This document shows positions 1 through 34,048 of a stretch of 34,048 nt of DNA, piece by piece. The notes below the pieces were generated by a model. The model was not told the DNA's origin. It did not search any database and saw only the letters and a program-made list of their open reading frames with translations. A program made the translations under genes and the position numbers. This DNA comes from Frankiales bacterium (GTDB lineage: Bacteria > Actinomycetota > Actinomycetes > Mycobacteriales > SCTD01). Every line of letters starts with the position of its first letter. Positions within the stretch are counted from its first letter, which is position 1. The stretch is taken from positions 1-34,048 of the forward strand of contig JAOPWP010000076.1 in assembly GCA_025965615.1 (NCBI GenBank), read 5' to 3'.

Positions 1-1
1 C

Positions 2-169
2 TTCTCGGACGGCCTGATGAAGGCGGTCCTGCGCAAGGAGGCGGACGGGACGGTCGTCCGTCTCGCCGGGGTCATGTCCGTGGTCCTCGAGGGCGGACAG
101 GTCCGGGCGGGCGACCCCGTCCGGGTGCACCTCCCGCGCTCGGGCGGGCAGCCGCTGGCTCCGGTCTGA
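2..169 (+). CDS. MOSC domain protein, C-terminal end (partial)
   Basis: Only the last 55 codons are present and the gene enters from the left edge. The readable end contains GVMSVVLEGGQVRAGD followed by a short hydrophobic strand. This matches the C-terminal part of MOSC domains, the sulfur-carrier fold of molybdenum cofactor sulfurases, where GVM-x-VVLEGG-x-V-x-x-GD is typical. The catalytic cysteine region lies outside the window, so function beyond family cannot be read. The gene ends in TGA and faces the thiamine-diphosphate enzyme gene convergently, with a 63-base gap that holds a hairpin. Confidence 0.75.
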   Translation, partial: FSDGLMKAVLRKEADGTVVRLAGVMSVVLEGGQVRAGDPVRVHLPRSGGQPLAPV

Positions 170-210
170 GCTCACCAATCTGCCGGCCCACCGCACAGCC
201 CATGTCGTCG

Positions 211-229
211 GCTCGTCACCCGGACGAGC
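211..229. terminator. Hairpin between convergent genes
   Basis: The inverted repeat GCTCGTC-acccg-GACGAGC gives a 7-bp stem with a 5-nt loop. Flanking GTCG/CGAC extends it across one bulged G. It sits in the short gap between two convergent stop codons, as expected for a bidirectional terminator. There is no T-tract, which is common in high-GC actinomycetes. Confidence 0.45.
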
Positions 230-232
230 GAC

Positions 233-1822
233 TCACCGGCTGGCCGTCCGGGCGCGGTACCAGTTGGGGGAGGTGTTCGGCGGGGGGTCGAAGCGCTCGC
301 GGACCACGATCACGTTGGGGCGACCGCTCGCGAGACCGGCGGCGAGGGCGTCGGCGAGGCCGGACGTTGTGACCTCCCGCGCGTCGACCCGGAAGGCTGC
401 CGCCAGGGCGACGAAGTCCGGTGGCTCCAGCTCGGTGCCCACCGGCTCCTCGCCGTCCTTGGTGAAGTCGTAGCGGAGCATCCCGTAGCCGCCGTCGTCC
501 ACCAGGACGACGGTGACCGGGAGCCGCTCCTGGGCGGCCGTGGCGAGGTCGCCGCAGGCGAACAGGAACCCGCCGTCGCCGACCAGGGCGAGCGTCGGGC
601 GGCCGGAGAGGCTGGCCCCGAGGGCTGCCGGGAAGCCGAACCCCAGGGTGCCCCAGCCGACCGGGTAGGCGAGCCCCCGCGGCTGCCCGACCCGGCCGTA
701 GCCCCCGAACCAGTAGCCCGGCACGCACATGTCGGCCACCACGACGGCGTCCGGCGGGAGTGCCGACTCGAGGGCTTCCAGGAAGGCGACCTCGCGGACC
801 CGCGGCCGCCCCGACGGGCGGACGGCCCAGGGCGCCCGTCGCCCAGCAGGCAGCCGGCCGAGCAGCTCCCCCAGCACCGCGAGGACGTCGCCCCGGACCC
901 ACGCATCGGGTCGGTCGTTGACGGCCTCCACCAGGTCGACGACGACCAGGACGGGAGGACGGGGCTGGCGGAACCCCTGGGTGTTCATCGCGTCGAGGTC
1001 GCTGCCGAGGACCAGGACGAGGTCCGCGGCGTCCCAGAGGGCCCCCGCCTCCGGTGCGTGCGGCGGGAGCGGCACCAGGCAGGGGTGGTCCGGGGGCAGG
1101 AGCCCGCGGCCGCCGTACGACGTGAGCACCGGGGCGCCGAGGAGCTCGGCGAGGGCTTCGACGAAGGGGCCGGCCCCGCTGGCCGTCGCGCCGCCCCCAG
1201 CCCAGATCAGGGGCCGGACAGCCGCGCTCAGCAGGCCGATCACCTCGTCTGGCACCGCGCTCACGTGCACGGCCGGGGTGGCGTCGAGCAGCTGGACCGG
1301 CTCGGCGACGTGGGCGCTCAGCAGGTCGGTCGGGATCTCCACGTAGACCGGTCGTCGCGGGGCGCGCAGCGCGGCGCGGCCCGCGAGCACCACCTGCTCG
1401 TACAAGGTCGAGGCGTCGTCCACGCGTACGACGGCCTTGGTCACGGGCCGGAAGAACGAGGCCTGGTCCGTCGTCTCGTGGAGCACTCCGCGGTAGACCC
1501 CTGCCCGGCGGACGGTCGTCGGGATGTCGGTGGCGATCACGAGCAGCGGGGAGTGGCAGGCCCACGCCTCCCCGGTCGCCGCCACGACGTTGGCGGCCCC
1601 CGGCCCGGTGGTGGTCAGCGCGACCCCCAGCCGCCCCGTGGCGCGGGCGTAGCCGTCAGCGGCGTAGCCGGCGGTCTGCTCGTGGCGGACACCGACGAGG
1701 CGCACCCCGGACCCCGGGAACGCCTTCCACGCCGCCAGGTTGTGCACCCCAGGGAGTCCGAACGCGACATCGACGTCCAGCGCCCTCAGCGCAGCGACGA
1801 GGACCTCACCGCCCGTCGGCAC
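233..1822 (-). CDS. Thiamine-diphosphate-dependent 2-oxoacid decarboxylase / acetolactate-synthase-like enzyme
   Basis: This 529-residue protein has the normal length and three-domain layout of the ThDP family. The N-terminal pyrimidine-binding domain carries the catalytic glutamate in VRHEQTAGYAADGYARATG (Glu48), followed by TTGPGAANV. The C-terminal diphosphate site reads VGDGGFLFACGDLATA and ends in VLVDDGGYGML, a GDG...DD form of the usual GDG...NN metal motif. The opening TGGE-x-LV-x-x-L-x-x-x-x-V-x-x-x-FG-x-PG resembles AruI-like 5-guanidino-2-oxopentanoate decarboxylases and relatives more than true acetolactate synthases. Substrate cannot be assigned. The GTG start overlaps the end of the CoA-transferase gene by 17 bases, so the two are probably co-translated. 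An oxalyl-CoA decarboxylase role was considered but is not favoured. Confidence 0.85.
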   Translation of the reverse strand: MPTGGEVLVAALRALDVDVAFGLPGVHNLAAWKAFPGSGVRLVGVRHEQTAGYAADGYARATGRLGVALTTTGPGAANVVAATGEAWACHSPLLVIATDIPTTVRRAGVYRGVLHETTDQASFFRPVTKAVVRVDDASTLYEQVVLAGRAALRAPRRPVYVEIPTDLLSAHVAEPVQLLDATPAVHVSAVPDEVIGLLSAAVRPLIWAGGGATASGAGPFVEALAELLGAPVLTSYGGRGLLPPDHPCLVPLPPHAPEAGALWDAADLVLVLGSDLDAMNTQGFRQPRPPVLVVVDLVEAVNDRPDAWVRGDVLAVLGELLGRLPAGRRAPWAVRPSGRPRVREVAFLEALESALPPDAVVVADMCVPGYWFGGYGRVGQPRGLAYPVGWGTLGFGFPAALGASLSGRPTLALVGDGGFLFACGDLATAAQERLPVTVVLVDDGGYGMLRYDFTKDGEEPVGTELEPPDFVALAAAFRVDAREVTTSGLADALAAGLASGRPNVIVVRERFDPPPNTSPNWYRARTASR

Positions 1823-3038
1823 CGGTCACCTGCCCCACCTGGGCGTCGGACAGGCCGAGGGCGCGCAGCACCTCGTCGGTGTGCTGGCCGAGCAGTGGCG
1901 GAGCTCGGCGTACCCGTGGGCGGACGCCGTCGAGGCGCATCGGCGAGCCCACGACGCGCACCGCCCCGGCCGGGTGGTCGACGGTCTGGATCAGCCCGCT
2001 CGCAGCGATCTGCGGATCGCCGGGCAGGTCCCCGAGGGTCTGCACGACGGCGCACGGCACACCCACGGCCGCGAGCACCTCGACCCACTCCCCTGCCCTG
2101 CGGGTCATCAGCACGGCGGCGAGGGCCTCGGCGAGCGCCAGCCGGTCGGCGACCCGTCCGGCGTTGGTGGCCCATCCGGGAGCTGGGGCGAGCCCGGTCG
2201 CCTCGCACAGGGCGGCGAACTGGGCGTCGTTGCCCGCGCCGACGACGAGGGGACGGTCCGCGCAGGGCACCGGGCCGTACGGCGCGATGTTGGGGTGGTC
2301 GTTCCCGGTGTGCACGGGAACCTGCCCGCCGACGAGGGCGTTCGCCGCCTGGTTGACCAGCATCGTCACGGCGGCCTCGAGCAGCCCCACCTCGACCCGC
2401 AGGGCCGGGCCCGCGCCCGGCCCGCGACCCTGGGCGACCAGCCCCGCGAGCGCACCCACGGCGGCGTAGAGCCCGCTCACGACGTCGGCCACCGCCACGC
2501 CGACCTTCGTGGGTCCCGTGGTGCCGGTGACGGACATCAGCCCGCTGCGGGCCTGCGCCATGACGTCGTAGCCCGGCAGGGACCCGTCAGGCCCGTCGCC
2601 GCCCGCCCCGCGGACCGACACCCAGACCGCCGACGCGCTCTCGCGCAGGCCGTCGAGCCCGAGGGCGGTCAGGTGCCGGGGAAGGAAGTTCTCGACGACC
2701 ACGTCAGCGGCCTCGACGAGCCGGCCCACCACGGCGCGGCCACCGGGCGTGCCCAGGTCGAGCGTCACCGACCGGCGGTCCCGGTTGACCGCGAAGAAGT
2801 AGGCGGCGTCGTCGCCGTGGAACGGGGGCCCCCAGTGCCGGGTGTCGTCGCCCACGACCGGTCGCTCGACCTTGAGCACGTCAGCGCCCAGGTCGGCGAG
2901 GACCATGCAGCAGTACGGCCCGGCAAGGACCCGCGAGAGGTCCAGCACCCGGGTGCCTCGCAGCGGTCCGGCCCCCGGCGGTGCCTCCGGCCAGCCCGGT
3001 CCCGCGGCCAGCACCCTCGACAGCTCGTCCGCTTGCAC
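1806..3038 (-). CDS. Class III (CaiB/BaiF) CoA-transferase, SUGCT-like
   Basis: This protein moves CoA between carboxylic acids in the cytoplasm. The start VLDLSRVLAGPYC, then ADLGADVLKVE and ERPVVGDDTRHWGPPF, is the family III signature. The GDDTR-x-WGPPF form, the later VVGAGNDAQFAALCEATGL and the terminal PPLLGQHTDEVL closely follow mammalian SUGCT (succinyl-CoA:glutarate CoA-transferase) and bacterial relatives rather than formyl-CoA transferase. The catalytic Asp is expected in the first third. A reading frame extends upstream, but I chose the GTG at 3036-3038 because it gives 410 residues, normal for the family, and has a weak AGGG upstream. It lies first in an operon with the ThDP enzyme and is divergent from lpqY. 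A joint role in a dicarboxylate or 2-oxoacid route is inference. Confidence 0.82.
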   Translation of the reverse strand: MQADELSRVLAAGPGWPEAPPGAGPLRGTRVLDLSRVLAGPYCCMVLADLGADVLKVERPVVGDDTRHWGPPFHGDDAAYFFAVNRDRRSVTLDLGTPGGRAVVGRLVEAADVVVENFLPRHLTALGLDGLRESASAVWVSVRGAGGDGPDGSLPGYDVMAQARSGLMSVTGTTGPTKVGVAVADVVSGLYAAVGALAGLVAQGRGPGAGPALRVEVGLLEAAVTMLVNQAANALVGGQVPVHTGNDHPNIAPYGPVPCADRPLVVGAGNDAQFAALCEATGLAPAPGWATNAGRVADRLALAEALAAVLMTRRAGEWVEVLAAVGVPCAVVQTLGDLPGDPQIAASGLIQTVDHPAGAVRVVGSPMRLDGVRPRVRRAPPLLGQHTDEVLRALGLSDAQVGQVTGADGR

Positions 3039-3163
3039 GCGACGACCCTGCCATGCACTGTGACGTGCGAGACACGCAACATGCATGTAATCCGGATCAA
3101 GGGGCAGGAGCCGCTCAGCCCGTGATCTTCGCGGGGCGACGCAGCTCACGACGAGGGGGTCGG
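3039..3163. promoter_or_regulatory. Divergent promoter region with palindrome
   Basis: This 125-base gap separates the CoA-transferase gene (leftward) from lpqY (rightward), so both promoters should be here. It contains the perfect 10-bp palindrome ACATGCATGT at 3079-3088 and a nearby CGTG-cgaga-CACG inverted repeat at about 3064-3076. Either may be an operator. No clear -35/-10 pair was recognised. The lpqY ribosome site GAGGGGG lies at the right end. Confidence 0.4.
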
Positions 3164-4432
3164 ATGCGCGCGAGAACGAGCCTGGCCGCAGCAGTCCTGC
3201 TGATGGCACCACTGGCCGCGTGCGGCGGTGAGAGCGACACGGCGGGCGGGGCCCCCGTCGTCAACTGGTACATCGGCAACGAGGGCTGGCTGCCGGACGT
3301 GATCCAGGCGTGCAACGACTCGGCGAACGGCGCCTTCGCCCTGAGGTCCGAGAGCCTGCCGACCAACCCGGACGGCCAGCGCGAGCAGCTGGTCCGCCGC
3401 CTGGCGGCCGAGGACGACTCGATCGACCTGATCGGGATGGACGTCGTCTGGACGGGCGAGTTCGCCCAGGCCGGCTGGATCAGCCCGTTCGAGCAGGGCG
3501 AGCTGGAGAACGTCGGCAGCGAGGAGCAGGTCTTCAAGGGCCCGTTCGAGAGCGCGCAGTACGACGGCAAGCAGTACGGCGCCCCGCTCAACAGCAACAC
3601 CCGTCTGCTCTGGTACCGCAAGAGCAAGCTCGGCGACCGGCCGGTCCCGCAGACCTGGGACGAGCTGTTCACGACGGCTGAGCAGCTGAAAAGCCCGATC
3701 CAGGAGACCGGTGCCCGCGCCGAGTCGATGGTGGTGCTGTTCAACGCCCTGGTGAACAGCGCCGGTACGACGATCGTCGAGCCCGGCGCGGACGGCGACG
3801 CGAAGGTGGTCCTCGAGGAGGGCCCCACCCTTCAGGCCCTCGACATCATGAAGCGGCTCGGGCGCGCACCGGTCGCGCCGGCCGGGCAGTCCAACCTCGG
3901 CGAGGACGACAACCGCCTCGCCTTCCAGTCCGGGGACAGCACCAGCGTCTTCATGATCAACTGGCCGTTCGTCTATCCCAGCGTGGTCGAGGCCGACCCC
4001 GAGCTCGCCAAGGACTACGGCTTCGCCCCCTTCCCGCGGGTCGACAAGGGCACGCCCGCTGCCGCTCCACTCGGTGGCTACAACCTCGGGATCGGTCGCT
4101 ACACCAAGGACCGCGAGGCGGCCCTCGCGGCGATCAACTGCCTGACGGCCCCCGAGCAGCAGCGCACCATCGCCACCAAGGGCGGTCAGCCGCCGGTCCT
4201 GCGCGAGCTCGCCCAGGACCCCGAGATCGGCGAGTCGCTGCCGTTCCTCGCCCTGATGACCGAGCAGCTCGACACCGCCGTCCCGCGTCCGGTGACGCCG
4301 ACCTACAACGACGTCAGCCTCGCCGTCCGCACGGTGCTGCACCCGCTGAGCTCGATCAGCGACACGCAGAAGGAGTACGACGAGCTCAAGGACCTGCTCG
4401 AGAAGGCTCTCAAGAGTCAGGCGGTGCTGTAG
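3164..4432 (+). CDS. lpqY: Trehalose-type ABC transporter substrate-binding lipoprotein
   Basis: This is the extracellular sugar-binding lipoprotein of a carbohydrate ABC importer. The ATG at 3164 follows GAGGGGG at good spacing and gives 422 residues. The protein opens with Arg residues, a hydrophobic stretch and a lipobox ending LAAC (Cys about residue 21), the lipid attachment point. The mature part starts NWYIGNEGW and includes RLAAEDDSIDLIGMDVVW, both typical of mycobacterial LpqY and related trehalose binders in the family 1 solute-binding group. Its stop codon abuts the start of the next gene, and two permeases and an ATPase follow. This four-gene order matches lpqY-sugABC, which recycles trehalose in mycobacteria. 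Trehalose as ligand is inferred from family and order. Confidence 0.82.
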   Translation: MRARTSLAAAVLLMAPLAACGGESDTAGGAPVVNWYIGNEGWLPDVIQACNDSANGAFALRSESLPTNPDGQREQLVRRLAAEDDSIDLIGMDVVWTGEFAQAGWISPFEQGELENVGSEEQVFKGPFESAQYDGKQYGAPLNSNTRLLWYRKSKLGDRPVPQTWDELFTTAEQLKSPIQETGARAESMVVLFNALVNSAGTTIVEPGADGDAKVVLEEGPTLQALDIMKRLGRAPVAPAGQSNLGEDDNRLAFQSGDSTSVFMINWPFVYPSVVEADPELAKDYGFAPFPRVDKGTPAAAPLGGYNLGIGRYTKDREAALAAINCLTAPEQQRTIATKGGQPPVLRELAQDPEIGESLPFLALMTEQLDTAVPRPVTPTYNDVSLAVRTVLHPLSSISDTQKEYDELKDLLEKALKSQAVL

Positions 4433-5374
4433 ATGACGACCACGACAGACGCCGGTTCACGCAGGATCGGCGCACCGGAGCCGAGCGGCCGCAAGCCGGC
4501 CAAGCGGAGCACGGACCGGGCGCAGGCCGAGCGCCGCCTCGGCATCAAACTGGCTGCCCCGGCGGCCATCCTGATGCTCGCGGTCACGGCCTTCCCGATC
4601 CTCTACGCGATCTGGCTGAGCCTGCAGCGCTACGACCTGCGCAACCCCGACGACAAGGGATTCGTGGGGCTGAGCAACTACCTGCTGGTCCTCGGTGACG
4701 GGACGTGGTGGACGGCGGTCGGGTCCACCACGCTGATCACCGTCGTCAGCGTGTTCCTCGAGCTGGTCATCGGCCTGGCCTTCGCCCTGGTGATGCACCG
4801 GGCGATCTTCGGCCGGCGCACCGTGCGCACCGCGATCCTCGTGCCGTACGGGATCATCACCGTCATCTCGGCGTTCGCGTTCGCCTTCGCCGTCGCGCCG
4901 GACACCGGGTTCCTGCCCGGCTCGGTCGACCCGCTGAGCAGCACGGGCGGGTCCTTCGCGACCATCATCCTCACCGAGGTGTGGAAGACGACGCCCTTCA
5001 TGTCGCTGCTCCTGCTGGCCGGGCTCGCGACGGTCCCCGAGGAGCTGCAGGAGGCCGCCAAGGTCGACGGCGCCACCGCCTGGCAGCGGCTGTGGAAGAT
5101 CACGCTGCCGAACATGAAGGGCGCGATCATGGTCGCGCTGCTGTTCCGGGCCCTCGACGCCTTCCGGATCTTCGACACCGTCTACGTGCAGACCGCAGGA
5201 GCGCTGAACACCCAGACGATCAGCGGCCTCGGCTACAACGCCCTCGTCAGCCGCGTGAACCTCGGGCTGGGCTCGGCGATCTCGATCCTGCTGTTCCTGA
5301 TGATCATCGCGATCGCCTTCGTGTTCGTGAAGCTCTTCAAGACCAACCTCGGCACCGTGAAGGGTGGGGACTGA
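4433..5374 (+). CDS. sugA: ABC sugar transporter permease 1
   Basis: This is an inner-membrane permease subunit of 313 residues. A cytoplasmic N-terminus of about 40 residues precedes the first membrane helix, around [23 protein letters not shown]. Several further hydrophobic helices follow. The EAA loop that contacts the ATPase reads [19 protein letters not shown]. This is the MalF-type family, where the EAA-x3-G signature is diagnostic. The ATG directly follows the lpqY stop with no gap, and the stop TGA overlaps the ATG of the next permease (ATGA), so translation is coupled. It is assigned as SugA from its place between lpqY and sugB. Confidence 0.83.
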
Positions 5375-6294
5375 TGACGGCCACGACGCTGGGCGCCGAA
5401 CAGGTCGGCGCAGGGGGCGGCAGGAACCTCGAGGCCGGCGGCCCGCGCAAGCCCCGCGGCAACCGGGCCACCGAACCGGGGCGCAGCCTCGGCTGGAAGC
5501 TCGGCGTTGTCGCGATCGTCGCGTACGCGATGTTCCCGGTGCTGTGGATCCTGTCGCTGTCGCTCAAGTCGGACGCGACCATCGCGGACGGCAAGCTCAT
5601 CCCTCGCGAGATCACCGGGCAGAACTACCGGGACATCTTCACCAGCGGCGAGTTCGTCCGGCCGCTGATCAACTCCATCGGGATCTCGCTCATCACCACC
5701 CTGATCGCCGTCGTCATCGCGGCCTTCGCGGCCTACGCGATCGCCCGGCTCGACTTCCCCGGCAAGGGCCTGCTGCTGTCCGGGGCGCTCGCGATCGCGA
5801 TGTTCCCGCCGGTGTCGATCATCGGCCCGCTGTTCGACATGTGGCGCGTCACCGGCCTGTACGACACCTGGCCGGGCCTGATCCTGCCCTACCTGACCTT
5901 CGCGCTGCCGCTCGCGATCTGGACCCTCGCGGCGTTCTTCCGCGAGATCCCGTTCGACCTCGAACAGGCCGCGCAGGTCGACGGCGCGACGCCGTACCAG
6001 GCGTTCCGCAAGGTCATCCTGCCGCTGGCGCTGCCGGGCGTGTTCACCAGCGCGATCATCGTGTTCATCTTCTGCTGGAACGACTTCCTGTTCTCGATCT
6101 CGCTGACCTCGACCCAGAACGCCCGCACCGTCCCGGCGGCCACGGCCTTCTTCACCGCCAGCAGCAACTTCGTCAACCCGACCGGACAGATCGCGGCGGC
6201 GGCCATCGTCGTCACCGTGCCGATCATCATCATGGTGCTGGTCTTCCAGCGCCGCATCGTCGCCGGCCTGACCGCCGGCGCTGTGAAGGGATAG
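5374..6294 (+). CDS. sugB: ABC sugar transporter permease 2
   Basis: This 306-residue MalG-type permease partners with SugA. The start is the ATG that overlaps the sugA stop codon (ATGA). The open frame continues upstream, but only this start fits the family length. About 45 polar residues precede the first helix, [20 protein letters not shown]. The ATPase-contact EAA loop is [17 protein letters not shown], followed by VILPLALPG. SugA and SugB form the heterodimeric channel that accepts sugar from LpqY. The stop lies 9 bases before the GTG of sugC, and the intervening TAGGGAGCCCCC contains the ribosome site of sugC. Confidence 0.83.
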
Positions 6295-6303
6295 GGAGCC
6301 CCC

Positions 6304-7500
6304 GTGTCTTCGATCACCATGCGAGGCATCACCAAGCGCTACGCCGACGGCACCGAGGCGGTCAGCAACGTCGACATGGACATCGCCGACGGCGAGTTCG
6401 TGATCCTGGTCGGACCTTCGGGCTGCGGGAAGTCCACCCTGCTGCGGATGATCGTCGGGTTGGAGGACATCTCGGAAGGCGAGATGAAGATCGGCGACGA
6501 GGTCGTGAACGACCGGGCCCCCAAGGACCGTGACCTCGCGATGGTCTTCCAGAACTACGCTCTCTACCCCCACCTGTCGGTGCGCGAGAACATGGCGTTC
6601 CCGCTACGCCTGGCCAAGGTGCCCGACGCCGAGGTGACCTCGAGGGTCGAGGAGGCCGCCAAGGTCCTCGAGCTGACCGAGAACCTCGACCGCAAGCCCG
6701 CGAACCTGTCCGGTGGTCAGCGCCAGCGCGTGGCCATGGGGCGCGCGATCGTCCGCGACCCCAAGGCGTTCCTGTTCGACGAGCCGCTGTCGAACCTCGA
6801 CGCCAACCTGCGCGTGCAGATGCGTACCGAGATCGCCCGGATCCAGAAGAAGTACGGCACGACCACCGTCTACGTCACCCACGACCAGACCGAGGCCATG
6901 ACCCTCGCCGACCGGGTCGCGGTGCTGCGCAAGGGCGTCGTCCAGCAGGTGGACTCACCGCGCAACCTCTACAACTCCCCCGCCAACCTGTTCGTCGCCG
7001 GCTTCATCGGGTCCCCCTCGATGAACCTGGTGCCGGGCCGGCTGTCCGGCAGCCGGCTCGAGCTGCCCTTCGGCACGATGGACCTGCCCGACGAGGTGGC
7101 CCAGCGGCTCGCCGGCGGGTCCGGCGGAGCGCAGGCCGGGGAGCGTCAGGTCATCGTGGGCATCCGCCCGGAGCACTTCGAGGACGCCTCCCTGGTCGGC
7201 GACACGTCGCACGGCATGACCTTCACGAACCGGGTCGACTCGATCGAGTGGCTCGGGTCCGAGCTCTACGCCTACCTGCCCTACACCGGAGCCGAGGCGA
7301 TCGCCCAGCAGCTCGGCCAGCTGGCGGGCGACCTCGACATGGAGCAGAGCAGCGGCGACGAGAGCCAGCTGGTCACCCGGCTCGACGCGGCCAGCCGGGT
7401 CGAGGAGGGCAAGCAGGCCGAGCTCTGGCTCGACGCCCGCCGCATCCACCTGTTCGACCCCGAGACGGGTGAGGCACTGGCCCGTCCTCCGGTCGTCTGA
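6304..7500 (+). CDS. sugC: ABC sugar transporter ATP-binding protein
   Basis: This 398-residue ATPase powers the LpqY-SugAB importer. Walker A is GPSGCGKST (residues 37-45). The Q-loop is VFQNYALYPHLSVREN, the signature LSGGQRQRVAMGRA, Walker B AFLFDEPLSNLDA and the switch histidine lies in YVTHDQTEAM. The C-terminal third is the MalK/UgpC-type regulatory TOBE region, with VGIRPEHF. The GTG start at 6304 is preceded by AGGGAG at good spacing. It is the last gene of the operon; a hairpin lies 20-80 bases downstream. The family also includes the shared MsiK ATPase of Streptomyces, so multi-importer use is possible, but the linked operon favours SugC. Confidence 0.85.
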   Translation: MSSITMRGITKRYADGTEAVSNVDMDIADGEFVILVGPSGCGKSTLLRMIVGLEDISEGEMKIGDEVVNDRAPKDRDLAMVFQNYALYPHLSVRENMAFPLRLAKVPDAEVTSRVEEAAKVLELTENLDRKPANLSGGQRQRVAMGRAIVRDPKAFLFDEPLSNLDANLRVQMRTEIARIQKKYGTTTVYVTHDQTEAMTLADRVAVLRKGVVQQVDSPRNLYNSPANLFVAGFIGSPSMNLVPGRLSGSRLELPFGTMDLPDEVAQRLAGGSGGAQAGERQVIVGIRPEHFEDASLVGDTSHGMTFTNRVDSIEWLGSELYAYLPYTGAEAIAQQLGQLAGDLDMEQSSGDESQLVTRLDAASRVEEGKQAELWLDARRIHLFDPETGEALARPPVV

Positions 7501-7520
7501 CGGCACCCTCCCCACCCGCG

Positions 7521-7582
7521 GCGATCATGGAGCTGCTGCTTCCCCGTGAGCGTGACGAGCGAGCAGTGACTCCATGATGCGC
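7521..7582. repeat. Imperfect palindrome between convergent genes (possible interspersed repeat / terminator)
   Basis: ATCATGGAG at 7524-7532 is matched by CTCCATGAT at 7570-7578. Outside this, GCG pairs with CGC across one bulged G. Inside, CTGCT pairs with AGCAG after a 3-by-3 internal loop. It fills most of the gap between sugC and the convergent ParB-like gene. It can act as a bidirectional terminator, but its length and symmetry also resemble palindromic interspersed repeats of actinomycetes. No second copy was seen in this window. Confidence 0.5.
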
Positions 7583-7604
7583 GTCGACCGCCGGGAGTCC
7601 GGCG

Positions 7605-8465
7605 TCAGTCGCGGCGCTTGACCTTGGGCTCGCGCAGGGCGAGGCGCTCGATGACCGAGTCGTCCCAGCGGTGCGTGCGCAGCACCAGGTAGCGGTCCTC
7701 GGCGAAGCGCAGGTAGGTCTGCGCGTCGAGCGCGCCGTCCCCGGGATGGAGCCCGGCCTCCCTCAGCATGGACAGCACCGGCTCGTACTCGTCGCGGAAC
7801 CACTCGAGCGCGACCGTGGGGCGGTCGAGGAACTGCGCCCGCTCCTGCATGCGGCGGTAGCCCCACGCCTCGACGCCCTCGGCCAGGTGGGCCCAGTCGT
7901 CGGGGGCCGAGAGCGAGATGCGCTGGCGGAGCGACGCCGGGAGCGGGACCCGCTCGAAGAAGAGCCGCTCGTGACCTTTGAGCGGCAGGTCCGACAGGCG
8001 AAGCTCTGCGCCGGCCCCGATCGCGGTCCGGACGAGGGTGACCCGAGCCGACACCACCTCGCGGCCGAGGGCCCGCAGCACGGCGACGCGGTGGTGGCCG
8101 TCGCGGACGAAGTGCACCTCGCCGACCCGGTAGAGCTCGACCGGCGGCAGGTCCTGGCCCTTGCGGACGGCGAGCGCGAGCCGCTCGAAGCGCGTTCGGG
8201 TGAGGTCGCTGGTCGGGCGGAACTGCCGGTCGAACCCGGTGCGCCGGTCCACCGAGCCGACGATGCTGTCGAGCTCCACCATCTGCAGCCCGAGGTGCTG
8301 CTCACCGCGGTGGCCCAGAGCGCCGACCACCTCGTCGAAGGGCAGCAGCACGTCGACGTCGCCCTCGCGCATGCGCAGCCGGGCACCCAGGCGGGCGAGG
8401 ACTGCGTTGCGACGGGCGCGAGCGAAGTCGTCGCGCGAGTCAGCAGCAGGGAACCCGGTCTCCAC
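7605..8465 (-). CDS. ParB/sulfiredoxin-fold protein
   Basis: The 286-residue protein carries a ParB-like N-domain motif, FVRDGHHRVAVLRALG, with DGHHR at residues 122-126. This is the nucleotide/phosphate-binding box of the ParB/Srx fold. The block before it, KGQDLPPVELYRVGE, matches the usual strand leading into that box. There is no recognisable helix-turn-helix and it is not the chromosomal ParB, which has a different DNA-binding domain. The C-terminal half is polar and of unknown role. The frame runs on upstream, but GTG at 8463-8465 is chosen because GGAGGGGG lies 6 bases before it. Family members are often annotated as transcriptional regulators without direct proof. Confidence 0.7.
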   Translation of the reverse strand: METGFPAADSRDDFARARRNAVLARLGARLRMREGDVDVLLPFDEVVGALGHRGEQHLGLQMVELDSIVGSVDRRTGFDRQFRPTSDLTRTRFERLALAVRKGQDLPPVELYRVGEVHFVRDGHHRVAVLRALGREVVSARVTLVRTAIGAGAELRLSDLPLKGHERLFFERVPLPASLRQRISLSAPDDWAHLAEGVEAWGYRRMQERAQFLDRPTVALEWFRDEYEPVLSMLREAGLHPGDGALDAQTYLRFAEDRYLVLRTHRWDDSVIERLALREPKVKRRD

Positions 8466-8534
8466 GTCAAGCCCCCTCCCCCGCGCTCCAGGCAGCACAC
8501 GCCCGCGCCCTAAGAGTACGAGCGCCCAGATCAC

Positions 8535-8540
8535 TAGGCT
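8535..8540 (+). promoter_or_regulatory. Putative -10 box, leaderless promoter
   Basis: TAGGCT fits TANNNT and ends 6 bases before the ATG of the PPOX gene, so transcription would start at or next to the A of the start codon. No Shine-Dalgarno sequence lies between. No clear -35 box is visible. Confidence 0.4.
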
Positions 8541-8546
8541 CCCGCC

Positions 8547-8957
8547 ATGGCCCTGGACCCGCGCGACCTCCCGACGCCGGTCCGGGCGTTCCTCGCCGAG
8601 CGCCACCTCGCCACCCTCACGACCCTGCGACCGGACGGCTCCCCCCACGTCGTCGCCGTGGGCTTCACCTGGGACGGCGAGGCGCAACTCGTACGAGTGA
8701 TCACCCACGGCAGCTCCCGCAAGGTCAACCACGTGCGCGCAGGTTCGCCCCGGGCCGTGGTCGCGCAGGTCGACGGCCGGCGCTGGTTGTCGCTGGAGGG
8801 CGTCCCCGCCGTGAGCGACGACCCGGTCCGCGTCGCCGAGGCGGTGCGCCGCTACGCCGAGCGCTACCGGGTGCCGAGCATCAACCCGTCCCGCGTCGTC
8901 CTCGAGATCGCCGTCGACCGGGTCCTCGGGACGACCGGTCCGGTTCCTTCGAGCTAG
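8547..8957 (+). CDS. PPOX-class (F420- or FMN-dependent) flavoprotein
   Basis: This small 136-residue protein has the split-barrel pyridoxamine-5'-phosphate-oxidase fold. The opening [25 protein letters not shown] is the standard family start, in which a strand pair forms the flavin phosphate pocket. [22 protein letters not shown] follows, with the Lys/Asn spacing seen in F420-dependent members. In actinomycetes such proteins reduce F420-linked substrates or bind FMN or heme, and the cofactor cannot be decided here. There is no Shine-Dalgarno site upstream. Its TAG stop overlaps the TAG stop of the convergent Lrp-type gene within a shared CTAG. Confidence 0.78.
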
Positions 8958-9421
8958 GTGCCGACGGGCGGGACCGAGCGTCCCTCCCACGGCGTGCTCA
9001 GCACGACCGTGGTGCGGGTGCTGACGCCGGCCGCGGCGCGTACCTCCTGCAGCAGCTGCTCCAGGTCGGCGGGTCCGGTCACGCGCACCTGCAGGATGTA
9101 GCTCTCCTCACCGGCCACGCTGTGGCAGGCCTCGATCGCCGTCAGGTGGCGGAGGCGTTCAGGCGCGTCGTCGGGTGCTGCGGGGTCGATCGGCTGGATG
9201 GAGATGAAGGCCGAGAGCGGAAGCCCCGCGGCTATCGGGTCGAGCCGGGCGGTGTAGCCCTGGACCGCCCCTCGCTGCTCGAGCCGCCGGACCCGCTGGT
9301 GCACGGCGCTCGTCGACAGGCCGGTGTCCCGCGCGAGGTCGGCGTAGCTGCGCCGGCCGTCCTGGACCAGCAGGGAGAGCAGCTGCCGGTCCAGGTCGTC
9401 GAGGGCTGAAGGTCCGGTCAC
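8954..9421 (-). CDS. Lrp/AsnC family transcriptional regulator
   Basis: The 155-residue protein has the classical two-part Lrp layout. The N-terminal helix-turn-helix begins [28 protein letters not shown] and its recognition helix is [17 protein letters not shown]. It is followed by the link to the ligand-binding RAM domain, which includes a [15 protein letters not shown] strand and an LSTPWE-type C-terminus. Members form octamers and respond to amino acids. The GTG start has no strong ribosome site. The gene is convergent with the PPOX gene, sharing 4 bases, and divergent from the exonuclease gene, across a 118-base gap that presumably holds both promoters. The effector and targets cannot be read. 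Confidence 0.88.
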
Positions 9422-9539
9422 CGGTGCCGCCGTGCGACGGGCGTCCTCGGGACATCGGCGCAGGTGCGGGGGGTGAACACGCCGTTACCGTATCCGTGCC
9501 GGAGCTCCGGCGGCGGCGAACGTCTGCGATGGTGGCCGC

Positions 9540-10451
9540 GTGCCCGGACAGCTCACCCTTCTCGACGCCCCCTCCCTGTGGTACCGCGCGTTCCACGGGG
9601 TCCCGGAATCGGTCACGGCGCCGGACGGCAGCCCGGTGAACGCCGTGAGAGGGACCCTCGACATCGTCGCCCGCCTCGTACGGGACACCCGTCCGGCCAG
9701 GCTCGTCGCGTGCCTGGACAACGACTGGCGGCCGGCGTTCCGCGTGGCGGCCGTGCCGTCGTACAAGAGTCACCGGTTGACCGTGGACGGCGCCGAGGCC
9801 GAGCCGGACAGTCTCGGCCCGCAGGTCCTCGTCCTGCTCGAGGTGCTGGACGCGCTCGGCATCGCGACCGCGGGGGTCGACGGCTTCGAGGCCGACGACG
9901 TGCTCGGCACCCTGTCGGCCCGGGAGAGCGGACCCGTGGACGTGGTCAGCGGAGACCGCGACATGTTCCAGCTCGTCCGCGACGAGGGGCCGGTCCGGGT
10001 GCTCTACAGCGTCGAGAAGATGAAGCCGTACGGCGTGGCCGAGGTCGCGGCGAAGTACGGCATCCCGGGGAGCGGCTATGCCGACTACGCCGTCCTGCGC
10101 GGTGATCCCAGTGACGGCCTGCCCGGGGTGAAGGGCGTCGGGGACAAGACTGCCGCCGCGCTCGTCGCCCGCTTCGGCAGCATCGAGGCGATCGTGGAGG
10201 CCCTCGACACCGGAGACGAGGCGGGCTTCCCGGCCGGCGCCCGGGCGAAGCTGCTCGCCGCCCGCGACTACCTGGAGGTCGCCCCCGCCGTCACGCGGAC
10301 CGTGTGCGACCTGCCGATCCCCGAGCTGGACGACGAGCTTCCGCGCACCCCTGCGCACCCTGAGCGCCTGGTCGAGCTGGCCGACCGCTGGGGTCTCGAC
10401 AGCCCGCTCGACCGACTGCTCGCCGCCTTCGAGGTGGCCCACGCCCGTTGA
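9540..10451 (+). CDS. 5'-3' exonuclease (PolI N-domain type, FEN fold)
   Basis: The 303-residue stand-alone protein corresponds to the 5'-nuclease domain of DNA polymerase I. Metal-binding acidic clusters are visible in order: LLDAPSLWYRAFHG, DNDWRPAFR with PSYKSHR, DGFEADDVLGTL, SGDRDMFQLV, and the helix-hairpin-helix region GDPSDGLPGVKGVGDKTAAALV. All expected catalytic Asp/Glu clusters are present, so an active flap or gap nuclease for Okazaki processing or repair is likely. Actinomycetes commonly carry such a protein besides full-length PolA. The GTG at 9540 is the first start before the conserved LTLLDAPSLWY. An upstream ATG at 9529 is out of frame. Confidence 0.88.
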   Translation: MPGQLTLLDAPSLWYRAFHGVPESVTAPDGSPVNAVRGTLDIVARLVRDTRPARLVACLDNDWRPAFRVAAVPSYKSHRLTVDGAEAEPDSLGPQVLVLLEVLDALGIATAGVDGFEADDVLGTLSARESGPVDVVSGDRDMFQLVRDEGPVRVLYSVEKMKPYGVAEVAAKYGIPGSGYADYAVLRGDPSDGLPGVKGVGDKTAAALVARFGSIEAIVEALDTGDEAGFPAGARAKLLAARDYLEVAPAVTRTVCDLPIPELDDELPRTPAHPERLVELADRWGLDSPLDRLLAAFEVAHAR

Positions 10452-10473
10452 CCGCCATCCCGAGGAGGCACCC

Positions 10474-11274
10474 GTGACCAGCCTGACCGACCGCACCATC
10501 GAGGCCGACCGACGCACCTACGACAACACCGCCGCCCTGGTGCGCGGACTGTCCGACGACGACCTCCTGCGTCCCTCCGGAGCCTCGGAGTGGTCCGTCG
10601 CGCAGGTCCTGTCCCATCTCGGGAGCGGCGCCGAGATCGCGCGGGACGGCCTGCGCTCGGCGCTCGCCGGCGAGCAGGGCGTCGCTGATGCGAACCAGGC
10701 CGTCTGGGCCCGGTGGGACGCCATGTCACCGCGCGAGCAGGCCGACGGCTTCCTGGAGTCAGGAGCAGCGCTGACGGCGGCCTACGACGCTCTCGACGCC
10801 GCTCAGCGGGCCGAGCTGCGGATCGACATGGGCTTCCTGCCCGAGCCGGCGACCCTCGCGCTCTACACCGGCATGCGCCTGAACGAGGCGCTCCTGCACT
10901 CCTGGGACGTCGCCGTGGCCTTCGACGACAGGGCCACCCTCCCCGAGGCCGACGCCGCTGTCCTCGTGGAGCAGTTGCGTGGCCCGCTCGGGTTCCTGCT
11001 CGGCTTCATCGCGAAGCCCGGTGCCCTCGGTGGCCGTACGGTGAGCCTGCTGGTCCGGCCGCACGGCTCGCAGGCCGTCCTCGGCCTCGAGGTGGGTGAC
11101 GCGGCCACGTTGGGCGACGCCCCGTCGAACCCGGACGGCGAGCTCTCGCTGTCCCTCGAGGCACTGCTCCGCCTGGTGACCGGGCGCCTGGGCGCCTCCT
11201 ACCCCCCTGCGCAGGCGCAGGTGACCGGGCCGGTCTCGCTGGACGACCTGCGTCAGGTGTTCCCCGGCTACTGA
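10474..11274 (+). CDS. Maleylpyruvate isomerase family mycothiol-dependent enzyme
   Basis: The 266-residue protein has a DinB-like N-domain (MDMPI_N) and an SCP2-like C-domain. The N-domain shows DDDLLRPSGASEWSVAQVLSHLGSGAEI, in which the W-x-V-x-x-x-x-x-H region supplies a metal ligand. The second metal region is GMRLNEALLHSWDVAVAF. Fold members use mycothiol as cofactor, for example maleylpyruvate isomerase in Corynebacterium, but most paralogues have no known substrate. The GTG start follows GAGGAGG with good spacing, and the gene begins 22 bases after the exonuclease gene, so co-transcription is possible. No gentisate genes lie nearby, so a maleylpyruvate role is not supported. Confidence 0.82.
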   Translation: MTSLTDRTIEADRRTYDNTAALVRGLSDDDLLRPSGASEWSVAQVLSHLGSGAEIARDGLRSALAGEQGVADANQAVWARWDAMSPREQADGFLESGAALTAAYDALDAAQRAELRIDMGFLPEPATLALYTGMRLNEALLHSWDVAVAFDDRATLPEADAAVLVEQLRGPLGFLLGFIAKPGALGGRTVSLLVRPHGSQAVLGLEVGDAATLGDAPSNPDGELSLSLEALLRLVTGRLGASYPPAQAQVTGPVSLDDLRQVFPGY

Positions 11275-11294
11275 CCGCGAGACAGTCGGCGCGC

Positions 11295-12431
11295 TCAGCC
11301 CCCGGAGTGGAAGGCGCCCGCGTCGTCGGGAGGGGTCGGGTCGTCGCGGTCGCGGAGCCAGTGCTCGGGAAGCACGACGTGCCGGGGGCCCTGGACGTGC
11401 CCGCGCGGCAGCAGCTCGGCGCCCGGTGGCAGCACCGCGGCCGGGTCCAGGGCGTCGAGCAGGCTGTCCAGCTCGACCAGCGACGAGGCCATCGCGAGGC
11501 GCTTGCGGGCATGCCCTCCGACCGGATAGCCGGTGAGGTACCACCCGGTGTGCCGGCGGAAGTCGCGCACGGCGAACCCCTCGTCGCCACGGGCCTCGAC
11601 CAGCAGCCTCGCGTGGAGCTTCATCACCGGGACGACCTCACCGATGCTCGGCGGCGGCAGGGGCTCCCGCCCGGCGAAGGCGTCGGCGAGGTCGCGGAAC
11701 AGCCACGGCTTGCCCAGGCAGCCGCGCCCCACCACGACCCCGTCGCACCCGGTCTCGGCCATCATGCGCAGCGCGTCGGAGGCGGCCCAGATGTCGCCGT
11801 TGCCGAGCACCGGGACGTCGGTCACGACCTGCTTGAGCCGGGCGATGGCCGACCAGTCGGCCCGGCCGGAGTAGAACTGCTCCGCCGTCCGCGCGTGCAG
11901 CGCCACGGCGGCCGCGCCCTCGTCCGCGGCGCGGCGGCCGGCCTCGAGGTAGGTGAGGTTCGCGTCGTCGATGCCCTTGCGCATCTTGACCGTGACCGGC
12001 ACGTCCCCCGCCGCGCGCACGGCCGCCCGGACCAGCGCCGCGAACAGGACGGGGTGCGCCGGCAGGGCCGACCCCCCACCGCGCCGGGTCACCTTCGGCG
12101 ACGGGCAGCCGACGTTCAGGTCGACGTGGTCGACGCCGTCCTCCTGCACCAGCTTGCGGACGGCGGCGCCGACGATCGTGGGGTTCGTCGCGTACAGCTG
12201 GATGCTGCGGACGGTCTCGTCGGCGCCGAAGGAGGCGCGACGAGAGGTCGTCTCGTTGACCTCGAGAAGCGCGCGTGCCGAGACCATCTCGCTGACGTAC
12301 AGCCCCGCCCCGTAGGACCGGCACAGCGAGCGGTAGGCGGCGTTGGTCACGCCGGCCATGGGGGCCAGGACGACCGGCAGCTCGACGGTCAGGGGCCCGA
12401 TGCGCAGGGGGGCGGTGCCCAGGGCGGTCAC
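11295..12431 (-). CDS. dusB: tRNA-dihydrouridine synthase
   Basis: This FMN enzyme reduces uridine to dihydrouridine in tRNA. The 378-residue protein opens with the FMN-binding [19 protein letters not shown]. It carries the catalytic cysteine in [10 protein letters not shown], the VKMRKGIDD strand, [12 protein letters not shown] and the phosphate-binding [10 protein letters not shown] and [14 protein letters not shown]. The GTG start overlaps the maf stop by 4 bases (GTGA), implying coupled translation, and a longer upstream frame is only the maf region out of frame. The C-terminal 30 residues, rich in Pro/Asp/His, extend past the domain. It ends 20 bases from the convergent isomerase-like gene. 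Confidence 0.92.
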
Positions 12432-13030
12432 GAGCTCGACGTCCACAGGTCGACGATCTGCACGTCGAGCTCGGTCAGCATCGTCCGGAGCAGGGGCAGG
12501 GACAGGCCGATCACGGTGCCCGGGTCGCCGTCGATGCCGTCGACGAAGGGCGCAGACCGCCCGTCGAGGGTGAACGCGCCCGCCACGTGGAGCGGCTCCC
12601 CGCTCGCGACGTAGGCCGCGATCTCGGCGTCGGAGGGCCGTCCGAAGCGCACCTGCGTCGCGCCGACGGCGGTGGCGGTGCGGCGGGACGCCACGTCGAT
12701 GAGCACGTGCCCGGTGAGCAGGGTGCCGGTCTGCCCGCGCATGCGCTTCCACCTGGCGGTCGCGTCGCGGGCGTCGGCGGGCTTGCCCAGGACCTCCCCG
12801 CCGAGCTCCAGCATCGAGTCGCACCCGAGCACGAGCCCCTCGGGCAGCCCTTGCGCGACCGCCTCGGCCTTGCGGCGGGCGAGCTCGAGCACGAGCGCCC
12901 GCGGGTCGTCGGCGGTCACCGCCGACTCGTCGACCCCGCTCACGACGACCGACGGGTCGAGCCCCGCGTCGCGGAGCAGCCTCAACCGCGCCGGCGAGGC
13001 GCTGGCGAGCACGAACGGGCGGGAGGTCAC
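12428..13030 (-). CDS. maf: Maf family nucleoside triphosphate pyrophosphatase
   Basis: Maf proteins hydrolyse dTTP, UTP or modified nucleotides to monophosphates and were first noted as septum inhibitors. The 200-residue protein starts with the diagnostic [20 protein letters not shown], followed by SGVDESAV. The catalytic Asp is in [18 protein letters not shown]. The later [26 protein letters not shown] and the closing [14 protein letters not shown] are standard. The GTG start has no clear ribosome site, but a TANNNT box (TACCGT) lies 8 bases upstream. The neighbour dusB follows with a 4-base overlap. Confidence 0.92.
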
Positions 13031-13038
13031 GGCGACCC

Positions 13039-13044
13039 ACGGTA
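13039..13044 (-). promoter_or_regulatory. Putative -10 box upstream of maf
   Basis: On the minus strand TACCGT fits TANNNT and is 8 bases from the maf GTG. That spacing would give a leaderless or very short-leader message. There is no Shine-Dalgarno sequence. Confidence 0.3.
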
Positions 13045-13058
13045 CCGGCGGTCTGCGG

Positions 13059-13229
13059 TCACCGGGCCCGGGCCCGGATGATGTCCTCGAGCAGCGGCGA
13101 GCAGTGCCACGCCTGCGGGCCGTCTCCCTGACGAGGGGCCGCTCGGCGGCGTCGAGGTGTGCGGAAGCTGCAGCGCGGCCGACCCGGCACCGTCTGCAGG
13201 AGGTTGCCGCTTCCGCTCCCGCTCGTCAC
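13059..13229 (-). CDS. Possible small protein, unknown function
   Basis: A 56-codon frame starting GTG lies in the 220-base gap between the helicase stop and maf. Its N-terminus is Ser/Gly rich and the middle is Arg rich. The end reads [19 protein letters not shown], which looks more protein-like than random high-GC translation (a hydrophobic/acidic helix, with Trp, His and Cys). There is no good ribosome site, and the last codons coincide with a GGGCCCGGGCCC palindrome. It could be a real small gene or chance. No family was recognised. Confidence 0.2.
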
Positions 13230-13250
13230 CAGGTCGTGTCGGTGAGCGCC

Positions 13251-16001
13251 TCAGCCGACGCTGCTGTAGGCGACGACTCCCCGGCGGACCGCGTCGATGG
13301 CCTTGCGGGTCGTCCGCCGGAGCTCCACCCCGTCGGGTGAGACGTCCGGGGCGACGGCGGCGACCTGGCCGAGCAGGTCGATCAGCTGCTTGCACGAGCG
13401 GACGAAGTCGCCTGCGGTCAGGTCCGTCTCGCTGTTCAGGACCTCCTCGAGCGGTGCGCCGCTGGCCCACCGCCAGATCGCCCAGCTGAAGCCGGGATCG
13501 GGGCGGCGCAGGAACTGCACCCCCGCGTCACTCTCGGCCTGACCCAGCACCGTCCAGATCCTGTCCATCTCCGCGAGCGCGGTCTGCACCCGCCCCGCAG
13601 GCACGACCGGGTGCGACTCCTCCGGGCGACGGCTGGTGTAGACGAGGGCCGACACGACGGCGGCGAGCTCGGCCGGGCCGAGCTCGTCCCACAGCCCGGC
13701 ACGCAGGCTCTCGACCGTGAGCAGGTCGGACTCGCTGTAGACCCGCGCGAGGGCCTCCCCCGACTCCGTGACCTGCTCGCCCGCCAGGTAGCCCAGCTCG
13801 TCGAGGACGGCGCAGACGCGGTCGAAGGTCCTGGCGATCGAGCTGGTCTTGCCGGCGACCCGACGCTCCAGCGCGTCGGTCTCGCTGCGCAGCCGGACCG
13901 CCCGCTCGGCCCAGCGCAGGTGGGCCTCGCGCTCGTCGCACCCGTGGACCGGGTGGCGCCGCAGGGCCACCCGGAGCGACGCCAGCTCCCCGTCGTCGGC
14001 CGCCGCCGAGCGATGGCGACGCCGCCGGGGCTCGCTGCCGACGTCGAGGTTGCGCAGGGACGACGCGAGGTCGCGCCGGGCCTGGGGCGAGCGGTGGTCG
14101 AACTGCTTCGGCACGCGCAGCCGCCCCACCGGCTCCACGGCTGACGGGAAGTCCGTCGAGGCCAGGCGTCCTGCCCACCGGTCCTCGGTGAGCACCAGCG
14201 GGTGGGCGTCGCCGCCGGCAGACAGGCCGGGGTCGAGCACGACCGCCAGACCGGCGCGCCGACCGGTCGGGACGCGTACGACGTCGCCGGGCCGCAGGGC
14301 CTCGAGCGACTTCTCCGCGGCGGCCCGGCGGTCGCTCGCGCCCTGGCGGGCCAGGTCGCTCTCCCGCCGCTTCAGATCGGCGCGCAGCCGGGCGTAGTCC
14401 TCGACGTCGCCCAGGTGGCAGGTTGCCGACTCCCGGTAGCCGGCGAGTCCTTCGAGGTTGCGGGTGATCTGGCGGGCCAGGCCCACCACCGAGGCGTCAG
14501 CCTGGAACTGCGCGAAGGAGCTCTCGAGCAGCGTCCGGGCCTGCTCCCGCCCGAGGTTGCCGACCAGGTTGACGGCCATGTTGTACGACGGGCGGAAGCT
14601 CGACTTGAGGGGGTAGGTGCGGGTCGAGGCGAGCCCGGCCACCGACTTGGGGCTGAGCCCGGGCTGCCAGAGCACGACGGCGTGGCCCTCGACGTCGATC
14701 CCGCGGCGGCCCGCGCGGCCGGTCAGCTGGGTGTACTCCCCCGGCGTGATGTCGGCGTGCGTCTCGCCGTTCCACTTGCTGAGCTTCTCGAGCACGACCG
14801 ACCGGGCGGGCATGTTGATGCCGAGCGCGAGGGTCTCGGTCGCGAACACCGCCTTCACGAGGCCGTCGAGGAACAGCTGCTCGACGACCTCCTTGAAGGT
14901 CGGGAGCATCCCGGCGTGGTGGGCAGCGAAGCCGCGCTGCAGGCCGTCGAGCCACTCCCAGTAGCCGAGCACCTGCAGGTCCTCGCGGGGCAGCTCGGCG
15001 GTGCGCCGCTCGACGACGCGACGGACCTGCTCGGCCTCCTCGGAGGTGTTCAGCCGGAGACCGGACCGGACGCACTGCTGCACGGCGGCCGCGCACCCGG
15101 CCCGGCTGAAGATGAAGGTGATCGCCGGGAGCAGGCCCTGGCTGTCGAGCCGGGCGAGGACCTCGGACCGGCTGGTGGTCGGACGGCGGTGCCCGCCCCC
15201 CGCCCCGGTCCTGCCGGCCCGGCCCCGCGAGGGCAACCGCCCCTCGTCCCTTGCGATGCGCTCGAGCAGGGGGTTGACGTCGTCGCCGTCGAACAGGTCG
15301 AACAGCCGGGTCCCGACGAGCACGTGCTGCCACAGCGGGACGGGGCGGTGCTCCTCGACCACGATCTCGGTGTCGCCCCGGACGGTGACCAGCCACGCCC
15401 CGAACTCCTCGGCGTTGCTGACCGTCGCGGACAGCGAGGTGACCTGCACGTCGTCCGCGAGGTGGATGATCACCTCCTCCCACACCGCGCCGCGCTCGCG
15501 GTCGGCCAGGTAGTGGACCTCGTCCATGACGACGTGGGACAGCCCGCGCAGGCGCTCGGCAGAGCCGTCACCCCGGCGACCACGGGCGTACAGCATGTTG
15601 CGCAGCACCTCGGTGGTCATCACCACCACGTCGGCGTCGCCGTTCACCGCGTGGTCCCCCGTGAGCAGCCCGACCCGCTCCGGGCCGTACCGCGCGACGA
15701 GGTCGGCGTACTTCTGGTTGGACAGCGCCTTGATGGGGGTCGTGTAGAAGCACTTGCGACCCTCGCGCAGCGCGAGGTGCGCGGCGAACTCACCGACGAC
15801 GGTCTTGCCGGCGCCCGTCGGAGCCGCGACCAGGACGCCACGGCCCGCCTCGAGGGCGGCGCAGGCGGTGCGCTGGAAGGTGTCGAGCCCGAAGGGGTAG
15901 CCGACCTCGAACTCGGCGAGGGCCGGGCCGCTCTGGGAGCGGCGGAACGCGGCGTAGCGCTCGGCCGGCGGGCTCTCGGGCCGTACCGCCTCGCTGCTCA
16001 C
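13251..16001 (-). CDS. helY: DEAD/DEAH-box superfamily 2 helicase, HelY/Ski2-like
   Basis: The 916-residue protein matches the Ski2/Mtr4-like RNA helicases of actinomycetes. The Q-motif region is YPFGLDTFQRTACAAL. Motif I is APTGAGKT, motif Ia TPIKALSNQKY, motif II VMDEVHYL and motif III SATVSN. The second RecA domain has FATETLALGINMPARSVV and QLTGRAGRRGID (motifs V and VI). Further on are a winged-helix/ratchet region and a C-terminal DSHCT domain ending close to the stop. It likely acts in RNA turnover. The GTG start lies 4 bases from the tatC stop, yet a TANNNT box 6 bases upstream may give it its own leaderless transcript. A Gly/Arg-rich insert near residues 258-275 varies within the family. 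Confidence 0.9.
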   Translation of the reverse strand: MSSEAVRPESPPAERYAAFRRSQSGPALAEFEVGYPFGLDTFQRTACAALEAGRGVLVAAPTGAGKTVVGEFAAHLALREGRKCFYTTPIKALSNQKYADLVARYGPERVGLLTGDHAVNGDADVVVMTTEVLRNMLYARGRRGDGSAERLRGLSHVVMDEVHYLADRERGAVWEEVIIHLADDVQVTSLSATVSNAEEFGAWLVTVRGDTEIVVEEHRPVPLWQHVLVGTRLFDLFDGDDVNPLLERIARDEGRLPSRGRAGRTGAGGGHRRPTTSRSEVLARLDSQGLLPAITFIFSRAGCAAAVQQCVRSGLRLNTSEEAEQVRRVVERRTAELPREDLQVLGYWEWLDGLQRGFAAHHAGMLPTFKEVVEQLFLDGLVKAVFATETLALGINMPARSVVLEKLSKWNGETHADITPGEYTQLTGRAGRRGIDVEGHAVVLWQPGLSPKSVAGLASTRTYPLKSSFRPSYNMAVNLVGNLGREQARTLLESSFAQFQADASVVGLARQITRNLEGLAGYRESATCHLGDVEDYARLRADLKRRESDLARQGASDRRAAAEKSLEALRPGDVVRVPTGRRAGLAVVLDPGLSAGGDAHPLVLTEDRWAGRLASTDFPSAVEPVGRLRVPKQFDHRSPQARRDLASSLRNLDVGSEPRRRRHRSAAADDGELASLRVALRRHPVHGCDEREAHLRWAERAVRLRSETDALERRVAGKTSSIARTFDRVCAVLDELGYLAGEQVTESGEALARVYSESDLLTVESLRAGLWDELGPAELAAVVSALVYTSRRPEESHPVVPAGRVQTALAEMDRIWTVLGQAESDAGVQFLRRPDPGFSWAIWRWASGAPLEEVLNSETDLTAGDFVRSCKQLIDLLGQVAAVAPDVSPDGVELRRTTRKAIDAVRRGVVAYSSVG

Positions 16002-16005
16002 CCGT

Positions 16006-16929
16006 TCAGGTTACGTCCCGGTCCGTCGCCGCGCCCGGAACCGGCTCGAGCACCGAGGGACGGTCGTCCACGAACGAGGTCTCGTCGTCGCCCAGCAGCT
16101 CCAGGTCCTCAGAGCCCGGCTCCACCGCCACGCGCCCCCGACGGCTGCGCTCCAGCAACCGGGCGACGACGATGCAGCTCTCGTACAGCAGGTAGAGGGG
16201 GACGGCCATGGCCAGGAACGTGAAGGGGTCCTGCGAGGGCGTGAGCAGGGCCGTCGACACGGCGATCCCGAGGACCATCCCGCGGCGCCACCCGCGCATC
16301 CTGGACGCCGGGAACACCCCGACGAGGTGCAGGAAGAGCACGACCACCGGGAACAGGAACGCCACCCCGAAGGCGAGCAGGGTGAGCGTGACGAAGGACA
16401 GGTAGCTGCTGATCGACGTCAGGGGGTTGATCTCCCCGCCGCCGAACGACAGCAGGAAGTCCAGGCCCCGCGAGAGGGTGAAGTAGGCGAAGACGACCCC
16501 TGTCGCGAACAGGAGCAGCGACGAGCACAGGAACGCCGCGGCGTAGCGCCGCTCGTGCCGGTGCAGGCCCGGCGTGATGAAGGCACCCAGCTGGTAGAGC
16601 CAGACCGGGGAGGAGGCGACGACGCCGACGATGAACGCGACCCGGAGCGACACGGAGAACTGCGAGAAGACGTCGAAGGCGTAGAGGTCGCACTGGCCGG
16701 GCCGCACGGCTGCCCGCTCGGCCACCGCGGTGGTGCAGTACGGGCGCTTGATCAGGTCGAAGAGCTGCTCGCGGAAGACGAGCCCGATGACGACGCACAC
16801 GCCGAGGGCCAGCAGCGACACGGCCAGTCGGTTCCGCAGCTCGCGCAGGTGGTCGACCAGCGCCATCTGCCCGTCCGGGGTGCGGCCGCCGGCCCGACGC
16901 CGACCCCTGCGCCCGGCAAGGGAGGCCAC
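16006..16929 (-). CDS. tatC: Twin-arginine translocase subunit TatC
   Basis: TatC is the six-helix core receptor for twin-arginine signal peptides. The 307-residue protein has a basic N-terminus, then the conserved MALVDHLRELRNRL, containing the Glu that contacts the signal peptide. The following segments match the family: helix 1, the periplasmic loop with F-D-VFSQFSVSLRVAF, SPVWLYQLGAFITPGL-x-x-x-ERR, the FP-x-VVLFLHLVGV helix and LTPSQDPFTFLAMAVPLYLLYE. The acidic C-terminal tail of about 50 residues (DLELLGDDETS) is longer than in enterobacteria, as in other actinomycetes. Its GTG starts one base after the tatA stop. No tatB is nearby. Confidence 0.93.
   Translation of the reverse strand: MASLAGRRGRRRAGGRTPDGQMALVDHLRELRNRLAVSLLALGVCVVIGLVFREQLFDLIKRPYCTTAVAERAAVRPGQCDLYAFDVFSQFSVSLRVAFIVGVVASSPVWLYQLGAFITPGLHRHERRYAAAFLCSSLLLFATGVVFAYFTLSRGLDFLLSFGGGEINPLTSISSYLSFVTLTLLAFGVAFLFPVVVLFLHLVGVFPASRMRGWRRGMVLGIAVSTALLTPSQDPFTFLAMAVPLYLLYESCIVVARLLERSRRGRVAVEPGSEDLELLGDDETSFVDDRPSVLEPVPGAATDRDVT
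16008..16013 (-). promoter_or_regulatory. Putative internal -10 box for the helicase gene
   Basis: Minus-strand TAACCT ends 6 bases before the helicase GTG and overlaps the end of tatC. It fits TANNNT at leaderless spacing, and no Shine-Dalgarno sequence is present. Confidence 0.35.
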
Positions 16930-16930
16930 G

Positions 16931-17233
16931 CTAGGGCTGGCGCTGAGGCGACTGCTCGGTGCCGGGGGCGTCGAGCGGCGCCGGCACCGCGGCGGGGGCC
17001 GGAGGCGCGACGGCCGTCGTCGGGGCGATCGGGGCAGGCGGGGCGATCGGGGCGGCGGCTGAGGCGGTTCCGGTGGTCGGCACGTCGTCGTCGCGCAGGC
17101 CCTTGGTCTCGGCCTTGAAGATCCGCAACGAGCGGCCCAGGGAGCGGGAGGCGTCAGGCAGCCGCTTCGCGCCGAACAGGACCATGATCAGCAGGACGAT
17201 CAGGAAGATCTCCATGGCACCGAGGTTGGGCAC
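16931..17233 (-). CDS. tatA: Twin-arginine translocase subunit TatA
   Basis: The 100-residue pore-forming subunit opens [27 protein letters not shown]. This is one membrane helix followed by the FGAKRLP hinge and an amphipathic helix with [12 protein letters not shown]. All are hallmark TatA features. The C-terminal half is an Ala/Pro-rich low-complexity tail ([10 protein letters not shown]-type repeats) ending in TEQSPQ. The GTG start follows GAAGGAG at good spacing. The gene sits directly before tatC. Confidence 0.92.
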
Positions 17234-17265
17234 GTGACAGGCTCCTTCGCAGGGACGACCCGCTC

Positions 17266-17271
17266 AGGCTA
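17266..17271 (-). promoter_or_regulatory. Putative -10 box upstream of tatA
   Basis: Minus-strand TAGCCT fits TANNNT and lies about 33 bases before the tatA start, upstream of the GAAGGAG ribosome site. It would allow tatAC to be transcribed apart from the small gene before it. No clear -35 box was found. Confidence 0.3.
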
Positions 17272-17282
17272 CGCCGGGAGGG

Positions 17283-17504
17283 TCAACGGCGGCGGGCTGG
17301 AGCATGGCGGCCGGGGGCTGATGCCGCGGGACGGGAGGAGCCCGGATCCGGGACCGGCAGGGAGGAGAAGCCGTCGACCACGCGCTGCGCCTCGGCCATG
17401 GTGCTCCCGAGGGCCTTCACCTGGCGCCAGAGGCCGAGCAGCAGCACGGCGAGCAGCAGCAGCGAGCCGAGGACGAGCGCGACGTCGACCAGGATCCAGG
17501 GCAC
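17283..17504 (-). CDS. Small single-pass membrane protein
   Basis: This 73-residue frame starts at GTG and begins with one strong membrane segment, ILVDVALVLGSLLLLAVLLLG. An amphipathic stretch, LWRQVKALGSTMAEAQRVVD, and a Pro/Ser/Arg-rich tail follow. The layout (helix, then a short cytoplasmic coil) resembles small proteins often found just before tatA in actinomycetes. It is not TatB by sequence, although a TatB-like role is conceivable from its shape and position. It lies in the same direction as its neighbours, with 38 bases to the zinc-ribbon gene and 49 to tatA. The function is unknown. Confidence 0.6.
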   Translation of the reverse strand: MPWILVDVALVLGSLLLLAVLLLGLWRQVKALGSTMAEAQRVVDGFSSLPVPDPGSSRPAASAPGRHAPARRR

Positions 17505-17542
17505 CAGCGCAGGCTAGTCCCGGTGGGAGCAGACGCCGAGCG

Positions 17543-17875
17543 TCAGGTCCGGACGGCTGCTCCGGCCGCGCGGGACAGCAGGTCCGTGGTGCCCAGGTGG
17601 AGCGCGAAGTCGAGCAGGTCGTCGTAGGAGAGCCGCGGGCCCTCCTTGGGCTCGAGGGCCTCGCCCGGGACGTCCCAGACGCGGGCCGGCACGCCACCGG
17701 AGACGAGCAGCGAGACGATGTGGTCGTCGGCCGGCTTGCGCACCTCGTCGTGGCAGGTGGGGCAGCCGAACGCGTAGTAGGACAGGGGTGCGTGGCTGCA
17801 GACCATGAGCGACACGTCGCGGGGGGTCAGCTCGACCTCGCCACAGGTGGGGCAGGACGCCTTGATCGTGGTCAT
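17543..17875 (-). CDS. Zinc-ribbon protein, unknown function
   Basis: The 110-residue protein has two Cys pairs, CPTCGEVEL near residue 9 and CPTCHDEV near residue 39, so it should bind one zinc in a ribbon. The rest, with VSLLVSGGVPARVW and LSYDDLLDFALHL, is predicted soluble and helical. The ATG at 17875 is chosen over longer upstream reading because GAGGAG sits just before it and conservation starts with MTTIKASCPTCGE. It lies 106 bases after pafC in the same direction. A 12-codon frame ends in an ATGA overlap with this start. Proteins of this kind are found beside tat and paf genes in actinomycetes, but no function has been assigned that I know of. Confidence 0.72.
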   Translation of the reverse strand: MTTIKASCPTCGEVELTPRDVSLMVCSHAPLSYYAFGCPTCHDEVRKPADDHIVSLLVSGGVPARVWDVPGEALEPKEGPRLSYDDLLDFALHLGTTDLLSRAAGAAVRT

Positions 17876-17981
17876 GCGATCTCCTCGGTCGTGTCGCGTT
17901 GCTGCGACATGTACGCCTTCGGCAGCGCGGCCACCGGCCTTGACCCCCAACGGCGGGTGGTCGGCGCCTGGGTTTGACGGA

Positions 17982-18932
17982 TCAGGTGCGGTAGGCCGCG
18001 AGCGCCTTGGCGGCATCGCCCCGTACGGCGTCTGCCAGCTCGGCCGGGGCCAGCACCCTGCCCTGGTCGCCGAGCCGCAGGGCGAGCCGGCGCACCCAGC
18101 CGGTGTCCCGCACCCGGAGGCGGACGACCATGCCGCCGTCGGCCGACTCCGTCACCGACTCGCACGGGTAGTAGTCCGACACCCAGGCAGCGGGCGGTCG
18201 CAGGGCGAGCGTGACGAGCAGGTCGTCGGGCCCGGGGCGGAACAGCCCCTGGCTGACATCGCGGTGCACCACCCCCGGCGGGGGCTCGGCGGGCTCGTCG
18301 AGCACCGTCACCGACTCGATCCGGTCGAGCCGGAACAGGCGAACCCCCTCCGCACGACGGCACCAGCCCTCGAGGTAGCTGCGTCCTTCCACCAGGAGCA
18401 GCCGCATCGGGTCGACGTCCCGCTCGGTCGTCTCGTCGCGACCGGGGACGTAGTACGCCAGGTGCAGCCGTCGCCGCTGGTCGAGGGAGGACTGCAGCAC
18501 GGGCAGCACCCGCTGCTCCCCCTCGACGGCCACCGCGACGCGAGCAGCCGGCCCCGCCGCGGCGCCGGCGGCCTGCTCGATCTTGGCCAGGGCCCGGTGG
18601 ACGGTGTCGCGCTCGGACAGGCCCGGCGTGTCGGCCAGCGCCCGCAGCGCCACGATCAGGGCCAGGGCCTCGTCCACCGTGAGGCGGAGCGGGCGGGTCA
18701 CCCCGGCCGGCTCCAGCAGGGTGACCGTGTCGCCCTCGAACTCGACGTCGATCAGGTCGCCCGGGCCGTGACCGGGCAGCCCGCAGACCCAGAGCAGGTT
18801 CAGGTCCTTGCGCAGCCGCTCCTCGCTGATCCCGAAGGTGGCCGCGACCGCGGACAGCTGCACACCAGGACGCGAGAGCAGGTACGGCACGAGCGCCAGC
18901 AGACGCGGGAGCTGACCCATCGCCGCGCTCAT
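17982..18932 (-). CDS. pafC: WYL-domain transcriptional regulator PafC
   Basis: The 316-residue protein has an N-terminal winged helix (LPRLLALVPYLLSRPGVQLSAVAATFGISEERLRKDLNLLWVCGLPG) and a WYL domain. In the WYL domain, LVEGRSYLEGWCRRAEGVRLFRLDRIESV carries the R-x-FRLDRI element of the family. A C-terminal WCX-type region follows. In mycobacteria, PafB and PafC act together as an activator of the RecA-independent DNA damage response. The ATG overlaps the pafB stop by 4 bases (ATGA), the normal pafBC arrangement. pafA and the proteasome genes are not in the window. Confidence 0.85.
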   Translation of the reverse strand: MSAAMGQLPRLLALVPYLLSRPGVQLSAVAATFGISEERLRKDLNLLWVCGLPGHGPGDLIDVEFEGDTVTLLEPAGVTRPLRLTVDEALALIVALRALADTPGLSERDTVHRALAKIEQAAGAAAGPAARVAVAVEGEQRVLPVLQSSLDQRRRLHLAYYVPGRDETTERDVDPMRLLLVEGRSYLEGWCRRAEGVRLFRLDRIESVTVLDEPAEPPPGVVHRDVSQGLFRPGPDDLLVTLALRPPAAWVSDYYPCESVTESADGGMVVRLRVRDTGWVRRLALRLGDQGRVLAPAELADAVRGDAAKALAAYRT

Positions 18933-19882
18933 GAGGCCAGCCCCTGCAGGCGCGCGACGACGGCCTCGCGCGCCTCGGGCGGGGTGAGCACGACGGCGTC
19001 GGCGCCGTAGCCGGTGACCCGGTCGGCGAACCGCCCGGGGTCTGAGAAGCCGACGTCGACGAGGGTCCAGCCCTCGCGGTGGGGGTCGGGTGCCGTGGCG
19101 GTGGCCGCCCTCCGGAGCTCCCACCCCGCGCCGGGCCGCAACGACACCCTGGCCGTGGCTCTCGGTTCGTCCTCGGCGCTGCGGGCGACCCACCCCCGGA
19201 GGTCGACCCCTGGTGGGGGGACGACCGAGCCCGGTTCGCCGGTGATCTGGACGGCGCCTGCGATCCGGGACAGCCGGAACACGCGGGGCGCGTCGCGGTC
19301 GACGTCATGGCCGACGACGTACCACCGCCCTCGCCAGGAGACGACGCCCCACGGGTCCACGTGCCGCTCCTGGGGCGGCCCCCCAGCGGTCCGGTGCGTG
19401 AACACGAGGGACCTCCCGTCGCGGACGGCGGCGAGGCACTGGGCGAAGGCGGGCTCGCTGGCCCCCACCCTCGGCTCGAGAGCAGCCGGGGCGCTCGGGG
19501 AGTCGACCCCGGCGGCGCGCAGCTTCAGCAGCGCCGAGCCGGTCGCCCCCGCCAGCGGCGCGGACTGCCAGAGCCGGGCGGCGAGCCCGAGGGCGGCGGC
19601 CTCGTCGGGTTCGAGAGTGATCTCCGGCAGCTCGTAGTCGCGCCGCGCGATCCGGTAGCCGGGCTCGTCGTCGTGGGCGGCGCTGTCCGTACCGGTCTCG
19701 AGGGGGATGCCGAGCTCGCGCAGCTCGTCCTTGTCCCGCTCGAACATGCGGCGGAAGGCCTCCTCGGTGTCCTGGTCGTAGCCCGGGACCGCCGTCCGGA
19801 TCTCCTGCACCGACAGGTAGCGCCGCGTCGCCAGCAGGCAGATGACCAGGTTGAGCAGACGCTCGGTCTTCTTGGCCGACAT
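18929..19882 (-). CDS. pafB: WYL-domain transcriptional regulator PafB
   Basis: The 317-residue protein begins KKTERLLNLVICLLATRRYLSVQEIRTAVPGYDQDTEEAFRRMFERDKDELRELG. This is the typical PafB winged helix, whose phrase FERDKDELRELGIP is highly conserved. The WYL region contains WRGRWYVVGHDVDRDAPRVFRLSRIAG, with the WY and FRLSRI elements that sense a nucleic-acid or nucleotide ligand. The partner PafC follows with a 4-base overlap. The ATG at 19882 has no ribosome site but has TAACGT 6 bases upstream, suggesting a leaderless message. The gene is divergent from the DUF3866 gene, only 57 bases apart. Confidence 0.87.
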   Translation of the reverse strand: MSAKKTERLLNLVICLLATRRYLSVQEIRTAVPGYDQDTEEAFRRMFERDKDELRELGIPLETGTDSAAHDDEPGYRIARRDYELPEITLEPDEAAALGLAARLWQSAPLAGATGSALLKLRAAGVDSPSAPAALEPRVGASEPAFAQCLAAVRDGRSLVFTHRTAGGPPQERHVDPWGVVSWRGRWYVVGHDVDRDAPRVFRLSRIAGAVQITGEPGSVVPPPGVDLRGWVARSAEDEPRATARVSLRPGAGWELRRAATATAPDPHREGWTLVDVGFSDPGRFADRVTGYGADAVVLTPPEAREAVVARLQGLAS

Positions 19883-19888
19883 GCTGCG

Positions 19889-19894
19889 ACGTTA
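19889..19894 (-). promoter_or_regulatory. Putative -10 box, leaderless pafB promoter
   Basis: Minus-strand TAACGT fits TANNNT and ends 6 bases before the pafB ATG. No Shine-Dalgarno sequence is present. It is the same arrangement as the PPOX and helicase genes. Confidence 0.4.
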
Positions 19895-19939
19895 GCCTGC
19901 AGCGGCCCTGGACCGGGCGAGCTGACACGGAGGTGTGCG

Positions 19940-20998
19940 GTGGTGCGGTGGCGTCGCGGCACCGTCGTGGCTGTGGGGCGCGCCTGGCCGGGCTCGGTCG
20001 AGCTCAGCGTCGAGCTGGCGGACGGCACCACCGTGGCCGCCCTGGCCCACCCACCCCTGGTCGGCTCGCCCCGGGAGGGCGACGTGGTCCTGCTGAACGT
20101 CGGCGCTCTCGACCTCGGCCTCGGGACCGGTGGCTACGCCCTGGTGGTCGCCCTGCCCGACCGGCTCCCGCCGGACACCGAGGGACCGGGCCACCTGGTC
20201 AAGGCCCGCTACACGCCCCTGCAAGCGGTCGTCCTGGGCGTCGACGAGCAGGACGCGCCCGCACACGCCCTGCTGGCGCAGGGAGAGCCGCTCGAGCCCC
20301 CCGGCACCCCCGTCGTCGTGGCCGACCTGCACTCCTCGCTCCCCGCCGTCCTCGCCGGGCTCCTCGGGGCGCGCCCCGGGACGCGCGTGGCGTACGTCAT
20401 GACCGACGGCGGCGCCCTGCCGCTGTGGCTGTCCCGCACGGTGGCAGCCGTCCGGGACTCGCTGGTCGGGACCGTCACGGTGGGTCAGGCCTTCGGAGGC
20501 GACCTCGAGGCCGTCAGCCTCCACTCCGGGATCCTCGCCGCCGTGCGGGTCCTGCAGGCGGAGGTCGTCGTCGTCACGCAGGGGCCGGGCAACCTCGGGA
20601 CGGGGACCACCTGGGGGTTCTCCGGGGTCGCGGCCGGTGAGGCCGTGAACGCCGCCGTCGCCGTCGGAGCCCGCCCGGTCGCGGTGCTGCGCCTGTCCGA
20701 GGCAGACCCCCGGCCGCGTCACGTCGGCGTGAGCCACCACAGCACGACGGCGTACGGCCGGGTCGCCCTCGTCCCAGCGGACGTCGTGGTCCCTCGGTCG
20801 TACGCCGCCCTCGTCGATCCAGCGCGTCCGGCGCTCGCGCGGCACCGGCTCGTCGAGGTCGACGACGCGGGCCTGGTCGACGCGCTGCGCCCGTGGTCGA
20901 GGCTGCTCTCGTCGATGGGGCGCGGTCTCGACGACGACCCGGCCGCGTTCGTCGCGGCAGCCGCAGCCGGGCGTCACGCGGCGGCGCTGCTCATCTAG
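19940..20998 (+). CDS. DUF3866 family protein
   Basis: The 352-residue soluble protein matches the actinobacterial DUF3866 family as I know it, based on VVRWRRGTVVAVGRAWPGSVEL at the start and the middle blocks PGTRVAYVMTDGGALPLWLS, VVVTQGPGNLGTGTTWGFSG and HVGVSHHSTTAYGRVAL. These Gly-rich loops suggest an enzyme-like fold, but no activity is known to me. The GTG at 19940 follows GGAGG and is followed by a second in-frame GTG at 19943 that could also be used. Family genes commonly sit next to pafBC and tat genes, as here. The gene is convergent with the IclR gene. Confidence 0.72.
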   Translation: MVRWRRGTVVAVGRAWPGSVELSVELADGTTVAALAHPPLVGSPREGDVVLLNVGALDLGLGTGGYALVVALPDRLPPDTEGPGHLVKARYTPLQAVVLGVDEQDAPAHALLAQGEPLEPPGTPVVVADLHSSLPAVLAGLLGARPGTRVAYVMTDGGALPLWLSRTVAAVRDSLVGTVTVGQAFGGDLEAVSLHSGILAAVRVLQAEVVVVTQGPGNLGTGTTWGFSGVAAGEAVNAAVAVGARPVAVLRLSEADPRPRHVGVSHHSTTAYGRVALVPADVVVPRSYAALVDPARPALARHRLVEVDDAGLVDALRPWSRLLSSMGRGLDDDPAAFVAAAAAGRHAAALLI

Positions 20999-21060
20999 GA
21001 GGTCGAGCCGGGCCGGCGGGAGCCGTCCGCGCGAGGCGTCGTAGACCCAGGACCTCCGCA

Positions 21061-21083
21061 CCTGGCGGACCGGCCAGGCCTGG
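21061..21083. terminator. Hairpin region between DUF3866 and IclR genes
   Basis: CCTGGC-ggaccg-GCCAGG (21061-21078) forms a 6-bp stem. It overlaps the perfect palindrome CCAGGCCTGG (21074-21083), so two alternative hairpins exist. They lie in the 90-base gap between convergent stops. There is no T-tract. Confidence 0.35.
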
Positions 21084-21088
21084 CAGGC

Positions 21089-21904
21089 TCAGAGCAACCC
21101 CTGCCGCCCAAGGCCGCGCGAGATGCTGAGGGCGGCGGTCTGCACGGCCGAGGCAAGCTGGTCCAGCCGCCGGCGCGCCACCGGGACGCTCACCGACAGC
21201 GCGGCGACCGGGCGGTTGGAGGCGTCCAGGATGGGGGCGGCGACGCATCCCAGGCCGATCGCCGCCTCCTCCCGGTCGAAGGCCACGCCGCGCTCAGCCA
21301 CCACGGCGAGCTCGCGCCGGAGCGCGGCCGCCGACACGATCGTGTGCCGGGTGCGGGGCAGCAGCGGACCGGTCAGCACCTCCTCGACCAGCTCCGCCGT
21401 GGAGAAGGCGAGGATCGCCTTGCCCAGGCCGGTGCAGTACAGCGGCATGCTCGATCCGGTCCGGCCCAGCTGGGTGACCTGCCGGTGCCCACGGATCTTC
21501 TCGACGTAGAGCACCTCATGCCGCATCCGGACGCCGAGATGCACGGTCTCCTGGCTGGCCTGGTACAGGTCCTGCATGAACGGCACGGCGACCTCCCGAA
21601 GCTCCAGGCTGAGGGGGGACAGCGAGGCCAGTTCGAAGACCCGCTGGCCGATGCAGTACTCGTGGTTGTCCAGGCTGAGCATCCGGATGCTGCACAGCTC
21701 GGTCAGCAGCCGGTGCGCGGTCGTCTTCGGCAGCCCGCTGCGGCGCACCACCTTGGCCAGCGTGAGGCGCGGGTGGCGGGCGTCGAAGCAGCGCAGCACC
21801 ATGGCGGTGCGGGACAGCACGCCGACGCCGTCGGCGGGCGTACGCGCCTGGGGGACGTGCGCGTCCCGGCCACCGTGCTGCTCCAGCGTCCGTCCTCCGT
21901 TCAC
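21089..21904 (-). CDS. IclR family transcriptional regulator
   Basis: The 271-residue protein has the IclR layout. The winged helix is LSRTAMVLRCFDARHPRLTLAKVVRRSGLPKTTAHRLLTEL, with recognition helix LPKTTAHRLL. The effector domain runs through VPFMQDLYQASQETVHLGVRMRHEVLYVEKI, PLYCTGLGKAILAF, RGVAFDREEAAIGLGCVAAPILD and AALSVSVP. These are the usual ligand-pocket strands. IclR proteins often control aromatic catabolic operons, responding to the substrate or a ring-cleavage product. It is divergent from the transport/catabolic cluster across a 285-base region and is its natural regulator. The GTG at 21904 is the longest start; the ribosome site is only a GGGG run. Confidence 0.9.
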   Translation of the reverse strand: MNGGRTLEQHGGRDAHVPQARTPADGVGVLSRTAMVLRCFDARHPRLTLAKVVRRSGLPKTTAHRLLTELCSIRMLSLDNHEYCIGQRVFELASLSPLSLELREVAVPFMQDLYQASQETVHLGVRMRHEVLYVEKIRGHRQVTQLGRTGSSMPLYCTGLGKAILAFSTAELVEEVLTGPLLPRTRHTIVSAAALRRELAVVAERGVAFDREEAAIGLGCVAAPILDASNRPVAALSVSVPVARRRLDQLASAVQTAALSISRGLGRQGLL

Positions 21905-22189
21905 GACGTCGACCCCGTCCCTCCCCGCTCCTCGGTCACAACGTGTAGCCGGAGGCTAGCGCGCCGTGATCAAGCCACTCGGCAGTCACCGGTCCGGCCG
22001 GAGACCGCGAGGCCGACAGGGCTGAGGCAACCGCGACCGGGCGACGCCGTCCGCGTGGCGTTCCACTCAGCGGTCCCTCTCGTAGCGCAGCCGGTCGCGG
22101 GCCCACAGAGTCGGCGTCACACAGCGACGGCCCACTCCTGGCGCCGTCGCCCGGGGGGACCCGGACCACCCTGGCGAGCAGGAGAACCG
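21905..22189. promoter_or_regulatory. Divergent control region of the catabolic cluster
   Basis: The 285 bases between the IclR gene and the ABC permease gene hold no convincing gene. Two inverted repeats stand out: TAGCC-gga-GGCTA at 21946-21958, which overlaps a possible TAGCCT -10 box for the IclR gene, and GTGG-cgtt-CCAC at 22055-22066. Either could be an IclR operator. The permease ribosome site AGGAG is at the right end. No clear -35/-10 pair for the rightward promoter was recognised. Confidence 0.4.
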
Positions 22190-23050
22190 ATGGCCGACGG
22201 GCAGACGCTGGTGACGGTGACCGAGCCGCGACAGGACATGGAGCAGACGACCGGTGCGAGGGCCGCATCGTCGGCCGGGACGCGAACGCGGCGCGCCGTC
22301 CGGCTGCCCCGGGCGTGGGGCTTTCCCGCCCTGGCGGCGACCGTCCTGCTCGTGGTCTGGCAGCTGGCCAGCATGCGCTTTCCCGACTACCTGCTCCCCG
22401 GCGTCGGCGAGACGCTGTCGGCGACCTGGCACCTGGTCCTGGACTTCCCTGACGAGATCGGCCTCACGCTGCTGCGGCTGCTCGGCTCCATCGCCATCGC
22501 CATGTTCGGCGGGTGGGCGATCGGCCTGTTCATGTCGATCCGGCACCTCGGTCCGATCGTCGAGCCGTTCCTGAAGATCGCGAGCGCCATCCCCTTCGTG
22601 TCCTGGGTGCTGCTGGCGGTCCTGTGGGTCGCCAACATCGAGGTCCGCATCCTGTTCGTCGTCGTGGTGCTCGTTCTGCCGGTCTACGCGGTCAACGTCT
22701 ACGAAGGCGTGCGCACCTTCGACCCCGAGCTCGTGCAGGCCGTGCGCCAGTTCGGCCCGGGCCGCTGGCAGTTCGCCCGCTACGTCCTGATCCCCAACTC
22801 GGTCGCCGACGTGATCCTGACGACCAAGTCGATGACCGGGTTCTCGCTGCGCATCACCGTGTTCGCCGAGCTCGTCGGCGCCAGCACCGGCGTCGGCGCG
22901 CTGATGGCCGACGCCCAGTCCAACTTCCGTGTCGACCAGCTGCTCGGACTCACCCTCGTCATGATCGCCTCCACTCTGGTGCTGCTCGCGCTTGTCGGGC
23001 AGGCCGAGCGGCGACTCCTGCGCTGGCGCCCCGAGAGCGCCGTCGGGTAA
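22190..23050 (+). CDS. ABC transporter permease, SsuC/TauC/NrtB type
   Basis: The 286-residue permease belongs to the sulfonate/taurine/nitrate/aromatic-acid importer group. An Arg-rich N-tail precedes the first helix, FPALAATVLLVVWQLASM, then LLPGVGETLSATW, which is the usual SsuC pattern (LP-x-P-x-x-x). At least five membrane helices follow, with the ATPase-contact loop around LVQAVRQFGPGRWQFARYVLIPNSVADV. The start ATG at 22190 follows AGGAG at good spacing, and the frame before it is only open by composition. It heads the plus-strand cluster. Its ATPase partner is the next gene, while the matching binding protein lies seven genes further on. Substrate within this transporter group cannot be told from sequence. 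Confidence 0.86.
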   Translation: MADGQTLVTVTEPRQDMEQTTGARAASSAGTRTRRAVRLPRAWGFPALAATVLLVVWQLASMRFPDYLLPGVGETLSATWHLVLDFPDEIGLTLLRLLGSIAIAMFGGWAIGLFMSIRHLGPIVEPFLKIASAIPFVSWVLLAVLWVANIEVRILFVVVVLVLPVYAVNVYEGVRTFDPELVQAVRQFGPGRWQFARYVLIPNSVADVILTTKSMTGFSLRITVFAELVGASTGVGALMADAQSNFRVDQLLGLTLVMIASTLVLLALVGQAERRLLRWRPESAVG

Positions 23051-23105
23051 CAGCTCGCACCCCGTTCCGGCCGTCCCGTCCTCATCCTGGGAGAGCGATC
23101 CAGCC

Positions 23106-23951
23106 ATGCAGCCACCACAGACCACCCCTCGGACCTCGAGCGCCGACCGCACCCCGTCCCGGACCCCCAACGACACCGATGCGCCGGTCATCGAGGTTGA
23201 GGACGTCTGGTTCCACTACGGCGACACCCTGATCGTCGCCGGCGCCCAGCTGGAGGTCAGGCGGGGCGAGCGGGTCGCCATCCTGGGCAGCACGGGAGCC
23301 GGCAAGTCGACCTTGCTCAACCTGCTCATCGGCACCATCAAGCCCGACCGGGGCCGGGTGACGATCACCGGCCTGCCGCCGTACGACCGTCCGAAGGAGA
23401 TCTTCGGGCGCTTCTCCATCGCGTTCCAGTCGCCGCGGCTGCTGCCCTGGCGGACCGCGCTGGACAATGTCGCGCTGGGCCTGGAGATCCTGGGCAGCTC
23501 GCGCGCCGAGAGCCGCGAGGTGGCCCGCACCTGGCTCACCCACGTGGGCCTGGCCGACGCGCTGCACCTCTACCCCACCCAGCTGTCCGGCGGCATGAAG
23601 CAGCGGGCCTCGCTGGCCCGCGCGTTCTCCGTCCGGCCCGAGGTGCTCTTCCTCGACGAGGCCTTCTCCGCCCTGGACGAGGTGACCGCCGAACGGCTGC
23701 GCCAGGACTTCCACGCGCTGTCCACCCAGGAGAACCAGACCGCGGTGATCGTGACGCACAACATCGACGAAGCGCTGTTCCTGGCCGACCGCATCCTCGT
23801 GCTGGGCCGGCCCGGGCGGGTCATCGGGGAGGTCTCGGCCAAGACCGTGGACTGGAAGAACGATCCGGCTCTCGCCGCAGGTGTCCGCGCCGAGATCGTC
23901 GAGCTCATGCGCCGTCCGCAGGCGGCTGCCCAGCAGCGAGTGGAGGCCTGA
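23106..23951 (+). CDS. ABC transporter ATP-binding protein, SsuB/TauB type
   Basis: The 281-residue ATPase powers the permease encoded just before it. Walker A is GSTGAGKST (residues 61-69). The Q-loop is AFQSPRLLPWRTALDNV, a form typical of SsuB/TauB/NrtD. The signature is LSGGMKQRASLARAF, Walker B VLFLDEAFSALDE and the switch region VIVTHNIDEALFLADRI. About 28 Thr/Pro/Ser-rich residues precede the domain. The ATG at 23106 has GGGAGAG upstream at longish spacing. The stop is one base from the ferredoxin gene start, so transport and catabolic genes form one transcript. Confidence 0.88.
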   Translation: MQPPQTTPRTSSADRTPSRTPNDTDAPVIEVEDVWFHYGDTLIVAGAQLEVRRGERVAILGSTGAGKSTLLNLLIGTIKPDRGRVTITGLPPYDRPKEIFGRFSIAFQSPRLLPWRTALDNVALGLEILGSSRAESREVARTWLTHVGLADALHLYPTQLSGGMKQRASLARAFSVRPEVLFLDEAFSALDEVTAERLRQDFHALSTQENQTAVIVTHNIDEALFLADRILVLGRPGRVIGEVSAKTVDWKNDPALAAGVRAEIVELMRRPQAAAQQRVEA

Positions 23952-23952
23952 G

Positions 23953-24183
23953 GTGGTCACCCAGCAGGTCCCGACCGGCGACGAGGTCGTCGTCGACCGC
24001 CAGCTGTGCCGCGGCCACGCCGTGTGCGAGCTGCTGGCGCCGGACTTCTTCGTGGTCGACGACGAGGGCCTGGCCGCCGTGGTCCGCCAGCCCGAGAACG
24101 ACGCCGACCGGGCTGCCGTCGATGACGCCTCCGACAACTGCCCGGCTGCGGCCATCCGTCGGGCAACCGGGCGGGCCACCTAG
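23953..24183 (+). CDS. [3Fe-4S]-type small ferredoxin
   Basis: The 76-residue protein shows the pattern C-x2-H-x2-C (Cys19, His22, Cys25 in LCRGHAVCE) and a distant NCPAAAI (Cys63). This is the actinobacterial single-cluster ferredoxin in which the second Cys of a 4Fe ferredoxin is replaced by His. Relatives serve cytochromes P450 and Rieske oxygenases of actinomycetes. Here no P450 is present, and the Rieske oxygenase and ferredoxin reductase genes follow, so it probably carries electrons between them. The start is GTG at 23953, with GGAGG upstream inside the end of the ATPase gene. Confidence 0.87.
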   Translation: MVTQQVPTGDEVVVDRQLCRGHAVCELLAPDFFVVDDEGLAAVVRQPENDADRAAVDDASDNCPAAAIRRATGRAT

Positions 24184-24184
24184 C

Positions 24185-25609
24185 GTGTCCGCTCCCACGC
24201 CCCGCGCCGACGGGGAGCACACCCGTCGTCTGGCGCAGTGGGTGTCGGATGTGGACATCGCCCAGCTGCCGGCCGGCGTCGTCGCCAGCTACTCGTCGCT
24301 GCTGCTCGACACGCTGTCCTGTGCCCTCGCCGGCAGTGGCACCGACCTGGGCGACCAGCTCGCGACCGTGGCCACGGCGCTCGGTCCCGGTTCGTGCACG
24401 CTGGTCGGCCGAACGGCCACCGCCTCGCCACTGGGCGCGGCGCTGTACAACGGCGGCGTCAGCCACAGCCTGAACTGGAGCTCGCTCGGGCCCGGCACCG
24501 CGCACATCGGAGCGGTCCTGCTCGGCGGCGTGCTCGCCGCGGTCGAGCAGCAGCCGGCGGTCAGCGGTGCCCGGCTGCTCGCGGCCCTGGTGGCCGCCGG
24601 TGAGACGACCACCCGTCTGAGCGAGGCGGTGGCGGCCACCCCCGAGGGCCCGCGGCTCAAGCACCGCTGGCTGCTCGGACAGCTGCTCGGCTACGTGGGC
24701 GTCGCCGCCGGCTGCGCCCGCCTGCTCGAGCTCGACGCCGACCGCACGCACTCGGCGATCGGGCTGGCCGTGATGCAGGCCTCGGGCACCATGGAGGTGC
24801 TGCGCCTGGGTGACGTGCCGGCCAAGAGTGCCTACGCCGCCTTCCCCAACGCCGCCGGCCTGACCGCCGCGCTGCTCGCGCAGGCCGGCGTCGACGCCGG
24901 ATTCCAGGCGCTGGAGGGTGAGCACGGACTGTTCGGCCTGCAGCTGGGCATCGCGCCACCGGCCGCCAGCTGGTTCGACTCGACCGAGATCCACTCCGCC
25001 GCAGCGCATATCAAGCGCTGGCCGGTGAGCATCAACGTCGAGCGCTTCCTGGCCGCGGCAGCCCAGGACGGCCTCGCGGGTGTGGCGGCCGCCCGCCCGG
25101 TGGCGTCGGTGCTGGTGACCACCGGCGAGGCCGACCGGCCCTGGCTGGAGCCGGCGGCGGCGCGGCAGCGACCGGCCAACCCTTCCTCTGCGGCCAACAG
25201 CATCTCCTTCTCGCTGGCCGGCCTGCTCGTGCACGGTGACGTGCCCGCCGGCCGGCCGGGCGAGGCCCGACTGGCTGACGAGGCGGTGCGCGCGCTGGCC
25301 GCGTGCACCACGCACGTCATCGCCCCCGACAGCCGCCGGCTCCTGACCGTCCGCTTCACCGATGGCCAGGAGCGCACCGTCGAGGTCGCCGACGATCCCG
25401 GCAGCGCAGCCAGCGGCCCCGACGCCGTCCGGGACAAGCTCCGGCGCTGCGCGGCGCTGGCGGCCCAGGCCCCCTCGGCCCAGGCCGTCGACGAGCTCGT
25501 CGACGGCGTGCGCACTCTGCCCGACCTGGCCGACGTCCGACCCCTGCTCGCCCTCGTCCGGGGCACGTCCCCGGGCCACAACCGCCTCCAGGAGGAGTCC
25601 CACCGATGA
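24185..25609 (+). CDS. MmgE/PrpD family protein with altered active-site motif
   Basis: The 474-residue protein has the length and helical N-domain of the MmgE/PrpD family (2-methylcitrate dehydratase, cis-aconitate decarboxylase, iminodisuccinate epimerase). Recognisable blocks are DTLSCALAG, NGGVSHSLNW, ALVAAGETTTRLSEA and the QASG...AKSAYAAFPNAAGLTAALLAQ segment. The usual H-x2-DFDDT motif is replaced by HSLNWSSL. The key Asp position is Asn97, and the Thr four residues later is Leu101. His107, His160 and Lys214 can be aligned with the other active-site positions. The normal hydratase or decarboxylase chemistry may therefore be changed. The GTG start lies one base after the ferredoxin stop, and the end overlaps the Rieske alpha start (ATGA). 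Confidence 0.82.
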   Translation: MSAPTPRADGEHTRRLAQWVSDVDIAQLPAGVVASYSSLLLDTLSCALAGSGTDLGDQLATVATALGPGSCTLVGRTATASPLGAALYNGGVSHSLNWSSLGPGTAHIGAVLLGGVLAAVEQQPAVSGARLLAALVAAGETTTRLSEAVAATPEGPRLKHRWLLGQLLGYVGVAAGCARLLELDADRTHSAIGLAVMQASGTMEVLRLGDVPAKSAYAAFPNAAGLTAALLAQAGVDAGFQALEGEHGLFGLQLGIAPPAASWFDSTEIHSAAAHIKRWPVSINVERFLAAAAQDGLAGVAAARPVASVLVTTGEADRPWLEPAAARQRPANPSSAANSISFSLAGLLVHGDVPAGRPGEARLADEAVRALAACTTHVIAPDSRRLLTVRFTDGQERTVEVADDPGSAASGPDAVRDKLRRCAALAAQAPSAQAVDELVDGVRTLPDLADVRPLLALVRGTSPGHNRLQEESHR

Positions 25610-26922
25610 CCGACCAGCTCTCCCCACCTCCGGCCCCGCAGCAGCTCGACGGCCGGTGGGTCGACCAGGACCCGGCCGCCGACCGCTACCGCGTGCGCAC
25701 CAGCGCGTACTCCGATCCGGCCGTCTTCGACCTGGAGATGAGCCGCATCTTCGAGTCCACGTGGGTCTACGTCTGCCACGAGTCCGAGGTGGCCAAGGCC
25801 GGGGACTTCAAGAGCACCTGGCTCGGTCGCCAGCCCATCATCGCCGCTCGCGACCGGACCGGCGCCATCAACATGATGCTCAACGTGTGCCGGCACCGCG
25901 GCAACGCGGTCTGCCGCACCGAGACGGGCAACACGGTCATCTTCCAGTGCCCGTACCACGGCTGGAGCTACGGCCTGGACGGCAAGCTCGCCGGCATCAC
26001 CGACCGCAACCGCTATCCCAGCGACCTGGCGAAGCAGATCGGCGGGCTCGTGCGGGTGCCGCGCGTGGAGTCCTACCGCGGCCTGGTCTTCGCCTCGCTC
26101 AACCCCGACGTGCCCGAGCTGCGCGAGCATCTCGGTCCGGTGCTGCCCTACATCGACCACTGGGCGGACGGCTCGATCGGCGCCGAGTACGTCGCGCGCA
26201 CGCCGCACAAGTTCGCCTACCCGGGCAACTGGAAGTTCCAGGCCGAGAACAGCCTCGACGGCTACCACGGCCGGTTCGTCCACGAGTCGGGGTTCGCGGC
26301 GCTGGCCCACGAGCCGGGCGGCACCGAGGTGGCGGCGGACAAGCACGAGTTCATGGCGTTCGACAGCAAGGCCGGCCTGACCCGCGGCATCCCCGGCGGG
26401 CACGGCACCCTGGAGAGCCCGGGCAGCGGCCTGAACCGCCAGATCGGCGTGGCCAAGGTCTCCGACCGCTCCTTCGACGACTACCACGCCGCGCTCAGCG
26501 AGGCCTACGGCGCCGAGCGGGCCCTGTCCCTGCTCGGCTCGCGGCACGTGCTCGTCTTCCCGAACCTGGTGCTGATGGACCTCAACATCCGGACCATCAC
26601 CCCGATCTCGGTGGACCGCACGCTGGTGCACTCGTTCTTCGCCGAGGCGCAGGGCGTGCCGGCGCACGTCAACAACGAGCGGCTGCACGACCTGCAGGTG
26701 CGCCTGGGAACGACCGGGTTCGTCGGCCTGGACGACCTGGAGATGTTCGGCGGAAACCAGACCGGCGTCCACGCCCGCGGGATGGAGTGGATCGAGCTCA
26801 GCCGCGGCCTGCCCACCGAGCAGGTCAACGAGGCCGGCGAGCACATCGGCGCGGCCTCCGACGAGACCCCGTTCCGGGCCTTCTGGACACAGTGGGCCGC
26901 CCTTCTCGAGAGCGAGGTCTGA
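25606..26922 (+). CDS. Rieske ring-hydroxylating oxygenase, alpha subunit
   Basis: The 438-residue catalytic subunit carries the Rieske [2Fe-2S] site as CRH (Cys95, His97) and CPYH (Cys115, His118). The mononuclear iron site follows at ENSLDGYHGRFVH (Asp218, His221, His226), with a later acidic ligand near GLDDLEMF (Asp376/377). All expected metal ligands are present, so the protein should be active. The family adds O2 to aromatic rings, usually giving cis-dihydrodiols or removing a substituent. Beta subunit, ferredoxin and reductase genes are adjacent, giving a four-component system. The start ATG overlaps the MmgE/PrpD stop. The substrate-pocket sequence does not let me name the aromatic compound. 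Confidence 0.93.
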   Translation: MTDQLSPPPAPQQLDGRWVDQDPAADRYRVRTSAYSDPAVFDLEMSRIFESTWVYVCHESEVAKAGDFKSTWLGRQPIIAARDRTGAINMMLNVCRHRGNAVCRTETGNTVIFQCPYHGWSYGLDGKLAGITDRNRYPSDLAKQIGGLVRVPRVESYRGLVFASLNPDVPELREHLGPVLPYIDHWADGSIGAEYVARTPHKFAYPGNWKFQAENSLDGYHGRFVHESGFAALAHEPGGTEVAADKHEFMAFDSKAGLTRGIPGGHGTLESPGSGLNRQIGVAKVSDRSFDDYHAALSEAYGAERALSLLGSRHVLVFPNLVLMDLNIRTITPISVDRTLVHSFFAEAQGVPAHVNNERLHDLQVRLGTTGFVGLDDLEMFGGNQTGVHARGMEWIELSRGLPTEQVNEAGEHIGAASDETPFRAFWTQWAALLESEV

Positions 26923-26924
26923 GC

Positions 26925-27434
26925 ATGCTGAGCACGGCGCTGGATCCCACCTACGCGCAGGTCGCCACGCTGCTGCACCGCGAGGCCCGGCTGCTCGACA
27001 ACCTCGAGCTCGACCAGTGGCTGGAGCTGTTCCTGCCCCACGGCGTGTACTGCTCCCCGCTCGGGGCGGCCTGCGTCGACGGCGAGCCGGTCATCCTGCT
27101 CGACGACGACCGGCTGCGGCGGCAGCGCGTGTTCCGGCTGCTGCAGACGCCGGCCTATGCGCAGCGCCCGGCTTCGCGCACCGTGCGTCAGGTGAGCAAC
27201 GTCGAGGTCGAGCTGCAGGCCGACGGGCAGGTCGCCGTCGAGTGCGTCGTGGTCATCCACGAGGTGCGGGTCGGCGACGAGCGGCAGTACGGGCTCGGCA
27301 CGCTCCGGGTCCTGCCGACGCGCACCCGCTACCTGCTGTCCCCGGGCCCGGACGGCGCCCTGCTCATCGCGCGCAAGGAGGTGGTCCTGCTGATGCGGGA
27401 GGCACCTCTGGAGAACCTGTCCATCCTGCTCTAG
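26925..27434 (+). CDS. Rieske ring-hydroxylating oxygenase, beta subunit
   Basis: The 169-residue small subunit has the NTF2/SnoaL-like cone fold. Characteristic parts are the N-terminal helix (LLHREARLLDNLELDQWLELFLPHGVYCSP), the middle DDDRLRRQRVFRLLQTPAYAQRPASRTVRQVSNVEV and the closing strand LLIARKEVVLL. The sequence R-x3-R...SR-x-x-R-x-VSNV is conserved in beta subunits. It stabilises the alpha3beta3 hexamer and has no cofactor. The ATG starts two bases after the alpha stop. After its stop a perfect 8-bp hairpin precedes the reductase gene. Confidence 0.9.
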   Translation: MLSTALDPTYAQVATLLHREARLLDNLELDQWLELFLPHGVYCSPLGAACVDGEPVILLDDDRLRRQRVFRLLQTPAYAQRPASRTVRQVSNVEVELQADGQVAVECVVVIHEVRVGDERQYGLGTLRVLPTRTRYLLSPGPDGALLIARKEVVLLMREAPLENLSILL

Positions 27435-27456
27435 GCGTCCGCCGCAGGCTGTCCGA

Positions 27457-27476
27457 CGGCCACGACGACGTGGCCG
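27457..27476 (+). promoter_or_regulatory. Perfect stem-loop upstream of ferredoxin reductase gene
   Basis: CGGCCACG-acga-CGTGGCCG is an 8-bp stem with a 4-base loop. It sits 5 bases before the GAGGAAGG ribosome site of the reductase gene. It may be a weak terminator, an mRNA processing or stability element that lowers downstream expression, or a protein operator. Confidence 0.45.
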
Positions 27477-27493
27477 CGATCGAGGAAGGCAAC

Positions 27494-28729
27494 ATGGCGA
27501 CATCGAGCGGACGAACAGTCGTCGTCGGCGCTTCCCTGGCCGGGGTGCGGGCGGCCGAGGAGCTGCGACGGCAGGGCTACGACGGGGACCTGGTCCTGGT
27601 CGGTGCGGAGCGGCAGTATCCGCCGACGGACCGGCCTCCGCTGTCGAAGGAGCTGCTGTCCGGCGCCTTCACCGTGGAGCAGGCGCAACTGCGGGTGCGG
27701 CCCTTCGAGGTGACAGCACTGCTGGGCCGGGTCGCGACCCGGCTCGATCTGCAGGCGCGTGCGGTCGAGCTGGACGACGAGTCGCTCGTCCCGTTCGACG
27801 ACCTGGTCATCGCGACGGGGACGACGCCCCGTCTGTTGCCGGTGAGCGAGAACACCGGCGGCATCCACGTTCTGCGCACGGCGGAGGACTGCCTCGCCAT
27901 CCGCGCCCTGCTGCCCGCGGTCCGGCGAGTGGTGGTGGTCGGCGCCGGTTTCGTCGGATGCGAGGTGGCCTCGACCCTGCGCTCGCTCGGCGTGCAGGTG
28001 TCGCTCGTCGAGCCGATGGACACCCCGCTCAAGCGCGCGTTCGGGGCCGGTGCCGGCACCCTGGTGGCCGACCTGCACCGGCGCAACGGCGTGGACCTGC
28101 GGCTGGGTGTGTCCGTCACCGGCGTCGTGGAGGAGCACGGGTCCGCCGGTGGCCCCACCGTCCGGGCGATCAGGCTCTCGGACGGCACCGAGCTCGAGTG
28201 CCAGCTGCTCGTGGTCGCCATCGGCGTCGTGCCGTCCACCGACTGGCTCGAAGGATCGGGCCTGCTGCTGGGCGACGGGGTCGTGTGCGACATGACCTGC
28301 ACCGCACTGGATCTCGACGGCGTGCCGGTGCCCGGCGTGGTCGCGGCCGGGGACGTGGCGCGCTGGCACCACCCGGTCTACCAGCGCACGGTCCGCGTCG
28401 AGCACTGGACCAACGCGATGGAGCAGGGCCGGCACGCCGCCCGGACGCTGCGCGCCGGGCCCGGCGGCGGCGAGCCCTACGCGGCGGTGCCGTTCTTCTG
28501 GTCCAACCAGTACGAGCACCTGATCCAGTTCGTCGGCCTGCCCGGGCCCGAGGAGACCGAGGTGCAGGCGCCCGACGGCTCCCGGGTGCTCACCTACGCC
28601 GAGCAGGGGCGGCTCACCGGCGCCTTCGTCGTGGACGGCGCCCGGCTGGTCCGGAGCTACCGTGAGCAGATCCTGGCTGCCAACGCCGACCGCCCCGCCA
28701 CCGCAGCGGCCGCGCCGACCCGTGCCTGA
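27494..28729 (+). CDS. NAD(P)H-dependent ferredoxin reductase (glutathione-reductase type FAD protein)
   Basis: The 411-residue flavoprotein has two Rossmann motifs: VVVGASLAGVRAAEEL near residue 9 for FAD, and VVVVGAGFVGCEVASTL near residue 146 for NAD(P)H. FAD motifs also appear at FDDLVIATGTTPR and GVVAAGDVARW, followed by the C-terminal reductase domain with PFFWSNQYEHLIQFVG. This group includes BphA4/PuxA-type reductases that feed ferredoxins of Rieske oxygenases and P450s. ERQYPPTDRPPLSKELL is typical of the group. The ATG at 27494 follows GAGGAAGG closely. The end overlaps the hydrolase start by 8 bases. Confidence 0.92.
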   Translation: MATSSGRTVVVGASLAGVRAAEELRRQGYDGDLVLVGAERQYPPTDRPPLSKELLSGAFTVEQAQLRVRPFEVTALLGRVATRLDLQARAVELDDESLVPFDDLVIATGTTPRLLPVSENTGGIHVLRTAEDCLAIRALLPAVRRVVVVGAGFVGCEVASTLRSLGVQVSLVEPMDTPLKRAFGAGAGTLVADLHRRNGVDLRLGVSVTGVVEEHGSAGGPTVRAIRLSDGTELECQLLVVAIGVVPSTDWLEGSGLLLGDGVVCDMTCTALDLDGVPVPGVVAAGDVARWHHPVYQRTVRVEHWTNAMEQGRHAARTLRAGPGGGEPYAAVPFFWSNQYEHLIQFVGLPGPEETEVQAPDGSRVLTYAEQGRLTGAFVVDGARLVRSYREQILAANADRPATAAAAPTRA

Positions 28730-29579
28730 CGCGGACCGGCCGCCGGCCGCGTCGCTGGTCCGGACAGCCGACGGTCACGGCTATTCGGTGCGCGCGGTCG
28801 GCGAGGGCCGGCCCGCGATCTTCCTTCACGGGGGCGGCCCGGGCTGCACGGCCGAGTCCGACTTCGGCGCCACCGCGCGGCTGCTCGCACCTCATCGGCG
28901 CTGCCTGCTGGTCGACATGCTGCAGTACGGCGCGTCGGACAAGTGTGCGGTCACCGGCCCCCGCTGGTCGTTCCACGCCGCGAGCCTGGCGGGCCTGCTC
29001 GACGCGCTCGGGTTGGACGACGCCGACCTCGTCTGCGGGTCCTGGGGCGGGTCGGCCGCGCTGGCACTGGCGGCGGCCTTTCCGTCGCGGGTGCGTTCGC
29101 TCGTGGTGACCGGCAGCATGCCGCTGCTCGCGGGGCCGGTGCCGGCCGCCGCGGCAGGGCTCGCCAACCGGGTGCGCGAAAACTACTACGGTGGAACCGG
29201 TCCGACGCTGGCCAAGATGCGGGACCTGCTGGCCGAGGTGGAGTGGGCCGACGCCTCGCGGCTGCCGGCCGAGACCGTCCGGCTGCGCCACGAGCAGAGC
29301 CTGGACGCCAGCGAGGTCGCGCTGACAACCGGTGCCGGCACCCCTCGCGGCGAGCCGGAGGACCTGGGCGAGCAGCTGACGCGGCTCACCGCGCCGGTGC
29401 TGTATCTGTGGGGTTCCTCCGACGTCTTCGTGCCGCCGCACTATGCACTCGAGCTCACCGGCAGGACGCCGGGAGCCTCCCTGCACGTCATGGCCGGCAC
29501 GGCGCACCACCCCTACGAGGAGCGTCCGGCCGCCTTTGCGGCCATCGCCTCGGCGTTTCTGGACAGCGCCTCGGCCTAG
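28722..29579 (+). CDS. Alpha/beta hydrolase (meta-cleavage product hydrolase or iminopeptidase-like)
   Basis: The 285-residue protein has the alpha/beta hydrolase fold. FLHGGGPGCTA (residues 34-43) gives the oxyanion loop, as in meta-cleavage hydrolases such as XylF/BphD. The nucleophile is Ser107 in CGSWGGS. The acid is Asp234 in WGSSDVFVP, and the catalytic His is in GTAHHPYEE (262/263). The complete triad argues for an active enzyme. The substrate is probably a ring-fission acid, an ester or an amide in the same pathway. The GTG start lies inside the reductase stop region (8-base overlap). It could process the product of the extradiol enzyme encoded downstream, but a second hydrolase competes for that job. 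Confidence 0.83.
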   Translation: MPDADRPPAASLVRTADGHGYSVRAVGEGRPAIFLHGGGPGCTAESDFGATARLLAPHRRCLLVDMLQYGASDKCAVTGPRWSFHAASLAGLLDALGLDDADLVCGSWGGSAALALAAAFPSRVRSLVVTGSMPLLAGPVPAAAAGLANRVRENYYGGTGPTLAKMRDLLAEVEWADASRLPAETVRLRHEQSLDASEVALTTGAGTPRGEPEDLGEQLTRLTAPVLYLWGSSDVFVPPHYALELTGRTPGASLHVMAGTAHHPYEERPAAFAAIASAFLDSASA

Positions 29580-29706
29580 TGGCCTGCGCCGGCCGGCAAC
29601 GTCTTGCACATCACGTCCCGATCGTTGGAACAGCGCCACCCGCAAGCACTCGCGGTCCCAGAGACTGCGCCTGTCTGAAGATCCCCCCATCGAAGGGTTG
29701 GGCCAC
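29580..29706. other. Intergenic region before the binding-protein gene
   Basis: The 127-base gap between the hydrolase and the lipoprotein gene is larger than most gaps in the cluster. It begins with a GCCGGCCGGC self-complementary run. No convincing promoter pair, terminator or small gene was seen. A weak GAAGGG ribosome site lies before the next ATG. Confidence 0.4.
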
Positions 29707-30744
29707 ATGAAGGTGTTCGGCAAGCGGAACGAGAACGGCCGGAGGCGGCCCCGTCTGCACAGCCTGGTCGGTCTCGCGGCACTGGCGCTGGTCGCCACGG
29801 CATGCGGCTCGTCCGGCGATGACCAGGTCGCCCCGGCCTCCGGCAAGCCCGCGGCGCAGGCGCCCTACGCGCTGTCCTTCGGCGACATCAGCGGAGGCAC
29901 CGGCGACATCACCTGGGCCTACATCGAGAAGAACGCGTTGCAGGCCAAGTACGGCCTCGCGCTCGAACGCCGCGAGACCAGCGCCATTCCCACCCTCTAC
30001 AGCGACTTCGCGGCGAACCGGTACCCGGTCACGATCGGCAGCCCGGACGCGTTCGCCGCGCAGGCCGCCAAGGGCCTGCCGGTGCGCATGCTCAGCGTCA
30101 ACGGCAAGGATGCCGTCTTCCTGCTTGCCAAGAAGGACCTCAAGGTGCCGCAGGACCTGGCGGGCGCCACCATCGCCGGCGCGACGGCGGCCGGCTCCTT
30201 CAAGACGCTGGCTGCTGTCCTGGCCGACACGACCGGCCTGGACATCCAGAAGCAGTCCAAGATCGTCCCGGCGCAGAACAACATGCAGGCCATCACGCAG
30301 GTCATCGCCGGCAGCGCTGACGCCGCCGTCGCGTGGGAGGCCGATGTGTCGACCGCGCTGGCGAAGTACCCGGAGCTGAAGGTCATCTACTCCAACGTCG
30401 CGCAGTTCGAGGGCAAGTTCGGCGTCCCCAGCTTCACGACGTCGTACGCCTACCGCACCGACAGCAACATCCCGCAGGACAAGCTCCAGGCGTTCTTCGA
30501 GCTGTACCGCGAGGCGCAGACCAAGCTCCAGGAGGACCCGCAGATGGCGGACAAGCTTGCGCAGGAGGTGCTCAAGAGCGCGCCGGGCGTCTACGCGTCG
30601 GCGTTCGAGTCCGACCGCCTGGCCTTCGCGCCGGCGCTGGTGAAGGGCAAGGTGGCCGAGGCCCTCAAGAAGCAGATCTTGGTCTCCCAGAACTACGGGA
30701 TCGTGCCGACGTCCGTGCCGGACAGCTTCTACGGCACCGACTGA
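29707..30744 (+). CDS. ABC transporter substrate-binding lipoprotein, SsuA/TauA/NMT1 type
   Basis: The 345-residue protein starts with an Arg-rich head, a hydrophobic stretch (LVGLAALALVATAC) and a lipobox-like VATAC whose Cys is the lipid site. After a Ser/Gly linker the mature part begins ALSFGDISGGTG. Blocks such as YSDFAANRYPVTIGSPDAFAAQAAKGLPVRML, VPQDLAGATIAGATAAG and VIAGSADAAVAWEADVS are typical of the group that binds sulfonates, nitrate, thiamine precursors and aromatic acids. It should pair with the SsuC/SsuB-type genes at the cluster start, although these lie seven genes away. It could also serve an importer elsewhere. The stop is followed by a strong hairpin. Confidence 0.86.
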   Translation: MKVFGKRNENGRRRPRLHSLVGLAALALVATACGSSGDDQVAPASGKPAAQAPYALSFGDISGGTGDITWAYIEKNALQAKYGLALERRETSAIPTLYSDFAANRYPVTIGSPDAFAAQAAKGLPVRMLSVNGKDAVFLLAKKDLKVPQDLAGATIAGATAAGSFKTLAAVLADTTGLDIQKQSKIVPAQNNMQAITQVIAGSADAAVAWEADVSTALAKYPELKVIYSNVAQFEGKFGVPSFTTSYAYRTDSNIPQDKLQAFFELYREAQTKLQEDPQMADKLAQEVLKSAPGVYASAFESDRLAFAPALVKGKVAEALKKQILVSQNYGIVPTSVPDSFYGTD

Positions 30745-30751
30745 CAGAGCA

Positions 30752-30791
30752 GGCGCGTCCCGGGGCCGTAGAGGCTGTCCCGGGGCGCGCC
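30752..30791 (+). terminator. Strong hairpin (13-bp stem) after the binding-protein gene
   Basis: The left arm GGCGCGTCCCGGG (30752-30764) pairs with the right arm CCCGGGGCGCGCC (30779-30791). All 13 positions pair, with one G-U wobble in RNA, and the loop is 14 bases. No T-tract follows, the usual form for actinomycete intrinsic terminators or stabilisers. It would separate or attenuate the downstream extradiol genes from the upstream transcript. Confidence 0.6.
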
Positions 30792-30806
30792 GTATCCCTG
30801 CCGGCG

Positions 30807-30842
30807 ATGGCCATCTGGCGGAACGAGAGGACACAACTGTGA
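30807..30842 (+). CDS. Possible 11-codon leader peptide before the extradiol gene
   Basis: The frame MAIWRNERTQL starts at an ATG within the palindrome GATGGCCATC (30806-30815). Its TGA overlaps the GTG start of the extradiol dioxygenase gene (GTGA). Such an overlap would couple translation of the two frames. There is no good ribosome site for the leader, so this may be chance. Confidence 0.2.
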   Translation: MAIWRNERTQL

Positions 30843-31792
30843 GCACGGTCGTGCTGGGTGTCGGAGCTTCACACAGCACCCTGATGAACACGCACTGGCA
30901 CGAGGTCGCCGACGACGCCGGCGCGCTGCGCTTCCGCACCGGCCTGGAGCAGGCGCAGGAGCTGGTCGCGGCCAGCCGACCCGACGTGGTCGTGGTGCTC
31001 GGCTCGAACCACTTCCGCGGCATGTTCCTGGATCTCATGCCCGCCTGCACCGTCGGTGTCGGCGAGGTACTCGGCGCCGGTGAGGCCGGCACACCCGAGG
31101 GCAAGCTGCCGACCGACCCCGTGCTGGCGCGGCACGTCCTGACCCGGCTCGGCGAGGACTTCGACCCGGCTTTCTCGTTGCGCCTCACCGTGGACCACGG
31201 CATCACGCACAGCCTGCAGCACCTGGTTCCCGGGCTGGACGTGCCGGTCCTGCCGATCGTGTTCAACATGTTCGCCCCGCCGCTGCCCTCGCTGCGCCGC
31301 TGCCACGCGCTGGGCGAAGCACTCGGGCGCGCGCTGCGAGAGGACGGCGAGGACAAGCGCATCGTCGTCATCGCCTCCGGTGGTCTGTCGCACCGCCTGC
31401 CGTGGCCCAAGTGGTTCGACGCGCTGTCCGACGACGACCGCTTCCTGGTCGAGGCCTGGCTCAACGGCCGCCACTCCTGGAAGCAGTACGAGGTCCGCCG
31501 GCGCGAGATCGTGCGCGCCGCACAGGCCGATATCAACACCGACTTCGACCTCGCGTTCCTCGAGATGATCGAGCGCGGCGACGTCTGTGCGGCGCTGTCC
31601 TGGACGAGCGAGGACGTCGAGCAGCGTGCCGGCAACGGCGCCCAGGAGATCCGGGCCTGGCTGGCGATGGCCGCGGCCGTCGGGCCCTTCCAGGGCCGCA
31701 CGCTGGCCTACGCCGCTATCCCCCAGTGGCTGACCGGAATGGCCGTGTCCGTCCTTGAACCGCAGACCACCCCTGACCCCCCGAGAGGCTGA
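30839..31792 (+). CDS. Class III extradiol ring-cleavage dioxygenase, MhpB/LigB-like
   Basis: The 317-residue protein belongs to the LigB fold of Fe(II) extradiol dioxygenases and is closest in pattern to MhpB (2,3-dihydroxyphenylpropionate 1,2-dioxygenase). Likely iron ligands are His12 (GASHSTLM) and His58 (LGSNHFRG), plus a C-terminal Glu near FLEMIERG. The acid-base pair is Asp119-His120 (VDHG) and His185 (GGLSH), matching the essential Asp114/His115 and His179 of MhpB. The ending IPQWLTGM also matches MhpB. It should open a catechol-type ring by meta cleavage. The GTG start has GAGAGG at good spacing. The next gene begins one base after its stop. Confidence 0.9.
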   Translation: MSTVVLGVGASHSTLMNTHWHEVADDAGALRFRTGLEQAQELVAASRPDVVVVLGSNHFRGMFLDLMPACTVGVGEVLGAGEAGTPEGKLPTDPVLARHVLTRLGEDFDPAFSLRLTVDHGITHSLQHLVPGLDVPVLPIVFNMFAPPLPSLRRCHALGEALGRALREDGEDKRIVVIASGGLSHRLPWPKWFDALSDDDRFLVEAWLNGRHSWKQYEVRRREIVRAAQADINTDFDLAFLEMIERGDVCAALSWTSEDVEQRAGNGAQEIRAWLAMAAAVGPFQGRTLAYAAIPQWLTGMAVSVLEPQTTPDPPRG

Positions 31793-31793
31793 C

Positions 31794-32645
31794 ATGACCA
31801 TCTGGACCGACCTCATCGAGACCCCGCACGCCCTGCGCTACGTCGACGCCGGCGGCGTGCGCACCCGTTCGCTGACGGCCGGACAGGGCGACGCTGTCGT
31901 CTTCCTGCACGGCACCAGCGGGCATCTCGAGGCCTTCGTGCGCAACCTGCCGGCGCACGCCGGGCATTTTGCCTGCCACGCCATCGACATGCTGGGCCAC
32001 GGCTACACCGACGGCAGCGGCGAGCCGTACCGCATCCCGGCCTACGTCGACCACGTGCTCGCCTACCTCGACGCCGTGGGCGTGGAGCGGGCGCACTTCG
32101 TCGGTGAGTCCCTCGGCGGCTGGGTGGCCGGTCGCCTGGCCGCGGACCACCCGGACCGGGTGGGCAAGCTGACGCTCGTCGCGCCCGGCGGCACGGTGGC
32201 CAACCCGGCCGTGATGGACCGCATCAAGACCAGCACGCGCAAGGCCGTCGAGAACGACGACGTCGCCCTGACCCGGGCCCGCCTGGAGCTGCTGATGCAC
32301 GACCCGGCTCAGGACGTCTCCGAGGAGCTGGTGCAGGTGCGCCACGCCATCTACCACCGCCCGTCCTTCGTCGCCGGACTCGGCGACCTGCTGTGCCTGC
32401 AGGAGATGGACAACCGCGTTCCCGACCTGCTCAGCGAGGAGCAGATGGGCCGGATCGTCGCGCCCACGCTGGTCGTGTGGGGGGCGCAGAACCCCTTCGG
32501 TGACGTGCCCGAGGCCGGCCGCATCCGCGACAGCATCGCGGGGGCCCGGCTGGAGGTCTTCGGAGAGTGCGGTCACTGGCCGCAGCACGAGCACAGCGCC
32601 CGGTTCGACGAGCTCAACATCGGCTTCCTGCTCGGCGAGCAGTGA
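31794..32645 (+). CDS. Alpha/beta hydrolase, MhpC/HsaD-like C-C hydrolase
   Basis: The 283-residue protein resembles hydrolases that cleave the C-C bond of meta ring-fission products. The oxyanion loop is VVFLHGTSGHLEAF and the nucleophile is Ser106 in VGESLGGW. The catalytic His261 lies in the diagnostic CGHWPQHEH. The acid position, usually Asp in WG-x-x-D, reads WGAQNPF, placing Asn233 there, with a possible substitute Asp237 a few residues on. The triad is therefore atypical. Its place directly after the extradiol dioxygenase fits the role of hydrolysing that product. The ATG follows GAGAGG, and the stop overlaps the next start (GTGA). Confidence 0.86.
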   Translation: MTIWTDLIETPHALRYVDAGGVRTRSLTAGQGDAVVFLHGTSGHLEAFVRNLPAHAGHFACHAIDMLGHGYTDGSGEPYRIPAYVDHVLAYLDAVGVERAHFVGESLGGWVAGRLAADHPDRVGKLTLVAPGGTVANPAVMDRIKTSTRKAVENDDVALTRARLELLMHDPAQDVSEELVQVRHAIYHRPSFVAGLGDLLCLQEMDNRVPDLLSEEQMGRIVAPTLVVWGAQNPFGDVPEAGRIRDSIAGARLEVFGECGHWPQHEHSARFDELNIGFLLGEQ

Positions 32646-33667
32646 GCATGCGGGTCGGAGTCCGCCTCCCGCCCTGCGCTCCGGTCGGTGAGGTCGCCGC
32701 TGCGGCGGTGACCGCGGAGCGGCTGGGGTTCGACGAGGTCTGGGTTCCGGACTCGCAGCTGCTCTGGCGCGATCCCTTCGTGACCCTCGCCGCGGTGGCA
32801 CAGGCCACGACCGGCATCGGGCTGGGAACCGCGGTCACGAACGTCGTGACGCGGCACCCGGCGGTGCTCGCCTCGGCGGTCCGGACCGTCGGCGAGCTGG
32901 CCGAGGGGCGGTTCGTGCTCGGCGTGGGAGTGGGCAACAGTTCCGTAGAGCCGGTGGGTCTGCGACCGAGCACGCAGGCGGAGCTGCGCGAGCGCCTGGC
33001 GGTGGTGCGGGCCCTGCTGGCGGGCGAGGATGTCGACTTCGGCCCGGTGACCAGCTCGCTGCGGGACCCGGGAACGGCGCCGCCGGTGCTCATGGCCGCC
33101 AGCGGCCCGCGCAACCTGCGGCTGGCCGGCGAGATCGCCGACGGCGCGATCCTGCTCAGCGGCATCTCGCCGGTGACGCTGGCGAGCAGCCGCGAGCGGG
33201 TGGCAGAGGGCGCGCTCGCCGCGGGCCGGCAGCTGGCCGACCTGCAGCTGGTGGTCTCCACCTTCGCGCACATCACCGACGACCTGGAGAAGGACGCGCG
33301 CCAGCTCAAGCCCATCTGCGCCGGCATCGCACAGAAGGGCGGGGGTCCGGCGCTGGCGCTGGCCGGCATCTCGGTCCAGGTGCCGGAGCGCGTCGAGGGT
33401 CTCTACCCCGACCTCGTCCACGCCGAGGACTGGGAACTCGCCGTGGAGCGGTGCGGGGAGTGGATCAGCGACGCGGACGTGCTCCGCTTCGCCCAGCAGT
33501 TCTGCCTGTTCGGCACCGCCGAGCAGGTCCGGGCGCGGCTGGCCGAGGTCGAGCAGGCCGGAGCGACGAGCGTGTTCCTGCAGCACGTCGGGTCCTACTC
33601 GCTCCCCTACGAGCTCATGGACTCCTTCGCCGGCGTCATCACGTCCGGGTGGGCCACCGAGCGATGA
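32642..33667 (+). CDS. Luciferase-like (LLM class) flavin/F420-dependent oxidoreductase
   Basis: The protein is about 340 residues with a TIM-barrel LLM fold. The start MRVGVRLPPCAPVGEVAAAAVTAERLGFDEVWVPDS is typical, followed by GIGLGTAVTNVVTRHPAVLASAVRTVGELAEGRFVLGVGVGNSS and LMAASGPRNLRLAGEIADGAILLSG. These features are like F420-dependent methylene-tetrahydromethanopterin-reductase-type members. FMN-dependent SsuD monooxygenases share the fold, so cofactor and reaction are open. I use the GTG at 32642, which overlaps the hydrolase stop (GTGA). An ATG two codons later (32648) is an equally possible start. It may reduce or oxidise a pathway intermediate, or desulfonate a substrate. Confidence 0.85.
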   Translation: MSMRVGVRLPPCAPVGEVAAAAVTAERLGFDEVWVPDSQLLWRDPFVTLAAVAQATTGIGLGTAVTNVVTRHPAVLASAVRTVGELAEGRFVLGVGVGNSSVEPVGLRPSTQAELRERLAVVRALLAGEDVDFGPVTSSLRDPGTAPPVLMAASGPRNLRLAGEIADGAILLSGISPVTLASSRERVAEGALAAGRQLADLQLVVSTFAHITDDLEKDARQLKPICAGIAQKGGGPALALAGISVQVPERVEGLYPDLVHAEDWELAVERCGEWISDADVLRFAQQFCLFGTAEQVRARLAEVEQAGATSVFLQHVGSYSLPYELMDSFAGVITSGWATER

Positions 33668-34048
33668 GCGGGGGCGGCACGGTCGTGGCGCAGCTCGCCG
33701 AGCGCGGCGCCGCCGCGGCGGGGCAGGCTGACGCCGCTGACCGGCAGCTCGCGGCCCGTCACCTGCTCGACGCGCTGGGCTGCCTGGCGGTCGGCGTGAC
33801 GCATCCGGTGTCGGCCCGGCTGCGCGCTTTGCGTGCGGTCGACGGCGGCGGCGGGTCGACCCGCAGCCCGGGGCTGCCGGCGTGCTCGGTGGCGGACGCG
33901 GTGAGCCACGAGGCCGTGGCCATGCACGTCGACGAGTTCGACGCGCTGCACGTGCCGGCAGCGGTGGCGCCGGCCTGCGTCGTCGTGCCGACGGCGCTGG
34001 TGCTGGCCGACCAGCTCGACGCCTCCGGCGCCCAGCTGCTCGACGCCG
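33664..34048 (+). CDS. MmgE/PrpD family protein 2, N-terminal part (cut by window edge)
   Basis: The first 128 codons are present and the gene continues past the right edge. The start ATG overlaps the previous stop (ATGA). The segment LAARHLLDALGCLAVGVTHPVSARLRAL matches the family N-domain. The region AVAMHVDEFDALHVPAAVAPACVVVPTALVLADQ aligns without gaps to the usual AHAYDFDDCH...HPGAAVVPAAL block. In it the first key Asp is Glu91, and the catalytic His of HP is Ala102. This is a divergent paralogue of the MmgE/PrpD gene nine genes upstream. Whether it is catalytic cannot be known from this part. Confidence 0.75.
   Translation, partial: MSGGGTVVAQLAERGAAAAGQADAADRQLAARHLLDALGCLAVGVTHPVSARLRALRAVDGGGGSTRSPGLPACSVADAVSHEAVAMHVDEFDALHVPAAVAPACVVVPTALVLADQLDASGAQLLDA

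Follow-up and report, generated by a model that had tools for sequence, protein, structure and literature searches.

The MmgE/PrpD superfamily counted about 50,000 homologues in a 2025 report, most of them uncharacterised, and from six conserved residues a single mechanism and a single substrate backbone have been predicted for all of its members (PMC12290011). In the numbering of the 2HP0 structure, residues H85, D88, H99, H150, K198 and K266 coordinate a shared 1,4-dicarboxylate. The catalytic histidine (H99 in 2HP0, His103 in ACOD1) is proposed to exchange the C2 proton across the family, with the enolate stabilised by one or both lysines, and H85, D88, H150, K198 and K266 are proposed to hold both carboxylates of the substrate (PMC12290011). 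In human ACOD1, His103 lies close to the substrate C2 and Asp93 hydrogen-bonds Lys272; each protomer is described as having its catalytic site between its two domains (PMC12259180). Mutation of His103 to alanine abolishes ACOD1 activity, and His159Ala lowers it (PMC11814083). Family members are dimers (PMC7347537). No paper on MmgE/PrpD proteins with meta-cleavage or dioxygenase clusters was found among the titles and abstracts of an open-access library.

The window analysed here, a 34,048-nucleotide stretch of DNA from a Frankiales bacterium, encodes two MmgE/PrpD paralogues, PrpD1 and PrpD2, within the following set of genes.

21089..21904, reverse strand: IclR-family regulator
22250..23951, forward strand: ABC permease and ATPase, SsuCB/TauCB-like (starts approximate)
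23953..24183, forward strand: single-cluster ferredoxin of 76 aa (Fer4_13/Fer4_15), directly upstream of PrpD1
24185..25609, forward strand: PrpD1, MmgE/PrpD-family protein of 474 aa, with a GTG start directly 3' of the ferredoxin stop
25606..26922, forward strand: Rieske dioxygenase alpha subunit (closest PDB entry a 3-phenylpropionate/cinnamate dioxygenase)
26925..27434, forward strand: ring-hydroxylating dioxygenase beta subunit
27494..28729, forward strand: ferredoxin reductase (HcaD/AndAa-like)
28662..29579, forward strand: alpha/beta hydrolase 1 (start uncertain)
29707..30744, forward strand: NMT1-like substrate-binding protein of an ABC transporter
30839..31792, forward strand: LigB-type extradiol ring-cleavage dioxygenase (MhpB-like)
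31794..32645, forward strand: meta-cleavage-product hydrolase (HsaD/BphD-like)
32648..33667, forward strand: LLM-class oxidoreductase of the F420-dependent type (Mer-like)
33664..34048, forward strand: PrpD2, second MmgE/PrpD paralogue, cut by the contig end (motif HVDEFDALH; the His103 position is not His)

By their predicted products, the genes around PrpD1 are a catabolic operon for aromatic meta-cleavage. No cis-dihydrodiol dehydrogenase was recognised between 25606 and 34048 on the forward strand, in what is otherwise a complete dioxygenase/meta-cleavage operon, and the dioxygenase may therefore yield a catechol directly or rely on a different enzyme. The ferredoxin (23953-24183, forward strand), which carries CxxxxxC and CP motifs and lies between the ABC ATPase and PrpD1, is the likely electron donor of the dioxygenase. 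The stop codon of PrpD1 overlaps the ATG of the dioxygenase alpha gene (ATGA), and this overlap, together with the ferredoxin immediately upstream, suggests that PrpD1 is co-expressed with the ring-hydroxylating dioxygenase. The nearest matches of the luciferase-like gene at 32648-33667 (forward strand) are F420-dependent enzymes (Mer, TIGR03842), and the meta-cleavage pathway may therefore include a redox step that depends on F420.

The frame of PrpD1 is the coding frame, with strong codon bias and a GC3 of 0.92. An alternative ATG lies upstream at 24122, but the GTG at 24185 is the better start because the ATG would overlap the ferredoxin gene. PrpD1 belongs to the MmgE/PrpD superfamily by both homology and fold. 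The Pfam domain MmgE_PrpD_N matches residues 14-251 with an E-value of 2.2e-38 (132.3 bits against a cut-off of 32.1), MmgE_PrpD_C is found weakly, in the correct order and region (27.8 bits against a cut-off of 32.1, E-value 2.6e-6), and the sequence matches in the PDB are ACOD1/IRG1 and iminodisuccinate (IDS) epimerase. An AlphaFold2 model built from an alignment of 46 relatives has a mean pLDDT of 90.6 and a pTM of 0.91, with values of 91-92 over residues 91-110. The best Foldseek matches of this model are ACOD1 structures, followed by IDS epimerase and PrpD/MmgE. VIA-align, spanning 422-432 residues, gave Z-scores of 42.9 for ACOD1, 42.1 for IDS epimerase and 34-36 for 2-methylcitrate dehydratases. 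These whole-chain matches (Z 34-43) recover the two-domain fold, with a large helical domain and a lid domain, and the modelled protein looks intact rather than degenerate.

The site itself departs from the family pattern. The features concerned are these.

24464..24505, forward strand: altered motif H94-SLNWSSL-GPGTA-H107, with N97, S99 and S100 at ACOD1 Asp93, Asp95 and Asp96
24671..24673, forward strand: Leu163, at the ACOD1 His159 position
24824..24826, forward strand: Lys214, equivalent of ACOD1 Lys207, kept
25013..25015, forward strand: Lys277, equivalent of ACOD1 Lys272, kept, in a column invariant in our census
25040..25042, forward strand: Glu286, at the ACOD1 His281 position, a candidate relocated acid

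Relatives carry H-x2-D-[FY]-D-D, where PrpD1 has HSLNWSSL at residues 94-101 followed by H107. In phmmer comparisons with human and mouse ACOD1 and Bacillus subtilis IRG1, HSLNWSS aligned on HSMDFDD, and the same pairing came out of alignments by MAFFT and HMM that covered 69, 47 and 139 relatives. Paired in this way, ACOD1 His90, Asp93, Phe94, Asp95, Asp96, Thr97 and His103 correspond to H94, N97, W98, S99, S100, L101 and H107, and His159, Lys207, Lys272, His277, His281 and Lys421 to L163, K214, K277, S282, E286 and K418. H107 is thus the catalytic His103 of ACOD1. None of the three D-x-D-D acids survives in PrpD1, and of the six family residues it retains four (the equivalents of His90, His103 and both lysines, Lys207 and Lys272), having lost Asp93 and His159. 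The initial annotation had placed HSLNWSSL at the H-x2-DFDDT site, with Asn for Asp93 and the His103 position kept, and the translation and all of these alignments bear this out. It overlooked the more conserved Asp95 and Asp96 (both Ser), His159 (Leu163) and His281 (Glu286).

A structural alignment placing another Asp at the Asp93 position would have overturned that reading. H94 and H107, both in columns invariant in a 47-sequence alignment, fix the motif in place, and between D57 and D184 the translation contains no further Asp, which means that no local realignment could restore the acid site. In the folded protein, an acid from elsewhere in the chain, for instance Glu286, could still come close to it. 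The motif codons (AAC TGG AGC TCG) are several base changes from any D-F/Y-D-D, and a single sequencing error therefore cannot explain them.

The rarity of this combination was gauged among 139 relatives, with redundancy removed at 90% identity. This census is enriched for PrpD1 relatives and actinobacteria, so that its proportions describe the sample and not the whole superfamily. ACOD1 position 93 is Asp in 109 sequences and Glu in 25 (acidic in 134/137, with three other residues and two gaps), position 95 is Asp in 127/137, and position 96 is Asp or Glu in 123/137; PrpD1 has N, S and S. Position 103 is His in 135/137, position 207 Lys or Arg in 131/139 and position 272 Lys in 137/137, and here PrpD1 has H, K and K. 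His occupies position 281 in 122/137, against Glu in PrpD1. Three sequences lack an acid at 93 with Asp95 kept, ten lack Asp at 95 (two of these have Glu) with Asp93 kept, and PrpD1 alone in the census lacks the acid at both. In the 47-sequence alignment the Asp columns at PrpD1 positions 97 and 99 are likewise nearly invariant. Conservation reaches at least 85% in 31 columns; PrpD1 deviates in eight of these, including those of Asp95, Asp96 and His281, against two for the median relative. The change of Thr97 to Leu (L101), which the initial annotation also stressed, is real but carries little diagnostic weight, Thr being present in only 56/137 relatives. Members of the nearest subfamily are altered at His159 and Thr97 as well, with Asp93 and Asp95 kept, so only part of the remodelling in PrpD1 is special.

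Substitutions at single acid positions were observed elsewhere in the sample. Phe, Ala or Ser stands at the Asp93 position, with Asp95 and Asp96 kept, in L012, in L008 (the same gene as in L017) and in L155 (632-2749, reverse strand). A conserved MmgE/PrpD group of one actinobacterial genus (L179, 9367-10785, reverse strand; L186; L187) has QDFSDL, with Ser at Asp95 and Asp93 kept.

Compared with the described systems, PrpD1 is closest in structure to the itaconate-making cis-aconitate decarboxylase ACOD1/IRG1 (PDB 6R6U, 6R6T, 7BR9), sharing the fold over the whole chain and the equivalents of His90, His103, Lys207, Lys272 and Lys421, but identity is about 21%, Asp93/Asp95/Asp96 are replaced by N/S/S, Thr97 and His159 by Leu, His277 by Ser and His281 by Glu, and PrpD1 stands in an aromatic operon. 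With IDS epimerase (PDB 2HP0) it shares the fold and the equivalents of H85, H99, K198 and K266, whereas those of D88 and H150 are Asn and Leu. The (S)-(R)-methylsuccinate isomerase of itaconate clusters (PMC12290011) is likewise a catabolic-operon member with a His base and two lysines, but its Glu91 and His152 are not kept in PrpD1, and its context is one of itaconate/CoA genes rather than ring cleavage. The 2-methylcitrate dehydratases PrpD/MmgE (PDB 5MUX, 6S62, 5MVI, 1SZQ) share the superfamily fold, yet the acid motif is absent from PrpD1, which scored 20 bits against the NCBIfam equivalog PrpD_hiGCgrampos (NF042438), where 950 are required. Among the top-scoring relatives is an uncharacterised Rhizobium/Paraburkholderia/Pseudomonas group with the motif HxLDFD[DSN]QTPWGAH (L113-L115, L119 and relatives). 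It shares with PrpD1 a loop one residue shorter before His103 and the W162 and WP motifs, but keeps Asp93 and Asp95, has Arg at 207 and is only about 26-29% identical. Judged from these alignments, the six-residue site common to the characterised functional classes is not present in PrpD1.

We consider it about an even bet (probability roughly 0.5) that PrpD1 is an active, re-tuned His/Lys proton-transfer enzyme acting on an upper-pathway acid other than a plain 1,4-dicarboxylate. With four of the six residues kept, proton transfer would survive and the binding of one carboxylate would be altered. His107 would still move a proton at the carbon next to a carboxylate, Lys214 and Lys277 would stabilise the enolate, and the half of the pocket that holds the second carboxylate (the Asp93 and His159 side) would be neutralised and more hydrophobic. 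If that half-pocket is indeed neutralised, the substrate is probably an upper-pathway acid, either aromatic-derived or a monocarboxylate. The reaction is likely an isomerisation or epimerisation, a dehydration or a decarboxylation. The suggestion in the initial annotation of new chemistry goes further than the data allow: the proposed His base and the enolate-stabilising lysines are all kept, and a changed substrate is therefore likelier than changed chemistry. We count against the active-enzyme reading that MmgE_PrpD_C falls below its cut-off, that PrpD1 is absent from related LigB clusters and that no orthologue was found against which selection on the motif could be gauged.

PrpD1 might instead be an ordinary 1,4-dicarboxylate enzyme in which Asn97 would still hydrogen-bond Lys277 and the missing negative charge would come from Glu286, a substitution for a conserved His close to the active-site segment. 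Otherwise normal relatives do vary at position 93 (Glu in 25, and Ala, Phe or Ser in three) and at position 95 (Ser, Glu, Asn, Met, His). Among the relatives, however, none is without both acids, and PrpD1 lacks His159 as well, which leaves this alternative rather unlikely. A non-catalytic role, also raised by the initial annotation, would make PrpD1 a paralogue serving as a scaffold, a ligand-binding regulator or a stabilising subunit of the dioxygenase system, as its loss of conserved acids, its co-translation with the dioxygenase alpha subunit and its absence from related clusters might suggest. Pseudoenzymes are expected to lose the base, but PrpD1 retains it along with both lysines, in a complete and well-predicted fold and within the dioxygenase gene set, and we regard such a role as unlikely.

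A further alternative involves PrpD2, whose gene runs off the contig. The only other contig of the source genome with an MmgE/PrpD C-terminal piece, C96, begins on its reverse strand inside an MmgE/PrpD gene (L112), followed by genes that we take from their sequences to be a 2-keto-4-pentenoate hydratase, an acylating acetaldehyde dehydrogenase and a 4-hydroxy-2-oxovalerate aldolase. Each of the three has a match in the related LigB clusters. C96 is probably the rest of the operon, including the C-terminal part of PrpD2; the ends of C115 and C96 share no sequence overlap, and the join across the contig gap is inferred. Through LigB orthologues (53-74% identity), related clusters were located in six further genomes. 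A PrpD2 gene lies next to or near an F420-type LLM gene in four genomes, that of the window, G977, G042 (with PrpD2 on contig C101 and LigB on C102) and G016. The PrpD2 proteins (a clade including L112, L229, L236 and L242) share H-[LV]-D-E-[FL]-D-[AP]-[LI]-H, have no His at the His103 position, carry a GHY with His replacing Lys207, and keep Lys272 invariantly. The upper oxygenases of these clusters differ, being homotrimeric Rieske enzymes in G977 and G042 and an FAD hydroxylase in G016. No PrpD1 orthologue was found in the six genomes with related LigB clusters, and therefore PrpD2 goes with the core meta pathway, which does not need PrpD1, and PrpD1 goes with its own dioxygenase.

Since two site-divergent paralogues with complementary losses sit in one operon and family members are dimeric (PMC7347537), PrpD1 and PrpD2 could in principle form a heteromer with complementary sites, the first giving His103/Lys207 and the second the acids. 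The ACOD1 site, however, is described as being within each protomer (PMC12259180), and PrpD2 orthologues occur in three other clusters in whose genomes no PrpD1 orthologue was found; we think this arrangement improbable.

A search of about 1,270 actinobacterial genomes at the level of relatives, class, phylum, family and order gave no orthologue of PrpD1; the best matches had 28-39% identity, and the NWSS motif was not found among those whose motifs were inspected. Scoring in the large genome samples was limited to about four first-look candidates in each genome, which may let weak matches escape but should not hide a close orthologue. None was found in 23 other genomes of the same family or among the 53 relatives returned by a search with a narrower alignment, and a single-protein scan of genome contigs gave no relatives. 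In related dioxygenase and LigB loci on plasmids, no MmgE/PrpD gene stood in the same arrangement. The best order-level match (L179, in G1003) was rejected as an orthologue, having QDFSDL (Ser at Asp95, Asp93 kept) and, as its recognised neighbours, SDR and AMP-ligase genes. A FastTree grouping of PrpD1 with other divergent sequences, on a long branch with support 0.76, was judged to be long-branch attraction. That PrpD1 is a relic or an artefact, either a decaying acquired gene or part of a chimeric contig, is very improbable: the genome is a draft of 282 contigs with 3.5% contamination and no orthologue was found in the 23 other same-family genomes, but the 474-aa frame and the operon junctions are intact, the codon bias is strong, the fold is confident, and a same-family genome (G016) carries a related LigB/LLM/PrpD2 cluster.

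PrpD1 and PrpD2 are two clear exceptions, in one operon, to the six-residue prediction (PMC12290011), and their pathway context suggests candidate substrates, which makes that prediction directly testable. Should PrpD1 be active without the acid, Asp93 sets the substrate rather than the chemistry; should it be inactive, the acid is essential. Tentatively, one operon may hold two MmgE/PrpD enzymes, each re-engineered independently, that depart from the supposedly universal site and would be the first members acting on ring-derived compounds other than 1,4-dicarboxylates, PrpD1 having lost the acid and kept the His and lysines, and PrpD2, which occurs in four clusters together with a meta-cleavage pathway and an oxidoreductase of the F420 type, having kept the acids and lost the catalytic His, with His in place of Lys207. 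Separately, a different actinobacterial MmgE/PrpD group (LDFDDTHAGGLVH; L076, L077, L081, L082, L083, L087) lies repeatedly within a few kb of an LLM gene, a proximity hinting at a wider MmgE/PrpD-LLM partnership.
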